This document shows positions 1 through 64,000 of a DNA stretch of 64,000 nucleotides, piece after piece. Location: positions 428,798-492,797 of the forward strand of contig NZ_CAAHFG010000004.1 of NCBI RefSeq assembly GCF_900890425.1, read 5' to 3'. This DNA is from Pontiella desulfatans. Lineage in GTDB: Bacteria; Verrucomicrobiota; Kiritimatiellia; Kiritimatiellales; Pontiellaceae. How positions within the stretch are numbered: position 1 is the stretch's first letter; every line of letters begins with the position of its first letter. Both the position numbers and the translations under genes were made by a program. The notes under the pieces are model-generated. The model ran no database searches. It was given only the letters and a program-made list of their open reading frames with translations, and was not told the origin of the DNA.

Positions 1-409
1 CCTCAACCTGGAGCAAACCGTACGCCGCGTCGTCGAAAACACCATTTCCACCGATAACGACGCCCCCGTCTTCCGCACCCGCGAAATCCGCTCCAACCTC
101 CAGGTCGACGATGGCCAGACCATCATCCTCGGCGGCTTGATCGAACGCGGCGACCGCGAAGAACGCGTCGGCATTCCATTCCTGATGGATATCCCCTTCA
201 TCGGTTTTCTCTTCGGCCGCACCTCGGTCACGAAGGAGGGCACCGAAATCCTGATGATCATGACCCCCTATGTCGTTGATTCGCGCGATGAAACCGACCT
301 GCTCACGCGCGACTTCCGCCGCAAGGTGCTCGGCGGCCTGAACAAAACCAGCGCCGACATCCGAACACTCTACGATCTTCAGGAAGAAGCGCCCGAGGAG
401 GCGAACTGA
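1..409 (+). CDS. gspD: Type II secretion secretin GspD, C-terminal part (5' end outside window)
   Basis: Outer-membrane secretin that forms the exit pore of the type II secretion system. About 135 C-terminal residues are visible in the frame open from base 2. They carry the conserved secretin-core signature: REIRSNLQVDDGQTIILGGL, then a GIPFLMDIPFIGFLFG segment and a TEILMIMTPYVV strand, which match the lip and barrel strands of the family. The stop (407-409) overlaps the gspE start by one base, which implies translational coupling. The N-terminal N domains lie upstream of the window. An S-domain for a pilotin is not obvious in the acidic tail. The identity is firm from motif order and from the gspE-F-G neighbours. 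Confidence 0.93.
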   Translation, partial: LNLEQTVRRVVENTISTDNDAPVFRTREIRSNLQVDDGQTIILGGLIERGDREERVGIPFLMDIPFIGFLFGRTSVTKEGTEILMIMTPYVVDSRDETDLLTRDFRRKVLGGLNKTSADIRTLYDLQEEAPEEAN

Positions 410-2091
410 TGGCCTACCGTCCCATAGGCGATATCCTCGTCGCGAACGGGTGCGTCAACCGCGATGCCGTCGAGGCCGCCCTGCGCAAGCAGAACGAGGG
501 TGGGGGACTGCCCAAGCTTGGCCGGATCCTCGTGGAGGACGGGGCCATCCAGCCCGCCGAACTCCTCAAGGCGCTCTCCGAGCAATACGATCTGCCCGCC
601 AGTCCCCACGAAAAACCGGCCGACCACCTTTTCCTCGACGAAAACCTGCCGTTTCCGTTCATGATCGAGCACCGCGTGCTCTTCCAAATGGTCGAAGAGG
701 CCATCTCCGCCATCACCGACGACCCCTCCGACTGGTCGTCCATCGAGGCCGCGCGCCTGCACCACGGCGAGGCGCTTCCAGTCCACCTGGTGACCGAGGC
801 GCAGATGGACGAAGCCTTGGGCAAGGTGCAGGCCTTTGCCGAAAACAACCTGAAGTCGATGATGGCCGAGGCCGAGGTTTTCCAGGCCGGCGAGTGGGGC
901 GACGAGGAGGAGCACCTGCGCGACCTCGCGCTCGAGGCGCCCGTCGTTCGCATGGTCAACCTCATCATCACCCAGGCCGTTGAAAAACGTGCGTCCGACA
1001 TCCACGTCGAGATCGGCGAATACAACCTGCGCGTCCGCTACCGCGTCGACGGTGTCCTCCACGCCGCCGAGATGATCGACCGCAAACACCACGCCGCCGT
1101 CATTTCGCGTATGAAGCTGCTCGCCAAGCTCGATATTGCCGAGCGCCGCATCCCGCAGGATGGCCGCATCAAGATGCAGGTCCACGGGCACGATCTCGAC
1201 ATGCGCGTTGCCACCACGCCAACGATCTACGGCGAAAACGTCGTCATCCGCCTGCTCAACCAGCAACACGTCGAGCTCAATTTCGGCAGCCTCGGAATGC
1301 CCGCGCATGAGGAAGGCCTCTTCTCCAAAATGGTCGAGCAGCCGCAGGGCTTCATCCTCGTCACCGGCCCGACCGGTAGCGGCAAGACCACCACGCTGCA
1401 CACGGCGCTCACGCACCTGAATTCCGACAAGGTCAAGATCATCACCATCGAGGATCCCGTCGAAATCCGCCTGCAGGGCATCAACCAGATCCAGATGAAC
1501 CCCAAGATCGGCATGACCTTCGCCAACGGCCTCCGCTCCATCGTCCGCCAGGACCCGGACATCGTGATGGTCGGCGAAATCCGCGATGCCGAGACGGCCG
1601 ACATCGCCATCCAGGCCTCGCTCACCGGCCATATGGTGCTCTCCACCCTGCATACCAACGATGCCGCCGGCAGCGTGGCCCGCTTGGCCGACATGGGGGT
1701 CGAGTCGTACCTCATCGCCTCCGCCCTCACCGGCGCGCTCGCCCAGCGGCTCTGCCGCCGCGTCTGCCCCAAGTGCGCCGAAGCCACCGTGGTGTCGCGC
1801 TCGCACCTCTCCGATTTTCCCGAAGCGGTCGAGCCCGAATACACGCTCTACCACGGCAAAGGCTGCGAGCATTGCGACGGCACCGGCTTTTACGGCCGCA
1901 TGGGACTCTACGAACTCATGGGCACCAACGATGAAATGCGCGAGCTGATCCAAAAGTCGCCCGAATCCGGCCCCATCCGCGCCATGGCCCGCCAGCACGG
2001 CACCCGCCTCCTCCGCGAGAGCGGCTGGGAGGCCATCATCGCCGGCACAAGCACCGTGGAAGAGATCCGCCGCGTCACGCAGTGGAGTTAG
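409..2091 (+). CDS. gspE: Type II secretion assembly ATPase GspE
   Basis: Cytoplasmic hexameric ATPase that powers pseudopilus assembly. 560 aa. The N-terminal 150 residues resemble the GspE/PilB N-domain (MAYRPIGDILVANG start). The catalytic half carries Walker A GPTGSGKTTT near residues 319-328, an Asp box (ITIEDPVE), Walker B IVMVGEIRDAETADI and a His box (STLHTNDA). A tetracysteine zinc motif follows near residues 449-490 (CPKC and CEHC), typical of GspE and PilB. The length is normal for GspE. The ATG overlaps the gspD stop by one base, and gspF begins 3 bases after the stop. Confidence 0.97.
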   Translation: MAYRPIGDILVANGCVNRDAVEAALRKQNEGGGLPKLGRILVEDGAIQPAELLKALSEQYDLPASPHEKPADHLFLDENLPFPFMIEHRVLFQMVEEAISAITDDPSDWSSIEAARLHHGEALPVHLVTEAQMDEALGKVQAFAENNLKSMMAEAEVFQAGEWGDEEEHLRDLALEAPVVRMVNLIITQAVEKRASDIHVEIGEYNLRVRYRVDGVLHAAEMIDRKHHAAVISRMKLLAKLDIAERRIPQDGRIKMQVHGHDLDMRVATTPTIYGENVVIRLLNQQHVELNFGSLGMPAHEEGLFSKMVEQPQGFILVTGPTGSGKTTTLHTALTHLNSDKVKIITIEDPVEIRLQGINQIQMNPKIGMTFANGLRSIVRQDPDIVMVGEIRDAETADIAIQASLTGHMVLSTLHTNDAAGSVARLADMGVESYLIASALTGALAQRLCRRVCPKCAEATVVSRSHLSDFPEAVEPEYTLYHGKGCEHCDGTGFYGRMGLYELMGTNDEMRELIQKSPESGPIRAMARQHGTRLLRESGWEAIIAGTSTVEEIRRVTQWS

Positions 2092-2094
2092 GCA

Positions 2095-3309
2095 ATGATC
2101 AAGTTTTCCTACAAAGCCATGACGCCAACGGGCGAAGCGCGCAACGGGGTGATCGAAGCGCCGACTCCTGCGCGTGCCGCACTGATGCTCCAGCAAAATG
2201 GCCTGGTGGTTCTGAACATTTCAAATTCCGCTTCCGCGGAAAGCTCCGTCTCGGTTTCGAAATCGCTCGGAGGCCGGATCTCGGCGCAGCAGCTGATGGA
2301 GTTTTCATCCGAAACCTCGGCCTTGCTCGATGCCAAGATTCCGCTCGAAGAGGCGCTAAAGACGCAGGCCGACCTCTGCACCCACCCCAAATTCAAGGAA
2401 ATCCTCACCGAGGTTTGGAAGGATGTCAACGGGGGCGCCTCCTTCGCCGATGCGTTGGCCCGGCATCCGAAAGTGTTCGAGCGCTTTTATTCCAACATGG
2501 TGCGCGGCGGCGAGGCCTCGGGCTCGCTGGAGCTGATCATGCAGCGCATCGCCGCCCTGATGGAGCGGCGCCAGGCGCTACGCGCCAAGGTGACCAGCGC
2601 GATGATCTATCCCTCGCTCCTGCTCATCATGGGCATTGCCGTGGTCGCCGGCCTCATGCTGTTCCTCATCCCCAAGCTCACCGAAATGTTTGCCGAAAGC
2701 GGCCAGCTGCTTCCGGCCTCCACCCGCGCGGTCATCGCCATGAGCGAATTCAACCGCAACTATTGGTGGCTCACGCCCATGCTGGTGTTGGGCGGATTCG
2801 GTGCATTCAAGTTTTCCACCCGCACGGAGGAAGGCAAAACCAAGTGGGGGCTCAAGGTGCTGAAGATCCCGATGATGGGCCGCTTGATCGCCGAGGCCGA
2901 AACCAGCCGCTTCTGCCGCATGCTCAGCGCGCTGCTCGATGGGCAGGTTCCGATCCTCCAGGCCATTTCCATCACCGGAGGAACGCTTTCCAACGCCGCG
3001 CTGCGCAGCCTCATGGGCAAAGTCTACGAAACCGTGCAGGCCGGCAAGCCGATGGGGCCGCTGCTCCAGCAGCATCCCGAATTCCCGCAGCTCGCCTCGC
3101 GCATGGTCACCATGGGGGAGGATTCCGGCGAGCTCGGCACCATGCTCAACAAGGTGGCCGACCGCTATGAGGACAAGGTGTCCGCCACCACCGACCGTTT
3201 TGTGAGTGTGCTCGAACCGATCATGATCGTCGTCATGGGGATCTTTGTTGCCTTCATCGTCATCGGCATGATGCAGGGCATGATGGCCATGAGTACGAGC
3301 GGAAGATAG
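2095..3309 (+). CDS. gspF: Type II secretion inner-membrane platform protein GspF
   Basis: Polytopic inner-membrane protein of the secretion platform that couples GspE to pseudopilin polymerisation. 404 aa, the usual family length. Two T2SSF domains are visible, each with a cytoplasmic helical bundle followed by membrane segments: helices near residues 170-195 (SLLLIMGIAVVAGLMLFLIP) and 225-242, and a C-terminal helix near 375-395 (IMIVVMGIFVAFIVIGMM). The PxxGELG-type loop MGEDSGELGTML is present in the second domain. It lies 3 bases after gspE in the same operon. Confidence 0.96.
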   Translation: MIKFSYKAMTPTGEARNGVIEAPTPARAALMLQQNGLVVLNISNSASAESSVSVSKSLGGRISAQQLMEFSSETSALLDAKIPLEEALKTQADLCTHPKFKEILTEVWKDVNGGASFADALARHPKVFERFYSNMVRGGEASGSLELIMQRIAALMERRQALRAKVTSAMIYPSLLLIMGIAVVAGLMLFLIPKLTEMFAESGQLLPASTRAVIAMSEFNRNYWWLTPMLVLGGFGAFKFSTRTEEGKTKWGLKVLKIPMMGRLIAEAETSRFCRMLSALLDGQVPILQAISITGGTLSNAALRSLMGKVYETVQAGKPMGPLLQQHPEFPQLASRMVTMGEDSGELGTMLNKVADRYEDKVSATTDRFVSVLEPIMIVVMGIFVAFIVIGMMQGMMAMSTSGR

Positions 3310-3325
3310 TGAAATGGAGAAAAAC

Positions 3326-3763
3326 ATGAATGAGAAAAAGAAACAGAAGAAAGCCGGCTTTACGTTGGTCGAACTACTCGTAGTGATCGTGATCCTGATG
3401 GTGATCGGCACCATTTCGATGCAGACCTTCCGCAAGGAGCCCGACAAGGCGCGGGTGCAGGCGGCGCGCACCTCGTTCAGCCAGCTCGAAACCGCCCTCG
3501 AGCGCTACAAGCTCGACATGGGCACCTATCCCACCGAAGAGGCCGGGCTGAATGCGCTCGTCTCCGCGCCGGAAGAGAACGACGGCTCCTGGGGCGGCCC
3601 CTACATGCGCAAAGCCAAGGATATCAGCGACCCGTGGGGCAACGACTATCTCCTCAAGGTTCCCGCCTCCGACGGCACCGACTATGAAATCATCTGCCTC
3701 GGCGCCGACGGCGCGGAAGGCGGAGAAGGTTTCATGGCGGATCTCTCGTCGATCGACGAATAA
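3326..3763 (+). CDS. gspG: Major pseudopilin GspG
   Basis: Major pseudopilin that builds the periplasmic pseudopilus. 145 aa from the ATG at 3326. That start was chosen because GGAG lies at 3316-3319 with 6 bases of spacing; an in-frame ATG at 3314 would add four residues. The leader is MNEKKKQKKAG with prepilin peptidase cleavage at G|FTLVELL and Glu5 present. The globular end has the GspG signature DPWGNDYLL followed by LGADGAEGGEG, whose acidic residues form the calcium site of the family. Unlike its neighbours H, J and K, its leader is compact and free of repeat sequence. Confidence 0.96.
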   Translation: MNEKKKQKKAGFTLVELLVVIVILMVIGTISMQTFRKEPDKARVQAARTSFSQLETALERYKLDMGTYPTEEAGLNALVSAPEENDGSWGGPYMRKAKDISDPWGNDYLLKVPASDGTDYEIICLGADGAEGGEGFMADLSSIDE

Positions 3764-3775
3764 GGAATATCGAAC

Positions 3776-3833
3776 AAGGACTCCGGAATGTCGAAGGACG
3801 GCCAAGCATCAAGCATCAGGAAGCGAGCTACGA
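3776..3833. repeat. Word-like repeats partly translated as the GspH leader
   Basis: This spacer contains gaatatcgaacaaggactcc, a near-repeat ggaatgtcgaagga, and the tandem word aagcatcaagcatcagg. The sequence is low in information and unlike the surrounding coding sequence. The tandem part is read in frame as the start of the GspH precursor. It belongs to the same kind of dispersed intergenic words seen throughout the window. Confidence 0.5.
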
Positions 3834-4447
3834 AACAAGCGTTTACGCTGGTTGAGCTCATCGTGGTGCTGGCGATCGTTGCCGTCTTGGTGGGCATCAG
3901 TGTGCCGGCCATTGCCGCATTCGGCTCTCCGAAGGAGACCCTTCGCAAGGAGGGGCGGCGGGTGATGCGGCTGATGAACGAGGCGCGGCAGGTGGCGATG
4001 AGCCGCAAGGTGCGCGTCGAAATCCGCATCGATCCCGTGTTGAACGAGATCCGTGCGGTGGAGTCGCACGCCTATCGTGCGCTGATGGCCAACTATCCCG
4101 ACGGACTCGTTGACCGCGAGGACGAGGAATGGATCGCGTTCATGAGCAACCGGTTCGAACGCGCTGTTTCATTTGGCGAGGAAATCTCGCTGGAGGGCTT
4201 TTCGATCGAGGAGATCGAAGTGCCGTTCGACGAGGACGATGCGTTCCAGCGCCTGGATCTGCCCGAAACGCAATACGATGGCGCGGAAGACGCGGAGGCC
4301 GAGACCGTGGCGCTCACCTTTTCCCACTTCGGCGGCAGCGACGGGGGCGGGATGACGCTCCGCTTCAAGGAAACCTCGCTCAACATTGCCGCCGACATTC
4401 TTACGGGCAGGCCCAAGGTGGTGAATCGAAGGGTGGGGGAACCATGA
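3788..4447 (+). CDS. gspH: Minor pseudopilin, GspH-like
   Basis: Minor pseudopilin thought to sit near the pseudopilus tip. 219 aa, rather long for GspH. The leader of about 18 residues ends in KQA with the conserved FTLVELIVV segment following, so the residue before the cut is Ala, not the usual Gly. Glu5 is present. The mature part begins with a long helix, and the middle (LMNEARQVAMSRKVRVEIRI) fits GspH/FimT proteins. The leader codons overlap a tandem aagcatc word repeat. The stop overlaps the gspI start (ATGA). Assignment to H and not a generic minor pseudopilin rests on operon order. Confidence 0.85.
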   Translation: MSKDGQASSIRKRATKQAFTLVELIVVLAIVAVLVGISVPAIAAFGSPKETLRKEGRRVMRLMNEARQVAMSRKVRVEIRIDPVLNEIRAVESHAYRALMANYPDGLVDREDEEWIAFMSNRFERAVSFGEEISLEGFSIEEIEVPFDEDDAFQRLDLPETQYDGAEDAEAETVALTFSHFGGSDGGGMTLRFKETSLNIAADILTGRPKVVNRRVGEP

Positions 4448-4851
4448 AAAAGGGCTTCACCATTCTCGAGATCCTGATTGCCCTGCTGGTTTTCGCCATC
4501 GGGGTAACCGGGATGCTGGGGGCGCTGGGGCACCACATGAAGGAGGTGTCGCTTGCGGAGGATCACGCGCGCGGGGTGCGCATTGCCCAGCGCGAAATGA
4601 ATGCCCTGCGGCGCCTGCGCTATTTCCCGGCCATGGAAATGACCGGCGAGGAAGGCCGCTATGTTTGGACGGCAACGGTCGAAGAGGCCGACTATGACGA
4701 GCTGCCGGGGGTCGATTCCGACGAAGTCAGCAACTCCCGCGCCCTAAGACCCTGCACCATGAGCGTGCTGGTGCAGTGGAGCGACTCCGCCGGCGGGGAA
4801 TTGAGAAGACGCGTTTTGTTCCAGGGCATGGAGCTATTTCAAAGACGATGA
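4444..4851 (+). CDS. gspI: Minor pseudopilin GspI
   Basis: Minor pseudopilin of the tip complex with GspJ and GspK. 135 aa. Start ATG at 4444 with ggtgggg upstream, overlapping the gspH stop by four bases. The leader is very short (MKKG) and is followed by FTILEILIALLVFAIGV. The pattern EILIALLVFAIG is typical of GspI/PilV proteins. Its minimal leader contrasts with the 39-41 residue leaders of GspJ and GspK just downstream. The stop overlaps the gspJ ATG. Confidence 0.9.
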   Translation: MKKGFTILEILIALLVFAIGVTGMLGALGHHMKEVSLAEDHARGVRIAQREMNALRRLRYFPAMEMTGEEGRYVWTATVEEADYDELPGVDSDEVSNSRALRPCTMSVLVQWSDSAGGELRRRVLFQGMELFQRR

Positions 4852-5675
4852 GGATGGGCAAACCAACCAGAGTGGGTGAGTGGGCGATAGGGCGAGTGCG
4901 TGCCCTATCCCTCCATCGCGTTTTCTCCCGCTCGCCCCATCGGCCCATTGCCCCCTCTCGTAAACAAGGATTTACGCTTTTGGAATTGTTGGTGGCCTTG
5001 ACCCTGCTCGGCATCCTCGGCGCTTCCATTGCGGGCGTGCTGAAGAATTCGGCGGATTCCGTGGCGCAGGGCTCGGCGGCAATGGATCAGCTGACGCGGC
5101 TGCGGTCGCTGGAAACGGTGCTGGGCGGCGCGATACGCGATGCCCGGATTGCCGAGGTCTCCCAGCTGGAGCGCAACCGGCTGGCCGACGACCCCTCCTA
5201 CGACGGGGCGGATGGGCGCTACCGCTTCCGCGGCGAGGAGCTGCTGCTCGGATTCGTGATGGACCGGCCGTTCCTGGAAGCCGAGCGCGATGGCTTTTGG
5301 CACTGGATCAACGTCGAAGTGCGGATCGACGAGGAGACCGAACAGCAAAACCTGTGGATGACCGACACCTCCTACCTGCCGGGCATCGACAACCCGGTCG
5401 GCCCCGACTGGAGCTCGGACGGGCTGGACGACGATTGGAAGCCGGTCAAGGAAGTGATGCTGCTGGGGAACACGAAGGAGATCTTTTTCCGTTATTGGGA
5501 GCTCGAGCAAACCAGCATGACCGACGAGCCGGAAAAGGAAGAGATGGAGTTCGACGACATCGACACCGACTATTCCGTCCGCCTTCCCGATCTGATCGAG
5601 ATGGTCATGACCATCCCCAATCTCGGCACCGAATCGCTCATGTTCGACTATTCGATCCGGAGGAAAGGGATATGA
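4848..5675 (+). CDS. gspJ: Minor pseudopilin GspJ with an unusually long leader
   Basis: Minor pseudopilin of the tip complex. 275 aa from ATG 4848, which overlaps the gspI stop as ATGA; an in-frame ATG at 4854 is the alternative. The hydrophobic helix begins FTLLELLVALTLLGILGASI, so prepilin peptidase should cut after Gly41. That leaves a leader of about 41 residues where 6-10 is usual. The extra leader residues are encoded by a word-like inverted repeat (4868-4960). The mature domain (SAAMDQLTRLRSLETVLGGA onward) fits GspJ. The stop overlaps the gspK start. Confidence 0.9.
   Translation: MRMGKPTRVGEWAIGRVRALSLHRVFSRSPHRPIAPSRKQGFTLLELLVALTLLGILGASIAGVLKNSADSVAQGSAAMDQLTRLRSLETVLGGAIRDARIAEVSQLERNRLADDPSYDGADGRYRFRGEELLLGFVMDRPFLEAERDGFWHWINVEVRIDEETEQQNLWMTDTSYLPGIDNPVGPDWSSDGLDDDWKPVKEVMLLGNTKEIFFRYWELEQTSMTDEPEKEEMEFDDIDTDYSVRLPDLIEMVMTIPNLGTESLMFDYSIRRKGI
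4868..4960. repeat. Inverted word repeat forming the GspJ leader
   Basis: The left part reads gagtgggtgagtgggcgata followed by gggcgag. The right part reads gctcgccccatcggcccatt, close to the reverse complement. The stretch resembles an intergenic insertion of gggcga words, yet it is translated in frame between the GspJ start codon and the prepilin cleavage site. Confidence 0.65.
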
Positions 5676-6814
5676 GAGCGCAACTGTTCAAGAACATTTC
5701 CGCTCGGGTGGACGAACGGGCGAACGGGCGAACAGGGGCTTTTTGCTCCCCACCCCCCCATCTCCCTTTCACCCCCACCCAAAAATCGGGTTCCGCCCTC
5801 ATCATGGTGCTGGCGGTGGTGGTGGTGCTGGCGGTGTTGATCACGGGCTTCGGTTCCAACATGAAGGGCGAGGTGAAGGCGGCCGGCGGCCACTATGAAG
5901 AGGCGCTCAACTTCCAGCTGGCCCGTTCGGCCGTTGCCCTCGCGCGCATGGAGCTCAACCGCAAGAACACCACCCTCTATTCCGACGACTTTGGCAACGC
6001 CTTCTTCATTGCGGGCAAAGAGGACTACGAATCGCAGATCGAGGAAATGATGCTGTACCGCCAGGGGCTGGAAATCGGGCGCGGCCTCGCTTCCTACCGC
6101 ATAATCCACAAGCCCAATGCGCTCGATCCCAACGAGGTGAGCCAGAACGACTGGCACCGCCTGCTGGAAGTGGCCTGCGGCATCGAAGAGGGCGAGGAGC
6201 GCAACGCACTGGTCGATGCCTTCCACGATTGGATCGATTCCGACAACCTCACGCGCGCCAACGGGGCCGAGGAGGAGTTCTACCAGGATCTGGACCGGCC
6301 GCGCCACGTCAAGAACGGGCCGCTCTCGAACTACGAGGAAATCCTGCTGGTCCATGGTTTCACGCCGGAAATGCTCTATGGCTACAACAATCCGGTGCGC
6401 ATCGAAGACAACATTATGGTAGGCGGAGGGCTGCTGCGCTACTTCATCGGCGACAACTCGCCCGAGGCGCGCGCTTCCCGCAAATACATCGTCGATGGCA
6501 TATTGCCCTCCGAGCCCTCGCGCCGCCCGGAGGACGCGCAACGCTTCCGCCAGGTGCAGCAAAAGCCCGAGCAGCTCCACCTGGTTGCCCAGGGCTTCGT
6601 TCCCGACGACCCCTTCCATGGCGAGGAAGACGACTTCAACGAGGTCGAAGCAGACGAACAGCTCCCGGAACCGGTCTATCAATCGCGTCACATCATCCTC
6701 ATGCGGTTGGAGCAGTCGAAGGATGCCTACCGCATCGGCGACCTGCTCGAAAACGCCGCCGCCGAAACCATCGAGCGCATTTTGGCCTACGGAATCCCCG
6801 AGGAGGATCTATGA
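5672..6814 (+). CDS. gspK: Minor pseudopilin GspK with an unusually long leader
   Basis: Largest minor pseudopilin, which caps the tip complex with I and J. 380 aa from ATG 5672, overlapping the gspJ stop (ATGA), with aggaaaggga just upstream. The hydrophobic segment SALIMVLAVVVVLAVLITGF follows Gly at about residue 39. Glu5 is absent, as expected for GspK. The alpha domain includes the family-typical HDWIDSDN motif and the LLVHGFTPEML segment. The leader up to the cleavage Gly is encoded by a gggcgaac word repeat (5706-5785), parallel to the situation in gspJ. Confidence 0.9.
   Translation: MRAQLFKNISARVDERANGRTGAFCSPPPHLPFTPTQKSGSALIMVLAVVVVLAVLITGFGSNMKGEVKAAGGHYEEALNFQLARSAVALARMELNRKNTTLYSDDFGNAFFIAGKEDYESQIEEMMLYRQGLEIGRGLASYRIIHKPNALDPNEVSQNDWHRLLEVACGIEEGEERNALVDAFHDWIDSDNLTRANGAEEEFYQDLDRPRHVKNGPLSNYEEILLVHGFTPEMLYGYNNPVRIEDNIMVGGGLLRYFIGDNSPEARASRKYIVDGILPSEPSRRPEDAQRFRQVQQKPEQLHLVAQGFVPDDPFHGEEDDFNEVEADEQLPEPVYQSRHIILMRLEQSKDAYRIGDLLENAAAETIERILAYGIPEEDL
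5706..5785. repeat. gggcgaac word repeat forming the GspK leader
   Basis: Tandem words gacgaacgggcgaacgggcg are followed by a pyrimidine-rich arm of cccacc, ctcccttt and cccccaccc runs that is partly complementary. The stretch is translated as the leader of GspK. It belongs to the same word class as the repeat inside gspJ. Confidence 0.6.
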
Positions 6815-6945
6815 TGAAATTTTTACCACCCAGACTCGAAGGGGACGAAGAAACGCCCCGTTCCGCAGCAGTAGGTTTTGTGGAACTTGGAATTCTTCTG
6901 GGACGATCCATTCACTTAACACGTAAAAACAGGCGAAGCCTATGA
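6811..6945 (+). CDS. Possible 44-aa protein between gspK and gspL
   Basis: ATG 6811 overlaps the gspK stop, and its TGA (6943-6945) overlaps the gspL ATG, so the ORF is coupled on both sides exactly as the real genes here are. The product starts MMKFLPPRLEGDEET and has no membrane helix or known motif. It may be a genuine tiny gene, or repeat-like filler that keeps the frame open for coupling. No relative is recognised and no function is assigned. Confidence 0.3.
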   Translation: MMKFLPPRLEGDEETPRSAAVGFVELGILLGRSIHLTRKNRRSL

Positions 6946-8282
6946 GTGCAAAATCAACCTTGTGCATCCTGTTCCGGGACGAGACGGTGGATGCCGTTTT
7001 CGTGGACCGGACCCTGCTGGGTGCGCAAATCAAATTCATGGAGCGGCTACCGCGCGACGAGCTCGTGTTCGGGAACGTTGCCGAGCGGATGAAGTCGGTC
7101 GAAAAGACCCCGGCGCGCGTACTGCTTTGCGTCCCGCGCGACCTGGCGATGCAGCGAACACTGCGCTACCCCGCCATGGCGCCGGCCGACATTGCCAACA
7201 TGATCCAGTTCGAGGCCACGCGCCACGTTCCGCTGGCCGAGGCCGACCGTACGCTGGCCTGGGCCGCCGTGGAGGCGGTGGAGGAAAAGCAGGTCGTGCT
7301 CAACCTGGTTGCGGCACGCGATGCCGACATCCGCGAGCTGGTCGACCGTTTTGAGCAGGCCGGGGTGCCGATCGACGAGGCGCTGCCCTTCAGCGCCGCC
7401 GTATATCCCGTTCTGGGAACCGCTCCAACCCTGCTGGCGATTTCCGATGCCCGGCACGTGGAGCTCTGCCTCTATGGCGGCGGGCAGCTGCAGGATTCGC
7501 AGGTGCTGCCGGTCAATGCGCCCGGCTTCAGCCCCGCGCGGGTGCTCACGGCCGCGCGCCAGATGGCGGCCAAGAACAAGGGCTGGCTGGGCATGGAGGG
7601 GATCGCGCGCGTGTTGCTGACCGGCCCCGCACCGCTGGAGGTCGATCTCGGAACCGCGTTCGGGCTGCAGGCCCAGCCCTTGGAAGCGCCGATCGAGTTC
7701 GCCGCGCTCGAAGAGCCTTTGACCGATGCGTTGCTCGCGGCCTCGACCGAGCTGCCCATGGATTTGAACCTGGTCGAGCATTCGGCCCGCAAGGTGCCGA
7801 TCAGCAAGCGTACGGTCCTGACCGCATCGCTCTGTGCGCTACTGGCGATCGAGCTCATCGCCTGGGTCGGCTTCAAGACCGCCGCCCCGGCCGTGCAGCG
7901 CAAGCGGGTGGCCGAGGAGATTTCCAAGGTGCGCCGCCGCGCCGCGCCCATCCAGCGCATGAAGGATAAAAACCGCGAAATGCGCAAACAACTCTACCGG
8001 CTCGACGAAATTTGCAGCTCGCACGTCAGCGCCATGCAGATTTGGGGCGGGCTGAGCGAGCTGCTCCCCGAAGACACCTACCTGCAGATGGCCTATTATA
8101 AAAACGGACTGCTCTCCTTCCGGGGTTCCTCGAAAGAACCCGACCTCCTGCCGGAACGGCTGATGGCCTCCCCCTTTGTCGAGGCGATCAGCAAGTCGGA
8201 AATTGGCAAGAAAGAGGGCGACTACCACTCCATTAGCATGAGCGTTACACTGAGGAACCGTGATGAAGAAACCGACATTTAG
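6942..8282 (+). CDS. GspL/PilM-like actin-fold protein fused to a PilN-like membrane part
   Basis: Inner-membrane assembly-platform component. 446 aa. Residues 1-280 look like the actin-like cytoplasmic domain of GspL/PilM: an early strand with TLCILFRDETVDAVFV, then VLLCVPRDLAMQRTLRYPAM and MIQFEATRHVPL, which matches the PilM-type FEA.R.IP segment. One membrane helix follows near residues 288-307 (VLTASLCALLAIELIAWVGF), then a coiled periplasmic part and a PilN-like ferredoxin domain. It therefore joins PilM and PilN roles in one chain, as GspL does. It is preceded by gspK and followed by a PilO/GspM-like gene. Confidence 0.8.
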   Translation: MSAKSTLCILFRDETVDAVFVDRTLLGAQIKFMERLPRDELVFGNVAERMKSVEKTPARVLLCVPRDLAMQRTLRYPAMAPADIANMIQFEATRHVPLAEADRTLAWAAVEAVEEKQVVLNLVAARDADIRELVDRFEQAGVPIDEALPFSAAVYPVLGTAPTLLAISDARHVELCLYGGGQLQDSQVLPVNAPGFSPARVLTAARQMAAKNKGWLGMEGIARVLLTGPAPLEVDLGTAFGLQAQPLEAPIEFAALEEPLTDALLAASTELPMDLNLVEHSARKVPISKRTVLTASLCALLAIELIAWVGFKTAAPAVQRKRVAEEISKVRRRAAPIQRMKDKNREMRKQLYRLDEICSSHVSAMQIWGGLSELLPEDTYLQMAYYKNGLLSFRGSSKEPDLLPERLMASPFVEAISKSEIGKKEGDYHSISMSVTLRNRDEETDI

Positions 8283-8886
8283 AATCTCGCGCCGCGAAAA
8301 GATCTACCTGATCGCCGGCGGGATTGCCCTGCTGGTCGGGGGGGGGGTCTACCCTGCGCTCAAGGCCGCTTCCGCCTTCCGCGAGGAGCAGGTTGAAGCC
8401 CTCCACGACGAAATCGCATTGCTCGAGGATTTGAACGGATTGCTGGTCGATGCCCGCGCCATCCAGCAGGAGAACGAAATGCTGCGCGATGCGCTCAAGG
8501 GGGCCGACGAGCTGCTCTTCCCGCCCGTGGAAAACCAGATCATGATGCAGACGAAGATGATCAAGCTGCTCAACGACATGGGGCCCGACCTCGATCTGGA
8601 GGTGACCGCCGGCCGCTCCTCGATCGACGATTCGGCCACCCAGATCAACCTTTCCGTCCGCGGCCGCGGCCGCTACCCCGAAATCCTCAAGTTCCTGCAC
8701 CGAATGGAAACCTATCGACCGCTCATCCTGGTCGATTCGATGTCGCTGATGGCGCCGAAACCCAAGAAGCCGAAGGATTCTTCCGGTAAAACAAAGAAAG
8801 CGCCCGAAAAGACCAAGGATCCGAGCATGCAGTTCCGGTTGTCGATCCAGATCCACACGCGCGCCGGAGAGGAGGGGGGGGCATGA
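8263..8886 (+). CDS. GspM/PilO-like inner-membrane protein
   Basis: Bitopic platform protein that partners GspL. 207 aa from ATG 8263, chosen because GAGG lies at 8252-8255; a GTG at 8260 is in frame. One membrane helix near residues 14-30 (IYLIAGGIALLVGGGVYPAL) is followed by a coiled coil (EEQVEALHDEIALLEDLNGL) and a ferredoxin-like domain with the PilO-type segment YPEILKFLHRMETYRPLILV. A Lys/Pro-rich insert (PKPKKPKDSSGKTKKAPEKT) precedes the last strand. The gene overlaps the upstream one by 20 bases and the next one by 4. Confidence 0.75.
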   Translation: MKKPTFRISRREKIYLIAGGIALLVGGGVYPALKAASAFREEQVEALHDEIALLEDLNGLLVDARAIQQENEMLRDALKGADELLFPPVENQIMMQTKMIKLLNDMGPDLDLEVTAGRSSIDDSATQINLSVRGRGRYPEILKFLHRMETYRPLILVDSMSLMAPKPKKPKDSSGKTKKAPEKTKDPSMQFRLSIQIHTRAGEEGGA

Positions 8887-9776
8887 TCAAATTACCCGAC
8901 ATTTCCAAATATCTGGTGCCCGCCCTGGGGGTCGCCTGCGTCGGCGGGGCCCTATTGGCGGGCTCCGGCATGCGCCCGCCGGTCGGGCTGGAGCCGACCG
9001 ATGCGGCGGAGGCCGCCGAGGCACGGGTTCCGAAAGACCTGGTGCTCAGCGGCTACATCCCCACCATGGAGCAGGTTGTGGCCAAGCACCTGTTTGTGCC
9101 CGAGCGCGTGGCCACCGGAGAAAACGCCTTCCCCGACCTGTTGGTCAAGGGCGTCTATGTGGGCGAAACCCAGCGCAATGCCGTCTTTTCGCTGAAGTCC
9201 AAGCCCGAGGCCAACCTGCGCGTTTGGCAGGGCGACGAAGACGCGGCGATGGCGCAGGTGACAGACGAACGCGACCCGCGCCAGCCGATTGTGGATTTTC
9301 TCAGCGAATGGCATATTAAATCGATCGACTTTGCCGGGGTCACCCTCGAGCAGGCCATCACCGGCGAGGTGGAAACCTACGAGGTGGACTACAAACCGCT
9401 GAAGCACGCCAAGGCGAGCGCCGGGGCAGGCTATGGCCAGGGCTATCTGGACGAAGCAATCTCCGTTGCCGCAAAGACTTCTGCGGGCAAGCCCGCTTCG
9501 GCTTCGCAGCCCGCGAAATCGCAGGCCCCCCCGGGGGGTAGCACCCAGGCGATTGCCGGGCGCGTTGGCCAATACATGCAACGCCTTTCCCCCGAGCAAC
9601 GCCAGCAGTTCATGCAGCAGCTCCAGAAGCAAAACGCCGCCTCCGCCAAGAAAAACGGCGAATCTTCGCAACAGAACAACAACGGAGGTTCGTCCGGCAA
9701 GAAGTCCGACGGCAAGAAAAGCGGCGGGGGTGGAAGTGGCGGCGGCGGTTCCGGTGGTGGCACCCGGCGCAGGTAG
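8883..9776 (+). CDS. GspC-like protein with a Gly/Ser-rich tail
   Basis: Last gene of the secretion operon. 297 aa. One N-terminal membrane helix (LVPALGVACVGGALLAGSG) precedes a short beta domain with LLVKGVYVGETQRNAVFSLK. That pattern resembles the HR domain of GspC, or a PilP-like domain, which contacts GspD. The last 120 residues are low complexity: a Gln-rich helix (SPEQRQQFMQQLQKQNAAS), then Asn/Ser/Lys runs ending in repeated GGGGS units. No PDZ domain is visible. The GspC assignment is by position, topology and the beta motif, and it is tentative. Confidence 0.6.
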   Translation: MIKLPDISKYLVPALGVACVGGALLAGSGMRPPVGLEPTDAAEAAEARVPKDLVLSGYIPTMEQVVAKHLFVPERVATGENAFPDLLVKGVYVGETQRNAVFSLKSKPEANLRVWQGDEDAAMAQVTDERDPRQPIVDFLSEWHIKSIDFAGVTLEQAITGEVETYEVDYKPLKHAKASAGAGYGQGYLDEAISVAAKTSAGKPASASQPAKSQAPPGGSTQAIAGRVGQYMQRLSPEQRQQFMQQLQKQNAASAKKNGESSQQNNNGGSSGKKSDGKKSGGGGSGGGGSGGGTRRR

Positions 9777-9783
9777 CCACGAA

Positions 9784-9808
9784 TTTTCCAACCTTTGAAG
9801 GTGGAAAA
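9784..9808 (+). terminator. Hairpin after the secretion operon
   Basis: ttttcca at 9784-9790 and ggaaaa ending at 9808 enclose a short loop, giving a stem of about ten pairs with one bulge. It sits 8 bases after the last secretion gene. No T tract follows, so its strength as an intrinsic terminator is uncertain. Confidence 0.4.
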
Positions 9809-9858
9809 GCTTAGGCCAATCCCTAATATTCCCCCTCTTTCGCAGAGGCGGTGTATTT

Positions 9859-9914
9859 TGACCGCAAAGACACGAAGACAGGTTCTTCGTTTCTTTGCGT
9901 CTTCGCGATCATTC
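9859..9914. repeat. Dispersed inverted repeat, accgcaaagac family
   Basis: The left arm gaccgcaaagacacgaagac and the right arm ctttgcgtcttcgcgatc are imperfect reverse complements around a short centre. The same word family occurs at 44815, 46621 and 55130 in this window. Here it sits just before the leuS ribosome binding site. Confidence 0.7.
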
Positions 9915-9936
9915 ATTTTTGAACGGAGCAGGTAGG

Positions 9937-12459
9937 ATGAGAGAAGAGTATCCATTTAACGACATTGAAACCAAGTGGCAGCATTTCTGGGACGAGAACG
10001 GCGATTTCAATACCGATCTGGCGGCGGCGGAAAATCCATACTACTGCCTGATGATGTTCCCGTATCCGTCGGGCAAGCTGCACGTCGGCCACGGCCGCAA
10101 CTACATCATCGGCGATGCCGTTGCGCGCTATAAGAAGATGCAGGGCTTCGACGTGCTCACGCCGATGGGGTGGGACTCGTTCGGGCTGCCCGCCGAAAAC
10201 GCCGCCATCAAAACCGGCACGCCGCCCGCCGAATACACCGCCGCCAACATTGCCACCATGAAGGAGCAGCTCCGCGCCTGGGGCTGCATGTATGACTGGG
10301 ACAAGGAGGTCACCTCCTGCATGCCGGACTACTATCAATGGACGCAGTGGCTCTTCCTCCAGTTCTACAAAAAAGGCCTCGCCTACAAGCAAAATTCCAA
10401 TGTCAACTGGTGTCCCTCCTGCGCCACCGTGCTCGCCAACGAGCAGGTCGTCGACGGCGCGTGCGAGCGCTGCGATTCCGAAGTCGACCAGAAATCGATG
10501 GACCAGTGGTTCTTCAAAATCACGGACTATGCCCAGCGCCTGCTCGACGACCTCGACACGCTCGATGGCTGGCCGACCCGCGTGAAGACCATGCAGAAAA
10601 ACTGGATCGGCCGTTCTGAAGGCGCCGAAATCGATTTCCCGATCGTGCCGCGCGAAGACGGGGCAGGGGACAACACCGATAAAATTTCCTGCTACACCAC
10701 CCGCGTCGACACCATCTACGGCTGTACCTATATGGCACTGGCTCCCGAACACCCTGAGCTGAAAAACCTGGTTAAAGGCCTGCCGCAGGAAGAAGAGGTG
10801 CTTGAATTCATCAAGGCCAGCTCCAAGCTCACCAACCTCGATCGTGAAGCCGATGAAGTGGAAAAGGAAGGCCGCTTTACCGGCCGCTACCTGATCAACC
10901 CCTACAACGGCGAACAGATTGAGCTTTGGGTGGGTAACTACGTCCTCATGTACGGCACCGGCGCGGTAATGGCCGTTCCGGCGCACGACACGCGCGACTT
11001 TGCCTTTGCCAAAAAATACGACCTGCCCATCAAGCTTTCCATCCAGAACCCGGAAGGCACGCTCGTGCTGGCCGAAATGGAAGACGCCTACACCGAAGAC
11101 GGAACCTGCGTCGACTCCGGCGACTTTTCCGGCATGGACAACCGCGAAGCGATCAAGGCCATGATTGCGCTGGCCGAGGAAAAAGAATTCGGCAAAGGAA
11201 AAATCAACTTCCGCCTGCGCGACTGGCTGATTTCGCGCCAGCGCTACTGGGGCGCACCGATTCCGATGGTCTACTGCGCCGACTGCGGCATGGTGCCCGT
11301 TCCCGAATCCGAGCTGCCCGTGCTGCTCCCGACCGATGTCGAGTTCAAGGCCGAGGGCGAATCGCCGCTCAAGGGCTCTGAAGCCTTCATGAACTGCCCG
11401 TGCCCGAGCTGCGGCAAGCCCGCCACCCGCGAGTCCGATACGATGGATACGTTCGTCGACTCCTCCTGGTACTTCCTGCGCTACCTCAGCGCACAGGATT
11501 CAACCCAGGCCGTCGATTCCGCCATCACCAACAAATGGATGCCGGTCGATCAATATATCGGCGGCATCGAGCACGCCATCCTGCATCTGCTCTACGCGCG
11601 CTTCTTCACCAAGGTGGTGAAGGATCTCGGCCTCATCGATTTCGACGAGCCGTTCAAGCACCTCTTCACCCAGGGCATGATCTGCAAGAAGGGCCCCGAC
11701 GGCAACCTGCACAAAATGTCAAAGTCCAAAGGCAACGTCGTCAGCCCGGAAGAGCTGCTGTCAACGTATGGCGCCGACACCGTCCGCCTCTACACCCTCT
11801 TCATCGGCCCGCCCGAAAAAGAAGCCGAATGGCAGGATTCCGGCGTCACCGGCGCCTTCAAATTCCTCAAGCGCATCTGGCGCAGCGTGGCGCTCAACAA
11901 AGCACTTCTTGTAGAAGCGACGCCCTCGTCGCTTGACTTGTCGGCCATGGCCGATGCCGAGCGCGACCTCTATCGCAAAACCAACGAGACGATCCAGCAG
12001 ATTACCCGCGGGCTCGACGGCGCCTTCACCTTCAACACCGCCATCGCCGCCATCATGGAACTGATGAACGCCATCGACCACTTGAAGATCTCGGACGCCT
12101 CTTCCACCTCCGCCAAGGCGGTCTTCCGCGATGCCATGGTTAACGTTGTCCTGCTCATTTCGCCCTTCGCGCCGCACATTGCCGAAGAGCTGTGGGTTGA
12201 GCTCGGCCACGAAGCCGGCATCATGAATGCCGACTGGCCGACCGTGAACGAAGAGGCCCTCAAGCGCGACGAGCTCGACATGGCCGTACAGGTCAACGGC
12301 AAAGTCCGCGACCAGATCAAGGTTTCCGCCACCGCTTCCAAGGAAGAGATCGAAGCCGCCGCCATGGCCTCCGAAAAGATCCAAACCTGGCTCGAAGGCA
12401 AAACCATCCGCAAAGTCATCGTCGTCCCCGGCCGCCTGGTCAACATTGCGGTTTCGTAA
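9937..12459 (+). CDS. leuS: Leucyl-tRNA synthetase
   Basis: Class Ia aminoacyl-tRNA synthetase that charges tRNA-Leu. 840 aa, a normal length. Start ATG 9937 was chosen for the ribosome binding site GGAG at 9925-9928 and the typical N-terminus [20 protein letters not shown]. The HIGH motif appears as HVGH at residues 49-52, the CP1 editing domain is in the middle, and the KMSKS loop is at residues 593-597. The C-terminal anticodon-binding domain ends in [11 protein letters not shown]. An inverted repeat of the window's word type lies in frame at 11915-11934, in the linker after the catalytic domain. A terminator-like hairpin follows the stop. Confidence 0.97.
11915..11934. repeat. In-frame inverted repeat inside leuS
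   Basis: aagcgacg (11915-11922) and cgtcgctt (11927-11934) are perfect reverse complements around a 4-base loop. They are read as the linker [11 protein letters not shown] between the catalytic core and the anticodon-binding region. Codon choice here is dictated by the palindrome, unlike the surrounding gene. Confidence 0.55.
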
Positions 12460-12465
12460 AAAGAA

Positions 12466-12492
12466 GAGGGCTTCCAATCATTGGTAGCCCTC
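12466..12492. terminator. Hairpin between leuS and a convergent small gene
   Basis: gagggcttccaa (12466-12477) pairs with ttggtagccctc (12481-12492), with one mismatch and a 3-base loop. It lies 6 bases after the leuS stop and 9 bases from the end of the minus-strand gene at 12502, so it could end transcription from both sides. Confidence 0.6.
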
Positions 12493-12501
12493 GCTGTATC
12501 T

Positions 12502-12618
12502 CTATTTCCTCTTCTTTGGTTTTTCAACCACCGTGGTTCGAGGATGCTTCTTTGCGAAGTTCTTCGTCACGTATCGGCCAGAGATCGCTGACCTTGCTTT
12601 GCCTTTTGCATTAGCCAT
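12502..12618 (-). CDS. Small basic protein of 38 aa (MANAKGKARSAISGRY type)
   Basis: Short ORF, 38 aa, start ATG at 12618 with GGAG 7 bases upstream. The product contains ARSAISGRYVTKNFAKKHPR followed by TTVVE and ends in a Lys/Arg-rich tail. That SAxSGRxVTKxxAxxHPxTTV pattern is one I recognise from widespread short bacterial proteins of unknown function, sometimes mislabelled in databases. It is strongly basic with no membrane helix. It forms a tandem with the 43-aa gene upstream on the same strand. Function unknown; a nucleic-acid-binding role would be inference from charge only. Confidence 0.75.
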   Translation of the reverse strand: MANAKGKARSAISGRYVTKNFAKKHPRTTVVEKPKKRK

Positions 12619-12642
12619 TTTAGTTCTCCACTAAATTTCCGC

Positions 12643-12661
12643 CTAGGAGCGATACTCCTAG
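12643..12661. other. Hairpin between two small minus-strand genes
   Basis: ctaggag (12643-12649) and ctcctag (12655-12661) form a perfect 7-bp stem with a 5-base loop. It lies between the stop of the 43-aa gene and the start of the 38-aa gene. It could be a weak terminator or an mRNA processing site. Confidence 0.45.
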
Positions 12662-12675
12662 ACGGAGTTTCATGA

Positions 12676-12807
12676 TTACGCTTTCACTAGGATCGGAAAG
12701 CAGCGGGAATTCACTGGGTACTTACGTTTGCCAGTTTTCGGATCCGTAATATACGGTCGGAAAATCAGCTTGTACCCAGGTGGAACTTCGATGCGTTTGG
12801 TAGCCAT
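12676..12807 (-). CDS. Small protein of 43 aa, unknown function
   Basis: Start ATG at 12807, chosen because a strong AGGAGG lies 6 bases upstream; a longer in-frame ORF to 12873 has no such site. The product starts MATKRIEVPPGYKLIFRPYI and contains TDPKTGKRKYPVNSRCFPI. It is basic, with one Cys and no membrane helix. The segment GYKLIFRPYITDPKTGKRKY could be a short beta hairpin. The context (a second tiny basic gene downstream, an AT-rich gene upstream) suggests an accessory or phage-type cassette. Function unknown. Confidence 0.7.
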   Translation of the reverse strand: MATKRIEVPPGYKLIFRPYITDPKTGKRKYPVNSRCFPILVKA

Positions 12808-12879
12808 TTTAGACCTCCTGTGTTCTGGGATTGCGATTGACGCAGGAGGGTTCTTAAGGTAGACCTTAAGCATAGTTCG

Positions 12880-12987
12880 ATTGGCTTACGCCTGCGTAGG
12901 TTGATTACGCTCATGAAAACTTGGCCACAAGTTTTCCGAGCCCGACAGGGGATGTTGATAGTTACAGCTATCAACATCCCTTTTTTA
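12880..12987 (+). ncRNA. Candidate small RNA with an intrinsic terminator
   Basis: On the + strand three hairpins follow each other: tacgc/gcgta near 12887-12898, aaaacttg/caagtttt at 12916-12935, and a 13-bp GC-containing stem at 12949-12980 followed by six T. The last is a textbook intrinsic terminator, yet no + strand gene ends here; leuS stopped 490 bases earlier at its own hairpin. A short independent transcript is the simplest explanation. No promoter could be assigned with confidence. Confidence 0.35.
12949..12986 (+). terminator. Intrinsic terminator on the + strand
   Basis: gggatgttgatag (12949-12961) and ctatcaacatccc (12968-12980) form a perfect 13-bp stem with a 6-base loop, followed by tttttt. 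The T tract is only on the + strand, so it does not serve the minus-strand gene that ends at 12988. Confidence 0.75.
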
Positions 12988-13377
12988 TCATCCAAATGGT
13001 ATTTCAATAGGTACATCCTTTGGTTTGATGGGAACTAGTACTACTTCAAAGTCGCTGTTTGAGAAATCCATGCTGTATTCTACAACCTCGTGAGGAATTT
13101 TGTCGGCTAATGCCTTGGAATTAATAACGAGAGTTTTATTTTTCGTAGATGGTGATGTTACTCTCAAACTCCCACCTTTTGTAATTGCTACCATTTCTGT
13201 ATCAGAATCGTAGAACATATCTACTGTGTCATCTTTGTTATATGTCACATGTTTGATAGCCATTTCGGCAACACCTGCGGATGAAATCCTGAGAACTCCT
13301 CCCGTTTTCGTTTTTTTAAATCTTGCAGAGTAACCTTTACTAGATGATCTGGTGCTCTCTATTTTCTCGAAACCCAT
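12988..13377 (-). CDS. AT-rich hypothetical protein, 129 aa
   Basis: Start ATG at 13377 with AAGGAG upstream at 6-base spacing, so translation is well supported. The product starts MGFEKIESTRSSSKGYSARF and is predicted to be mainly beta, with segments such as GGVLRISSAGVAEMAIKHV and a D/E-rich end. It has no membrane helix and no motif I recognise. Its base composition is clearly lower in GC than leuS or the genes after 14671, which points to horizontal transfer together with the two small genes downstream. Function unknown. Confidence 0.7.
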   Translation of the reverse strand: MGFEKIESTRSSSKGYSARFKKTKTGGVLRISSAGVAEMAIKHVTYNKDDTVDMFYDSDTEMVAITKGGSLRVTSPSTKNKTLVINSKALADKIPHEVVEYSMDFSNSDFEVVLVPIKPKDVPIEIPFG

Positions 13378-13470
13378 CGTAATCTCCTTAAATTCGAGTG
13401 GATCATTTCATTATTAGCGTATGCTCGCAATTAAAAAATTTTAAAATCGAAGAACCATGCGTCACCCATC

Positions 13471-13908
13471 TTGGTATTTACGCATTTTCACATTTTAATC
13501 GTCGTATTGTCATGGTCAGGAAAAAAGCAATTGAAGCGGGGATGGTTTGTTGGGGGTGAGGATTTCCGAAAAAGGTTGGCTCTTCAGTTGCCGGATCGAA
13601 CGGATAATCTGCGTGGAGAGCAGAGGAAGGCGCATGATGAGGCGGAGGCAGAACGGTTGTTGCAGCGGGCGTTGTCCGAATTACGATTGAGTGAGTCGGA
13701 CCTGTTGGGAATGAAAAACAACCGGCCGGAAAAGCAGGCCGTGGCTTGGTTGATGAAAAAATCTACAACGGTTACAGGAGTCTGGATTGCAGATCGTCTG
13801 AAAATGGGTTCCCGGGCCAATATATCCCGCGCCTTATCTGCTCTAAGCAATGAGGTTGATGAAGTGCGAAAAGAACTAAAGCAGAAGATGACGCAATGTG
13901 CGGGCTGA
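13471..13908 (+). pseudogene. Truncated REP-associated tyrosine transposase, C-terminal domain only
   Basis: The readable frame matches the C-terminal part of REP-associated (RAYT, Y1-type) transposases: KRGWFVGGEDFRKRLALQL, then a charged stretch, then SDLLGMKNNRPEKQAVAWLM and TTVTGVWIADRLKMGSRANI. The N-terminal catalytic domain with the HUH motif and the nucleophilic Tyr is missing. Upstream sequence to 13400 is AT-rich and unrelated, so the gene is a 3' remnant. Directly after its stop lies a cluster of ctgacccctattt repeats of the kind these transposases mobilise. Confidence 0.7.
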
Positions 13909-14000
13909 CCCCTATTTCGGGCTGACCCCTATTTCCTATTTGTGCGGGCTGACCCCTATTTGACCCCTATTTGCCTATTTTGCGGGCTGACCCCTATTTT
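13900..14000 (+). repeat. Cluster of REP-like ctgacccctattt repeats
   Basis: Four full copies of gcgggctgacccctattt or cgggctgacccctattt begin at about 13900, 13918, 13944 and 13982, with one partial copy (tgacccctattt) at 13961. They start at the 3' end of the truncated RAYT gene and run into the broken four-helix gene. GGTCAG-containing words at 34150, 34330 and 35290 look like distant relatives. Confidence 0.75.
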
Positions 14001-14274
14001 GGTCATCTGTCTGATCAACCAAACCAACTTTCTGCTCGATCAGCAGATTGCCGCGCTTGAAGAGCAGTTTGTTACCGAGGGCGGTTATAGCGAAAAGCTT
14101 GCGGCGGAACGGTTGAAGGAGCGGCAGGAGCACAAAGCCACCGATCCGGTTCCCGACTGCCCGAAATGCGGAAAGCCGATGGTCTTGCGCACCGCGAAAA
14201 CCGGGAAGACCGCGGGGCATCAATTTTGGGGCTGCTCCGCCTATTCCGACTGCAAGGGTGTGGGTGAGGTTTAG
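13990..14274 (+). pseudogene. Truncated four-helix-bundle-type protein with zinc ribbon, 5' end lost
   Basis: From about 14000 the frame reads VICLINQTNFLLDQQIAALE, EQFVTEGGYSEKLAAERLKE, then a C4 zinc ribbon (CPKCGKPMVLRTAKTGKTAG, then GCSAYSDCKGV). The helical part resembles the last helix of four-helix-bundle (23S rRNA intervening-sequence/Avd-like) proteins with a topoisomerase-type zinc ribbon suffix. The residues before it are encoded by the REP-like repeats, so the native 5' part has been replaced. The remaining stretch still ends in a proper stop and may be a remnant. Confidence 0.55.
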
Positions 14275-14309
14275 GCCGCCCCCGGCTGCATTCGAAAAAA
14301 CGACATTCT

Positions 14310-14460
14310 TTAATCCGCATTCTTAATTTCCTGCCCCATGTACTGCTTCCGATATTCCTTGGGCGAGACGCCCATGATATTGCGGAAGTTGCGAATGAAG
14401 AGGGAGAGTGGTCGTAGAAGCCGCAGTCGAGCGCAATGGCGGAAATTTTGTACAAAACAG
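14310..14460 (-). pseudogene. Remnant of an AraC-family regulator, frameshifted
   Basis: On the minus strand the last 30 codons read FIRNFRNIMGVSPKEYRKQY then MGQEIKNAD and stop, the classical end of an AraC-type helix-turn-helix. The preceding helix, ISAIALDCGFYDHS, is in a different frame, so a frameshift separates the two. No ligand-binding domain is found upstream; the sequence there (14461-14600) is word-repeat-like, with gcctgtccagggcaggctcc. It is a dead gene. The rest of 14275-14670 holds nothing else that I can support. Confidence 0.7.
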
Positions 14461-14670
14461 GCGAGTTTTGAATCTGACAGTGACGAATCTGCCTGTCCAG
14501 GGCAGGCTCCGGCAGGCAGACCCCAACCTTGGCAAACCCCCGGACCTTACACCTTATGCCCCCAAACGGCCTCTCGGGGCGAGTAGCCCAATCGCTGGAA
14601 AAGCGATTTCCCATCAATTTCTCGAAAGGTTTCCGGCTTAGGCGCGAACATTGGCACAAAGGAGTTACTT

Positions 14671-16137
14671 ATGGGCATTCATCGAAAAATCTTACTCACC
14701 GGCGCAACCGGATATGTAGGTGGAAAACTACTCAAAAGGCTCGAAGCATTGGGTCATGAGATCAACTGCCTGGCCCGTGATCCCCACAAAATTAACGAAG
14801 CGGGATCGAGAACTCAAATATTCCGGGGCGATGTGCGAGACCGGGATAGTATGACCGAGGCCTTCGAAGGCGTGGACACGGCCTATTATCTGATTCATTC
14901 ACTCAGCGATAAGAAAAACTTTGAGCAGCACGAGAAAGAGGCTGCCCGGAACTTTGCCGATGCCGCCCGCGTAAGCGGCGTTAAACGCATCATCTATCTT
15001 GGCGGGCTCGGGAATGAAGCCGGTGGACTTTCCCCGCATCTGCAAAGCCGTCAGGATGTGGGACGCATCCTCCGCTCCTCGGGCCTATTAACCATCGAGT
15101 TACGCGCCTCAATTGTCCTGGGAGCCGGTAGCCTTTCCTTTGAAATGATCCGTGCGCTCACGGAGCACCTGCCCTTTATGGTGATGCCCAAATGGGTGTC
15201 CGTGAAAGCCCAGCCCATCGGCATCCGTGATTTACTGGATTACCTCGTCCAATCCATGGATCTGGAGGTTTCAAGCAGCCAGGTGCTGGAAATCGGCGGA
15301 GCCGACCGGGTTTCGTACCGCGAGCTCATGGAAGAGTATGCGCTACAGCGGGGTCTCAAACGAACAATGGTTCCCATCCCCCTCCTCACTCCATGGCTCA
15401 GCAGCCATTGGCTGGGCCTGATTACACCACTCTATGCGGCGATCGGACGCAAACTGATTGAGAGCATCCGCAACCCCACGGTGGTGGAGGATTATTCCGC
15501 CCTGCAGCTTTTCGACATCAAGCCCGGGGGAATACCCGAAGCCATTGCCGAAGCGATCTCCGCCGAGCAGGAAGAGTTCGCACAGCCCGACTGGCTCGAA
15601 AAGGTATTGGTGCGTTGGGGCTCCACACCCCACCGGGTATTACACGACAAAAACCGGCTCATCGATCACCGTTGCACCAATGTGGCCAGCACACCGGACA
15701 ACCTGTTCAAAACCGTGTCCTCCATTGGTGGATCCAACGGGATGTTTGCCTGCAGCACACTATGGGGCATACGGGCGTGGTTGGACAGGCTCGCCGGCGG
15801 CGGTAACATACAGCGGCCACGAACCGGGAATGAGCCCCTTGCCGAGGGCGATGCCGTAGACTTTTTCCGGATCGAGCATGTGGATCCCAACCGGCGAATC
15901 CGCCTGAAGACCGATATGAAGCTGCCCGGTTCCGCCTGGCTTGAGTTCCTGATCCAGGAAACCGACCGCGGAACCCAACTGCACCACGCGGTCATCTACG
16001 AACCCAAGGGATTCAGCGGTCGCTTATACTGGCTCCTCACCTATCCCGCCCACGCCATGGTCTTCCGCGGCATGCACAAGGCCATCATGCGTGAAGCCGA
16101 GAAACACGAGGAATTCCCCGGCGCCATTGCCGCCTGA
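14671..16137 (+). CDS. NAD(P)-binding epimerase-like protein with DUF2867 domain
   Basis: 488 aa, AGGAG ribosome binding site upstream. The N-terminal 300 residues are an atypical (extended) short-chain dehydrogenase fold with the nucleotide loop TGATGYVGGKLLKRLEALGH, an Asp at the end of beta strand 3 (FRGDVRDRDS) and YLIHSLSD/IYLGGLG loops, like YbjT-type proteins. The C-terminal 170 residues (SNGMFACSTLWGIRAWLDRL onward) match the DUF2867 domain seen fused to such proteins. The substrate is unknown. It is followed by a small cluster of unrelated stress-type genes. Confidence 0.85.
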   Translation: MGIHRKILLTGATGYVGGKLLKRLEALGHEINCLARDPHKINEAGSRTQIFRGDVRDRDSMTEAFEGVDTAYYLIHSLSDKKNFEQHEKEAARNFADAARVSGVKRIIYLGGLGNEAGGLSPHLQSRQDVGRILRSSGLLTIELRASIVLGAGSLSFEMIRALTEHLPFMVMPKWVSVKAQPIGIRDLLDYLVQSMDLEVSSSQVLEIGGADRVSYRELMEEYALQRGLKRTMVPIPLLTPWLSSHWLGLITPLYAAIGRKLIESIRNPTVVEDYSALQLFDIKPGGIPEAIAEAISAEQEEFAQPDWLEKVLVRWGSTPHRVLHDKNRLIDHRCTNVASTPDNLFKTVSSIGGSNGMFACSTLWGIRAWLDRLAGGGNIQRPRTGNEPLAEGDAVDFFRIEHVDPNRRIRLKTDMKLPGSAWLEFLIQETDRGTQLHHAVIYEPKGFSGRLYWLLTYPAHAMVFRGMHKAIMREAEKHEEFPGAIAA

Positions 16138-16169
16138 CCTCATTCCAAAAAACAACCCACATTGACGAC

Positions 16170-16643
16170 ATGAATATTTTTGTACTCGACCGGGATATCG
16201 AAACCTGCGCGCAAAACCACTGCGACCAACATGTGGTTAAGATGATACTTGAAAGCGTGCAGCTGCTCTGCACGGCCTTGAACAAAAAAGGGTTCGAGAC
16301 GCCGTACAGATCGACGCACAGCAAACACCCCTGTGTGCTGTGGGTGGAGTCCTCCTACGACAACTTCATGTGGCTCGTCCAGCTCACCACCCTACTGAAC
16401 CAGGAATACCGATACCGCTACGGGAACGAAAAAGACCACGCATCGATCGCCGTTCTTCAGCAGATCGAAGGCATGGAATACGCCCGCGCCGGGCTGCAAC
16501 CCTTTGCCCAGGCCATGCCCGATCAATACAAGGTCCCCGGCAATGCCGTGGCGGCCTACAGGCGTTTCTACCGCGCCGAAAAAATGCGGTTCGCCACCTG
16601 GACCCGACGTCCAGCACCCGCATGGATCAATGCAAGCCTGTAA
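16170..16643 (+). CDS. Conserved hypothetical protein, possibly pyrimidine-dimer glycosylase-like
   Basis: 157 aa. The start MNIFVLDRDIETCAQNHCDQ and the following HVVKMILESVQLL form a conserved N-terminal pattern (IFVLDxDxxxCAxxHCDxHVVKM) that I recognise from a family found in phages and bacteria, sometimes named pyrimidine dimer DNA glycosylase. The Cys/His cluster and the Tyr/Trp-rich middle are conserved-looking. The enzymatic role is not proven by anything in the sequence. It lies 32 bases after the DUF2867 gene and 49 bases before the ferritin-like gene. Confidence 0.6.
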   Translation: MNIFVLDRDIETCAQNHCDQHVVKMILESVQLLCTALNKKGFETPYRSTHSKHPCVLWVESSYDNFMWLVQLTTLLNQEYRYRYGNEKDHASIAVLQQIEGMEYARAGLQPFAQAMPDQYKVPGNAVAAYRRFYRAEKMRFATWTRRPAPAWINASL

Positions 16644-16692
16644 GGTCTCGCCGGCAGAACCGAACCGTTTAAAATCGAACAAAGGATTAGCC

Positions 16693-17118
16693 ATGAACAA
16701 TGAAAACATAATCGGAAAGCTCAACCAGGATCTGGCCAACGAACTCAGTGCCATCACCCAATACTTGACCTATGCCGCCAAGGTCAGCGGCCCCTACCGC
16801 CCGCAACTCATGCAGTTTTTCCTCGCCGAGGTGCCCGATGAGCAGCTACACGCCCAGTATCTCGCCAACAAGGTTGTGGCACTCGGCGGGGAACCCACAA
16901 CCATAGCCAGCCCGGTTGCCGAAGCCCACTCGAACCGGGAGATGATGGAGGCCGTCCTGGCAGCCGAAATCACCGCCGAAAAAAGCTATACCCAACGCGC
17001 ACGCGAAGCCGAGGAATTCGGCGACAAAGCCCTCGCGCTTCAATTGGAAGACATGGTTCGTGATGAAGCAGGGCACAAAGAGGAGATCCAACGGATCCTG
17101 AAAGACTGGCCACTCTAA
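16693..17118 (+). CDS. Ferritin-like (bacterioferritin-type) domain protein
   Basis: 141 aa, start ATG 16693 with aaaggat upstream. It is a four-helix bundle with diiron-type ligands: Glu in LANELSAITQYLTYAAK, Glu-x-x-His in DEQLHAQYL, Glu in EITAEKSYTQRA and Glu-x-x-His in RDEAGHKEE. The length and spacing fit the bacterioferritin/rubrerythrin-like superfamily without a rubredoxin tail. It is likely to bind iron and take part in storage or peroxide defence. A second ferritin-like gene of another subtype lies at 22627. Confidence 0.85.
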   Translation: MNNENIIGKLNQDLANELSAITQYLTYAAKVSGPYRPQLMQFFLAEVPDEQLHAQYLANKVVALGGEPTTIASPVAEAHSNREMMEAVLAAEITAEKSYTQRAREAEEFGDKALALQLEDMVRDEAGHKEEIQRILKDWPL

Positions 17119-17234
17119 GCGATCGGTGTACGTAAGCGGATGGATCGAGCCAGGTAAGGCTCTTACCACCCAACGCCGTTGCGTGGTGATCGGGAATATC
17201 CCGCAGATCTATCACGGCGTTCATGGCGGTATAC

Positions 17235-17693
17235 TCAATCCAGATCCTTCTCATACAGAATGGCAACATCTTGAAAATCGGTGACCATGTCGAAGCGCTT
17301 AATCTTTACTTCAATCATCGCCACCGACGGGGTTCGTGCAAACTCCGCCATATGGGGATGCTTCGAGAGAAACAGATCCAGCGACGCCTGCCGGTCGGCG
17401 TCGTCCACTTCACGTGCGCTACCGGTAATGCTTACGGCCATCGCCTGCGTGATGTCGCCCCCCTGATTCGAGCTGTTGTGAACCAGTAGCGTAACATTCG
17501 GGTTACCCTGGAGGTTGGTATATTTTCGCGTTGCCTTCGGGGTGCAGAGAAGTAGCGTGCGCAGGGAAGCGTTGGCGGAAAAGGCGACGAGGCAGGAGTG
17601 TATGCCGTCTTCCGTCTGCGTGGACAATACGGCGAATCGCTGGTTGGCCAGCAACCGGGCCAGGGAGGACTTGCGCTCTTCAAGGGTGGTCAT
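17235..17693 (-). CDS. Pyridoxamine 5'-phosphate oxidase-like flavin protein
   Basis: 152 aa. The fold pattern is the FMN-binding split barrel: LLANQRFAVLSTQTEDGIHS, LVAFSANASLRTLLLCTPKA, TRKYTNLQGNPNVTLLVHN and a C-terminal VAMIEVKIKRFDMV strand. The TRKYxNLxxNPxVxLL motif is characteristic of the PNPOx-like general-stress or nitroreductase-like group. It probably binds FMN or a related cofactor; the substrate is unknown. It is a monocistronic minus-strand gene. Confidence 0.8.
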   Translation of the reverse strand: MTTLEERKSSLARLLANQRFAVLSTQTEDGIHSCLVAFSANASLRTLLLCTPKATRKYTNLQGNPNVTLLVHNSSNQGGDITQAMAVSITGSAREVDDADRQASLDLFLSKHPHMAEFARTPSVAMIEVKIKRFDMVTDFQDVAILYEKDLD

Positions 17694-17790
17694 GTGCAGT
17701 TAACCTTTGACTATCATTCATGTTTTCGTCGACTGATCAGCCTCAATCATCGGCACTTCGGCGGGGTAAGTCAATGGATCGATTCGTGTT

Positions 17791-18210
17791 TCATCCCCGC
17801 TGAAACCCGTTGAGCAGCCACGCCAGGCTCCAGGCGGCGGTGCGGATCCAGTTGGTGTGGATCAGGCGGTCTGTCCAATCCGGTGTGTTGCCTAGGAGCT
17901 GGAGTTTGCGATGGCAGGGAACCGATAGCGTGAAGGTGGTGAGCCAGGCGGTCGCAACCGCAACCGCGCTGGCCACAGCTGCCGGGGACGGTGCATGTAT
18001 GCATTGAAACGCAATGATGCCGGCCTGAAGCAGCATGGGCGGAATCACGATGAACGAAAATGTTCGCATATAACGGTGATGCCAGTCGATGAAGCGCGCC
18101 CGCTCGATGGCTCTGAAGGCGGGATAGATCACCAGCTGCACCAGCCAGATCACCATGAGCATGGCGGTGTCCATAACAAGCCGGAGTATCGATAATTCGT
18201 TCATCGTCAT
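17791..18210 (-). CDS. Small four-helix membrane protein
   Basis: 139 aa with four hydrophobic helices: near residues 10-30 (LVMDTAMLMVIWLVQLVIYP), 47-65, 75-98 (AVASAVAVATAWLTTFTLSV) and 120-135. The end TNWIRTAAWSLAWLL resembles the C-terminal motif of DUF1772-like membrane proteins, but the match is from memory. Start ATG 18210 with a second ATG two codons later; no strong ribosome binding site. Function unknown. Confidence 0.65.
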   Translation of the reverse strand: MTMNELSILRLVMDTAMLMVIWLVQLVIYPAFRAIERARFIDWHHRYMRTFSFIVIPPMLLQAGIIAFQCIHAPSPAAVASAVAVATAWLTTFTLSVPCHRKLQLLGNTPDWTDRLIHTNWIRTAAWSLAWLLNGFQRG

Positions 18211-18316
18211 GCAGGGAGTTTACCGCGGGGCTTTACTCCAGCAAGGTTGAAATGGCGGCAGTGCAGATGCCGGAAAATAAGCTGTAATGTTCCCGGCCGC
18301 CAAACGAACAAAAAAC

Positions 18317-19045
18317 ATGAGAACTATACTGATATATGGAGCGGACGGTGGAATAGGATCGGCGTTGGCAAGGAAACTGACCTCGGAAGAGTGCCGTCTG
18401 ATTCTGACGGCTCGAGATGAAAAGCGCTTGCAGGTTGTTTCCGATGAAACCGGCGCTGACTGCATCACGGGCGATGTCTGCAATCCTGATTCCTTCTCGG
18501 ACATCATGGCGTATGCCGGAGACCGACTTGATGGACTGGCGTATTGCGTGGGAACCATCAACCTAAAGAGTTTGTCACGATTGAATGAGACCGATTACCT
18601 GAATGATTTTCGGATTAATGCGCTGGGGGCTGCCCTGGCCGTGCAGGCGGCGATCAAGGCGATGCAACAAGCGGCGAAACCGCCGGCATCAGTTGTTCTC
18701 TTTTCGAGCATTGCGGCCACCACGGGGTTTCCGATGCATGCTTCGGTGGCCATGGCCAAAGGGGCGTTGAATGGATTGGTTGTTTCACTGGCGGCCGAAC
18801 TCGCGCCGTGTATACGGATCAATGCCATTGCGCCATCGCTCACGCAAACGCCGTTATCGGCCGGGTTGCTGTGCAACGATCAAGTCGTCCGATCCATCGC
18901 AGGGATGCATCCGCTGAAGCGGCTGGGAGACCCCGAAGAGGTGGCCGCGATGGCCGCCTTTCTCCTATCGCCGGCGAGCAGCTGGATGACTGGACAGGTG
19001 ATCGGGCTCGATGGCGGCCGTTCAGCGGTTGGAAATATGACTTAA
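18317..19045 (+). CDS. Atypical short-chain dehydrogenase lacking the catalytic Tyr
   Basis: 242 aa from ATG 18317. The Rossmann start is ILIYGADGGIGSALARKL, with an Asp in TGDVCNPDS and the family end ASSWMTGQVIGLDGG. At the active site the Ser stretch is LFSSIAATTGFPMH, but the YxxxK motif reads VAMAK, so Val stands where the proton-donating Tyr is normally found; the Lys is kept. This matches a divergent SDR subgroup, and catalysis may differ or be absent. The stop is next to a DoxX-like gene, suggesting an operon. Confidence 0.85.
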   Translation: MRTILIYGADGGIGSALARKLTSEECRLILTARDEKRLQVVSDETGADCITGDVCNPDSFSDIMAYAGDRLDGLAYCVGTINLKSLSRLNETDYLNDFRINALGAALAVQAAIKAMQQAAKPPASVVLFSSIAATTGFPMHASVAMAKGALNGLVVSLAAELAPCIRINAIAPSLTQTPLSAGLLCNDQVVRSIAGMHPLKRLGDPEEVAAMAAFLLSPASSWMTGQVIGLDGGRSAVGNMT

Positions 19046-19059
19046 TGCCGGAGAAAACC

Positions 19060-19533
19060 ATGAATATTCAAAACATCGATCGACTGGTCCGGCGTGCGAT
19101 GAGAGCGGTCGGCGAGCCGGCGGCGAGGTGTTCGCTGTTTGTGGTTTTTTTCTGGTTCGGTATCCTCAAGCCGCTGGGCGTGTCCTCTGCGGAGCCGCTG
19201 GTGCTCAAAACCGTGGACTGGATGCCGTTGCTCTCGCCCGTTCAGTGGCTGGCCGTGATCGGTTGGTGGGAAATGGCCATCGGCCTCTTCTTCCTGACGC
19301 GCAAAACCACCAGGCTGGCCATCGCGCTTCTGTTTCTGCAAATGACCGGAACATTCATGCCCCTGTTTATTCTTCCCGAGATTACCTTTCAGCCCAATGG
19401 GGTGCCGTTCCTTCCCTCCCTGGAAGGGCAGTACATCATAAAGAATATCATTATCATTTCCGCCGCGTTGGTGATCGGCGGAAACCTGAGGGGGTACCCG
19501 CAATCAGGTAATCACTCAGCAGCGGCTTGGTAA
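19060..19533 (+). CDS. DoxX/DUF417-like membrane protein
   Basis: 157 aa. Start ATG 19060 was chosen for GGAG at 19050-19053; an ATG at 19045 overlaps the SDR stop and is the alternative. Four helices are visible, with CSLFVVFFWFGILKPLG, then a WLAVIGWWEMAIGLFFL segment carrying the conserved G.xE.xIG pattern, then IALLFLQMTGTFMPLFIL and IIKNIIIISAALVIGGNL. The pattern is that of the DoxX or DUF417 superfamily. It is likely co-transcribed with the SDR gene. Its biochemical role is unknown. Confidence 0.7.
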   Translation: MNIQNIDRLVRRAMRAVGEPAARCSLFVVFFWFGILKPLGVSSAEPLVLKTVDWMPLLSPVQWLAVIGWWEMAIGLFFLTRKTTRLAIALLFLQMTGTFMPLFILPEITFQPNGVPFLPSLEGQYIIKNIIIISAALVIGGNLRGYPQSGNHSAAAW

Positions 19534-19601
19534 AAGGGTCGAAAAGCGGGCGCAAAAATGGAGAACCCATTTTCTGGGGCGTGTACTTGGAAAATGAGCC
19601 T

Positions 19602-19617
19602 CCATCGGGAGGCGCAT
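19602..19617 (-). terminator. Hairpin downstream of the PEP-CTERM gene
   Basis: gcctcc and ggaggc enclose a 4-base loop. On the minus strand the stem is followed by tcattttcc. A second palindrome (ggcatgatgatgcc, 19628-19641) lies between it and the gene's stop. The + strand DoxX-like gene also ends nearby, so it may serve both strands. Confidence 0.45.
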
Positions 19618-19643
19618 TTCCTACGGCATGATGATGCCGGATC

Positions 19644-22412
19644 CTAGATCTTGAACCGGCGGCGGACAAAGAGCACCGCGACACCAAATGCCGCAATCAA
19701 ACTCAGCGTGGCCGGTTCCGGAATAACGACAACCTGTAGGCTGCCATCCTGGAAGTAGGCGCTCTTGCCATCACCCAGGTCGTAGGCATTGCCGCTGCCG
19801 ATGTTCTCGAAACCGCTAGTGAACACGGTTGCGGTTTCATCGATCAGCGTGTAGGTGCCATCCGCCGTAGCCGAAGAGATGCCTAGCAGGTCGTCGATGC
19901 CGAAGGTGCTGTCGAGGGTGACCGTGCCGGCCACTGAAAGCCCGATGTCGTCCCCGTCGAAGACGAATCCCGCGCCGGCGTGGAGGGTGAGGTCTCCGTC
20001 GAGCGAACCGTTGCCGCCGATTGCCCCGCCGGCGAGAACCTCGGTCAACCCCACGAAGGTGTTGTCGCCCCCAAGGAGGATTTCCCCGGTGAGTTCAAGA
20101 TTTGCGCCGGCATCGATGCCGCTGATGGTTCCGTCATAGGAGCCGCCGCCAGCCAGCGATTCGAGTCTCAGCTTCCCGCCGCCGTAGCCAAAGGAGTTGG
20201 TGAAAGCAATATCGCCGTTGAAGGTGTTGTTGGCGTTGTTCAGGACAATGAACCCGCTGTCGCCGTCGATGGTCAGGGTTCCGGAGCCGGAAACGGCGCC
20301 TTCGACGGTCACGTTCTTGCCCCAGCCCGCCATCATGCGCCCACCGCCGGAACCGATGACGAGGTTGTTGTTGAGTGTTTGCACGTTGTCGTTGTTTTTC
20401 AACCGGGCACCGTTATTGAGGGTGACATCGCCGGTTCCCAGAACATCCGCACCGTTATCCTTCGAAGCGCCCAAGCCCACATGGATGCCATCGAGGGTGA
20501 CGGCTCCCGACAGGGTGTTGTCTTTGGTTGTGATTAAGGTGGTGCCGCCGATAAGGTTCAATTCTCCCGAGCCGGAGAGGGTGGATCCCGTCATGGTCAT
20601 CGGCCGGTTGCCCGTATGGATCGTACCGCCGGTTCCGTTCAGTTGAAGGTTGCGGCCCGTGAGATTGAGGTCGGCATTGTTGGCCTCCAGCCTTCCGCCA
20701 TCCTCGAGGATCAGGTTGGCCGTTCCACTGTCGAGGGCGATACTGTCCGACTTGATAGAGAGGAGTGCGCTGGCTCCGTTAAGGTGGACATCGCCGGTAA
20801 AGGTGGCGGAGTTGTCGGAGTCCATATAGACCTTTTGGCCGTTCCCGTCGGCGATGGTAAGGGTTCCGGCGCCGTTGAAGATGGTGCTGTCGCGGAGGCT
20901 CAAATAGCCGCCGGAGGCATACATCGTGGCGCCGCCTGCGCCCACCGTGATATTCCGGCTGAAAAGGCTCACGGTTTTGCTGAGGGGAGCCAAGGTTCCG
21001 CCATCAATGGTGATGTCGCCCGAACCGAGGGCATCGTTATGCCGGATCCGAACCGTTGCGCCGTCGTTAATGGTGGTTCCGCCTTCATAGGTATTGGCAC
21101 CGCCATTCAGGGTGAGCGTGTTGGTGCCCGTTACGGTCAAACCACCGGTTCCGCCGATTCCACCCGTGAAGGTGCTGCTGGCGCCGGTGCCGCCCACGGT
21201 CAGGTTCTTTGCTCCAAGCACGACGGAGGATCCAGACGCGCCGGCGAGTGAGCCGATGGTTTCCCCGGCCGCGGTGATGCCGGAAATATCGAAGGAGGCT
21301 CCCGAGGCGCCTACGTTCACGGCGGTCGTGTCGGAGAGAGAGCCGCCGCCGCTTAGTGCCAGGGTTCCCCCGGAAACGGTGGTGCCGCCGGAGTACGTGT
21401 TTGCTCCCGTCAGCGTCTGCGTCCCGGCTCCCTCCTTGATGAAATTCACCTTCCTGTTACTCGCCTGTTCCGTGATTGTACCGTCGAAGGTGCCCGAGCC
21501 CCCGTCGACCCCCACATGCAAATCCGTCGAAACCCCATATGACGTATGGGTTATGGTTCCACTTCCGGTAAGGGCATCCACTTTGACCGCTGTGCCATCC
21601 CAGATATCGAGGGTGCCGTCCACATTCATGTCCGCCAGATTGTTGTCCCAGTTGATCCCCGACCAACCGCCGTTTCTGAGTTCGGCGCCGGATTGGATAT
21701 CGATCAGGGCATCCGAGCCCAGCTCCATGTTGACTTTGCGTCCATTTGAGGCCGCTCCGAGCAGGCCTCCGGTGAGGCGCAGGGTTCCGGTGCCGTTGAT
21801 GGTGGAGGTGCCGGTGGCCCAGGTGTTGTTCCCATCCAGATTGAGCACCGCGCCGGCAGCGATCGAATAGTCGCGGGCCGTTCCGGAGAACGCATCTCCC
21901 TGCAGCTTCAATTCCCCTTCATCGATGGCCGTGGTGCCGGTGTAGGTGTTTGCACCAGTCAAAACCAACATGCCGACCCCGTCTTTGGTCAAACCCGATG
22001 TCCCGGCGATTTCCGCGCTTATCGTTGCCCATCGTTGGTTGCTGCCGGACAACGCGCCCAGCTGGTTGACGGTGATGGTTGGCGTGGTGCCGGCCAAGGT
22101 CAGGACATTCGCTGCATTGCCATTGTTATCCAACGTCCAATGTCTTCTCGAACCCGATACATCTGGGATGGTGTCGCCGAAAACCAGATTCCCAATGATG
22201 CGCGCCGTATCCATATGCACGAGGTTGTCTTCGGTTAGGTCAAGGGTGTTGAAATTGGCGGTAAAGCCGGAACCGTCCGCAACCGAGCCTCCCGACCAGT
22301 TTGCCGAATCACTCCAGTTCCCGCCACTTGCGACATTGGTATATGTTCCATCCGCGCCCATGGATGGGAACACCAACGCCATGAGGGCTGCGACGCTAAG
22401 GATTTTCTTCAT
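19644..22412 (-). CDS. Secreted PEP-CTERM protein with autotransporter-type beta repeats
   Basis: 922 aa. Start ATG 22412 (a GTG precedes it), with AAGGAG upstream. The signal peptide is MKKILSVAALMALVFPSMGA. The body is made of repeated beta-helix units with the PATR pattern, for example LTKDGVGMLVLTGANTYTGT and VSGGTLALSGG, rich in Gly, Thr, Asn and Asp. The C-terminus is a PEP-CTERM sorting signal: IPEPATLSLIAAFGVAVLF followed by VRRRFKI, which an exosortase would process. There is no autotransporter beta-barrel, so it is probably surface-anchored or released. The partner is unknown. The 211 bases upstream to 22626 hold no other gene. Confidence 0.9.
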   Translation of the reverse strand: MKKILSVAALMALVFPSMGADGTYTNVASGGNWSDSANWSGGSVADGSGFTANFNTLDLTEDNLVHMDTARIIGNLVFGDTIPDVSGSRRHWTLDNNGNAANVLTLAGTTPTITVNQLGALSGSNQRWATISAEIAGTSGLTKDGVGMLVLTGANTYTGTTAIDEGELKLQGDAFSGTARDYSIAAGAVLNLDGNNTWATGTSTINGTGTLRLTGGLLGAASNGRKVNMELGSDALIDIQSGAELRNGGWSGINWDNNLADMNVDGTLDIWDGTAVKVDALTGSGTITHTSYGVSTDLHVGVDGGSGTFDGTITEQASNRKVNFIKEGAGTQTLTGANTYSGGTTVSGGTLALSGGGSLSDTTAVNVGASGASFDISGITAAGETIGSLAGASGSSVVLGAKNLTVGGTGASSTFTGGIGGTGGLTVTGTNTLTLNGGANTYEGGTTINDGATVRIRHNDALGSGDITIDGGTLAPLSKTVSLFSRNITVGAGGATMYASGGYLSLRDSTIFNGAGTLTIADGNGQKVYMDSDNSATFTGDVHLNGASALLSIKSDSIALDSGTANLILEDGGRLEANNADLNLTGRNLQLNGTGGTIHTGNRPMTMTGSTLSGSGELNLIGGTTLITTKDNTLSGAVTLDGIHVGLGASKDNGADVLGTGDVTLNNGARLKNNDNVQTLNNNLVIGSGGGRMMAGWGKNVTVEGAVSGSGTLTIDGDSGFIVLNNANNTFNGDIAFTNSFGYGGGKLRLESLAGGGSYDGTISGIDAGANLELTGEILLGGDNTFVGLTEVLAGGAIGGNGSLDGDLTLHAGAGFVFDGDDIGLSVAGTVTLDSTFGIDDLLGISSATADGTYTLIDETATVFTSGFENIGSGNAYDLGDGKSAYFQDGSLQVVVIPEPATLSLIAAFGVAVLFVRRRFKI

Positions 22413-22626
22413 CACTTCTCCTTTTCTCGGCTTTCTTTATCCCTGACAAATAAAAAGTACCCTTTCACTCAGCCACGAAGCACCCGCGCATTGGCGACAA
22501 TCCTTCTACTGAGATCATTAACAACTACTCCTCGATGTCCGAGAAAGCAAACGTTAGCGTAAAAAAATATGTGCATACGCATGTACGGGAATTCCCATCG
22601 GGGAACGGCTTGGTTTTTGGTAAAGC

Positions 22627-23103
22627 TCAGGCTCCGGATTTCTTAAGCTCGGCCATCAGCGCCACGAGATGTTCGCGCTCCTGTTCGATGATGCCGTCCA
22701 ACGCCTGTTGGGTGGGTTCATCGGCAACCACCTTTTTGAGGCCTTCATAAAACAGGATGGCCTGCTTTTCCAACTCGGTGCCGGTGCGCAGGATATCGGC
22801 CACGCTGTCGGCGGCTGTCAGTGCGGCTGTGGCGGTGGGCGAACCCTCCACGCGGTACCCGGAAGCAATGGCCTCGAGGTACATGGCACCTTCGGCCTGT
22901 AGCTCCTTCGCACCGCCCGTTGGTGCGGCCGAGCGCATGTTTTCGAACTTGGCTTTATGCCCGTCCTCCATGGCGGCCAATTTGGAGAATACGCCCGTTT
23001 CGGCGCCGTGCAGCTCATCGGCCTTGCGGTAGAACTTTCCCGCATTGTCTTCGATCTGTACTGCAATCGCGAATACTTCGTCCAGACTTACCAGATTAAC
23101 CAT
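22627..23103 (-). CDS. Rubrerythrin-like ferritin-superfamily protein
   Basis: 158 aa. It is a four-helix diiron protein: Glu in AVQIEDNAGKFYRKADEL, Glu-x-x-His in LAAMEDGHKAKF, Glu in TELEKQAILFYEGLKK and Glu-x-x-His in IIEQEREHLVAL. This is the rubrerythrin (erythrin) type with no C-terminal rubredoxin domain. It probably acts in peroxide or iron handling. ggggagcggg lies just before the start. Confidence 0.85.
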   Translation of the reverse strand: MVNLVSLDEVFAIAVQIEDNAGKFYRKADELHGAETGVFSKLAAMEDGHKAKFENMRSAAPTGGAKELQAEGAMYLEAIASGYRVEGSPTATAALTAADSVADILRTGTELEKQAILFYEGLKKVVADEPTQQALDGIIEQEREHLVALMAELKKSGA

Positions 23104-23298
23104 TTCCCGCTCCCCGTCGTTTTGCGGGAACCGTTTTCGGCCGACACGGGCGCACGTCCGTCACGATCAGCCAATACCGATTCCCGTCGCCCAAGGCATA
23201 GGCAAAAAAGGGAATGAAGTCAAGACGCCTCACCGGGGTTCGCCGAGGGAACCGCATTTTCAACCATCCTTCAAAACCTTGTAAGGATTTCCGGGCGT

Positions 23299-23877
23299 GT
23301 GCGAACAGAAGGCATGAAAGTAAATATGGATAGATTTGGATTGAAAATATGGATGACCGGTGCCGTAACGACTATCGCGTGGATGGGATCTGCATCGGGA
23401 AAGAGTGCAATGAATTCGAGTTGGTACGAGGTGAACGACGGCGTCATGGGCGGCCTCTCCCAGAGCCTGGCCGAATACACCGATGAGGGTGACCTCCGGT
23501 TTTCAGGAATCGTTTCATTCGAGAACAACGGAGGGTTTGCATCCATACGGAACTCCGCGGGTTTTCTACAGCTCGAGAGATCCGATGGCATCAAACTGCG
23601 GGTGAAAGGTGACGGTAAAACATACCAATTCAGGGTACGCACGTCCCGTAAGTTTGATGGGGTTTCCTACAAGCACGCGTTTAAGACGATGAAGGGCGAG
23701 TGGAACGAACTCAACCTCAAGTGGTCGGACTTTTCCGCGACTTTCCGCGGCAGGAAAGTGCCGAATGCCCCCAAGTTGGTTCCCGGCGCCATAGAGCAGA
23801 TCGGTTTCTTGATTGCCGACAAGCAGGAGGGGGCGTTTGCACTGATGGTCAGGGGGATTGAAGCTTTGCCCAAATAG
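23299..23877 (+). CDS. CIA30-family-like secreted protein
   Basis: 192 aa if the GTG at 23299 is used (AAGGA lies 9 bases upstream); ATGs at 23314 and 23326 are alternatives. A signal-like segment (LKIWMTGAVTTIAWMGSASG) is followed by the CIA30/NADH-dehydrogenase-intermediate-associated pattern: WYEVNDGVMGGLSQS, FSGIVSFENNGGFASIRN, YQFRVRTSRKFDGVSYKHAF and ALMVRGIEAL. In bacteria this galactose-binding-like fold is of unknown function. The 195 bases upstream hold nothing recognisable. Confidence 0.8.
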   Translation: MRTEGMKVNMDRFGLKIWMTGAVTTIAWMGSASGKSAMNSSWYEVNDGVMGGLSQSLAEYTDEGDLRFSGIVSFENNGGFASIRNSAGFLQLERSDGIKLRVKGDGKTYQFRVRTSRKFDGVSYKHAFKTMKGEWNELNLKWSDFSATFRGRKVPNAPKLVPGAIEQIGFLIADKQEGAFALMVRGIEALPK

Positions 23878-23892
23878 TGATTTGTGGCTTTG

Positions 23893-24891
23893 CTAAGATA
23901 ACTTTTTCCACAGACGGTGGGGGGCGGCGAGCAGGTTGCTGGTGATGAGGCGGCAGGTTCTGCGGACGGTACCCTTCAGTTCTTCGGATAGGAACGCGTC
24001 GATAATGTCCGCCGTTTCCGTTGCGCGGAGGTAGCCGTAGCTCTTGTGCGGGTTGGCCTCGCGGGTAGTTGAATAGTCGTTGGCAACCCGCAAATCCAAC
24101 GCCCGTGCTCCACGCGCGTTCGGCCCATAATCGTCGCGGAGTGTTTGGTCGAGCGCCACGTGGTCGCGTGGGTCGGATAGGTTGTACCAATGCGGCCAGA
24201 TGTTGTCCGGGGTTACGGGGCGCTTCAAATCGGGGTTCCCTTGCTTTTGGTTTTCGAAATTCCGCGCCATGATGGGCGGCAGGCCGAGCGGGGAACCCAT
24301 GGTGACGAAGGTGTTGATCGCGGTTTTGTTCTCCGGGTTGGAGAGCGTGTCGAACGCGATGATCGATCCCATCGAATGGGTGATCAGCAGGATATCCTTG
24401 CGGGCATGTTTTTCGAGCGCCTGAACCAACCGTTCCTGGATCGCGGCCTTTGCGGAGCAATCTTTCTGATCCAGCGTTTGGCAACTGTCCGTATAGTAGG
24501 TGTCCAGATCCGAGAAATAGCGCTCCATCATTTTGGCGCTCGCCCCCGGAAAGGTTTCACTCAGGTCTTCCCGCAGGAACCAACGGTCGATGTTCTTTTC
24601 CAGGAACCGCAGCAAAGCCAAATAGATGCGTTTGGGTTTTAGGGGCGCGCGGGTGGCGCTCGCCGTATAGGGCTCGCTCAGGAATAGTGGTGCTTCGGGA
24701 TCCTCCTCCGCAGGGTCGAGCGGGACGGGATACGATATGTCAGCCCAGTGGACCATTTCGAACGGGATCTTTTTCCGGGGTTTGCCGAAGCGCTCCAGCC
24801 CTTCATGGATGGCTTGCAGCCAACCCTCTTCAAGCACGTCGGGGGGCGGCTTGTTGCCGAGGCCATGCACCGCAATAATGATCTTCTTCAC
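23893..24891 (-). CDS. Alpha/beta hydrolase family protein
   Basis: 332 aa from a GTG start at 24891 that overlaps the upstream GDPD stop (GTGA), so the two are coupled. The first strand carries IIIAVHGLGNKPPPD (oxyanion HGLG). The nucleophile elbow is LLITHSMGSIIAFDTL (Ser within HSMGS), and FVTMGSPLGLPP follows, as in lipase-like serine hydrolases. A catalytic His candidate lies in LSDPRDHVALD. The substrate is unknown. It has no signal peptide and so is likely cytoplasmic. The pairing with a glycerophosphodiesterase hints at lipid turnover. Confidence 0.8.
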   Translation of the reverse strand: MKKIIIAVHGLGNKPPPDVLEEGWLQAIHEGLERFGKPRKKIPFEMVHWADISYPVPLDPAEEDPEAPLFLSEPYTASATRAPLKPKRIYLALLRFLEKNIDRWFLREDLSETFPGASAKMMERYFSDLDTYYTDSCQTLDQKDCSAKAAIQERLVQALEKHARKDILLITHSMGSIIAFDTLSNPENKTAINTFVTMGSPLGLPPIMARNFENQKQGNPDLKRPVTPDNIWPHWYNLSDPRDHVALDQTLRDDYGPNARGARALDLRVANDYSTTREANPHKSYGYLRATETADIIDAFLSEELKGTVRRTCRLITSNLLAAPHRLWKKLS

Positions 24892-25643
24892 GCCACCAAA
24901 CCACCCAGTTGTTCCCGCGTCCAACCCGGCCGGTTGGTCGCCACGCCGTCGATCCCGCCCTTGAACAGCTGCGCGGTTCGGTGGGCATCGTCGACCGTCC
25001 AGCAATAGCTTTTCAACTGCCGCGTGCCGCACTCCGCAATGCTGTCCGCATCGAGCTGCGGGATATCCTGGACATTGACGCCATCGAAACCCAGGTGCAC
25101 GGCTTGTTTGATCCGGTGTTTCAATACGGCCCGTCTTGTCCATGAAGGAAGCCATGAAGGAAATCCAATGAGCCACAATACCTCGAGGTCGGGAAAGGCT
25201 TCCCGCGCCGCAATCACCGTCTCCAGATCGAATTCCATCACAACGATCTGCTCGCGGGCAAGTTTGGATGCGGCCAGCACTGCCTTCAAACGGGGCAGGG
25301 CGGTCTGGCCAACCTTCACCTCGATGAGGATCCGCCGGTCGGGCGGAACCAGATCCAAAACCTCCGCCAGCGTCGGAATCCGCGCGCCGCCCCACTTCGG
25401 TGCCTTCCAACTGCCCGCATCCAGCGCGGCCAGTTCCACCCGCGACAGCGCGGCCACGGCACCCGATCCGTTTGAGGTGCGATCGACCGTTTCATCATGG
25501 ATCGCCATCAGCTCGCCGTCGCTTGAAAGGTGGATGTCGCACTCCAGTGCATCGGCGCCCTGGTCTAGCCCAAGCTGGAAGGCCTCCAACGTATTTTCCG
25601 GCGCCTCATGCGACGCCCCCCGATGCGCGATGATCTGTTGCAT
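24888..25643 (-). CDS. Glycerophosphodiester phosphodiesterase
   Basis: 251 aa TIM-barrel enzyme that hydrolyses glycerophosphodiesters to glycerol-3-phosphate and an alcohol. GDPD motifs are all visible: HRGASHEAPENTLEAF at the N-terminus, ALECDIHLSSDGELMAIHDE with the metal-binding Glu/Asp and catalytic His, VDRTSNGSG, and LIEVKVG, with CWTVDD near the end. There is no signal peptide, so it is UgpQ-like and cytoplasmic. The stop overlaps the hydrolase start. Confidence 0.93.
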   Translation of the reverse strand: MQQIIAHRGASHEAPENTLEAFQLGLDQGADALECDIHLSSDGELMAIHDETVDRTSNGSGAVAALSRVELAALDAGSWKAPKWGGARIPTLAEVLDLVPPDRRILIEVKVGQTALPRLKAVLAASKLAREQIVVMEFDLETVIAAREAFPDLEVLWLIGFPSWLPSWTRRAVLKHRIKQAVHLGFDGVNVQDIPQLDADSIAECGTRQLKSYCWTVDDAHRTAQLFKGGIDGVATNRPGWTREQLGGLVA

Positions 25644-25679
25644 GCCGCAGTTTTATACAAATTCGAAACCGCGGGCGAC

Positions 25680-25790
25680 ATTTTTACGGTCGTGGTTGGG
25701 CATCGTAGCGTCGGTTCGCAGAACCGCGACCTCTGTGTCGTCCTGTGTTTGGGCAGGACGGCTGCCCCCTCGGCCCAACCGATTGCAAGA
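25680..25790. repeat. Word-like inverted repeats upstream of the C_GCAxxG_C_C gene
   Basis: Contains gtagcgtcggttcgcagaac and cgtcctgtgtttgggcagga, each with internal complementarity (ggttcgcagaacc; cgtcctg/caggacg). They resemble the dispersed words found elsewhere in the window. The rest of 25644-25859 holds no gene. Confidence 0.45.
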
Positions 25791-25859
25791 GCGTGGTGGA
25801 GGTTTGACGTTGCCTGAGGAATAGATGAAACTGTGCGGGAAAACTTATGAGGGGACAGA

Positions 25860-26273
25860 ATGGAAAAGCTAATTGAAGAGGGGTTTTTTTCGGACAGGGA
25901 TCTAAACTGTGCGGAGACGATTCTACATGCCGCGAATGAAGTGCATGGTTGGAATATGTCGCACGACGCGCTGTTGCTGTCGGCTGGGTTCGGTGGCGGA
26001 GTCGGCGGGCAGGAACTGCTCTGCGGCGCGCTGACGGGCGGGGTCATGGCGCTGGGCAAACTGTTCGTGCGCGACCGGGGGCATGAGTCGGACTTGATTA
26101 AAACGATTACGAAGGACTATTTCGCTTTGTTTGAAAAAGAGATGGGCCACATCGACTGCGCTCCGCTAAAGGAAGACCACCGCACGGAAAAAGAAGGATG
26201 CCGGAAGGTGATTCTGGCAAGCGCCCGCGCCATCGACCAAATCGTTGAACAATATCGAAACGAGTTGGCCTAG
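25860..26273 (+). CDS. C_GCAxxG_C_C family redox-type protein
   Basis: 137 aa. The conserved cysteines are in DLNCAETILHAAN, LLCGALTGGVMALG (the CGALTGG core), HIDCAPL and EGCRKVI, the order that defines the C_GCAxxG_C_C family. These proteins are thought to bind a metal or act in redox chemistry and are often annotated only by the motif. There is no signal peptide. It is monocistronic, with gagggg upstream of the ATG. Confidence 0.9.
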   Translation: MEKLIEEGFFSDRDLNCAETILHAANEVHGWNMSHDALLLSAGFGGGVGGQELLCGALTGGVMALGKLFVRDRGHESDLIKTITKDYFALFEKEMGHIDCAPLKEDHRTEKEGCRKVILASARAIDQIVEQYRNELA

Positions 26274-26390
26274 CACTTGCCGGATCGCATTCACCTTTTC
26301 GCTTCCATAATGCCCCTCCGGTCAAATGACAAGGGCTCTTCCCGGCACATCGCAGGTTCACCCAAAGTGGCTTCGCAGCAGAGAATGTAA

Positions 26391-26455
26391 CAGAATAATT
26401 AGGACAGAATGATTTCCTTGATGCCGTAGCCATGAATTATTTTGTCCTAATTCTT
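26391..26455. repeat. Inverted repeat with taggaca arms in a 409-base gap
   Basis: gaataattaggacagaatga (from 26393) and aattattttgtcctaattct (from 26435) are nearly reverse complements around a 20-base centre. The shape is that of a small REP/BIME-like or MITE-like element. The rest of 26274-26682 contains further low-information words (ctctgtgtcgtcctt, gccagaatgccctgg) but no gene that I can support. Confidence 0.5.
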
Positions 26456-26682
26456 CGTTAAACAAATTGCACGAGAAGAGGTTAAGGGTGGTTCGTTTAG
26501 GAACACAAAAGGGATAGAAACTAAGAGGGGCTCTGTGTCGTCCTTCGGTTGCCCGGGGTCACCACCCCTGGCTACAGAATTGGCCGCATGCTTTAGCCCG
26601 AATGCCCTTTGGGGATCGTTACTACGCAAAAGCCGCACTTATTTCCGAATGCCAGAATGCCCTGGTTTCGCAGTAGACCTTG

Positions 26683-27510
26683 CTATGAGGCTTCAATTTC
26701 CTTGAGACTCTTACCGTTAGAATTCTTCCAAGCGGTTAACCCATTGGTTGATCCGCCTCTTACTGCTGCGCCAGCAGCGCTTGGACTACTGAACTCATGA
26801 TCTAAAGTGAAAATGCAGTGGTCATTGAGCTCTTTTAAGATTCCGTTTTCGACGAGCGACTCACGCATCCGTTTCGTGTGCACTGCAGATTTGCGATGTT
26901 TAAGAACCGCTTGCGACTCCTTGTACACGACGAAGCCATTTGTCGTGCGACGACCATGAGCAACCAAAGATCCGATTTTGCAAGAAAATAGCTCTCTTGG
27001 TGAAGGTTCCTCTTCAATCTGAGTGAAATGTGCGATCCCTAATATGGGTAACAGCTGATAGATTTTTTCAAGAAATACGTCCATCTCAGCTGCATCAGCT
27101 TCTGGCAACCGTGCACCGCTTGAGCTGGAATTCATTAGACAAACTTTGCCACTATCATTTGCTTGCTTGATTAATTGTCCTTCAATGTACTTCACGTGTG
27201 CTTTGGTCAGGTTTTCATCCTTGCTGATGAAGCAGGTCACACTAACCCAAAAGTCTTTATTGGTATGATTGGCGATTCTGGATCGCACTGATTCTGCTTC
27301 GCCGATATAGATAGTGGGCTTTCCAGTATCTGGATCGGATCCCGATAAGATATAAACCCCGGGGCTATCTATTTCAGGTCGCGTTCTAAAACCATTAATA
27401 TTCGCTCGCGGACATGCGATGGCTTTTCCATTCCAGTTGGATATTTCGGCAGTTCTTAAGCCATCTGGAGTACCTTCTGTTAAAAAAATTTTGATTGTCG
27501 CAGGTTGCAT
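26683..27510 (-). CDS. GIY-YIG nuclease-fold protein with DUF4357-like C-terminus
   Basis: 275 aa. The GIY-YIG core is GVYILSGSDPDTGKPTIYIG followed by EAESVRSRIANH, with the catalytic Arg in SVRSR and a Glu in YIEGQLI. The C-terminal part (SAAGAAVRGGSTNGLTAWKN) matches the DUF4357 motif found with such nucleases. These proteins are often restriction or repair accessories of unknown target. Lower GC than the surroundings and the neighbouring toxin-antitoxin genes suggest an accessory module. Confidence 0.85.
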   Translation of the reverse strand: MQPATIKIFLTEGTPDGLRTAEISNWNGKAIACPRANINGFRTRPEIDSPGVYILSGSDPDTGKPTIYIGEAESVRSRIANHTNKDFWVSVTCFISKDENLTKAHVKYIEGQLIKQANDSGKVCLMNSSSSGARLPEADAAEMDVFLEKIYQLLPILGIAHFTQIEEEPSPRELFSCKIGSLVAHGRRTTNGFVVYKESQAVLKHRKSAVHTKRMRESLVENGILKELNDHCIFTLDHEFSSPSAAGAAVRGGSTNGLTAWKNSNGKSLKEIEAS

Positions 27511-27549
27511 ACAGCTCTCCAGGTTTTTTGGCGATAAGCTGACTGATAC

Positions 27550-27654
27550 TTATTTCACCAGCCCGCTCGCCCGCTCCAGGCAGGCTTCGAGCATTTCGGC
27601 GGTGGTTTTTAATGTATTCCACTTCGATGAGGTGGGGAGGTTGAGGTTGGTCAT
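27550..27654 (-). CDS. Possible 34-aa protein coupled to the antitoxin gene
   Basis: ATG at 27654 begins two bases after the TGA of the upstream antitoxin gene. The product is MTNLNLPTSSKWNTLKTTAE then MLEACLERASGLVK. It is too short for the usual ORF cut-off. A related but frameshifted sequence lies at 28734-28835 (LPSSSKSNTQ, then LLEASLERAIEQ), so the peptide has a decayed paralogue 1.1 kb away. It could be the conserved tail of a larger ancestral gene. Function unknown. Confidence 0.4.
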   Translation of the reverse strand: MTNLNLPTSSKWNTLKTTAEMLEACLERASGLVK

Positions 27655-27656
27655 GA

Positions 27657-28205
27657 TCAGGCTCGCATACACTCTTCCTCGATCATCTGTTCGATTTCAG
27701 GGGGCCCCACAACGGTAAGTTCCTTTTCCTTATGTGGACGAATGGCCTTTTGACTTTCACCCACAATCGAAAGCAAGTTGACCAAGCATTCCCCGTGGAA
27801 TGAAGATGCCGCTTTTTCCATTTTCTTGTCGCCTTTGCTCAGTTTTACCAAGCGCTGGAGCAACTGCTCGATTTGGAAGGCGTGCATTTTCACGCGGTCG
27901 ACAATCTTCATTTTTTTCGGGGTGAACTGTACGGACAGATCCAAACCGAGGGCGTCGGAATAATCGAGCAGTTCACCAACCGTGATTTTGCGATCCTCCT
28001 TATATTCGAGCTTGGAGATACGGCTTTGGGAGCATCCGCACTTTTCCGCGGCCTGCTGCTGGTTCATGCCCTGCTTGGCGCGCATGACCGTTAGCAAGCG
28101 CGAAAGGCGCCGCGCGTTGATATAGTCGATCTGCTCTTGTTTCCGTTCCTCCGGCAGATCCATGGATTTGATCAAATCCGATACACTCTGGTATTTTTTG
28201 CTCAT
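27657..28205 (-). CDS. Helix-turn-helix antitoxin, HigA/XRE type
   Basis: 182 aa. The XRE-type helix-turn-helix is at residues 35-90: RLLTVMRAKQGMNQQQAAEK, CGCSQSRISKLEYKEDRKIT, VGELLDYSDALGLDL. The C-terminal half is helical and charged. Its ATG overlaps the stop of the upstream RelE/HigB-like gene, the toxin-first order typical of higBA. It is expected to bind the toxin and to repress the promoter through the palindrome at 28594-28610. It is longer than most HigA proteins; the extra C-terminal helix is unassigned. Confidence 0.8.
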   Translation of the reverse strand: MSKKYQSVSDLIKSMDLPEERKQEQIDYINARRLSRLLTVMRAKQGMNQQQAAEKCGCSQSRISKLEYKEDRKITVGELLDYSDALGLDLSVQFTPKKMKIVDRVKMHAFQIEQLLQRLVKLSKGDKKMEKAASSFHGECLVNLLSIVGESQKAIRPHKEKELTVVGPPEIEQMIEEECMRA

Positions 28206-28579
28206 CGTTCCAGTTCCCGTTTGATACGCCGTATAGCATTTCTACAGGTCTTTAAATCCTGTTGTTGCGAGTCCTTGTCGCCGATCCGGAGTAGGTACAA
28301 CGTCGAGTTTATCTCGACGGTGTAAATGTAAAGCCTGGTTGTTTTTAACTTCGTTCCGGTTCGTTCACGTTTTGCGCCCCGCGAATCCAGCGCTAGGATT
28401 CCATCTGGTTCCTTGCGCGAGAAACTCAGTTCTCTGACTGCTTGCACGTTGTTCGTTTCGTTCAGGACGGCGAGAGCGGTTTCGAGGTTGGCCATAACGG
28501 CTGCTGATTCGGCTCTATGCTTTCGGGCAAATTTCTTGAAGTTGTTGTCAAATCCTTCTGCTTTCGCCAGTCCCCACAT
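28202..28579 (-). CDS. HigB/RelE-like toxin
   Basis: 125 aa. The pattern fits RelE-superfamily mRNA interferases of the phage-derived Gp49/HigB type: an N-terminal basic helix (NNFKKFARKHRAESAAVMAN), the strand KEPDGILALDSRG, then TTRLYIYTVEINSTLYLLRI and a basic C-terminus. It overlaps the antitoxin by 4 bases. The toxin role is inferred from fold pattern and gene order. Confidence 0.75.
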   Translation of the reverse strand: MWGLAKAEGFDNNFKKFARKHRAESAAVMANLETALAVLNETNNVQAVRELSFSRKEPDGILALDSRGAKRERTGTKLKTTRLYIYTVEINSTLYLLRIGDKDSQQQDLKTCRNAIRRIKRELER

Positions 28580-28593
28580 GCAACACCCCCATT

Positions 28594-28610
28594 TATTCCA
28601 TATTGGAATA
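28594..28610. promoter_or_regulatory. Palindromic operator candidate for the toxin-antitoxin pair
   Basis: tattcca and tggaata flank a 3-base centre (tat), giving a 17-base near-perfect palindrome 15 bases upstream of the toxin start. The position and symmetry fit autorepression by the HTH antitoxin. The rest of 28611-28703 holds no gene. Confidence 0.5.
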
Positions 28611-28703
28611 TTTATGCAACCCTATTTTTCCCGTACCTTGCCGGCGCCACCGCACTATTCAGGAAAGACGATGAAACTATAAATACTTTTGTAATCTGAG
28701 GCA

Positions 28704-28730
28704 AAGAAAAATCCGTTCGTCTGAACGGGC
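28704..28730 (-). terminator. Intrinsic terminator after guaC
   Basis: ccgttc and gaacgg form a 6-bp stem with a 4-base loop (28713-28728). Read on the minus strand it is followed by atttttcttt. It separates guaC from the toxin-antitoxin promoter. Confidence 0.6.
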
Positions 28731-28733
28731 TCG

Positions 28734-28835
28734 CTACACAATATCAGAATAGACATATCCCACCTGCTCAATCGCCCGCTCCAAACTCGCTTCGAGCAAT
28801 CCGGGCCTGGGTATTGCTCTTCGATGAGGAGGGGA
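28734..28835 (-). pseudogene. Frameshifted paralogue of the 34-aa ORF
   Basis: On the minus strand one frame reads LPSSSKSNTQ and another continues LLEASLERAIEQVGYVYSDI before a stop. Together they mirror the intact peptide at 27550-27654. Shared DNA words include cgcccgctcca, gcttcgagca and cttcgatgagg. It is not a functional gene. Confidence 0.5.
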
Positions 28836-28906
28836 GGGCCGTAAGGCGGCCGGAGTGCAATATGGGCATGGATTTTTTTTTAAGGAAGCGCAGGGCCCCG
28901 CGCCGC

Positions 28907-29950
28907 CTACGGTTTCGTATAGATCCGGTTTTCCTGCTCGGCGACGCGGATGAAGGTGGTGCGCTTGGTGAGCTCCTTGAGCGTTGCGGCGCCGACATAG
29001 GTGCAGGTGCTGCGCAGGCCGCCTAGAATGTCGTTGAGCGTGCCTTCCACCGCGCCGCGGTAGGGCACCTCGACGGTCTTGCCTTCGCTGGCGCGGTAGT
29101 TCGCCACCCCGCCGACATGCTTTTCCATCGCGGTGGAGGAGCTCATGCCATAGAACTGCTTGAACTGCCCGCCCTCCTTTTCCACCACCTCGCCGCCCGA
29201 TTCGTCGTGCCCGGCCAGCATTCCGCCGAGCATCACGAAGTCGGCGCCGGCCCCGAAGGCCTTGGCCACGTCGCCGGGAATGGCGCAGCCGCCATCCGAG
29301 ATAATCTGGCCGCCCAGGCCGTGCGCCGCGTCGGCGCATTCGATGATGGCCGAGAGCTGGGGATAGCCCACGCCGGTCTTCACGCGGGTGGTGCAAACCG
29401 AGCCGGGGCCGATGCCCACCTTCACCAGGTCGGCGCCGGCCAGCAGCAGCTCCTCCACCATTTCGCCGGTCACCACGTTGCCGGCCAGGATGACCTTTTC
29501 CGGAAACTGCTCGCGCGTCTTTTTGAGGAAGGCGACAAAATGCTCGGAATAGCCGTTGGCGACATCGATGCAGATAAATTTGAGTTGGGGGTTGGCGTCC
29601 TTGATCGCAACGAGCTTCTTGAAATCCTCGTCGCTGGTACCCGTGCTGACCGAAACATGGTTTTCGATGCCTTCGGGGGCGTTGGCGAGGAACTGCTGCC
29701 ACTCCCCGGCGGTATAGTGCTTGTGGATGGCGGAGAACAGGTTGCGTTCCGCCAGGGCGAGGGCCATCTCGAAGGTGCCGACCGTATCCATGTTGGCCGC
29801 CATGATCGGGACGCCCGTCCAGACGCTACCGGTATGCAAAAATCGGAAGGTTCGGTCGAGGTCGACCTGTGCGCGGCTCTTCAGGGTCGACCGTTTCGGC
29901 CGAAACATCACATCCTTGAACCCCAGCTTAATGTCATACTCAATTCTCAT
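28907..29950 (-). CDS. guaC: GMP reductase
   Basis: NADPH-dependent conversion of GMP to IMP in purine salvage. 347 aa from ATG 29950 (GGAG 8 bases upstream), the same length as the E. coli enzyme. The catalytic loop is [11 protein letters not shown] with the nucleophile Cys186, preceded by AGNVVTGEM. Substrate-binding segments [20 protein letters not shown] and [13 protein letters not shown] are in place. The short N-terminus without CBS domains and the start [20 protein letters not shown] separate it from IMP dehydrogenase. Confidence 0.95.
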
Positions 29951-30041
29951 CGCATGCTCTCCTTCGTTGGCAATCTCCGGAAGAATAGACGTGTAGCCAC
30001 CGAATGGGCACGAAGAAAAAACCGGGAATGCGAGGTCTGGA

Positions 30042-30971
30042 CTAGGCCGCGGCAAATACAAGGATGCCTACGCCGACCACCGCGATTAGCGTGCCGGCCA
30101 GTGAGCGTTTCGACGGGCGGTCATGTTCGATGAACCAGGTCATGGGCAGAATGACCAGCGGCGAGATGGAAACGATCAGCTGGACGATGATGCTCGGCGT
30201 TGTTGCCAGCGCCCATTGGTAGCAGATCACCCCGAGGATGGGCCCGGCGGTGGCGCAGAGCAGGATGTTCTTGGCTTTTCCGGCCAGCGGATCGTTACGG
30301 CGCTCCTGTTCGGGGGGCGTCCGCCAGGCTTTGTGCCAACGGCTGATCAGCCAGAACGAACCGGCGATCAGGATGCCCCCGACCAACCGTGCAAAGCCGG
30401 AGGTGGTGCCCAGGAAAACATAGTCGCCGATCCCCTGGAAGTCCGCGGCTCCGGGCATGGTGAAGGCTTTCCGGCTGCAAACCGCGCCCAGGCTCTGGCC
30501 GAGGGCCGCGAGCACTCCGAAAAGGATGCCGGATGTATATTTGCGTTGTTCGGCATGTTCCCGTTCATGTTCCGGAAACAGGGCCAGGGAGATGCCGCCC
30601 AGGATAACGGCCAAGGCAACCAGCTGCGTGGCGCCGACCGTGGTGCCCAGCCACAGCCATTCCGCCAATCCCGCCAGCGGCGCCGCGATGCAATGCACCA
30701 TCAGCAGGGTCAGTCGGCTCCCGATCCGCGGAAGCGCAAACCAGACGCCGATGTCCCCGAATCCAAAGCCGATGATGCCGCTCAGGAAAAACCAGGCGAA
30801 GGCTTCGTTGCCCAGCCTGATTCCTCCCCAGGCCGAAAGCAGCCCCATGGCCACCACGGCCACCAGCAGCCGCCAGAAATTGGCCGCATTCTCGCCGATC
30901 TGGGCCACGGACTGGCGGGCGGGAATGAGGCAGTAGCTCCAGAGCAGGGTGGTGAGGAAGGCAGGCGTCAT
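30042..30971 (-). CDS. EamA/DMT-family transporter
   Basis: 309 aa with about ten hydrophobic helices in two repeats of five, as in drug/metabolite transporters. Signature parts are [19 protein letters not shown] in the first repeat and [20 protein letters not shown] then [17 protein letters not shown] in the second. There is a long hydrophilic loop in the middle ([20 protein letters not shown]). The substrate cannot be told. Upstream of guaC on the same strand lies a 91-base gap with a gccaccgaatgggcacgaag word. Confidence 0.85.
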
Positions 30972-31106
30972 GCATCGATTGGAACCGTTCTACCCCCGCA
31001 ACATCAATCAGAAATTCCAACGAACTTCATTAAAATGGCGCCGCGAACAAAAAATTGTGCGGCTTGGCGTGGCGACCGGCCGAGCTTGCTGATAAAAACA
31101 TGCCCC

Positions 31107-32462
31107 ATGAAACCATCCATGCTTTATCTATGTGCGGGAGCCATGGCGCTGCTAACCGCCTCTTCCCTGGCCGCCGGTGGCTTGAAAGAAACCGTTGTCA
31201 AGGGGGGGAGCCGCTCGCTGCGGCAGGTCAATGGCTGGCGGATCGCGCTGGAGGGGGAAACCTGGTTGACGCTGGAGGACGCCGAGGATCCAATCTTGCG
31301 CGGCGAGATCGATTTCAGGTCGCCCGATGCCTGGGTCTCCTTTCCCGCACTGCGGCCTTCCGAGGTGAATGAACGGTTTCTGCGGTTTTTAAAGGTGCGG
31401 GGCGTTGCGGCGAAGGTTGGCGAAAACGTCCGCCTGGCCCCCCATGTTGGCGGAACGTTGGTCATTCCGCATGGGCCGGATTATCCGGCCTTGCAGACCT
31501 ATGAACGGATGTCGTTCGGTGGCGGCGCGAGAAGCTTCAAGGTCCACGCATACCACCGGGCCAAGGAGCTCGGGAAGGACGACGACCGGATCATGTCGTT
31601 CGTCCTGAAAAAGGGCTACATGGCCACCTTGGCCGAAAACGGGGACGGTTCCGGTGCAAGCCAGGTATTCATCGCGCGCGACGCGGATCTACGGGTCTCG
31701 AAACTGCCGAACGAACTCGTGGGCAAGGTTTCGTTCGTGCGGGTTTTCCCATGGAACTGGACGGCCAAGAAAGGCTTCGGCGGCAAGCTCACCACCGCCG
31801 AAAAGCTGGGGGCCCACTGGAAATACGACTGGAGCGCGAACGGCGAATCGACGCTCGATATGGAGTTTGTCCCGATGCGGCACAATAAATCGTGGGATAG
31901 CTTTTCGAAGATCAATGCCAAGCAGAACGTAACCCACCTGCTGGGCTTCAACGAGCCGATGCAGAAAGACCAGGGCAACATGACCCTCGAACAGTGCCTG
32001 GACATGTGGCCGAAGCTGCAGGCCTCCGGCTTGCGGCTCGGCAGCCCGTGCCCGACCGACGGCAAGGTGGACTGGCTGTATGAATTCATCGAAAAAGCCG
32101 ATGAGCGTGGACTGCGGGTGGATTTTGTTGCGGTGCACTATTACAAGGCCAACTGGAGTGCGGAAAAGCTGGTCGGGTGGTTGAGGGCCATTCACGAACG
32201 CACCGGCCGCCCCATCTGGCTGACCGAATTCAACAACGGCGCCAGCTGGACCAAGAACCACAACCCCTCGCCCAAGGAAAATGCCAAGCGCATCGAAGAA
32301 TATTGCGAAGCAATGGAAAAGGCCGACTTCATCGAGCGCTACGCCGTTTTCAACCTCGGCGACAAGGCCCATCACCGCCAGGTCATCATCGACGGAATGC
32401 CGACCCCCGCCGGGGAGTCCTACCGCGAGGTGGTCTCCACCGAAGCCTATTTAGGGGAATAG
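31107..32462 (+). CDS. Secreted glycoside hydrolase, Glyco_hydro_cc (GH128-like)
   Basis: 451 aa from ATG 31107. Signal peptide [20 protein letters not shown]. The N-terminal 200 residues form a beta domain of unknown role. The C-terminal TIM-barrel part carries [16 protein letters not shown] (acid/base Glu), [33 protein letters not shown] and [15 protein letters not shown] (nucleophile Glu), the Asl1-like glycosyl hydrolase pattern related to GH128 beta-glucanases. A sulfatase gene follows after 77 bases, so the pair may act on a sulfated or mixed polysaccharide. Confidence 0.85.
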
Positions 32463-32539
32463 CAAACCTCCCCGCAGTCCGTGGTGTCCTGAATACAGCG
32501 TTTGCCGGCGTTTGTTGGATAACCCAAGGGGAATCCAAA

Positions 32540-33970
32540 ATGAACAGACGCTCTTGTTTGAAATCCGCCGTTGCGTTCGCGGCGGTTCCGGCGCTCGCGC
32601 AGGCAACGGCCAAGCCTCGGCATATTGTCTTGGTGATGTCCGACGACCAGGGCTGGGGCCAGACCGGCTACAACAACCATCCGTTGCTCAAAACCCCCAA
32701 CCTCGATGCCATGGCGGCCAGCGGCCTGCGGTTCGACCGCTTCTACGCCGGCGGCCCCGTCTGCTCGCCGACCCGCGCAACGGTGCTGACCGGCCGCACG
32801 CACGACCGCACCGGTGTCTATTCCCACGGCCATCCGCTGCGCCATCAGGAAAAGACCCTGCCCCAGGCGCTGAAGGCCGCCGGCTATGCCACCGGCCATT
32901 TCGGCAAATGGCACCTCAACGGCCTGCGCGGCCCCGGCGCCCCCGTGCTGGGTTCCGACTCGCACCATCCCGGAACCTTCGGCTTCGACGAGTGGCTCAC
33001 CGTGACCAACTTTTTCGACATGAACCCGATCATGAGCCGCAAGGGTACGTTCGAGGAATTCAAGGGTGACTCCTCGGAAGTGATCGTTGCCGAGGCGCTA
33101 AAGTTTATCGAGCAGCAGAACGCCGACGGAAAACCATCGTTCGCGGTCATTTGGTATGGCTCGCCCCACAGCCCCTTCATCGCCACCGATGGGGATTCCA
33201 AGGCGTTCGAAAGCTTGGACGCCAAGGGAAAGCAGCACCACGGCGAGCTGGTGGCCATGGACCGCAGCGTCGGGACGCTCCGCTCCGGATTGCGCAAAAT
33301 GGGCCTTTCCGACGAAACGCTCGTTTGGTTCTCCAGCGACAACGGCGGCCTCGGCGGCGTGGGGTGCGACTCGGTCGGGGGCCTGCGCGGGAAGAAGGGT
33401 ACGGTCTACGAAGGCGGGCTGCGCGTCCCCGGCATCATCGAATGGCCGGTGGGCATCAAACCGCGCATCACGAAATATCCGGCGGGCGCGGTGGATATGT
33501 TCCCAACACTGGTGGAATTGCTTGGCCTTCCAAGGCAAAGCATGGGCGGCCCGATCGACGGAGAAAGCCTGGTTCCGCTCTTTGGACAGGAACCGGGGCT
33601 TCGCAAAAAGCCGCTGCCGTTCCAGTTTGGCGACAATACGCTGCTGATCGACAACGACCACAAGATCATCTTCAACCGAAAAAAGAACCGGTTCGAACTC
33701 TACGACCTGAAAACCGATCCGAAGGAAACCACCGATATCCTGGGTGGGCAGCCGGAGATCGCCGCAAGGCTGAAAAAGCAGGTGGTTGCGCTGGCCGAGT
33801 CGATCGCCAAGAGCGATGCCGGCGCGGACTATCCCGAAGGCAAGGTGGTCGGCCCCGATCCCGGCCGCCGCTTCTGGGTGGAGGATCCGGCCTACGAACC
33901 CTATCTCGACGCCCTCCTTAAGCGCCCCGAATACCAGGGCCAGAGCGGGAAGGCGAAAAAGAAAAAATAA
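32540..33970 (+). CDS. Exported S1-type sulfatase
   Basis: 476 aa from ATG 32540 with aagggg upstream. The N-terminus [20 protein letters not shown] is Tat-like (twin Arg, then a moderately hydrophobic segment). Metal ligands DD at residues 35-36 and the formylglycine motif [12 protein letters not shown] with Cys75 define a type I sulfatase. HFGKWHLNG and SSDNGG carry further active-site residues. A formylglycine-generating enzyme is needed and is not in the window. The C-terminus is Lys-rich. The adjacent glycosidase suggests sulfated glycan degradation. Confidence 0.93.
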
Positions 33971-33982
33971 CCCTGCAAACGT

Positions 33983-34125
33983 AAATGAACCACAGATGAA
34001 CACGGATAAACCTAGCGTCGCATAGCCGCAACCAACCACAGATGAAAACCGAAAACACGGATTTTTTTACCACAGAGATCCCAGAGAAACAGAGCATCCT
34101 AATCCTCTGTGCTCAGTGTCCTCTA
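33983..34125. repeat. Dispersed word repeats: accacagatgaac and accacagag families
   Basis: aaccacagatgaacacggat (33988) and a near-copy aaccacagatgaaaac (34034) are followed by ttaccacagagatcccagag and the partly complementary cctctgtgctcagtgtcctc. These short sentences of similar words are typical of the dispersed intergenic repeats of this genome. Nothing coding is seen between 33971 and 34446. Confidence 0.6.
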
Positions 34126-34221
34126 CCGCAGCGGGGGTGAAAACTGGTCAGGAAAACTAGAAATTGACGGATAGTAGTACGGAAGGTAAAGGTGGTCGGT
34201 CGTTGGCCTCAACGGAGGGGG

Positions 34222-34340
34222 GGAAGCTGAAATCAAAATGACGATTTAGGCGGCCTGACTCTTTTTTCGGGCGGTAGATGGATCCAAAGAGGGGCCGTTA
34301 TGGAAGTTGAAAGCCGAAATGACGAAATAGGCGGCCTGAC
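34222..34340 (+). repeat. Direct repeats ending in ggcggcctgac
   Basis: Two copies, 34222-34259 (ggaagctgaaatcaaaatga, then cgatttaggcggcctgac) and 34302-34340 (ggaagttgaaagccgaaatg, then acgaaataggcggcctgac), are 80 bases apart. The ends resemble REP-type words of RAYT transposons, as does actggtcagg at 34148. No transposase is present here. Confidence 0.55.
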
Positions 34341-34372
34341 CCGAATGGCTTGCGCACGGCAGGTCAGGCTGA

Positions 34373-34427
34373 ACGTTGATCTGGCTCCGCCAGATCAACG
34401 TCGCGGTGACCGGTCCACCGGTCACCG
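34373..34427. repeat. Two adjacent near-perfect hairpins upstream of the DUF3592 gene
   Basis: acgttgatctggc/gccagatcaacgt (34373-34401, 3-base loop) and cggtgaccggt/accggtcaccg (34404-34427, 2-base loop) are both perfect. They end 19 bases before the next start codon. They could be an attenuator-like or a mobile palindromic unit. Confidence 0.55.
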
Positions 34428-34446
34428 AGACGTTCGATAAAAGAAA

Positions 34447-34938
34447 ATGAATTTATACGCACAAATAATGTCATTTGTTCTTCCACTAGGATTCATCCTC
34501 TTCGGCTATAGTGCTTTTAAATATGGAATATCTCGCTTAATCAAATCATTGAAGAGCAGATCATGGCCTACGACCATTGGTTCTGTTAGCTATTCAGAAT
34601 TGCATAAATTACGATCTCAGAAGACTGGAATTCAATATCAATACAAACCGAGAATTAGATATGAATTCATTGCAAATGACCAAGTTTTATCATCCAACAA
34701 AATCTTCTTCGGTGAATATACATCATCCAACAAATCTAGAATTGAATCGCTATTGTCGAAATACCCATTAGGAAGTGATGTTACTGTTATCTATAATCCC
34801 GACAATCCAGAAGAGGCTATATTGGAACCTATAATTTCAATCGGCACTATTTTCAGCTTAATTGCAGGTATAGTGTTCACGGGGTCGTCTTATTTAGCTT
34901 TCATTATACTTCAAGCCTTCGCACTTAAAGAAATGTAA
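34447..34938 (+). CDS. AT-rich DUF3592-like membrane protein
   Basis: 163 aa. There are two membrane helices, near residues 5-28 (AQIMSFVLPLGFILFGYSAF) and 130-155 (IISIGTIFSLIAGIVFTGSS). Between them is the DUF3592-type pattern: SWPTTIGSVSYSELHK, PRIRYEFIANDQVLSSNKIF, YPLGSDVTVIYNPDNPEEAI. Base composition is markedly AT-rich compared with the sulfatase upstream, and codon use differs, so it is probably acquired. There is no ribosome binding site of note. Function unknown. Confidence 0.7.
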   Translation: MNLYAQIMSFVLPLGFILFGYSAFKYGISRLIKSLKSRSWPTTIGSVSYSELHKLRSQKTGIQYQYKPRIRYEFIANDQVLSSNKIFFGEYTSSNKSRIESLLSKYPLGSDVTVIYNPDNPEEAILEPIISIGTIFSLIAGIVFTGSSYLAFIILQAFALKEM

Positions 34939-35589
34939 AACAAATCGAACCACCATTAAGTCCCTCTGAGTAAAGACAAAAATTCCCCTGTCTCAATCTT
35001 CGTGTTTTTCCAACTACCACTATCGATTGAACTGTCCAACCTGGTCTCAATGCGTGCCGTTTTTATTTCTACATGGGCGAGTGAAGCAAGGCTCCCTCAA
35101 ACAACCGTGCGGGCTCGGGCGGCCAGGATTCCAACCTTGCGGTCGGTGGCGGCTGTCACGGATTACTAAGATCCATGACGTCCCAGAAAATCATGCGGTA
35201 CATCCCTGTGCGCTACCTATTCAAGAAAACATCGGTTGTCTGCATTCGTCTTCCGGTATTGCCGTGTTGCAGTGGAAGGCAGAAAAGGGGTCAGGAAAAG
35301 GGCAAAAGGGTCACCCATTAGAGGTTCCGGTCAAACACAAAAACCCCTTCCATGGTCGTTTTTCAACGGCCTGCTGATTTTCCCGTTTTGTTGATCGGTA
35401 CTACGTTGCTTTCCATCGCTGAACGCTTGCTGCCTTATTGCTTGCCCATGGCCGGGATGGGCAGGCTGGAAAGCCTACCCCAAGGTTTTCTATCCAACCT
35501 ACAGGGTGGGTGGACCCATTCCGTATCTTCTTGAATATCAGCGTCCATCGGTGTTCACCCGTGGTTCCTTCCCGAGTGAAGGATAACGG
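34939..35589. other. 650-base stretch without a supported gene
   Basis: A 116-codon + frame (35027-35377) exists, but its product has no domain, odd composition and no ribosome binding site, so it is not called. A REP-like ggggtcagg word occurs near 35288. The rest shows no repeat or RNA signal that I can defend. Confidence 0.4.
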
Positions 35590-35676
35590 ATGTCCAGGCG
35601 GTGGAAAATTTCGCTGATTTTTTTTGAACCCTTTCCGGGGAGCCGGGTCTACGTAACTACCAACACAACTCCCTGA
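35590..35676 (+). CDS. Possible 28-aa leader-like ORF
   Basis: ATG 35590 is preceded by AAGGA with 6-base spacing. The product is MSRRWKISLIFFEPFPGSRV then YVTTNTTP. It ends two bases before tandem hairpins and an intrinsic terminator (35677-35739). The arrangement resembles a short leader peptide with an attenuator, but no downstream + gene follows. It could also be the remnant of a leader whose operon was lost. Confidence 0.25.
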   Translation: MSRRWKISLIFFEPFPGSRVYVTTNTTP

Positions 35677-35739
35677 CGGCGTGCTTGCACGCCGGAGCAG
35701 CGCGCGGTTCCTCCCCCTTACCGCGCGCTGTTTTTTTTT
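35677..35739 (+). terminator. Tandem hairpins with a T tract
   Basis: cggcgtgc/gcacgccg (35677-35694, 2-base loop) is followed by cagcgcgcgg (35698-35707) pairing with ccgcgcgctg (35721-35730) and nine T. It is a strong + strand intrinsic terminator. On the minus strand no T tract follows the stem, although a convergent kinase gene ends at 35776. Confidence 0.8.
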
Positions 35740-35775
35740 GTTTCAGCCGCAAATGGAGGAAAAGGAGGGGGAAAC

Positions 35776-36693
35776 CTATCTCCGATGCCGGTGCCGCCGG
35801 TTTTTCTTCTTTTGTGGAAATTCGTGGTGTTGCTCTTTTTCCAGCAGTTCGCGTTCGCGCTGCCGGCGCAGGCGTTCTTCATGCTCCGCGGCGGCGAATT
35901 CGACCTCGTTCAGCACGCCCTTCACATCGGCGCGCTTGGTGCTTTCCTTGAAGCGTCCGGTCAACTGGGTCTCGGGGGTGAGGGTGCCGGCTTCATAGTG
36001 CGCCCAGATTTCCTTGGCATATTTGCTCTTGAGCACGTCGGGGGCAAAACGGCCGTAGTAGGCGGTCATGTTTTTGACGTCGCGCGCCAGCATGGAACGG
36101 GCATTGTTGTTGCCGGCGGCATTCACCGCTTGCGGAAGATCGATGATGACGGGGCCGGACCCATCGACCAGGACATTGAATTCCGACAGGTCGCCATGCA
36201 CAATTCCGGCGCAAAGCATGCGAACAATATGCTGCATGACCACCGCATGATCCTTCCGCGCTTGTTCTGCTCCCATGGCGACATCGTTCAGCCGTGGCGC
36301 AACGCCTCCCTCGGCATCGGTGATTAGCTCCATCAGCAACACGCCATCGAAGCAGCCGTAGGGTTTTGGAACACGGACGCCGGCATGGGCCAGGAGGTAG
36401 AGCGCATCGACTTCGGTGTTTTGCCAGATTTCCTCCTGCTCCTTTTTCCCGAACTTGGAGCCTTTGGCCATTGCGCGGCCACGGCGGGTGTTGCGCACAT
36501 GGCGTCCTTCGCGATATTCCACGGCCTTCTTAAAGCTACGCTTCGCCGCATCCTTATATACCTTGGCGCACCGGATTTCGGTTCCGCAGCGGACGACAAA
36601 TATGGTGGCTTCCTTGCCGCTCATCAGTTGGCGGAGGACTTCATCCACGAGGCCATCGTCGATCAAATCGTTGAGTCGTTTCGGAATCTTCAT
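35776..36693 (-). CDS. RIO1-family serine protein kinase
   Basis: 305 aa. The RIO kinase pattern is complete: a flexible Gly-containing loop (MSGKEATIFVVRCGTEI) and ATP-binding Lys in CAKVYKDA, the catalytic loop IVHGDLSEFNVLVDG, and the metal-binding IIDLPQAVNA. The RIO1-type insert EYREGRHVRNTRRGRAMAKG is present. The C-terminus is a highly basic tail (PQKKKNRRHRHRR). The length and tail match bacterial PA4780-type kinases. The substrate is unknown; RIO kinases in bacteria may act near ribosomes or nucleic acid. Confidence 0.93.
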   Translation of the reverse strand: MKIPKRLNDLIDDGLVDEVLRQLMSGKEATIFVVRCGTEIRCAKVYKDAAKRSFKKAVEYREGRHVRNTRRGRAMAKGSKFGKKEQEEIWQNTEVDALYLLAHAGVRVPKPYGCFDGVLLMELITDAEGGVAPRLNDVAMGAEQARKDHAVVMQHIVRMLCAGIVHGDLSEFNVLVDGSGPVIIDLPQAVNAAGNNNARSMLARDVKNMTAYYGRFAPDVLKSKYAKEIWAHYEAGTLTPETQLTGRFKESTKRADVKGVLNEVEFAAAEHEERLRRQRERELLEKEQHHEFPQKKKNRRHRHRR

Positions 36694-36729
36694 CGGGTTT
36701 TTATACCTTGCCCAAATTCAAATGCAACG

Positions 36730-36769
36730 CGGATCGACCCGCCGTGCTTGGCGGGAGGCGCGGTCGATG
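36730..36769. repeat. Inverted word repeat in the divergent gap
   Basis: gatcgacc and ggtcgat enclose an inner stem cgcc/ggcg around gtgctt. The words gatcgacccgccgtgcttgg belong to the dispersed class. It sits between the kinase start and the small gene at 36918. Confidence 0.45.
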
Positions 36770-36917
36770 AAGCATTGCATGCGATTACCGCGTTGTAGCC
36801 ACAACCGTTAGCATTTGAAGATGGCATTTGATTTCAGCTGTATGATTCACTCGCGTGTGCATGATAGCCGGTGAATCAACAAGGATCTTGCATGGGAAAC
36901 AATGAAGAAAGGAAGCC

Positions 36918-37094
36918 GTGGCAAACTCGACCGAGGGCCATCTATTTCTGGCGCAGCGGATCGCGGTGATCTGCGAGTCAGACCATCCGGTATTGAGCCG
37001 GGCGTCGGGAAGACTGGTTGAAGCGCTCGACGAATTCCGTTCACGAGGGGAAATCGAAGGCGGGCGTTTCAAGGTCACCCTAAAAGGCCGATAA
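36918..37094 (+). CDS. Small hypothetical protein of 58 aa with a GTG start
   Basis: GTG at 36918 with aaggaag directly upstream; stop at 37092-37094. The product begins MANSTEGHLFLAQRIAVICE and continues SDHPVLSRASGRLVEALDEF, RSRGEIEGGRFKVTLKGR. It reads like a compact helical or two-strand protein with normal codon use for this genome, so it looks genuine although it is below usual length cut-offs. The next gene starts 6 bases later, suggesting co-translation with a membrane protein. Function unknown. Confidence 0.6.
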   Translation: MANSTEGHLFLAQRIAVICESDHPVLSRASGRLVEALDEFRSRGEIEGGRFKVTLKGR

Positions 37095-37100
37095 ATACAG

Positions 37101-37535
37101 ATGAACCGAACCCTTAAAGTAGTCCTAACCTTCGTTGCAACGATCCTGGTTCCGGTCGTGGCGATGTTTGCATGGAGCCTGTTGGTTGGAGGCGTGGCGC
37201 TGGCGGCCGGGCTGATGGTTTTCGGCCGGGTCTTGGTTCGAACGTTGCCGCCGCTGGACACACCCGGGAAAAAGTGGGCGCTGTTTCTCGTTTCGTTCAT
37301 TTTATTCTTCGCCGTCGCGTTCGTGCCGTGTCTGTTTTACTATCTCGACCTGTTTTACATTCTTGGGCTCACGGTTTGGGGCTCAACCTCCCTTAGTGCA
37401 TTCTTTTGGGCAAGGGGAGAGCATCGCCACAAGACGGTCATCCTGCATTTGGCGCTTTTGCTTGCCTTCATTGCCGCCACCGTCGCTGCCTATTGTCTTT
37501 ATGAAAGCGGTTGGGAGCGAATAACCTTCGACTAA
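37101..37535 (+). CDS. Small polytopic membrane protein, 144 aa
   Basis: Four to five hydrophobic helices: LKVVLTFVATILVPVVAMFA, LLVGGVALAAGLMVFGRVL, WALFLVSFILFFAVAFVPCL, YILGLTVWGSTSLSAFFW and ILHLALLLAFIAATVAAYCL. No motif of a known transporter or enzyme is visible. It lies between a 58-aa ORF and an alkyltransferase-like gene, all on the + strand with gaps of a few bases. Function unknown. Confidence 0.65.
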   Translation: MNRTLKVVLTFVATILVPVVAMFAWSLLVGGVALAAGLMVFGRVLVRTLPPLDTPGKKWALFLVSFILFFAVAFVPCLFYYLDLFYILGLTVWGSTSLSAFFWARGEHRHKTVILHLALLLAFIAATVAAYCLYESGWERITFD

Positions 37536-37538
37536 ACC

Positions 37539-37859
37539 ATGCAACCGTTCACCGAAGAGATCATCGAAATCATCCGCTCCATCCCGCGCGGGAAGGTGGC
37601 GACCTATGGCGGGATCGCGGCGCTGGCCGGGAACGCGCGTGCGGCGCGGCAGGTGGTGCGGGTGCTGCATACGTTTGGCTCGAAGGAAAAGCTGCCGTGG
37701 TGGCGGGTGATCAGCAGCAAGGGAACCATTTCCCTCAGGCCCGGCCACGGCTACGAGGAGCAGCGCGACCTGCTGGAGGCCGAGGGCGTGGAGTTAGGCG
37801 AGGCGGGCAGGATTGACCTCGAACGCTTTCTTTGGGAACCTGACTGGCTCAACGATTAA
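37539..37859 (+). CDS. Alkyltransferase-like protein (ATL), MGMT homologue without the acceptor Cys
   Basis: 106 aa. It has the DNA-binding domain of O6-alkylguanine alkyltransferase: IPRGKVATYGGIAALAG and ARAARQVVRVLHTFG (the Arg finger region). The PCHRV acceptor motif is changed to PWWRV at residues 53-57, so Trp54 replaces the reactive Cys. That is the hallmark of ATL proteins, which bind O6-alkylguanine and recruit nucleotide excision repair. The length is typical. It starts 3 bases after the previous gene. Confidence 0.92.
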   Translation: MQPFTEEIIEIIRSIPRGKVATYGGIAALAGNARAARQVVRVLHTFGSKEKLPWWRVISSKGTISLRPGHGYEEQRDLLEAEGVELGEAGRIDLERFLWEPDWLND

Positions 37860-37866
37860 GGCGCCA

Positions 37867-39459
37867 ATGAATAAGCGGGATCTGTATCATCTTACCAGGC
37901 AGGTTGATTTCCTATGGAAGAGCACGTTGGTGTTGGCGGTGGTCTTTGTTTTGCTGGGCATGGGGATCGGCTCCCTGAACACGGGGCGCCTGGACTCCTA
38001 TCAACGCATCGTGTCGGTGCCGCGTTATGTGGATGAGTTCACTGAAGAGCTCGATGGCGACTATACGCGGCCCGCGCACAACACGGCGGTGGCCGATGCC
38101 GTCCGCGACATGCTGGCGAGTCCTGCGCCGTTCCACGAAAAGCTCGAAAACATCCGGTTCCTGCTCTATTTCGCCGCCCCGGATGATCGGGTTTCCGTGC
38201 CCGTTGCAACGGAGCTCCCCAACCTTTCCGGGAAGGAGCATGCGGTGGCGTCGGCATTTGTTGCGGCCGCCTCGGGCGAAAAGAACGAAGCGGCGCTCGT
38301 TGCCCTCGCGGGGGGCGATGCCCCGGTTGCGCACGCCAACTATGCGCTGGCCCTGCTCCGCGAGAGCCGGCAGGAAAATTCCAAGTCCATCGCCGCGCTG
38401 AAGCGGGAAATCGAATTCCACAACTCCGATCCGGCCCGTAGGCGGTTGGTAAACACCTATCTCGACGCAAAACAATTCAACGAACTCGAAAAGCTCATCT
38501 CCGATCCGGAATACAAACCTTTCATCTCCAGCTTTGTGTTGCGGGAGGTCGCCCTCTCCAGGATGGATTGGCCTGCGTTGGTCAAGGCGCATTTCAGGTC
38601 GGCCTACGAGGGCACCAACCTGGCGATGGCCGTGCTGGCCCTGCTATCCGGGCTGGTTTGGGCCACGATTCTTTTCCGGTTCAATGGAAGCCTTTCCGTG
38701 CTGAAGCTCGCGGTGCCGGCCCTGCTGCTCGGTGCATTGTCCACCCATGCCACCCTCCTGTTCATCTATTGGCAGGAATACCAGCTCGGTTTCACGATGG
38801 GGCAGGAGACGGTGGGGCAGATCGTCTACTGCATCCTCGGCATCGGATTGCGCGAGGAGGCGATGAAGCTGCTGCTTTTTGTTCCCCTCATTCCCTTTCT
38901 GCTGAAGCGCACCGATTTGGAGATCCTGACGATTGCCGGGCTGGTGGGGCTCGGATTTGCCATCGAGGAAAACATCAACTATTTCGAGAGCACGGCGGGC
39001 GTGAGCGCGCTGGGCCGTTTTGCCACCGCCAACTTCCTGCACATTGCGCTCACGGCCATGTGCGGCCTAACGCTGACGCGCGCCGTTGCGCACCGGGGCG
39101 AGGAGATCCAGCATGCGCTGACCACCTTCGTCTCCGCCGTTGCCATCCACGGGCTCTACGATGCCTTCATCATGGTTCCGGCGGTGGAGGATTATTCCTT
39201 CCTTTCCTCCACGGTCTTTGTGCTGATGGCCTATCAATATTTCGGGTGGTTGCGCCATTTGCGGGAGGAGTGGCGGGATCCCGTCAGCATTACCTCGGTT
39301 TTCACGCTGGGCGTCCTTCTCGTGACCGGGATTTCGTTCTGCCTCTATGCCTGGAAGGCCGGGCCCTATCCCGCCTTGCAGGCCATCGGCTACGAGGCCA
39401 TCGGGGTTGGAATCATCCTGATTCTATTCTACCGCGAAATTCCGGAAACCCTCGAATAG
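37867..39459 (+). CDS. PrsW-family intramembrane metalloprotease
   Basis: 530 aa from ATG 37867. One N-terminal helix (STLVLAVVFVLLGMGIGSL) is followed by a 200-residue soluble, mostly helical region, then about eight membrane helices. PrsW-type motifs lie in the membrane part: GLREEAMKLL (EExxK), GFAIEENINYF, NFLHIALTAMCG and AIHGLYDAF (zinc-binding His). PrsW cleaves anti-sigma factors in Gram-positives; here the target is unknown. The long N-terminal extracytoplasmic domain is unusual and may recruit a substrate. Confidence 0.88.
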   Translation: MNKRDLYHLTRQVDFLWKSTLVLAVVFVLLGMGIGSLNTGRLDSYQRIVSVPRYVDEFTEELDGDYTRPAHNTAVADAVRDMLASPAPFHEKLENIRFLLYFAAPDDRVSVPVATELPNLSGKEHAVASAFVAAASGEKNEAALVALAGGDAPVAHANYALALLRESRQENSKSIAALKREIEFHNSDPARRRLVNTYLDAKQFNELEKLISDPEYKPFISSFVLREVALSRMDWPALVKAHFRSAYEGTNLAMAVLALLSGLVWATILFRFNGSLSVLKLAVPALLLGALSTHATLLFIYWQEYQLGFTMGQETVGQIVYCILGIGLREEAMKLLLFVPLIPFLLKRTDLEILTIAGLVGLGFAIEENINYFESTAGVSALGRFATANFLHIALTAMCGLTLTRAVAHRGEEIQHALTTFVSAVAIHGLYDAFIMVPAVEDYSFLSSTVFVLMAYQYFGWLRHLREEWRDPVSITSVFTLGVLLVTGISFCLYAWKAGPYPALQAIGYEAIGVGIILILFYREIPETLE

Positions 39460-39607
39460 GCGTTCGTGGAAAATATGGCGCCCACCAAGCTATGGTTTGA
39501 CTTTCCCCGGCTTTCGGCGTAAAGAATTCAAATGCAGTTCGGGCGTTGCATGCATGGTTGGCATGTAACTTTCTATAGAAATTGGACTTAGCCAAAAGGA
39601 GAGTACG

Positions 39608-40444
39608 ATGAAGACAAGAACACTGCTTATTGCAATTGGATGCATAATCATCACCGGCATGGCCGATGCGAATACCCTGAAAGACAAGCCCCCCACCATT
39701 TTCTACCCCGAAGGCCACTATCTTGAAGGCTGGCCCCGGACGGCGCAGCGCGACATGTTCGGCTACAACTACCAGCAGCACAAATTCGTCGGCTATTTCG
39801 CCAACGTCTATCTCGGCGGCGACGGCCTGCCCCCCTATGGCGGCAATGCCAAGAAATATTACCAGGCGCTGGTGGCCTATGGATATTTCGATTCCGTTGA
39901 AGCCGCCGAGGAAGCGCTCTCCGGCGAATGGTTCTGGGGCCTGCGCGACGTCCGCCTCTACATGCGCTGGAACGATGCCTGGCTCAGCAACCAGGACCGC
40001 GGCGACGACAGCATGGGCGACGAACCCGACGGCAACCTCGACCGCCACTATGGATTCCCCTCCTACATCAATTCCGGCGCCGAGCTGACCCAGTTCCAGG
40101 TCGAACCCATCAAGGTGACGTGCAAGAAAGGCAAAACCAAGACGGTCTATCTCTACTACTACTCGAAAATCGTGGCAGTTCCGGATACCGCCGTGCTGGT
40201 CGACGGCATCTGGTACACCGAGGATGGCGAAGAAATGGGGCCGCAGAGCTATGGCCAGTTCGCCAAGGTGAAGGAATTCCTCTACGACCCGCTCGAAAAC
40301 GGCGATCCCTGCATGAAGCCCTGCAAGCCTCGCGTATGGAAAAAGGAAATGTGCGAAATGGTTCGTCCCGACCACTGCTGGACGGGCAAGCGTGTCTGGG
40401 GCGACAACGGAAATGGGAAAGGCCCCTACAAGATCGGGAAATAA
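39608..40444 (+). CDS. Secreted hypothetical protein, 278 aa
   Basis: Start ATG 39608 with aaggag upstream. The signal peptide is MKTRTLLIAIGCIIITGMAD, cleaved near ADA. The mature part is rich in Tyr, Trp, Asp and Gly, with segments such as GYFANVYLGGDGLPPYGGNA and SGEWFWGLRDVRLYMRWNDA. Cysteines are clustered near the end (CMKPCKPRVWKKEMC), suggesting disulfides in the periplasm or outside. There is no recognised domain. The gene is flanked by a strong bidirectional terminator at 40471. Confidence 0.7.
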   Translation: MKTRTLLIAIGCIIITGMADANTLKDKPPTIFYPEGHYLEGWPRTAQRDMFGYNYQQHKFVGYFANVYLGGDGLPPYGGNAKKYYQALVAYGYFDSVEAAEEALSGEWFWGLRDVRLYMRWNDAWLSNQDRGDDSMGDEPDGNLDRHYGFPSYINSGAELTQFQVEPIKVTCKKGKTKTVYLYYYSKIVAVPDTAVLVDGIWYTEDGEEMGPQSYGQFAKVKEFLYDPLENGDPCMKPCKPRVWKKEMCEMVRPDHCWTGKRVWGDNGNGKGPYKIGK

Positions 40445-40470
40445 TATTGCGCCATAACGGCGAATGATTC

Positions 40471-40503
40471 AAAGGGCGGGACATTTGATCCCGCCCTTTT
40501 TCA
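40471..40503. terminator. Bidirectional intrinsic terminator
   Basis: aaagggcggga (40471-40481) and tcccgcccttt (40489-40499) form an 11-bp perfect stem followed by T on the + strand and flanked by A on the other side. It lies between two convergent genes and can stop both. Confidence 0.85.
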
Positions 40504-40507
40504 TTGA

Positions 40508-42055
40508 TTAATCATCCACCGGATCCACGGGGTTGGCACTGATCTTGAAGAAGCCCGAGGCTTCCGAACCATCAACCGCGTATTCCCGGAGGATGGCGGG
40601 ATCGGAGGTCGGCGGAAGGGTTTCGAGCGGCTGCCACGGCTCGCCCAGTTCGGGCGAGTACCACACTTCGTATCGGGTGTTCGGGAAGGCGTTCCACGCC
40701 AACGATGCGGAGCCTTCCACCAGCGCCACCTCGATGACCGCCACAATGTTCAGCGTGCTGTCCGGCGAGGCAGGGTTGGTTCCCAGCAAATATTCCTCGT
40801 AGTCGTCGTAGCCATCGCCGTCGGTATCGATGTCCTCAAGTACGGCGCGCATGAGCCAGCGCTTGTTTCGCGGATTGATCTGCACATGCGGCTCGTTGGT
40901 GACGGCATAGTGGATTTCGTCGAACGGGCTAAGCGCCAGCAGCTCCGCATGGGCATCGAGGTTGGAGGCAATGTTTTCGATGGGTATGCCCAGCGCGCTG
41001 ACCGTCGGGATGAAGCAGTGGTTGGTTTGGGTGCAATAGTCGTCGCCGCTGGTGGGGAGGTTTGCGAAGAGGTCGAGAAAGGTGGAGCGGGCCCCGCCCG
41101 GCGCGTTGTCGAACGAGAGCGGATGGTAGGCCTCGACCGTGGCGGAATCCACGGTGATGAAGAGGAGCGTGATCTTGCCCGAGAACACCGTTGCCGGAGC
41201 AGCAGGCAACGAATAAACGTCGGAAACAATGGAGGGATCGAACAACCCGCCGGAATCCGTCCAGTGGATGATGCGCTCGCCCGCGTTGAACGGATACGTT
41301 TCCCCGAATCCGGAACCGTTGCAGATGGCAATCGTTTTGCAGTTGGTCGGATAGCCGGCGGCGGCCATCGTGGCCACGAAATCCGGGCGTTCCGGCAGGC
41401 TTCCGCCCGCCAACCCATCCGGGTGGCTGTGGTGCAACAGCAGCATCTGGCGGGCGGCGGGGCTGTCGAGCGCCGCCAGCATTTCGGCGGCGGCATCGTC
41501 TTGCGGGCCGAAAAACTCCAGGTATTCCTGCAAGCCGAGTGGAATGTTCGCCCCCTCGTGCGGGGCGTCGAAGCTGATCCAGGTATCCACGTCGTGGTTC
41601 GGCGCATCGACCAGCGCCTTGCGCAGGGTCAACCCGCCGAGGCTGGCGCCGACGGCCACAAACTTGTCCGCCGCGTCGGCGCGGTTGGCGTTGACGTAGT
41701 CGATGGCGGTTGCGTTCAGGGCCATGTTGCCCAGAATGTCCGCCGTCGAGTCGCCAAAGTTGAGCACCGCCAGGTCGCGTCCGAAGGATTGCAGGTCGGC
41801 CACGAGGTTTTCTTCGTTCAGCAGTCCATACAGCTCCGGCCAGTTCATGCTGTTGCCGATATCGAAACCCTCCACCACCAAAACCGGATTGTTCAAGGCC
41901 GCCGAGTTGGTGTCGGCTTTGAGGATGAACAATTCGCCGGAGGCCGAATAGGGTGGTGCGGAGGTGATGGCCACCGTGTAGGTCGGTTCGGGAATCGCCT
42001 GGGCGAATAGTGCCACTGAACATGCGGTCGTCGTGAAGAGGCTTTTCAAGCACAT
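40508..42055 (-). CDS. Secreted alpha/beta-hydrolase-like protein with calcium-binding and fibronectin-like tail
   Basis: 515 aa from ATG 42055, chosen for GGAGG 8 bases upstream. The signal peptide is MCLKSLFTTTACSVALFAQA. The hydrolase part has VLVVEGFDIGNSMNWPE and a nucleophile elbow VAVGASLGGLTLRKAL (Ser in GASLGG), with ISFDAPHEGANIP after it. Next is a calcium-loop segment of thrombospondin-3 or dockerin type (DIDTDGDGYDDYEEYLLGTN) and a C-terminal beta domain (LAWNAFPNTRYEVWYSP) common in PVC secreted proteins. The substrate is unknown; a lipase- or esterase-like role is likely. Confidence 0.75.
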   Translation of the reverse strand: MCLKSLFTTTACSVALFAQAIPEPTYTVAITSAPPYSASGELFILKADTNSAALNNPVLVVEGFDIGNSMNWPELYGLLNEENLVADLQSFGRDLAVLNFGDSTADILGNMALNATAIDYVNANRADAADKFVAVGASLGGLTLRKALVDAPNHDVDTWISFDAPHEGANIPLGLQEYLEFFGPQDDAAAEMLAALDSPAARQMLLLHHSHPDGLAGGSLPERPDFVATMAAAGYPTNCKTIAICNGSGFGETYPFNAGERIIHWTDSGGLFDPSIVSDVYSLPAAPATVFSGKITLLFITVDSATVEAYHPLSFDNAPGGARSTFLDLFANLPTSGDDYCTQTNHCFIPTVSALGIPIENIASNLDAHAELLALSPFDEIHYAVTNEPHVQINPRNKRWLMRAVLEDIDTDGDGYDDYEEYLLGTNPASPDSTLNIVAVIEVALVEGSASLAWNAFPNTRYEVWYSPELGEPWQPLETLPPTSDPAILREYAVDGSEASGFFKISANPVDPVDD

Positions 42056-42140
42056 GGGTATATCCTCCGGATCGGGGGGGATCATAGGCTTTTGAGCCCA
42101 CATGGGAATGGTTTAATAGCAATCATTAAGCATTGGGGCG

Positions 42141-42168
42141 TTGACGTTTATTGCAAGACTGATATGCT
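42141..42168 (+). promoter_or_regulatory. Candidate sigma-70-type promoter for the TPR/ExbBD operon
   Basis: ttgacg (42141-42146) and tatgct (42163-42168) are spaced 16 bases. The first ATG of the operon lies 6 bases after the -10-like box and has no ribosome binding site, so the transcript may be nearly leaderless. Confidence 0.4.
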
Positions 42169-42174
42169 TTGGCA

Positions 42175-44172
42175 ATGGTTTTGCGGGTGGGTATTCTTGG
42201 GATGCTGCTGTGGTGCGGGACGGGTTTCGCGCAGTCCTACACCGATTTGGCCAAGGCCTTGGCGGAGACATCCGAAAAATCCGGGATCCACCGGCTCAAG
42301 GCGCAGGTGGCCCAGGCCGCCGTGCGGCGGCTCGAAACCGAAAAGCTCTCCGCAACCGAAAGGAAAAAACTCAAGGCCGAGGCGCTGGCGCTTTGCTCGG
42401 ATGTGCAGCTGGGGGCGATGGATCTTTGGTTCGGCGACTCGGTCGTGACCTGGGGGCGGTTGCTATTGCTCGAGGGCAACTGGAAGGAGGCGCGTTCCCT
42501 GCTCTGGGGCCAGGCCGAGGTGTTGCAGAACATCGAGAAAAACCTCGCGGCCAACGGGATTCCGGTTTCGTCCATCAGCCCGGTGGCGGGTTGCCGCCAT
42601 GCCCTCGGCGAGACCTACCGCATGGAATACGAAGCAACCAACCAGCTCGAACCGGCGATCGAGGCGCTCAAACATTTCTACAACGTCCAAATTAAATATG
42701 GGGACAGCCCGTGGGGAATGCAGGCGCAGCAAAAGGCGGAAGCCGCAAAGGCCTTTGTTGAAGGCCGGGGCAAAGAGGTGCGGATCGACCTTGGCCAACA
42801 CCGCGCCACCTTCGTTCGGAACAAGTTTAGGCTGGGGGCCCGGCTGACCGCCGAAGGAAACCATGGGGCCGCAGTGGATCAGGTTCTCGACGCCATCAAT
42901 TTTTTCCCGGAGTCGGGCCAAACCATCGAGGCCCTGCGCAATCTGGGTGTCTGTTTCCTGAACCTCGGGCGCGATGATGAGGCGATGGCCTCCGCGGAAT
43001 ACCTTTGCGAGCGGTTCGGCTCCGATACCAACGCACCCGTCGCCGTGCTCGGCATTGGGCGGCAATACATCGAGTCGGGCCATGAGGAAATGGGGGAAGG
43101 CGTTTTCGATCTCTATCTGGCTTCCTTCCCATCGGACGCCCGCCGCACCGATATCCTCTCCTATTTTGCGTGGAAGGCCTACAAGACCGGGGATTGGCCA
43201 GAGGCCATCAACCGCTTCCATCAGCTGGAAGCCGCGCTCCGCACCAAAGGGGAAACGGGCGCCGAGCTCCAAAAGGCGGTCTACATCCAGGCCAGCCGTT
43301 CCGCCGATCCCGCCCGGCTCGAGCAGTTCATTGCGGAATTCCCGGACTCCAACCTCGTGCCAACCGCGCTTGGGGAAAAGGCGCAGGCGCTTCTGGTGGC
43401 GGGCGCCTTCGATGCCGCCTTCCAGACCTTGGAAACCCTCGGCGAACGTTTTCCGGAAGCCGCCGCATCGCGCACCGCCTTGGCCGGCCTGATCGTCGCG
43501 GCCGTCGAGGCCGAACGGTTCGATATTGCCGGGCAGGTGCTCGACCGGATGCTCGCGGACCGGAAAGCCTATGGCCACGAGGTCTATCTTTCCACCGGCG
43601 AGGGTCTGCTTTCTGCCCAGCGCCATACGCTCGCCGAACGCGCATTCGCCGCCGTTCCGCTGAACGCCAAGCGGGCATTCGTTGAGCGCGCCCTGTATGG
43701 AACCGCCGCTGCGCAGTTTGGCCGCGGACAGTTCGGGCAGAGTTTCCAGACCCTGGAAACGCTGCTGGCGAAATATCCGAACAGCGGGCGCTATTTCGAT
43801 GCCCGCCTCATGCAGGCGCGTTCGTTGGTCCGGCTCGGCCGGATCAATGAAGCGGCGGAGCCCTATGGCGAAGTGGTTGCCCTGAAGCAGGACTATGCCG
43901 TGGCCTACGAGTGGGCGCAGGTGCTGCAGGAACCGGAGGAAAAACTCGCCGCCCTCCAGCGCATCGCCCTGCTGGCCGACCCCGACACCCTGGCCAACCG
44001 GCCGCTCATCGCCGATAGCATCGTCGCCAGCCTACCGATCGCTTTGGAGCTGCGGAAATACCAACTCGCCGTCGAAAGCTGCGACCAGTTCGAGGAACTC
44101 TTCCCCAAGCATGATCAACTCAACGTGGTGGCGGGATACCGGAAGGAGGCTGCCGATGCGCTGGCGCAATAG
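42175..44172 (+). CDS. Exported TPR-repeat protein at the head of the ExbBD operon
   Basis: 665 aa from ATG 42175 (TTG 42169 possible). The signal peptide is MVLRVGILGMLLWCGTGFAQ. The rest is helical tetratricopeptide-like repeats: TIEALRNLGVCFLNLGRDDE, PVAVLGIGRQYIESGHEEMG and GRYFDARLMQARSLVRLGRI are typical units. It is probably periplasmic and a scaffold for protein contacts. The downstream gene overlaps by 17 bases, and ExbB/ExbD follow, so it is likely a structural partner of the energised complex. It has no enzymatic motif. Confidence 0.8.
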   Translation: MVLRVGILGMLLWCGTGFAQSYTDLAKALAETSEKSGIHRLKAQVAQAAVRRLETEKLSATERKKLKAEALALCSDVQLGAMDLWFGDSVVTWGRLLLLEGNWKEARSLLWGQAEVLQNIEKNLAANGIPVSSISPVAGCRHALGETYRMEYEATNQLEPAIEALKHFYNVQIKYGDSPWGMQAQQKAEAAKAFVEGRGKEVRIDLGQHRATFVRNKFRLGARLTAEGNHGAAVDQVLDAINFFPESGQTIEALRNLGVCFLNLGRDDEAMASAEYLCERFGSDTNAPVAVLGIGRQYIESGHEEMGEGVFDLYLASFPSDARRTDILSYFAWKAYKTGDWPEAINRFHQLEAALRTKGETGAELQKAVYIQASRSADPARLEQFIAEFPDSNLVPTALGEKAQALLVAGAFDAAFQTLETLGERFPEAAASRTALAGLIVAAVEAERFDIAGQVLDRMLADRKAYGHEVYLSTGEGLLSAQRHTLAERAFAAVPLNAKRAFVERALYGTAAAQFGRGQFGQSFQTLETLLAKYPNSGRYFDARLMQARSLVRLGRINEAAEPYGEVVALKQDYAVAYEWAQVLQEPEEKLAALQRIALLADPDTLANRPLIADSIVASLPIALELRKYQLAVESCDQFEELFPKHDQLNVVAGYRKEAADALAQ

Positions 44173-44836
44173 CCTTCTGCTTCTGCTCTTGGCGGGTTCC
44201 GCCGAGGCCGCCTATGTCGTCACCCAATCCGGCCGGCAGATCAACGGCACGCAAATCAGCGCCGCCGAAGATGGTTCAGTTACGCTTGTTACTGCAACCG
44301 GCCAGAAGATGACCTTCCGGAAAGGGCAGTATCGTTCCGCATCCGCCGATCGGCCGCCGGAGCTGGCGCAGGCGGAAAGGCTCCTGCTCGAAGGGCAGGG
44401 CGAAAAGGCCGTTCCCTTGCTGGAAATAGTGAAGGCCGACTGCCGCTTCCTGGCGTGGGACCAAAATGCGATCCTCCTGCTGGCCAACCACTACTATGCG
44501 ACCGGGCAGTTTGCCCAGGCCGCCACCGAGTTCCAACGGTTGGAAAAACAGGATGCGGATGTTCAGGCCAAGTTAAGGGAAGCCATGGTCAAATCCGGCC
44601 AGACCGGTTCGGTGCTCCCTGTTTTGGAGCAGGATATCGCCACGGGAACTCGCGAGGCGGCGGCCCAGGCCTATCTCATGCGCGGCGACCTCAAGGCCGC
44701 CCAAGGCGACACCCAAGGCGCGCGCCGCGACTGGCTCAAGGTCGCCACCTTTTTCAAGGCACAACAGGAACTCGCAAAAACGGCGGAACAAAAACTCGGA
44801 CAACAGGAGGATTTGCCACAAAAGAACGCAAAGTAA
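44156..44836 (+). CDS. Secreted small protein with TPR-like region
   Basis: 226 aa from ATG 44156 with AGGAGG 7 bases upstream, inside the end of the TPR gene. The signal peptide is MRWRNSLLLLLLAGSAEAAY. A short SH3-like beta segment follows (YVVTQSGRQINGTQISAAED), then helical repeats (ILLLANHYYATGQFAQAATE). The last residues, PQKNAK, are encoded by the start of a dispersed acgcaaag word repeat (44815-44884), so the native C-terminus may have been replaced. It probably works with the preceding TPR protein in the periplasm. Confidence 0.7.
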   Translation: MRWRNSLLLLLLAGSAEAAYVVTQSGRQINGTQISAAEDGSVTLVTATGQKMTFRKGQYRSASADRPPELAQAERLLLEGQGEKAVPLLEIVKADCRFLAWDQNAILLLANHYYATGQFAQAATEFQRLEKQDADVQAKLREAMVKSGQTGSVLPVLEQDIATGTREAAAQAYLMRGDLKAAQGDTQGARRDWLKVATFFKAQQELAKTAEQKLGQQEDLPQKNAK

Positions 44837-44884
44837 GCAAAGACCTATTCTCTGGGTTCTTTGCGCTCTCTCGTGGCTAATCGT
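44815..44884. repeat. Inverted word repeat overlapping a stop codon
   Basis: The left arm gccacaaaagaacgcaaag and the right arm ctttgcgctctctcgtggct are imperfect reverse complements. The stop codon of the 226-aa gene lies inside the left arm. Same word class as the repeats at 9859, 46621 and 55130. Confidence 0.6.
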
Positions 44885-44905
44885 TTTTAAGAAGGAGAAG
44901 TGGGT

Positions 44906-45649
44906 ATGAAACGGATGATGTTGGTTTTGCTAGTGTGCGCGGCCCCTGTGTTTGCGCAGGAGGTGGTGAAGAGCGAGGCGGTGGCGACGGCCGAGGCCGC
45001 GCCGGAGGAGGTTTCCGGCTTCATGGATGTCGTCAAGGGCGGCGGCGGGTTCGGGATGGCGCTTTGGATCGGGCTGGCCGGGCTGTCGCTGGCGGCGGGC
45101 ACCTTGATCGTCGATTCGGTCATCAACATTCGCGAGTCGAAGATTATTCCCAAGACGCTGGTGTCGCTCGTGCGCGAGGCGATCGACGAGGGGAGCCTGA
45201 AAAAGGCGGCGCAACGCTGCAAGGACGTGCCGGGGCCATACTCCAATATTCTGCTGGCCGGGTTTGAAAACGTTGAGGATGGTTTCGAGACCGCGCAGGA
45301 GGCCATCGGCATCGCCGCCGACATGGAGAGCGAAAAGATGCTCCAGCGCGTCAACTATCTCAACGTGGTCGGCAACCTGGCCCCGATGCTCGGCCTGCTC
45401 GGCACGGTGCAGGGGATGATCCTCGCCTTTGCTACGCTCGGCACCACCTCCGGCGCGGCCAAGAACGCGCTGCTCGCCATCAACATTTCGCAGGCGCTCT
45501 ACACCACCGCCGCCGGGCTCGTCATCGCCGTTCCGGCCATCGGCTCCTACTTCTTTTTCCGCAACCGCGCCGCCAAGGTCATCCTCACCATGGAAAGCCT
45601 GACCATGGAGGTCATGAAGGGACTTAAGAATAAGGAGACAAACCACTAA
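44906..45649 (+). CDS. exbB: MotA/TolQ/ExbB proton channel protein
   Basis: 247 aa from ATG 44906, AAGGAG 8 bases upstream. An N-terminal signal-like segment (MKRMMLVLLVCAAPVFAQ) is followed by three membrane helices in the ExbB arrangement: FGMALWIGLAGLSLAAGTLI, then a long cytoplasmic region, NYLNVVGNLAPMLGLLGTVQ and INISQALYTTAAGLVIAVPA. The APMLGLLGTVQGMI and ALYTTAAGL motifs are diagnostic of the family. It forms the pentameric channel with ExbD. The extra N-terminal signal segment is common in ExbB of PVC and delta-type bacteria. Confidence 0.95.
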   Translation: MKRMMLVLLVCAAPVFAQEVVKSEAVATAEAAPEEVSGFMDVVKGGGGFGMALWIGLAGLSLAAGTLIVDSVINIRESKIIPKTLVSLVREAIDEGSLKKAAQRCKDVPGPYSNILLAGFENVEDGFETAQEAIGIAADMESEKMLQRVNYLNVVGNLAPMLGLLGTVQGMILAFATLGTTSGAAKNALLAINISQALYTTAAGLVIAVPAIGSYFFFRNRAAKVILTMESLTMEVMKGLKNKETNH

Positions 45650-45651
45650 TC

Positions 45652-45716
45652 CACGCTAATGGACACTAATCAGCCATAAAGATAATTAGTGCTGATTAGT
45701 GAAAATTAGTGGTTAA
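45652..45716. repeat. Inverted word repeat, cactaatcag family, within the operon
   Basis: cactaatcag and ctgattagtg, with outer words ctaatgg and aattagtgg, form an imperfect stem in the 73-base gap between exbB and the first exbD. It belongs to the dispersed intergenic class and probably folds in the mRNA. Confidence 0.6.
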
Positions 45717-45722
45717 AGAAGC

Positions 45723-46157
45723 ATGAGAAGGAGTTTCCAGAAAGGAGGTAACGGCGGCATCAACATGACGCCGATGATCGACGTGGTGTTCCAGATGATC
45801 ATTTTCTTCGTCTGCACGGCGCAGCTGGAGCAGGAAATGTTTTCGGAATTCATCAACCTGCCCGACTCGCCCAACGCCCCCTCGATGGCGCAGGAAAAAG
45901 ATCCCCGCACCATCACCATTGAAGTCGATGAAAAAGGGAAGGTCTCCATCGCCCGGACGGCTTTGACCATGGCCAGGCTCCGGAGCGTGTTGAACAAGAC
46001 CGTCGCCGACTATGGAAAACACGGAATCACGATTCCAATCCTGATTCGCGCGGATGCCGGCGTGCAGCACAGCCACGTAAAGAACGTGATGGATATCTGC
46101 ACGTCATCCGGCCTCTACAAAATCGCATTCGTTGCCGTAAAGGACAGTATTGATTAA
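45723..46157 (+). CDS. exbD: ExbD/TolR-family protein, first copy
   Basis: 144 aa. One N-terminal membrane helix with the ExbD signature GGINMTPMIDVVFQMIIFF (the Asp in TPMIDVVF is the proton-carrying residue). The periplasmic domain ends in MDICTSSGLYKIAFVAVKD, the usual last helix and strand. Paired with a second, diverged ExbD immediately downstream; two ExbD per ExbB are common in this lineage. It works with ExbB to use the proton motive force. Confidence 0.93.
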   Translation: MRRSFQKGGNGGINMTPMIDVVFQMIIFFVCTAQLEQEMFSEFINLPDSPNAPSMAQEKDPRTITIEVDEKGKVSIARTALTMARLRSVLNKTVADYGKHGITIPILIRADAGVQHSHVKNVMDICTSSGLYKIAFVAVKDSID

Positions 46158-46184
46158 CCGCGAAGGAACGCAAAGAACGCAAGA

Positions 46185-46601
46185 ATGAGACGGAAGAAGA
46201 CCAGAAGATTTGCAGGAACCAACGAAGAAATCGAACTATCGATGACGCCGATGATCGATGTGGTGTTCCAGTTGCTGATCTATTTCCTGGTGACGTTCAG
46301 CACGGCGGATATCCTGGCGCATCTGGACATTTCCCGACCATCGCCGGATGCGGCGCAGAAACAGCAACCTCCCGCCGATATGATCCGTGTTGCGGTGCTT
46401 CCCCAGGGTTTCGCGATCAACGGTAGGGAAGTCACGGAGGAGGAGCTCTCCGTAATGTTAAGGAAGCTGGCCAGCGTCAGCACCCGGCAAACGGTGCTCG
46501 TCTCCTGCGACGACCAGTCGCTCCACGGGCGCCTCATCAAAGCCCTGGACCTGTGCGCCGAAAACAAACTCACACAGATTTCAGTCATGAGCGGGAAATA
46601 G
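46185..46601 (+). CDS. exbD: ExbD/TolR-family protein, second copy
   Basis: 138 aa. The N-terminus is very basic (MRRKKTRRFAGT), then ELSMTPMIDVVFQLLIYFLV with the conserved Asp. The periplasmic domain has GREVTEEELSVMLRKLA and ends LDLCAENKLTQISVMSG. It is about as long as the first copy but clearly diverged, so the two may form a heteromer. A short acgcaaag word lies between the two genes. Confidence 0.93.
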   Translation: MRRKKTRRFAGTNEEIELSMTPMIDVVFQLLIYFLVTFSTADILAHLDISRPSPDAAQKQQPPADMIRVAVLPQGFAINGREVTEEELSVMLRKLASVSTRQTVLVSCDDQSLHGRLIKALDLCAENKLTQISVMSGK

Positions 46602-46620
46602 GATGAGCCACAAGAATATG

Positions 46621-46688
46621 TATGACCGCAAAGACGCGAAGACGAAAAGGTTCAGGAGTCTTCGTTTCTTCGCGTCTTTGCGGTCATC
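46621..46688. repeat. Inverted repeat, accgcaaagacgcgaag family, with perfect 21-bp arms
   Basis: atgaccgcaaagacgcgaag plus a (46622-46642) is the exact reverse complement of 46667-46687. The loop is 24 bases. It is the best-preserved copy of the family in the window and lies between the second exbD and the TonB-like gene. Confidence 0.8.
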
Positions 46689-46697
46689 GATAAACCC

Positions 46698-48200
46698 ATG
46701 AGCAGAAGCGGGAACAGTTTAATCAGCAAGATCGGTGGCCCGGCGGTTTCGGTGGTGGTGCATGGGATCATCTTCGTGGTGCTGCTGAAGGTGCTGGTCT
46801 TCCATGCCCCGGAGGAGGAGCGGGCCATCGACGTGCAGGTGGTGGAGGAACAGGTTCGGGAATTGGACAAGATCGAGCGCGAGGTGGAAAAGGCGGAGGA
46901 AATCGAGACCGAGGAAGAACTGCTGGAGGCGCCGGAAGAACTGGCCGATGAGCTGCCGCCGGATGACGGGCTTCAGGATTCCATGCTGGAGTCGGAGCTG
47001 GACTTAAGCGGGTTGGATTCGGTGGCGGAGATCGAAAGTCCGTTGGTGATCAAGGGGCTGATGGTCGGGCGCTCGGCAGCGGGGCGCAAAAAGCTATTGC
47101 GTGAATTTGGCGGGCGCTATGGCGGGCAGGCCGAAAAGGCAGTGCTCAAGGGATTGGACTGGCTGCAGACGGTGCAGAGCGAGGACGGCTCGTGGGGCGT
47201 GGGAAAAAGCAAGAGCATGACCGCCAAACAGGAACGGGCGCGGTTGACAGGATTGGCGCTGCTCAGCTATCTCGCCCATGGCGAAACGTCGCAGTCGGAA
47301 CAATATGGCGGGACGGTGCAACGCGCCATCGAGTATCTACTGGATGAACAGGATCCAGCAACCGGTCGCTTTTGCCCGCTCTCGAAAACGGTTGGTTCGC
47401 ACGACGACATCGGGGTCTATGGCCACGCCATTGCCACCTATGCGCTGTCGGAAGCGTTCGCCTTGACCCGCTCCCCGGCATTGAGGCAACCGGTTGAAAG
47501 GGCGGTGGAAGTGATTATCGACGGACAGCAGGCCGGCGGAGGGTGGGACCACCGCTACCAGCACGACAAGTGGAGCGATCTTTCGGTCGGTGGCTGGCAG
47601 GTGCAGGCGCTCAAGGCGGCACAGTCGGCCGAGGTTCAGGTTGAAGGCATCGGTGAGGCACTGGCCAAGTCGGTTCCCTTTGTGCAGGGCATGCACGCGA
47701 AGGAGGGCCAATTCTATTATCGCCTCGGCAACAAGACGCCCAACGCCGATCTCGACTATATGACCGGCGTGGCGGTGCTCTGCCTTCAACTAGCCGGGCA
47801 GGGCGATGCGGAGGAGGTCAAGGCCGGGCTTGCTTTTCTCAAGGACAAGGAGTGCTCCGACTGGGACGAGGGCTGGGAAAAGACCGGCAAGAACAAGAGC
47901 TTCAACATTGCCTACGAGTGGTACTACAACACGCAGGCCATTTTCCAGAAGGGCGGTTCCAAATGGTCGAGCTGGAACAACCGGTTTGCGCCGATGCTCA
48001 TCGAGGCGCAGGATGCCTCCGGCGCCTGGAAGCCGCCCTCGGAGGCCGGTGAAGCCGTGTCGAAGGACATCATCTATACGACCGGCTTTTGCACATTGTC
48101 GCTACAGGTCTACTATCGTATCCTACCTTCTTTCAAGAAGGTGGCCGGCACGGACGAGCACTTTGCATTCGAGAACGATGTGAAGATCGAAATTTATTAA
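46698..48200 (+). CDS. TonB-like N-terminus fused to a squalene-cyclase-like alpha/alpha repeat domain
   Basis: 500 aa. Residues 1-100 look like TonB or TolA: a membrane helix (AVSVVVHGIIFVVLLKVLVF) and then an acidic, extended periplasmic stretch (REVEKAEEIETEEELLEAPE). There is no TonB C-terminal domain. Instead residues 140-480 carry prenyltransferase/squalene-cyclase-type repeats: VLKGLDWLQTVQSEDGSWGV (DGSWG at 163-167), YGHAIATYALSEAFAL, IIDGQQAGGGWDHRYQH and MLIEAQDASGAWKP. Catalytic DxDD- or VSDCTAE-type cyclase motifs are not seen, so it may bind and not cyclise. It follows ExbB-ExbD-ExbD, which should energise it. This fusion is the oddest protein in the window. Confidence 0.8.
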   Translation: MSRSGNSLISKIGGPAVSVVVHGIIFVVLLKVLVFHAPEEERAIDVQVVEEQVRELDKIEREVEKAEEIETEEELLEAPEELADELPPDDGLQDSMLESELDLSGLDSVAEIESPLVIKGLMVGRSAAGRKKLLREFGGRYGGQAEKAVLKGLDWLQTVQSEDGSWGVGKSKSMTAKQERARLTGLALLSYLAHGETSQSEQYGGTVQRAIEYLLDEQDPATGRFCPLSKTVGSHDDIGVYGHAIATYALSEAFALTRSPALRQPVERAVEVIIDGQQAGGGWDHRYQHDKWSDLSVGGWQVQALKAAQSAEVQVEGIGEALAKSVPFVQGMHAKEGQFYYRLGNKTPNADLDYMTGVAVLCLQLAGQGDAEEVKAGLAFLKDKECSDWDEGWEKTGKNKSFNIAYEWYYNTQAIFQKGGSKWSSWNNRFAPMLIEAQDASGAWKPPSEAGEAVSKDIIYTTGFCTLSLQVYYRILPSFKKVAGTDEHFAFENDVKIEIY

Positions 48201-48217
48201 GGGAGCGGGAGAGCGTG

Positions 48218-50431
48218 ATGGAAGGGCTAATTATATTGCTGGTATTCGTGGTGTTTGTTTTGCCGCTGATCCTTTCCATCGTGGCCTTGGTCAAAGTGAC
48301 TTCGTTGCGGCGGGATTACGAGGCCAGCCGAAGGGCGGAACAAATTCCGCCGGCCTGGAAAGAGCCGCCTCTACCGGAAGAAACGCCGGCAAAAGAGATT
48401 CCGGATGCGTTCAAGGTTCCGGAACCCGTTGTGTCGCCTCCCCCCATTCGCCCGGCGGCGGCCAAACCGCCACCGGCCGCCCCGAAGCCACCCAAGCCAA
48501 AAGCCGGAATCGAATTCATGCTCGGCGGCAAGGCGGCGAGCTTTGCCGGGATTGCCATATTGGTGATCGGCATTGTCCTGCTGGTCGGCTACTCGATCCA
48601 GCAGGGCTGGATTGGCCCGGGCACACGGATCATTCTCGGCCTTCTCTGCGGCGGGGCGATGGTTGGAATTGGCCATTTCGTGGAGCGGAAGGACGACCGC
48701 TACCAGCTGTTCGCACGCGTCCTGACCGGCGGTGGCGGGGCACTCTTCTATTTCTGTGTTTTCGCCGCCTACAGCATCTATCAGCTGATCGGTGTCTGGA
48801 TGGCGGGTGTTGGGTTGGTGGCCAGCGCCTTCGCGGTGTTTGGCTTGGCCATGGCCTACCGCTCCCAAGCGGTCGGCGTGCTGGGCGTGCTCGGTGCGTT
48901 CATCACCCCCCTGTTGATCGGCGGCGACTTCGATAAGGGCGTCTTTCCGCTGGTCTACATCGCCGTCATCAACGCGCCCGTCATTCTGCTCGGCATCAAG
49001 CGCAACTGGCAGGTGCTATACAACCTCTCGTTCGTGCTCACCGTCATCATCTTCTGCATCTGGCTGGATTGGTTCGGGCGCAGCGAATGGTGGATTGGCC
49101 TGGCGTTTGCCGTCGGCTACTTCCTCGAATATGCCGCCCTCGGCCTGCTGAAGCTGCGCTGCGAGCAGCGGATTGCCGGACGCCGCATCGATATTGTCCG
49201 TTTGTTGCTGGCCTCGCTGTTGTTGCTCGGTGCGGTCTATTGGATCCTCGACGATGCCGGCATGGACGGATGGCTCGGAACCGCCTTCCTGGCCATGGCG
49301 TTGCTTCACATCGGCCTCGCGGCCTTCGCCTTCAAGGTGCTGGCGCGCTTCAACGAGGAAATCCTCGCCTTCCTCGCCGGAGGGCTTGTCTTTGCCACGC
49401 TCGCACTCCCCGCGCAGCTCGATGGCGAATGGGTATCGCTGGGCTGGGCCATCGAAGGCGTCGTGCTGGCCTGGTTCGCCGGCCGGGTACGTTCCCGCCT
49501 GTTGCAATGCGCGGCCTTCCTGCTGGGCTTCTTCGGCATCATGAAATCGCTGGTGTTCGATGTTTCGTTGCACGATGCCCCCGGCAACCTGTTCCTGAAT
49601 GCCCGCTTCATGGTCGGCCTTCTTTCCGCCGCGCTCCTCGGCGTCCAGGGCTGGCTGGCCGGCCGCTTCGACGACGAGACAACGCCCAAGTGGCAGGAGG
49701 GCCTCTGGTGGGTCGCCGTGCTCTCGGCGCTGGCCGTATTCTTCGCCGACACCTTCTGGACCATCGGCCCCGACGAGGCGCTGGCCTGGGTGATGACCTC
49801 CTTGGCGCTGCTGGTGGCCGGCGCGGCTCTCGTCTATTTCATGCCCGCCCAATCATCGCTTCAGTTGCTGGGCGGAATCCTGCTGATCCTGGTTCCGCTG
49901 AAGCTCTTCCTGCTCGACTCGTGGATCGGCTTCGATGTCGGCGGCTACCGCATGCGCGCCTTCGCCAACCCGGCGGTCTACATCCAGCTGTTTGCCCTCG
50001 CCGTGGTCGCCTTCCTTTTGCCGCGCCGCATGGCCGGCAACAGCGCCACCTACATGCTGCCCTCGCCCGACTTTTCCACCCTGCTCAACATCCTTTCGCT
50101 GGCCGGCGCCCTCGGGGTGCTGACCATCGAGCTCTTCCGGATCTCGAACGACTGGGCCGGCACGGCCGTCACCATACTCTGGGCGGTGAGTGCCATCACG
50201 TTGACCATCTTTGGCCTTGCCCGCCGCCGCCGCGCGCACCGCTATTTCGGTCTCATCCTGATCGGCCTCACCACGCTCAAGGTGCTGGTCGTCGATTCTT
50301 CCGAGCTGAAAGGGCTCGAACGCATCTCGGCCTTCATCGTCACCGGCGTGCTTCTGCTGCTCCTCTCCTTCGCCTACCAAAAGGCCTCCGCCTATTTCCA
50401 TTCCTTGGAGGACAACAATGAAGAAATCTAA
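48218..50431 (+). CDS. DUF2339-family polytopic membrane protein
   Basis: 737 aa from ATG 48218 (GTG at 48215 also possible). The first helix, IILLVFVVFVLPLILSIVAL, is followed by a coiled and Pro-rich cytoplasmic stretch (IRPAAAKPPPAAPKPPKPKA) and the conserved FMLGGKAASFAGIAILVIGI start of the DUF2339 core. About 20 further helices follow, and the end is FIVTGVLLLLLSFAYQKASA, as in this family. Family members often stand beside DUF3999 genes, as here. The function is not established; the operon context suggests an envelope role linked to the ExbBD complex. Confidence 0.88.
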   Translation: MEGLIILLVFVVFVLPLILSIVALVKVTSLRRDYEASRRAEQIPPAWKEPPLPEETPAKEIPDAFKVPEPVVSPPPIRPAAAKPPPAAPKPPKPKAGIEFMLGGKAASFAGIAILVIGIVLLVGYSIQQGWIGPGTRIILGLLCGGAMVGIGHFVERKDDRYQLFARVLTGGGGALFYFCVFAAYSIYQLIGVWMAGVGLVASAFAVFGLAMAYRSQAVGVLGVLGAFITPLLIGGDFDKGVFPLVYIAVINAPVILLGIKRNWQVLYNLSFVLTVIIFCIWLDWFGRSEWWIGLAFAVGYFLEYAALGLLKLRCEQRIAGRRIDIVRLLLASLLLLGAVYWILDDAGMDGWLGTAFLAMALLHIGLAAFAFKVLARFNEEILAFLAGGLVFATLALPAQLDGEWVSLGWAIEGVVLAWFAGRVRSRLLQCAAFLLGFFGIMKSLVFDVSLHDAPGNLFLNARFMVGLLSAALLGVQGWLAGRFDDETTPKWQEGLWWVAVLSALAVFFADTFWTIGPDEALAWVMTSLALLVAGAALVYFMPAQSSLQLLGGILLILVPLKLFLLDSWIGFDVGGYRMRAFANPAVYIQLFALAVVAFLLPRRMAGNSATYMLPSPDFSTLLNILSLAGALGVLTIELFRISNDWAGTAVTILWAVSAITLTIFGLARRRRAHRYFGLILIGLTTLKVLVVDSSELKGLERISAFIVTGVLLLLLSFAYQKASAYFHSLEDNNEEI

Positions 50432-51677
50432 TCTGATACTGGCCGTCTTCGGCTCGCTCTCCCTATGTTGCGCCGCCGAATCTTCCATGGCTTCCCGCTT
50501 CGAGCTGTGCCGCCAGATCGACGGCGAATTCACCGCCGGGCAGGTGGGGCGGGTCTCGCTACCCGGCGATGTGTTCGCCCAGTGCCGGTCGTTCCCGGAC
50601 GACCTGCGTATTCTGGATGCGGCTGGAAAGCAGTGGCCATTCTACCTCTCGGTCGCCCGCAGCCAGGTCGAGTCGCGCGGGCAGCTGGCCGAAATCGTCA
50701 ATGCCTCGTTTGTCGATGCGGAGGAGCGCTATTGGCAATTCGACCTGGTGATTCCCGCAGTTGATGGAAAAGTTCAGCCGCACAATCAACTCGAGCTGCG
50801 TTCCTCCGGCAACGGCTATGTTCGGCGGGTCGAGGTGTTCACCGCCCGTGAGCCGCGCGGCCATATGGCCACAGGCTACCTGATCCGGTCGGCCCACCAC
50901 CGCAATGCCGGGAACCGGCTTGTCCGCTATCCCGCCTCCGATGCCGCGCGCCTCCACGTGCGGGTCTATGCCAACGCCAAGGACGCCACCGAGACATTCT
51001 CGGTTACCCGCGCAAACGTTCTCCACAAGGTAGCAACCACAGCGGAACGCGAAACCGTCGAATACAAGGCATTGGACGTTCCCGAGAACGAAACAACCCA
51101 GACCGTGCAGACATTCCTGTTCGATACCGGGTTTGAAAACCGGCCGGTTGAGTTTATTTCTTTCAATGTGAAGACCGCATCCTTCGTTCGTAGTGTCACC
51201 GTGCAGGGGCGCAACCGCGAAAACGAACCGTGGCAGCGGCTGGGCGGCGCCGGAATCCATCGCTATGGCGACGAATCCAAGGCGGAAATCACGCTCAGAG
51301 CCAACAAGCGCTTCCTCAAAATCGATATCCACCACTACGACGATGTGCCTCTGGCGGTAGAAGCCGTGAAGCTCGAAGCCATCCCGCGCCACCTCGTCTT
51401 CGAGGCGGCGTCCGCCGCCTCGGCCTCCCTCTGTTTCCGGGCCTGGGACATGCCGACGCCGCGCTACGACCTGGAAGCCCGGCTCTCGAAGCAAACGATG
51501 GCCGAAGCGCCGCTCTACCCAACCTTGGAAACCCGGCCCAACGAAGCCGCCAAAGCCCAGCCCTGGCGCAAATATTCCAAACTGCTCGCCGGTCTGGCGG
51601 TCGGCCTCGTCAGCCTCCTCGTCATCCGCGTCATCATCGGCATGATGAAGCAACAAGCCGGCGACTCCCAGGGCTAA
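50418..51677 (+). CDS. DUF3999-family exported protein
   Basis: 419 aa, ATG 50418 within the end of the DUF2339 gene (14-base overlap), GGAGG 6 bases upstream. The signal peptide is MKKSNLILAVFGSLSLCCAA. The body is mainly beta-sandwich, with FELCRQIDGEFTAGQVGRVS, FPDDLRILDAAGKQWPFYLS and YVRRVEVFTAREPRG-type strands. A C-terminal membrane helix follows (LLAGLAVGLVSLLVIRVIIG). This is the usual companion of DUF2339 proteins. It is probably anchored in the inner membrane with its bulk in the periplasm. Function unknown. Confidence 0.85.
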   Translation: MKKSNLILAVFGSLSLCCAAESSMASRFELCRQIDGEFTAGQVGRVSLPGDVFAQCRSFPDDLRILDAAGKQWPFYLSVARSQVESRGQLAEIVNASFVDAEERYWQFDLVIPAVDGKVQPHNQLELRSSGNGYVRRVEVFTAREPRGHMATGYLIRSAHHRNAGNRLVRYPASDAARLHVRVYANAKDATETFSVTRANVLHKVATTAERETVEYKALDVPENETTQTVQTFLFDTGFENRPVEFISFNVKTASFVRSVTVQGRNRENEPWQRLGGAGIHRYGDESKAEITLRANKRFLKIDIHHYDDVPLAVEAVKLEAIPRHLVFEAASAASASLCFRAWDMPTPRYDLEARLSKQTMAEAPLYPTLETRPNEAAKAQPWRKYSKLLAGLAVGLVSLLVIRVIIGMMKQQAGDSQG

Positions 51678-51684
51678 GGCAATA

Positions 51685-51715
51685 GGGGCGCCGGCCTCTG
51701 CAACCGGCCGTCCCC
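51685..51715 (+). terminator. GC-rich hairpin after the DUF3999 gene
   Basis: gggg-gccgg and ccggc-cccc arms (51685-51694 and 51704-51715) enclose a 9-base loop, 8 bases after the stop. There is no T tract. The words ggggcgccggcctctgcaac also resemble the dispersed class. Confidence 0.4.
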
Positions 51716-51795
51716 GCAATTTAGATACAGTCCTTGTTTACTTCTGGAAAATCGGTAGGTACTGTCCCGCGCCTTTAAACGTGAGGAATAAGGTC

Positions 51796-52782
51796 ATGAA
51801 TTGGAAGGCGTTGGCAAACAGGATTTTGGACGGGGGTGAACCGATCAGCCGGGAAGAGGCCCTGGCGGTGCTCAACTCATCGGACGACGAACTGCTCGAG
51901 GTGCTGCAGGCGGCCTACCTGATCCGCAAGAACTGGTTCGGGAAAAAGGTCAGCCTCCACGTGCTTAAAAATGCCAAAAGCGGCGTTTGCCCGGAGGACT
52001 GCTCGTTTTGCAGCCAGTCAAAAACCTCCACCGCGGAGGTCGCGGAATACGAGATGCAATCGGCCGACGAAATCGTCGCCGGTGCCGCCGAGGCCATGGA
52101 AATGCAGGCCCTGCGCTACTGCGTGGTTACCAGCTCCCGCGCCCCGTCCGAAGGCGAACTCAAGATCATCACCGAGGCCGCCTCGCGCATCAAGGCCGCA
52201 AACCCGCAGCTCGAACTTTGCGCCTCCATGGGCTTCCTCACCGAGGAAAAGGCGCAACGGCTCAAGGATTCCGGGGTGGACCGCTTCAACCACAACCTCG
52301 AAACCTCCGCCAATTTCTATCCCTCCATCTGCTCCACCCACCAATACGAGGATCGGGTCGAAACCGCCAAAACCGTCAAAAAGGTGGGCCTCGACCTCTG
52401 CTGCGGCGGGTTGATCGGCATGGGCGAAACCCTCGAAGACCGCGTAGACCTCGCGCTTGCGCTCAAGGAACTCCAGGCCGACTCCGCCCCGATCAACTTC
52501 CTCGACCCTCGCGAAGGCACCGAGCTGGAAGGGCAGGAGCGACTCACCCCGAACGACTGCCTACGCACGCTCGCCATGTTCCGCTTCGTGCTCACCCATG
52601 CCGAAGTCCGCATTGCCGGCGGTCGCGAAACCTGCCTGCGCCACCTCCAGCCGCTCTCCCTCTACCCGGCAAACTCCATGTTCACCAACGGATATTTAAC
52701 CACCGGCGGCTCCGGCTATGAGGCCGACAAACAGATGATCGAAGACGCCGGATTCGAGCTCGGCCACCTCGTCAACGCCTAG
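51796..52782 (+). CDS. bioB: Biotin synthase
   Basis: Radical-SAM enzyme that inserts sulfur into dethiobiotin. 328 aa from ATG 51796 (GAGG 9 bases upstream). The [4Fe-4S] motif CPEDCSFC uses Cys65, Cys69 and Cys72. Other family marks are HNLETSANFYPSICSTHQYE, CCGGLIGMGETLEDRVDLAL, PINFLDPREGTELEG and a NSMFTNGYLTTGG end. The arginine ligand of the second cluster is in VRIAGGRETCL. No other bio gene is adjacent. A perfect palindrome begins 3 bases after the stop. Confidence 0.96.
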   Translation: MNWKALANRILDGGEPISREEALAVLNSSDDELLEVLQAAYLIRKNWFGKKVSLHVLKNAKSGVCPEDCSFCSQSKTSTAEVAEYEMQSADEIVAGAAEAMEMQALRYCVVTSSRAPSEGELKIITEAASRIKAANPQLELCASMGFLTEEKAQRLKDSGVDRFNHNLETSANFYPSICSTHQYEDRVETAKTVKKVGLDLCCGGLIGMGETLEDRVDLALALKELQADSAPINFLDPREGTELEGQERLTPNDCLRTLAMFRFVLTHAEVRIAGGRETCLRHLQPLSLYPANSMFTNGYLTTGGSGYEADKQMIEDAGFELGHLVNA

Positions 52783-52784
52783 CA

Positions 52785-52834
52785 AAAGTATATCATCCAA
52801 CCACCACGATCGTGGTGGTTGGATGATATACTTT
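52785..52834. repeat. Perfect 50-bp palindrome after bioB
   Basis: Every base from 52785 to 52809 pairs with 52834 down to 52810 with no loop. The left half begins aaagtatatcatccaacc and the centre is cacgatcgtg. It may act as a bioB terminator, but the lack of a loop and T tract makes it unusual. Confidence 0.85.
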
Positions 52835-52962
52835 GCGTGGGATGGGGTTGGCCGGTTGAAGGTTGGCAGTGGATTCTGTTTTCCGGAAAATCGTATTCCG
52901 AAGGTCGTTTCCTGGAACATGCGCCACTGTCTGACGCAGAGAAATCCAGGGATAAACAGGCT

Positions 52963-53012
52963 GCGGACCCCACGGAAAAAATCACGATCGTGATTTTTTC
53001 CGTGGGGTCCGC
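52963..53012. repeat. Second perfect 50-bp palindrome, same centre
   Basis: 25-bp arms, left half gcggaccccacggaaaaaat then cacga, loopless. The centre cacgatcgtg is identical to that of the palindrome 128 bases upstream, while the outer arms are unrelated. No supported gene overlaps. Confidence 0.85.
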
Positions 53013-53206
53013 CCGCTGTGACGGTATCGGGAGCGGTTCGCAGAAGGGGGATGCCGTTGCAGACGAAACGTGGCTCTGGGCACAGCCCTGCTTGCGCTGG
53101 TGGGTATGGAGGAGTGGCGGGGTTATTCGCTTCTCCGCAGTAAAGTTGCTGTTCAGCGGGGTTATGTATGAAATAGCGTAGGTTTGGCTCATGCGAATGC
53201 TCAACA

Positions 53207-53277
53207 TTGGAGGGCGAGGCTCTGTCCGAGCCGCTGCCGAGGTTCGGTTCCAGCTCGGACAGAGCCTCGCCCTCCAA
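53207..53277. repeat. Inverted repeat with perfect 25-bp arms
   Basis: Arms 53207-53231 (ttggagggcgaggctctgtc then cgagc) and 53253-53277 are exact reverse complements around a 21-base loop. It lies in the bioB-ilvD gap. The 661 bases between the genes otherwise hold only ORFs with no support. Confidence 0.85.
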
Positions 53278-53378
53278 AAACAACGATCTGGAATGTGGAT
53301 GTTTCTCGCAGAAGATTAACACTTTTGGCTTTCGTACTAAATGCCCCTGGGAGGAGCGGCTTTCGTGGGAGGCGGGTA

Positions 53379-53406
53379 TTTACTTCAGGGGTGGCTCTGG
53401 TATTAT
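53379..53406 (+). promoter_or_regulatory. Candidate promoter for ilvD
   Basis: tttact (53379-53384) and tattat (53401-53406) are spaced 16 bases, 37 bases before the ilvD ATG. The ribosome binding site aaagga follows. The -35 box is weak. Confidence 0.35.
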
Positions 53407-53443
53407 GCGCCTCCATTCAACGCTTTAACGAAAGGATACGACC

Positions 53444-55114
53444 ATGCGTAGCGACAAGACGAAAAAAGGATTGGAACGGGCACCGCACCGCAGCCTGATG
53501 CGGGCCACCGGAATGTCTTCGGAAGACATCAAGAAACCGTTCATCGCCGTTTGCAATGCTTTCAATGAAGTGATCCCGGGCCACGCCCACCTCGACCAGG
53601 TTGGGAAAATCATCAAGGATGCCGTGCGTGAAGCGGGCGGCACCCCGATCGAGTTTAACATGATCGGCGTTTGCGACGGCATCGCGATGGGCCACTCGGG
53701 CATGAAATATTCGCTGCCGAGCCGCGAGCTGATTGCCGACTCGGTCGAAACCATGGTTGGCGCCCACGCGTTCGATGCCATGATCTGCATCCCGAACTGC
53801 GACAAGATTGTGCCCGGCATGATCATGGGCGCGATGCGCGTCAACATTCCGACCATTTTTGCCAGCGGCGGACCGATGAAGGCCGGCAAGACCAAGGATG
53901 GCAAGGTGGTCGATTTGATCAGTGTTTTCGAAGGGGTTGCCGCCCACAAGCAGGGCAAGATCTCCGACGAGGAGCTCGAGGAGCTGGAGTGCAAGGGCTG
54001 CCCGGGCCAGGGTTCGTGCTCCGGCATGTTCACCGCCAACTCCATGAACTGCCTGTGCGAGGCGATCGGCCTGTCGCTGCCGGGCAACGGAACCATCCTT
54101 GCGTTGGATCCGGCGCGGCACCAGTATTGGAAAGATGCCGCCAAGCGTGCGGTTGAAATGGCCTTCGCCGATGGCCCGTTGCCGCGCGACATCGTTACGC
54201 AGGAGTCGCTCGACAACGCCTTTGCGCTGGACATGGCGATGGGCGGCAGCACGAACACCGTGTTGCACACGCTAGCCATCGCCAAGGAAGCGGGGGTCGA
54301 TTACAATCTCGAACGGATTAACGCCGTTTCCAAGAAGTGTCCGAACATCTGCAAGGTTTCGCCCTCTTCGCACTACCACATCGAAGACGTGCATGCGGCC
54401 GGCGGAATCAGCGCGATCCTCGGCGAAATTGCCAAGAAGGACGGCCTGCTGAACCTCGACTGCCCCACCGTCAGCGGCAAGACGCTCGGCGAGACGGTCG
54501 TTGGGTGCGATAGCCAGGATCTCGAATGTATCCGCGTTGTTGAAAACGCCTATTCCGAAACCGGCGGGCTTTCCATTCTTTGGGGCAACCTGGCCGAAGG
54601 CGGCTGTGTGGTGAAGAAGGCGGGCGTCGATCCGAAAATGCTGGTTCACACCGGGCCGGCGGTCATCTTCGAGTCGCAGGAAGAAGCCTGCGAAGGGATC
54701 CTCGATGGCAAGGTGAAGGCGGGCGACGTTGTCGTGATCCGCTACGAAGGCCCGAAGGGCGGGCCGGGCATGCAGGAAATGCTTGCGCCGACCTCCTACA
54801 TCATGGGGCAGGGGCTGGGCGACAGCGTTGCGTTGATCACCGACGGCCGCTTCAGCGGCGGCACGCATGGCGCATGCATTGGCCACATCTCGCCGGAGGC
54901 GGCGGAGGGCGGCCCGATCGGTTTAATCAAGGCCGGCGACATCATTGAGATCGATATCCCGAACAACAAGCTGGCCGTGCAGCTTTCCGATGAGGAGCTG
55001 GCGGAGCGCAAGAAGGATTGGAAGGAGCCGGCACCGCGTTTCACCACGGGTTGGCTCTCGCGCTACGCCAAGATGGCCACCAACGCCAGCAACGGCGCGG
55101 TTCTGGAGGGCTAG
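53444..55114 (+). CDS. ilvD: Dihydroxy-acid dehydratase
   Basis: Dehydrates dihydroxy-acids in valine, isoleucine and leucine synthesis using an Fe-S cluster. 556 aa, normal length, with aaagga 8 bases before the ATG. Family marks: [20 protein letters not shown] (first Cys), [20 protein letters not shown] (second Cys), [20 protein letters not shown] (third Cys), [19 protein letters not shown] and the end [20 protein letters not shown]. Other ilv genes are not adjacent. Confidence 0.96.
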
Positions 55115-55129
55115 TCCTCCCGATCTGTT

Positions 55130-55206
55130 AATGACCGCCAAGGCGCAAAGAAACGAAGAAGTTGTTTCCAGTTTCCTTGCGTCTTCGCGTCTTTGCGGTC
55201 ATTCCC
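55130..55206. repeat. accgcaaag-family inverted repeat supplying a start codon
   Basis: The arms atgaccgcc and gcggtcat, plus inner words caaggcgcaaagaaacgaag and cttgcgtcttcgcgtctttg, form an imperfect inverted repeat. The first ATG of the repeat is the only plausible start codon of the downstream barrel gene, so the repeat is translated. Confidence 0.7.
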
Positions 55207-56039
55207 TTCTGCTTGGCTACCTGGTTGTTGGGCTGGTGTTCCAGACCCATGCCGGGAGCATCAAGGAGCGCGAAGCGGAGATCAAGGAGCGTTCCGCCGC
55301 CAAGTCGGAAGAGCAAAACCCATCCCAATCCAGCCCTAGCGCCCACTCGGCATTCGGATCGGGAACCTATCCATCTTCCGGGGGTGGAGGCAGTTTTCTG
55401 GGCGACTTCCTGGTTTGGCTGGTGGCCGCCCCGTTCCAATACCGCGCAGACGATCCTACCTCCGGCTCCGCAGGGGGCGCCGATGCAGAGGATTGGGCGG
55501 ATGAACCCCATTCCATCTTTCCCATGCATCTGCCCGGCGAAGCGACGGTTCCCTATGTGCGGTTCGACTACAACCGCCAGTTTGCCGACTGGGACACGGA
55601 TGATGCGCGGCTGGAACTGGGCTACAAATTCGTTGCGTTCCATGGGCGGTTTACACGCCATACGGATGATTTCGATGATAACCTGGACGTGCGGCAATAC
55701 TACGCCTTGCTGCGCTACGGGGGCTACCGTCCCGACTTTCTGCCGGGCACCTTTGAGGCGGCCATCGGTTTCGGCGTGGTGCACCATGCCGGGGATGTGG
55801 ACGACGATTCCTCCGGGGCGTTGACCATCCCGCTCAAGTATCATCCCTTCGAATGGCTCGGGTTTGAATTCCGCCCGGCCTGGTATCGGTGGGAGAAGGT
55901 TCGGATGGGCGACTACGATATCTCCGCCTCCCTCGGCCTCCGCTTTCTCCAGCTGCGCGGCGGCTACCGCTGGATCTGGGACGACGGAATGGTGGACGAG
56001 CAGAGCGGCTTCTACACCGGGGTGACGGTTTCGTTTTAA
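55131..56039 (+). CDS. Outer-membrane beta-barrel-like protein with a repeat-derived N-terminus
   Basis: 302 aa from ATG 55131. The first 24 residues (MTAKAQRNEEVVSSFLASSR then LCGH) are translated from the dispersed repeat. They precede a hydrophobic signal segment, SLLLGYLVVGLVFQTHAG. After a charged, low-complexity stretch the rest is alternating beta: VPYVRFDYNRQFADWDTDDA, YYALLRYGGYRPDFLPGTF and SLGLRFLQLRGGYRWIWDDG. It ends in an aromatic residue (TVSF), as outer-membrane barrels do. It probably sits in the outer membrane; function unknown. Confidence 0.65.
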   Translation: MTAKAQRNEEVVSSFLASSRLCGHSLLLGYLVVGLVFQTHAGSIKEREAEIKERSAAKSEEQNPSQSSPSAHSAFGSGTYPSSGGGGSFLGDFLVWLVAAPFQYRADDPTSGSAGGADAEDWADEPHSIFPMHLPGEATVPYVRFDYNRQFADWDTDDARLELGYKFVAFHGRFTRHTDDFDDNLDVRQYYALLRYGGYRPDFLPGTFEAAIGFGVVHHAGDVDDDSSGALTIPLKYHPFEWLGFEFRPAWYRWEKVRMGDYDISASLGLRFLQLRGGYRWIWDDGMVDEQSGFYTGVTVSF

Positions 56040-56040
56040 C

Positions 56041-56129
56041 GGGTAACACGTAATACGTAATTGACGATCTCGCATCGCTTTGAAAATTTACGCATTACGC
56101 ATTACGCATTACGCATTACGCATTACGCA
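56041..56129. repeat. Tandem TTACGCA repeat with inverted counterpart
   Basis: Six exact tandem copies of ttacgca fill 56088-56129. Upstream, gtaacacgtaatacgtaa is roughly its inverse complement, so the whole could form an imperfect hairpin with slippage. It lies between the barrel gene and the YihY-like gene. Confidence 0.8.
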
Positions 56130-56199
56130 TCCCGATCAACGTTCCGCTTCCATTTGTGCGCCAACCCGCCTAAAGTCATGGACGACTGAGGTATAGGGT

Positions 56200-57513
56200 A
56201 TGGCCAAACAATTCATAGACCGTGTAAAGCGCTTCCTGCATTTCCTGCAGCACGACCTGTGGCGGATCGACCTGGTGCACGACTCGAAGTTGCACGCCAT
56301 TGGTGTCGAGGTGTTGCGCGTCACCCACTTGGTGCTCAAGGGCGTCAAGGACGACAACTGCAAGCTGCACGCGGCAGCGCTCACCTATTCCACGCTCATG
56401 GCGATGGTGCCGTTCATGGTCATTCTCTTTTCCATCGCAAAGGCCATCGGCTACAACGCGGCTGAGGAATCGTTGCTCGAGTTTGCCACGGAAATGCCCG
56501 AGGGCATCCAGGAATTCATCCACAATGTGCTCAATATTGTACAGGGCATCAATCCCGCAACGCTCGGCGCGGTGGGCGGCGTCATTTTCCTCTATATCAT
56601 TTTCAAGTTGCTCAGTGGGATCGAGGAATCGTTCAACCAGATCTGGGGCGTGCAGTCCTCGCGCGGCATCTCCGACAAGATCCGCAACTATCTCTCCGTC
56701 TTGGTCATCGCCCCCGCGCTCATGCTGTTGGCCAATGCCGGTTCGGCGGCCATCCTCGCGTTCGCGGCAAAGGTGGAATGGCTCGGATCCCTTGTTACCT
56801 TGTCGATGCAGCTCGCCCCGATCTTCGTGCTGGCGCTGGCGTTCGTGGCGGTTTTCATGTTCCTGCCCAACACCAAGGTGGGCTTCCGGCCCGCCGCCAT
56901 CGGCGGTCTGACCAGCGCGGTGATGGTGCTGATTCTCCAATACGTCATCCTGAAGTTCAGTTCCGTCCTTTTCCAGAAATACGCCATCTATGGCTCCTTC
57001 GCCTCCATTCCCCTCTTCCTGTTCTGGCTGCACCTCAATTGGACGATCCTGCTGATGGGGTCCGAATTGGCCTTTGCCATCCAGAACCGCGACACCTATG
57101 CCGAGGAGCAGGCCGCCGTCCGCGCCAGCATGGTGGCGAAGCTGTGGGTCGCCTATTCCGTCATGCAGGAGGCGGTCCGCATTTTCCAAGGGACCGAACC
57201 CGCGTTCAACACCACGCACTATGCCCGCAGGAACAACATCCCGATCCGTCTCATGAATGAAGTGGTGGGGGTTCTCTCCCGCGCGCGCCTCTTGGGCGAA
57301 GTGGCAACGGAAGGGCAGGAAACCTATGCCCTGCTTCAGGCCCCCGAGCACGTCACCGCCAAGAAAATCTATGATCTCATGATTTCCGACGGCTCTTCGC
57401 CGGAGGAGCTCGGCCTCGTCGATGACCTGGTCACGAATGAAATGCTCTCCGCCGTCGATGTCTCGCTCGACGAAACCCTCGATGCCATCAACCTCCGCAA
57501 GTTCATGGAGTAG
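56200..57513 (+). CDS. YihY/BrkB-family membrane protein
   Basis: 437 aa. The six-helix YihY (UPF0761) core is clear: AAALTYSTLMAMVPFMVILF, LGAVGGVIFLYIIFKLLSGI, ESFNQIWGVQ, APIFVLALAFVAVFMFLPNT, GFRPAAIGGLTSAVMVLILQ and YGSFASIPLFLFWLHLNWTI. A C-terminal cytoplasmic region of about 130 residues (LLGEVATEGQETYALLQAPE) resembles a winged helix seen in longer members. The family was once thought to be RNase BN but is now treated as a membrane protein of unknown function. Confidence 0.9.
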   Translation: MAKQFIDRVKRFLHFLQHDLWRIDLVHDSKLHAIGVEVLRVTHLVLKGVKDDNCKLHAAALTYSTLMAMVPFMVILFSIAKAIGYNAAEESLLEFATEMPEGIQEFIHNVLNIVQGINPATLGAVGGVIFLYIIFKLLSGIEESFNQIWGVQSSRGISDKIRNYLSVLVIAPALMLLANAGSAAILAFAAKVEWLGSLVTLSMQLAPIFVLALAFVAVFMFLPNTKVGFRPAAIGGLTSAVMVLILQYVILKFSSVLFQKYAIYGSFASIPLFLFWLHLNWTILLMGSELAFAIQNRDTYAEEQAAVRASMVAKLWVAYSVMQEAVRIFQGTEPAFNTTHYARRNNIPIRLMNEVVGVLSRARLLGEVATEGQETYALLQAPEHVTAKKIYDLMISDGSSPEELGLVDDLVTNEMLSAVDVSLDETLDAINLRKFME

Positions 57514-57537
57514 AGCCGCCGCTATGCGGTGGCTTTT
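57514..57537 (+). terminator. Intrinsic terminator after the YihY gene
   Basis: agccgccgc (57514-57522) pairs with gcggtggct (57526-57534) with one mismatch and a 3-base loop, followed by tttt. It begins immediately after the stop codon. Confidence 0.6.
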
Positions 57538-57550
57538 CGCTGGAACGGGA

Positions 57551-57616
57551 CAGTAGCTCGCATATCCGATGCGAGTTCCCGTCGCCGGGGAAACGCGGAT
57601 CGGATATCCACGCTAC
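57551..57616. repeat. Inverted word repeat upstream of the helicase gene
   Basis: cagtagctcgcatatccgat and cgcggatcggatatccacgc (with a final tac) are approximate reverse complements around a ccgtcgccgggg centre. Same dispersed class. Confidence 0.5.
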
Positions 57617-57656
57617 GTCATTGCGGCATCGTCTACGTTCTGGCATGTTCTCGCGC

Positions 57657-60545
57657 ATGAATTTCCAAGAAGAACTCAACGAAGAGCAGCTCGCCGCCGT
57701 CACCGCTCCCGACGGGCCGGCACTCGTCGTCGCTGCCGCTGGCACGGGTAAAACGCGCACCCTGATTTATCGCCTGGCCTATCTGGTCAAAGAGAAAAAT
57801 GTTCAGCCGTGGGAAGTCCTTTTGCTGACCTTCACCAATAAGGCGGCGAAGGAGATGATCGAACGGGCCTCCTCGTTGATCGAGTCGGAATCCGACCGCG
57901 GATTCGACCGCGGCATGAGCGGCACGTTCCACTCCTTCGCGAACCGGCTACTTCGAAGGCATGCGGGGCTGGTTGGATTCGGCAACGATTTCTCCATTCT
58001 GGACTCCGACGATTCCAAGAAGCTCGTTCGTTCCTGCATGGACGACCTGAAGGTGGAGAAGAAAAACTTCCCGAAGCCCGAAGTGATCCTGAGTTTGCTG
58101 GGGGTGACGAGCGGGCGCATGGGCGACCTCGGCGCCGCCGTGACCGATCATTTTGAGCTGACCGACGTCAACGCGGAGCAGGTGCTCGCGGTGCTGGAGC
58201 GATACAACGCCCGCAAGAAAGAGCAGAATGCGATGGATTTCGACGATCTGCTCGCATTCGCCCTCAAGTTGTTGAATGAGCACGAAGATGTTCGGTTGCG
58301 CTATCAGACCCTTTTCCGCTATGTGCTGGTGGACGAATATCAGGACACCAATGCCATTCAGGAACAGCTGGTGCGGCAACTGGTCAGCGGCCATGGTAAC
58401 CTGATGGTGGTCGGCGACGATTTCCAGAGCATCTATTCCTGGCGCGGGGCGGACTACCGCAACTTTCTCGATTTCGAACAACGATATCCGGACGCCACGA
58501 CCTATAAATTGCAGATCAACTATCGCTCGACGCCCGAGATCCTCGAGGTCGCGAACTCGGTCATCGCGGGAAATCCGGAGCAGTTCCAGAAAGAGCTGCG
58601 TCCCGTGCGTGCGTCGCAGGCCCGACCGCACCTTTTCCGACCGCGCGATGGGTCGATCCAGGCGCGCTACGTGATTGAAAAGGCGCGCGAGCTACAGCGC
58701 AAGGGCATGAGGCTCGCTGATATCTGCGTGCTCTATCGTTCGCACTTTCATGCGATGGAACTACAGATGGAGCTCAGCCGCGCCTCGCTGCCCTACATGC
58801 TGACCTCCGGTGTGCGCTTCTTCGAACAGGCGCACATCAAGGACGTTTGCGCCGTACTGAAACTGCTCGCGAACCCGAGCGATGAAATGGCCTTCACGCG
58901 GCTGGTGGAAATGTTCCCGAAGGTGGGGCCGAAAACCGCGCTCAAAATCTTTCGCAAATTTGGCGGGCGCTGTAATTTCCAGCGCGCCGAAACCATCGAG
59001 GAAGTCACTGCGGCCCTGCCGAAGGCCGCGCTACCGGATTGGGAAAAAATCGCACCCATTTTCACGGCCTATCGGGAGGAAAATCTTCAGGGCGACCCCG
59101 GCGAGGTCATCTTCCGTTTCGTGAAGGAGTTCTATTCCGAGTTCATGGTCGAGAATTTCGATAACCACAAATACCGTCAGGAAGACATCGACGGCTTGAT
59201 CGAGTTTACCGCGAAGTTTGAAACGACCGAAGAGTTCCTCAGCGAGATCGCGTTGCAAAGCAATGTCGATGGCGAAGTCTCCTCGGAAGCGGAAGCACCG
59301 GAGGATGCGATTCGCCTGAGTACGGTGCACCAGGCCAAGGGTTTGGAGTGGAAAGCCGTCTTCATTCTCTTTGCGTGCGAGGATATGTTCCCGAGCAAAA
59401 AAGCCGCGGAGGAATCCGGCGACGCAGAGGAGCGCCGCCTCTTCTACGTCGCCGTGACCCGCACCGAGGACGAGCTGTTTATCTGCGCGCCGACGGTGCG
59501 CCGCCAGCGCGATGGCGGAATTATATTTCTCGATCCTTCGCGCTTCATCTCCGAGATCCCCCCGGAAATGTTGGACGAGGTTTCCGGGTTCAGCGCTTCC
59601 CAGACCTACTCAGCTCCGAGTGCTCCGCCGCGCCGCCCCAAGCCGCCCTCGCGGCCCATGCCGAAGCCCGCGCCGCGACCTCAAAGCACCACGCCAACGT
59701 GGGAACGCGAGCGCGAGCATAGCTGCCGGCTGCACATCGACGAATTCACGTTTTCCGACGGCGCGGCGGAAGTGGAGCTGGCTTTTGATCAGCACAATCT
59801 GCCGGGATTGACCACGTCCATCAAACAGACCATTCGCGTCGAGGATCCTCTTTTTGAGCCGATCTACAATTCGCTGAAAGATGCACTGCGCCAAGCGCCC
59901 GATGGGAGAACCATTTTGCTGTCGGTTTCGGTTTCATACACTGCGCTTTCCGTGACGGAATACGAAGTGACCGCCTGCGATTTGAAGGAATATTTGGAAA
60001 CCCGCCTGGAGCAGGCGGTGCCGGCCTATTTGAACCAGCGGCTGGGAGCGTTTGAGAAGAAGGGGCGCGATTTCGTGGACATGAAAACGTTGCTTGCGGA
60101 GTGCGATGGAATTGAATCGGAATCGGAACTTGTTGAGCGGTTGGGTGCAGACGCGCGCCATGCCGAACAGATTGCCCATCTCGCAAAGGAGCATCTCGCG
60201 ACGTTGGGGCCCATCAATGTCGGTACGGACGGGAATTCCGTATTGTGCCTTTTGGCGGGGGCGGAGGGTTGCTTTTTTGTTTGGGAAATCTTTGATGCCG
60301 ACCTTTCCACCTATTTATGGAAATCCACGGCATCGCTGATGGAACTATCCACCAAGCCTCATCGATATGCGGAGGAGATGGCGTTGGTGCTGAAGGAGAT
60401 TGAGTCGATCCCCAAGCTCGGTGGTCGGACAAAATATAAAGCGAGCAAACCCGGGAATTTTTCCCATTTTAAACACGATTATGATGCTGAAGGCTTCGAG
60501 GCGTGGCTTACCAAATTGAATCAGAAACTTGGACGGTTGCTGTAA
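57657..60545 (+). CDS. UvrD/Rep-type superfamily 1 helicase with an added C-terminal domain
   Basis: 962 aa from ATG 57657 (MNFQEELNEEQLAAVTAPDG; an ATG at 57645 is in frame). Helicase motifs: AAAGTGKTRTL at 27-37, TFTNKAAKEM, FHSFANRLLR, VLVDEYQDTN with DE at 226-227, VGDDFQSIYSWRGAD, QINYRSTPEILE, STVHQAKGLEWKAVF and RRLFYVAVTRTEDEL. At 614-639 the sequence matches the usual end of such proteins. Here it runs on through a Pro-rich linker (PPRRPKPPSRPMPKPAPRP) into about 270 residues of unknown fold. The original tail remains as an in-frame fragment after the stop (60573-60677). Confidence 0.92.
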   Translation: MNFQEELNEEQLAAVTAPDGPALVVAAAGTGKTRTLIYRLAYLVKEKNVQPWEVLLLTFTNKAAKEMIERASSLIESESDRGFDRGMSGTFHSFANRLLRRHAGLVGFGNDFSILDSDDSKKLVRSCMDDLKVEKKNFPKPEVILSLLGVTSGRMGDLGAAVTDHFELTDVNAEQVLAVLERYNARKKEQNAMDFDDLLAFALKLLNEHEDVRLRYQTLFRYVLVDEYQDTNAIQEQLVRQLVSGHGNLMVVGDDFQSIYSWRGADYRNFLDFEQRYPDATTYKLQINYRSTPEILEVANSVIAGNPEQFQKELRPVRASQARPHLFRPRDGSIQARYVIEKARELQRKGMRLADICVLYRSHFHAMELQMELSRASLPYMLTSGVRFFEQAHIKDVCAVLKLLANPSDEMAFTRLVEMFPKVGPKTALKIFRKFGGRCNFQRAETIEEVTAALPKAALPDWEKIAPIFTAYREENLQGDPGEVIFRFVKEFYSEFMVENFDNHKYRQEDIDGLIEFTAKFETTEEFLSEIALQSNVDGEVSSEAEAPEDAIRLSTVHQAKGLEWKAVFILFACEDMFPSKKAAEESGDAEERRLFYVAVTRTEDELFICAPTVRRQRDGGIIFLDPSRFISEIPPEMLDEVSGFSASQTYSAPSAPPRRPKPPSRPMPKPAPRPQSTTPTWEREREHSCRLHIDEFTFSDGAAEVELAFDQHNLPGLTTSIKQTIRVEDPLFEPIYNSLKDALRQAPDGRTILLSVSVSYTALSVTEYEVTACDLKEYLETRLEQAVPAYLNQRLGAFEKKGRDFVDMKTLLAECDGIESESELVERLGADARHAEQIAHLAKEHLATLGPINVGTDGNSVLCLLAGAEGCFFVWEIFDADLSTYLWKSTASLMELSTKPHRYAEEMALVLKEIESIPKLGGRTKYKASKPGNFSHFKHDYDAEGFEAWLTKLNQKLGRLL

Positions 60546-60572
60546 TGTTGTGGTTCGGCGAACCAGGCAAAG

Positions 60573-60677
60573 GTGCGCCGCCAGCGCGACGGCGGTATGA
60601 TCTTCCTCGATCCCTCGCGTTTTCTTGCGGAGATCCCGGAGGATCTGCTATCCAATGATGGAGGCGGTTTTTATTAG
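60573..60677 (+). pseudogene. Stranded C-terminal tail of a UvrD-type helicase
   Basis: Translated in the helicase frame, 28 bases after its stop: VRRQRDGGMIFLDPSRFLAE then IPEDLLSNDGGGFY and a stop. It duplicates helicase residues 614-639 (VRRQRDGGIIFLDPSRFISE then IPPEML) at both DNA and protein level, and ends as many UvrD proteins do. It is a remnant and not a gene. Confidence 0.8.
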
Positions 60678-60687
60678 CGGCGATGCC

Positions 60688-60745
60688 GCGTCGAATGTCC
60701 AAGGGCAGGGGACGTTCGACATACGACCTTCGGACTTTTGACTGG
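60688..60745. repeat. Word repeat, cgaatgtcc / cgttcgac family
   Basis: cgtcgaatgtccaagggcag and cgttcgacatacgaccttcg share words with the spacer before gspH (gaatgtcgaagg on the opposite strand). It lies just upstream of the gene at 60762. Confidence 0.45.
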
Positions 60746-60761
60746 CAAATAGGGGATTGGA

Positions 60762-61958
60762 ATGGGCTTTATATTTATTTTGGTGATTGTCGGCGTCGTT
60801 ATCTATTTTGGGATGGCGAACAACAAGAAGAACCAGGCGGCGTGGCAGGCGGCGGCGGATCGGTTGAACCTGGCCTACTATGGCGGCGGTTTCGGTTCGA
60901 TGGGCACGATTTCCGGGTCGGTCGATGGCCACCGCATCAACATTTCCACGTTCACCAAGGGCAGTGGCAACAGCAGCCAAGCCTATACGAAGTATACCGT
61001 TGAATACCGCCACCGCATCAAGACCGATGTAAAGATGACGCGGCAGGGGGCGCTGCATAAGCTGGGCAAGGTTTTCGGGCTGGAGGATATTACCGTGGGC
61101 GACGCGGCCTTCGATGAGCAGGTGCTGGTGCGCGGGGCCGATTCAGCGGCGGTGCGCAAGCTGCTGACCCCCGACCTACGCGACGCCATCCGGCTCATGG
61201 TCATCACCTTCCCGGACATCACCATCACGAACGAGCATGTCTGCGTGAACAAGAAGGGGAAGGATACCGAAATCTCCGCCATCGTCCGCACCGCGCGTCA
61301 CGTACTGCAATTCTCTGATCAAATGAATGCTTCTTTCCCGGCAGCCAAACCGCCCGGGAATGTGCGCGTGGTTGATCCAGTTCCGCCGCCTCCCCCAATT
61401 CCCGCGGCCGAAGAGCCGGAGCCCGGGCTGGTGGAGATTGAGCCCGTTGAGCTGCCGTTCGATCCCTACACGATACCGAACCCCGTTGTTCCCGACCCGC
61501 CGATGATTCCGGTAGCGGAAGAACCGGAGCCCGAGCTCCCCGCCGTCGAAGAAGAGCCCGTCGATCAGGAACCGGAGCCGGTTGCCGAACCGGTGGTTCT
61601 CAACCTGGAGCAAGCCGCAAAGGAACTGTTTGGCGGAGATTCGAAGAGCTCGTTGGAGGCATCGAAGGTTTTCGAGGGGCAATACAAGGGCCGTTCGGTT
61701 GAAGGATCCGGCGTGCTCAAGCGGATCGGCAGGATCAGCTACGATTCCATATTCGGCAACCACCCGGGCATCAAGGCCACGCTCGAAATTTGCGAGCTGT
61801 CCGGGCCCTATTCCCAATTCAAGGTCGAGGCCAATGTCCTGTTCCCGCTTGAAAAAGAAGAAGCGCTTCGAGCGATGGTGGGGGAACCGCTTTCGATCTC
61901 CGGCACGCTCATTGCGCAGGACGCCATCATGAAGCGGCTCTATATTGCCGCCGGTTAG
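60762..61958 (+). CDS. Membrane-anchored protein with a Pro/Glu-rich linker, unknown function
   Basis: 398 aa. The N-terminal helix is MGFIFILVIVGVVIYFGMAN, then an alpha/beta domain of about 170 residues (WQAAADRLNLAYYGGGFGSM, ISGSVDGHRINISTFTKGSG). A long acidic Pro-rich linker follows (VPPPPPIPAAEEPEPGLVEI and similar), then a second folded part with VFEGQYKGRSVEGSGVLKRI. The first part resembles cytoplasmic domains of membrane proteins that follow a single helix, but no named family is certain. It lies 84 bases after the helicase tail remnant. Confidence 0.65.
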   Translation: MGFIFILVIVGVVIYFGMANNKKNQAAWQAAADRLNLAYYGGGFGSMGTISGSVDGHRINISTFTKGSGNSSQAYTKYTVEYRHRIKTDVKMTRQGALHKLGKVFGLEDITVGDAAFDEQVLVRGADSAAVRKLLTPDLRDAIRLMVITFPDITITNEHVCVNKKGKDTEISAIVRTARHVLQFSDQMNASFPAAKPPGNVRVVDPVPPPPPIPAAEEPEPGLVEIEPVELPFDPYTIPNPVVPDPPMIPVAEEPEPELPAVEEEPVDQEPEPVAEPVVLNLEQAAKELFGGDSKSSLEASKVFEGQYKGRSVEGSGVLKRIGRISYDSIFGNHPGIKATLEICELSGPYSQFKVEANVLFPLEKEEALRAMVGEPLSISGTLIAQDAIMKRLYIAAG

Positions 61959-62893
61959 TTCGACACAGAAAAATCCACCATCACCGGGAAATGATCCGAT
62001 CCCACATCGCCCCCGACCATCCGGTTGTGGATGGTGATTTCCGGGGAGTGGAGCACATGGTCGAGCGGGATGCGCAGGAACCGGTTGTTCGCCGGCCACG
62101 TGGGTTGGAAGCCGAATCCCTTCATGCTGTTTTTCAATCCCATTTCCGTCACTCGCCTAAACCAATAGGAAAACGGTGTAACGTTCAGGTCGCCGAGCAG
62201 CAAAACCGGATGCTTCTGTTTTTGGGCCACGTAGGGAAGATCGGCAAGCTGGCTGTTCCGATGCGAGGAATAGGTTGCGCCAATCGGCGGCAGGGGATGG
62301 GTGCCGATAATGGACACCGTGCCCTGCGGAAAATGGCCCTCGGCGATGATCGTTGGAACGCCTGCGGTGCCGATTTCAACCACCGTTGCGTGCTCCAGCG
62401 GATATTTTGAAATCATCATGATCCCGAAACACCCCTCCTGCGGTTCGGCGATGCGGTATGCATAGTCGCTGTCCAGCACGGCGAGTTCCGCCGCCCACTT
62501 CGGGGTGACTTCCTCGAGCAGCAGTAGATCCGGGTTGGCCTCGCGGATGGCTCCGAGCACCTGTTCCGTGTTCCCGTTCCCGGCATTGAGGTTCATCAGC
62601 ATGGCGCGGATCGGTTTGCCCGTTCCCGGATCGGGCTTGCCGAAATAGAGCGGGAGCACGAAGGCATAGTTCAGCAGGGCCAGCAGGATGATGGCCACCG
62701 CCCGTTGATTCATCCGCTTCCAAAGCGCGATCCCGACCAGGGGCAGGCACAGCTGCATATACTGCACCCGGAAATGCGAGAATAGGTCGAAGAACCAAAC
62801 GAACCGGCCGAGCAAACCTAGCAGCGTTGCAATGCCGAGGCTAATCGCCAGGAAATCAAGGGCTCCAAATAAACCAATCCGTGTTTTTTTCAT
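61955..62893 (-). CDS. Membrane-anchored endonuclease/exonuclease/phosphatase-fold protein
   Basis: 312 aa from ATG 62893 (ATG 62908 possible). Two to three N-terminal helices (LGIATLLGLLGRFVWFFDLF, QLCLPLVGIALWKR, AIILLALLNYAFVLPLYFG) lead into an EEP domain: MNLNAGNGNTEQVL, LLLLEEVTPKW with the metal Glu, SIIGTHPLPP, VLLLGDLNVTPFSYWFRRV (the GDxN motif) and VGSDHFPVMVDF (the SDH motif). Topology is like other membrane EEP proteins of unknown substrate. The stop overlaps the end of the + strand gene by 4 bases (convergent). Confidence 0.85.
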   Translation of the reverse strand: MKKTRIGLFGALDFLAISLGIATLLGLLGRFVWFFDLFSHFRVQYMQLCLPLVGIALWKRMNQRAVAIILLALLNYAFVLPLYFGKPDPGTGKPIRAMLMNLNAGNGNTEQVLGAIREANPDLLLLEEVTPKWAAELAVLDSDYAYRIAEPQEGCFGIMMISKYPLEHATVVEIGTAGVPTIIAEGHFPQGTVSIIGTHPLPPIGATYSSHRNSQLADLPYVAQKQKHPVLLLGDLNVTPFSYWFRRVTEMGLKNSMKGFGFQPTWPANNRFLRIPLDHVLHSPEITIHNRMVGGDVGSDHFPVMVDFSVSN

Positions 62894-62910
62894 TGTGTAA
62901 CACCCCATCT

Positions 62911-62956
62911 AAACGCCGTTTCTAAATCGACGGCCGTCGATTTAGAAACGGCGTTT
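62911..62956. repeat. Perfect 46-bp palindrome between prmA and the EEP gene
   Basis: 23-bp arms with no loop; the left half is aaacgccgtttctaaatcga then cgg, with centre cggccg. It follows the prmA stop by 17 bases on the minus strand and precedes the EEP start. Same architecture as the two palindromes after bioB but a different sequence. Confidence 0.85.
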
Positions 62957-62973
62957 CATTTGTTGGGCAGACC

Positions 62974-63834
62974 CTATACATCGATCACGATCCCGCACCA
63001 TTGGCCATCGCCATCGCGCGACACTTCCTTGCATCCGAGCTGGATGAAGGTGTCGGCCACGGCGTCGGCTTCGATTTCCCGGATGCCGCTGAGCAATATC
63101 CGCTTTTTCGCCGCGCGCTTGATCAACGGCGCGGCTTCGAGCAGCACCGAGGTCAGGATGTTGGCGCAGACGAGGTCGGCGGGTTGGGTATGCCAGCCGG
63201 GTTCCAGCACGTCGGCCTGGAAAAAATGGATCTTGCCCCCGACCCCGTTGCGCGCGGCGTTTTCGTTGCACTGTTCAACGCAAACCGGATCGTAGTCGAA
63301 CGCAACGATGTCGGGGATGCCCAGCTTGCGGGCGGCGATCGAAAGAATCCCGCTGCCGGTTCCGGCATCGATCATGGTTTGGATGTCCAGCGTTCGAAAG
63401 GCATCCTCCAGCGCCTCCAGGCAAAACTTCGTTGTAAAGTGCCCTCCGGTGCCAAAGCTCAGGCCGGGATTAATGATGATGTTGGTTTTTCCGTCTACCG
63501 GCGCCTCTTCCCATTCAGGAACAATGCGCAGGTTCTGCCCGAGCTCCATTGTTTTAAAATGGTGGTGCCAAAAGGTCGTCCAGTCCTGCTCCAGATATTC
63601 TTTCGCCTCCGCCGTCTGGACCGGGAGCGTTTCCGGCAGGGCCTTCAGCGCAATCTCGGCTTCCAGCAGCGAATCAAAATAGATTTCGAGCAGCGATTCC
63701 TCGGCCAGCGGCCGGGTGACTTCGACCGGCTCCTTTACCAGCGCCCCGCGCACCCATTCGCAAACGGCATCGACCTGTTCGGTGGCAACCAGCAGGTTCA
63801 ATTGCCCGCCGCTGTGTTTGTTTTCTTCGCTCAT
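62974..63834 (-). CDS. prmA: Ribosomal protein L11 methyltransferase
   Basis: SAM-dependent methyltransferase that modifies ribosomal protein L11. 286 aa from ATG 63834 (aggatt upstream). The N-terminal domain has QLNLLVATEQVDAVCEWVRG. The catalytic part has NPGLSFGTGGHFTTKFCLEA (the conserved FGTGxHxTT), TMIDAGTGSGILSIAARKLG (motif I), VAFDYDPVCVEQCNENAARN, and DLVCANILTSVLLEAAP (the NIL motif). The ORF is open further upstream, but that part is repeat sequence. A partial gene ends 4 bases before the start. Confidence 0.93.
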   Translation of the reverse strand: MSEENKHSGGQLNLLVATEQVDAVCEWVRGALVKEPVEVTRPLAEESLLEIYFDSLLEAEIALKALPETLPVQTAEAKEYLEQDWTTFWHHHFKTMELGQNLRIVPEWEEAPVDGKTNIIINPGLSFGTGGHFTTKFCLEALEDAFRTLDIQTMIDAGTGSGILSIAARKLGIPDIVAFDYDPVCVEQCNENAARNGVGGKIHFFQADVLEPGWHTQPADLVCANILTSVLLEAAPLIKRAAKKRILLSGIREIEADAVADTFIQLGCKEVSRDGDGQWCGIVIDV

Positions 63835-63838
63835 AAAA

Positions 63839-64000
63839 CTAATCCTTTTGATGGCGCGCCTGGCGCGGCAGGCGGGCGGTATGTGTATCGCAGGCGTCTC
63901 GCCTGCTCTCCGCCTGGTCTTCTTTGGGTTCAAACGGTTTAAGGAAGCCCGGAACATCGGGACGGTTGCCGCGTTGATAGTCGAACCACAGCGCTTCCGC
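63839..64000 (-). CDS. Partial gene at the window edge, C-terminal end with a repeat-derived tail
   Basis: Open from the right edge; 53 visible residues before the TAG at 63839-63841. The first part, AEALWFDYQRGNRPDVPGFL then KPFEPKED, looks like normal coding sequence. The last 23 residues (ESRRDACDTHTARLPRQARH then QKD) are translated from a gcaggcgagacgcctgc inverted word repeat. The stop is 4 bases before prmA, so the two are probably in one operon. The product cannot be named from this fragment. Confidence 0.6.
   Translation of the reverse strand, partial: AEALWFDYQRGNRPDVPGFLKPFEPKEDQAESRRDACDTHTARLPRQARHQKD
63880..63915. repeat. Inverted repeat gcaggcg/cgcctgc
   Basis: gcaggcgtctcgcctgc (63891-63907) is a hairpin with 7-bp arms and a 3-base loop, within a longer word string (atgtgtatcgcaggcg, tctccgcctgg). 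It is translated as the tail of the partial minus-strand gene. Confidence 0.6.

Follow-up and report, generated by a model that had tools for sequence, protein, structure and literature searches.

What does an ExbB/ExbD motor act on when the anchored protein encoded beside it lacks the C-terminal domain of TonB and ends instead in a squalene-cyclase-like fold? The question is raised by a locus of Pontiella desulfatans (genome size 8.66 Mb) within the window, by which we mean the whole stretch of 64,000 nucleotides that was analysed. Six genes follow one another on one strand at 42175-48200 and encode two TPR proteins (TPR1 and TPR2), ExbB, two ExbDs and an anchored 500-aa protein, called the arm below. 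We predict, with a probability of roughly 0.7, that the set works in the periplasm as a force transducer, powered by the proton motive force in the manner of TonB or TolA.

The gene set and its arm protein

An earlier note on this DNA had listed these genes together with two DUF genes behind them, and the open reading frames and Pfam matches place all of them on one strand as described. The genes and the parts of the arm are as follows.

42175..44172, +, TPR1, a secreted protein of 665 aa that heads the conserved set (Pfam TPR_6 1.2e-13, YfiO 3.2e-8; same slot in the loci of relatives)
44156..44836, +, TPR2, a small secreted protein (AlphaFold2 mean pLDDT 92)
44906..45649, +, ExbB/TolQ-type motor subunit (PF01618 1.5e-25; conserved Thr residues; tree)
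45723..46157, +, ExbD1/TolR-type subunit with transmembrane aspartate (PMID) (PF02472 4e-25; D20 invariant)
46185..46601, +, ExbD2/TolR-type subunit with transmembrane aspartate (PF02472 2.1e-20)
46698..48200, +, arm of 500 aa with TonB topology and toroid tip (PF13243 SQHop_cyclase_C 1.8e-13; AlphaFold2; alignments of n=23 and n=48)
46722..46796, +, arm transmembrane helix, residues 9-33, S18-x3-H22-x6-L29 (AlphaFold2 helix; alignment of n=48)
46797..47060, +, arm disordered acidic linker, residues 34-121 (pLDDT <50 over most of it)
47061..48128, +, arm alpha/alpha toroid, residues 122-477 (AlphaFold2; structural matches)
48129..48197, +, arm disordered C-terminal tail, residues 478-500 (pLDDT ~32 at the end)
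48218..50431, +, DUF2339 gene (Pfam 2.4e-76; closely spaced here, outside the conserved set)
50418..51677, +, DUF3999 gene (Pfam 1.9e-7; closely spaced here, outside the conserved set)

TPR1 starts at the ATG at 42175, with a TTG at 42169 as the alternative; ExbB, which has a signal-like segment at its N-terminus, could also start at a GTG at 44900. The gap between the ExbD2 and arm genes holds an inverted repeat (46617-46692) with 26-nt arms that are 92% complementary, and the core of one of these arms recurs at ~55183. A second inverted repeat lies in the gap after ExbB (45641-45714), and short direct repeats are found close to 46167. Upstream on the same strand, with other genes between, is a gene for a PrsW-type membrane protease (37813-39459; PF13367 1.8e-16). 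No polysaccharide genes were recognised in the window operon, and no TonB-dependent receptor was found among the flanking genes scanned around it.

ExbB and the two ExbDs have the hallmarks of motor proteins: in addition to the PF01618 and PF02472 matches, the pore threonines of ExbB are kept (T169 and T202/T203 are conserved), as is the transmembrane aspartate in both ExbDs. TPR2, which the earlier note had correctly called a small secreted protein, is itself a repeat protein; the AlphaFold2 model depicts a signal peptide, a six-stranded small beta domain (residues 19-63) and a TPR solenoid from about residue 64.

In the AlphaFold2 model of the arm, one N-terminal helix is followed by a long linker, disordered at residues 36-121, and a globular C-terminal domain, a confident alpha/alpha toroid at about residues 122-477. 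The TonB/TolA-type anchor and acidic stalk proposed earlier hold up in part. S18 (44/48), H22 (44/48) and L29 (37/48) are kept, and the TonB-like S-x3-H is present in 43 of 47 arms, whereas the final S of the SHLS pattern (S-x3-H-x6-L-x3-S) is not conserved (n=48). The linker spans ~88 residues in the window protein, of which 35% are D or E, and 79-101 across the aligned arms. It includes a conserved (I/V)-(E/D)-V-x3-E stretch at residues 44-50 that, judging from the alignment, could be a motor box, and a D-V-x-I-E-I-type pattern is conserved at positions 494-499 of the tail.

The toroid itself, anticipated as a squalene-cyclase-like alpha/alpha fold, has squalene-hopene cyclase 2sqc as its best PDB match (Z 26.1 over 292 residues at 3.3 A; Foldseek, VIA-align), followed by AprG (Z 26.0), a cellobiose 2-epimerase (Z 24.9) and GH76 (Z 23.6). 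Q160, G164 and W166 are invariant in the arm alignment, which together with the fold identifies QW-type repeats. The arm protein has no match to the TonB C-terminal domain (PF03544), as the earlier note had stated, and a normal TonB fold was looked for in the structure prediction and not seen; the TonB_C matches of the genome lie elsewhere. Nor does the arm have a Pfam match to a vWA domain, its predicted fold being the toroid.

Conservation of the set and its motor

Relatives of the arm protein occur in 148 of 289 genomes sampled from Verrucomicrobiota, the closest named ones in the arm search being from Pontiella sulfatireligans and, at 80% identity, from a Pontiella desulfatans MAG. We surveyed the neighbourhoods of the best 80 of 346 arm matches, using loci from the contigs of other genomes, so that the linkage figures cover close and middling relatives. 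An ExbD gene lies immediately upstream of the arm relative in 64/72 loci whose 5' flank measures 700 nt or more, and the complete six-gene set is present in the same orientation in 46/48 loci with longer flank. Since both fractions are this high, a chance neighbourhood can be discounted. The proposed linkage of the cyclase-like protein to ExbBD thus recurs in its relatives, with the TPR proteins inside the conserved core. DUF2339 and DUF3999, which the earlier note had counted in, do not belong: other Pontiella genomes lack them downstream of the six genes, and they were seen again in one other Kiritimatiellales contig (L078), ~2.6 kb downstream.

The six-gene set is conserved over a large branch of Verrucomicrobiota and is kept in Kiritimatiellae and Lentisphaeria from many habitats. 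A single contig among the loci (L095) is labelled 'Neomarinimicrobiota' and may be mis-binned. Toroid arms are multiplied in several genomes, distant copies are frequently unlinked or tandem, and three genomes of the same genus gave no toroid match. Across the 289 genomes, toroid and TPR2 are both found in 111, one only in 33 and 23, and neither in 122, an odds ratio of 17.8 that is not corrected for shared ancestry. Genomes with the toroid only come mostly from two families (f36 and f44) in which the TPR2 model matches weakly.

In the ExbB tree, 17 of 18 toroid-linked ExbBs fall in one clade (95/95), which also takes in ExbBs from three genomes whose toroid arms are unlinked; set apart from it are five engines that are related but lack a toroid arm (99/97). 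The exception is toroid-linked L156, from a more distant family and on a long branch. We note that L157, L161 and L162 have toroid-type motors with no adjoining arm and toroid arms elsewhere in their genomes, and that L157 and L162 have three consecutive ExbD genes.

The Pontiella genome contains twelve ExbD genes, which are shared out between the toroid set and the other motors listed here. Among these are a separate TolQ-TolR-TolA-TolB-Pal set and two ordinary TonB sets, and the idea that the toroid set stands in for a missing TonB or Tol was rejected since both were found. Three additional loci (L065, L069 and L070) encode TPR-ExbB-ExbD-ExbD sets and one (L071) TPR-ExbB-ExbD. Behind the L065 set come two arms that share the anchor type and have other tips; no recognised arm gene adjoins L069 or L070 (C2:1101000-1106200 and C1:4280200-4286100). 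In related genomes the arm slot is filled by a vWA-type arm (a weak Pfam match, 2.7e-4, from L160 only) or by a PA14-like arm. By our own reading of the sequences, arms of the L159 type may be PA14-like (one weak Pfam match, 0.19), and those of L065 might be vWA-like, without Pfam support. In the Pontiella genome itself, many further anchored arms lie away from ExbBD genes; in L203-L208 (C1:3684272, C1:4182130, C2:873665, C1:1327358, C3:1158164 and C3:1005387) they have PA14-like and SHD1-like regions, and some are found among sulfatases and fucosidases.

What the arm may hold

In the force transducer that we propose, five ExbB subunits and a single copy each of ExbD1 and ExbD2 would make up the motor, onto which the S-x3-H helix would dock the arm so that it is energised. 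The flexible linker of ~88 residues would let the toroid reach across the periplasm and grip a load in place of the TonB C-terminal domain, with TPR1 and TPR2 as a possible periplasmic scaffold, comparable to CpoB for TolA. For TPR2 we draw this CpoB parallel with caution because the proteins that match its fold best are TPR proteins of a general kind, among them YfgM, CpoB/YbgF (2xev) and BamD at similar Z.

Our tentative candidate for the load is a glycan or a partner bearing a glycoconjugate, which the arm would help to capture or move. The guess is based on the sugar enzymes among the PDB relatives of the toroid, on the multiplied and tandem arms, and on the sulfatases near some unlinked arms. 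Sulfatases make up 7/36 neighbour proteins of unlinked toroid arms and 9/38 of those of six PA14-like arms, which is weak evidence because first-look sulfatase candidates number 555 in this genome.

Nearly as likely, with the glycan load ahead, although doubtful in its own right, is a housekeeping role in the envelope like that of Tol-Pal, in which the load moved by the arm is a tether in the outer membrane or cell wall and TPR2 takes the part of CpoB. Such a role is a rival to the glycan load and not to the force transducer. The conservation of the set over Kiritimatiellae and Lentisphaeria in many habitats suits such a role, as does a TPR fold like that of CpoB, BamD and YfgM; however, the genome has its own separate Tol-Pal set, and a housekeeping system sits poorly with arms that are multiplied in several genomes and a toroid that has no match in three genomes of the same genus.

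We consider it improbable that the toroid is a tethered periplasmic enzyme, active on carbohydrates or isoprenoids, which ExbBD positions or gates with no force passed to the outer membrane. The nearest folds (squalene-hopene cyclases, AprG, 2-epimerases and GH76) are all enzymes, and an enzymatic role would also suit the arm alignment, in which E252 and E196 never vary, D294 and H194 hardly do, and many W and Y are invariant. Yet the catalytic DXDD is found in only 5/23 and 6/48 arm sequences, at scattered positions, on which ground a catalytic terpene cyclase was rejected, and sibling arms of related engines end in unrelated tips, as expected for interchangeable grips. That the toroid drives TonB-dependent receptors in a variant of nutrient import, as its ExbBD partners and TonB-like anchor might suggest, is very improbable given an arm with no TonB_C match and a genome with just 3 Plug domains, two of them within ~7 kb of the two ordinary TonB genes.

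The force-transducer reading invites a broader picture, which as a whole we regard as unlikely. PVC bacteria may have modular proton-driven TPR-ExbB-ExbD-ExbD motors with interchangeable tips (toroid, vWA-like and PA14-like) and many arms encoded away from the motor, some in loci for sulfated-glycan degradation; the toroid arm would then be one grip of an energised capture of macromolecules that dispenses with TonB-dependent receptors. The matter bears on how verrucomicrobial and kiritimatiellal degraders pass large sulfated glycans and mucins through the outer membrane with few such receptors. With its conserved motor and a grip unlike that of TonB, the set offers concrete genes for testing and broadens the loads presumed for ExbBD-type motors.

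Comparison with known systems

The toroid has the fold of squalene-hopene cyclases, AprG, 2-epimerases and GH76 (Z about 23-26) and differs from them in its fusion to an anchor, its linkage to a motor and the absence of a conserved DXDD. With TonB-ExbB-ExbD and TolA-TolQ-TolR the set shares the anchor motif, the motor proteins and an arm in three parts; here, however, the arm is without the TonB/TolA C-terminal domain, the two ExbDs are unlike, TPR1 and TPR2 are part of the set, and neither a receptor gene nor Pal adjoins. The AglRQS-Glt machinery of Myxococcus likewise combines a single TolQ-like protein with two TolR-like ones and has TPR partners; to our knowledge it has no toroid arm. A link to Akkermansia MUL1 was considered and dropped, as ExbBD is not named in the passages on MUL1 that were examined.

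The closest relatives are the vWA force transducers of PVC bacteria, whose arm genes come after a TPR gene, a tolQ-like gene and a pair of tolR-like genes and whose function is unknown (Williams-Jones et al. 2025, PMC12204202). The family from Tichowtungia shares with our locus the TPR gene, the tolQ-like gene and the pair of unlike tolR-like genes, and the arms have in common an anchor helix (of the SHLS type there, with S, H and L kept here), a disordered linker (~100 residues there) and a C-terminal domain other than that of TonB (PMC12204202). All elements of this TPR-TolQ-TolR-TolR class, the anchored arm included, occur together in the window. The claim of an undescribed system therefore has to be narrowed: a sibling class with the same engine is published, while the paper is silent on a toroid-tipped form ('toroid' and 'squalene' have 0 occurrences in PMC12204202), and we found no description of an ExbD/TonB arm with a squalene-cyclase-like toroid tip in the open-access literature. 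The two differ in the tip, vWA there and toroid here, and in the motor, the toroid engines forming an ExbB clade separate from engines with vWA-type arms. Because that sibling class has been known since 2025 (PMC12204202), we see in the toroid arm a probable variant of it, with the same engine architecture and another tip.
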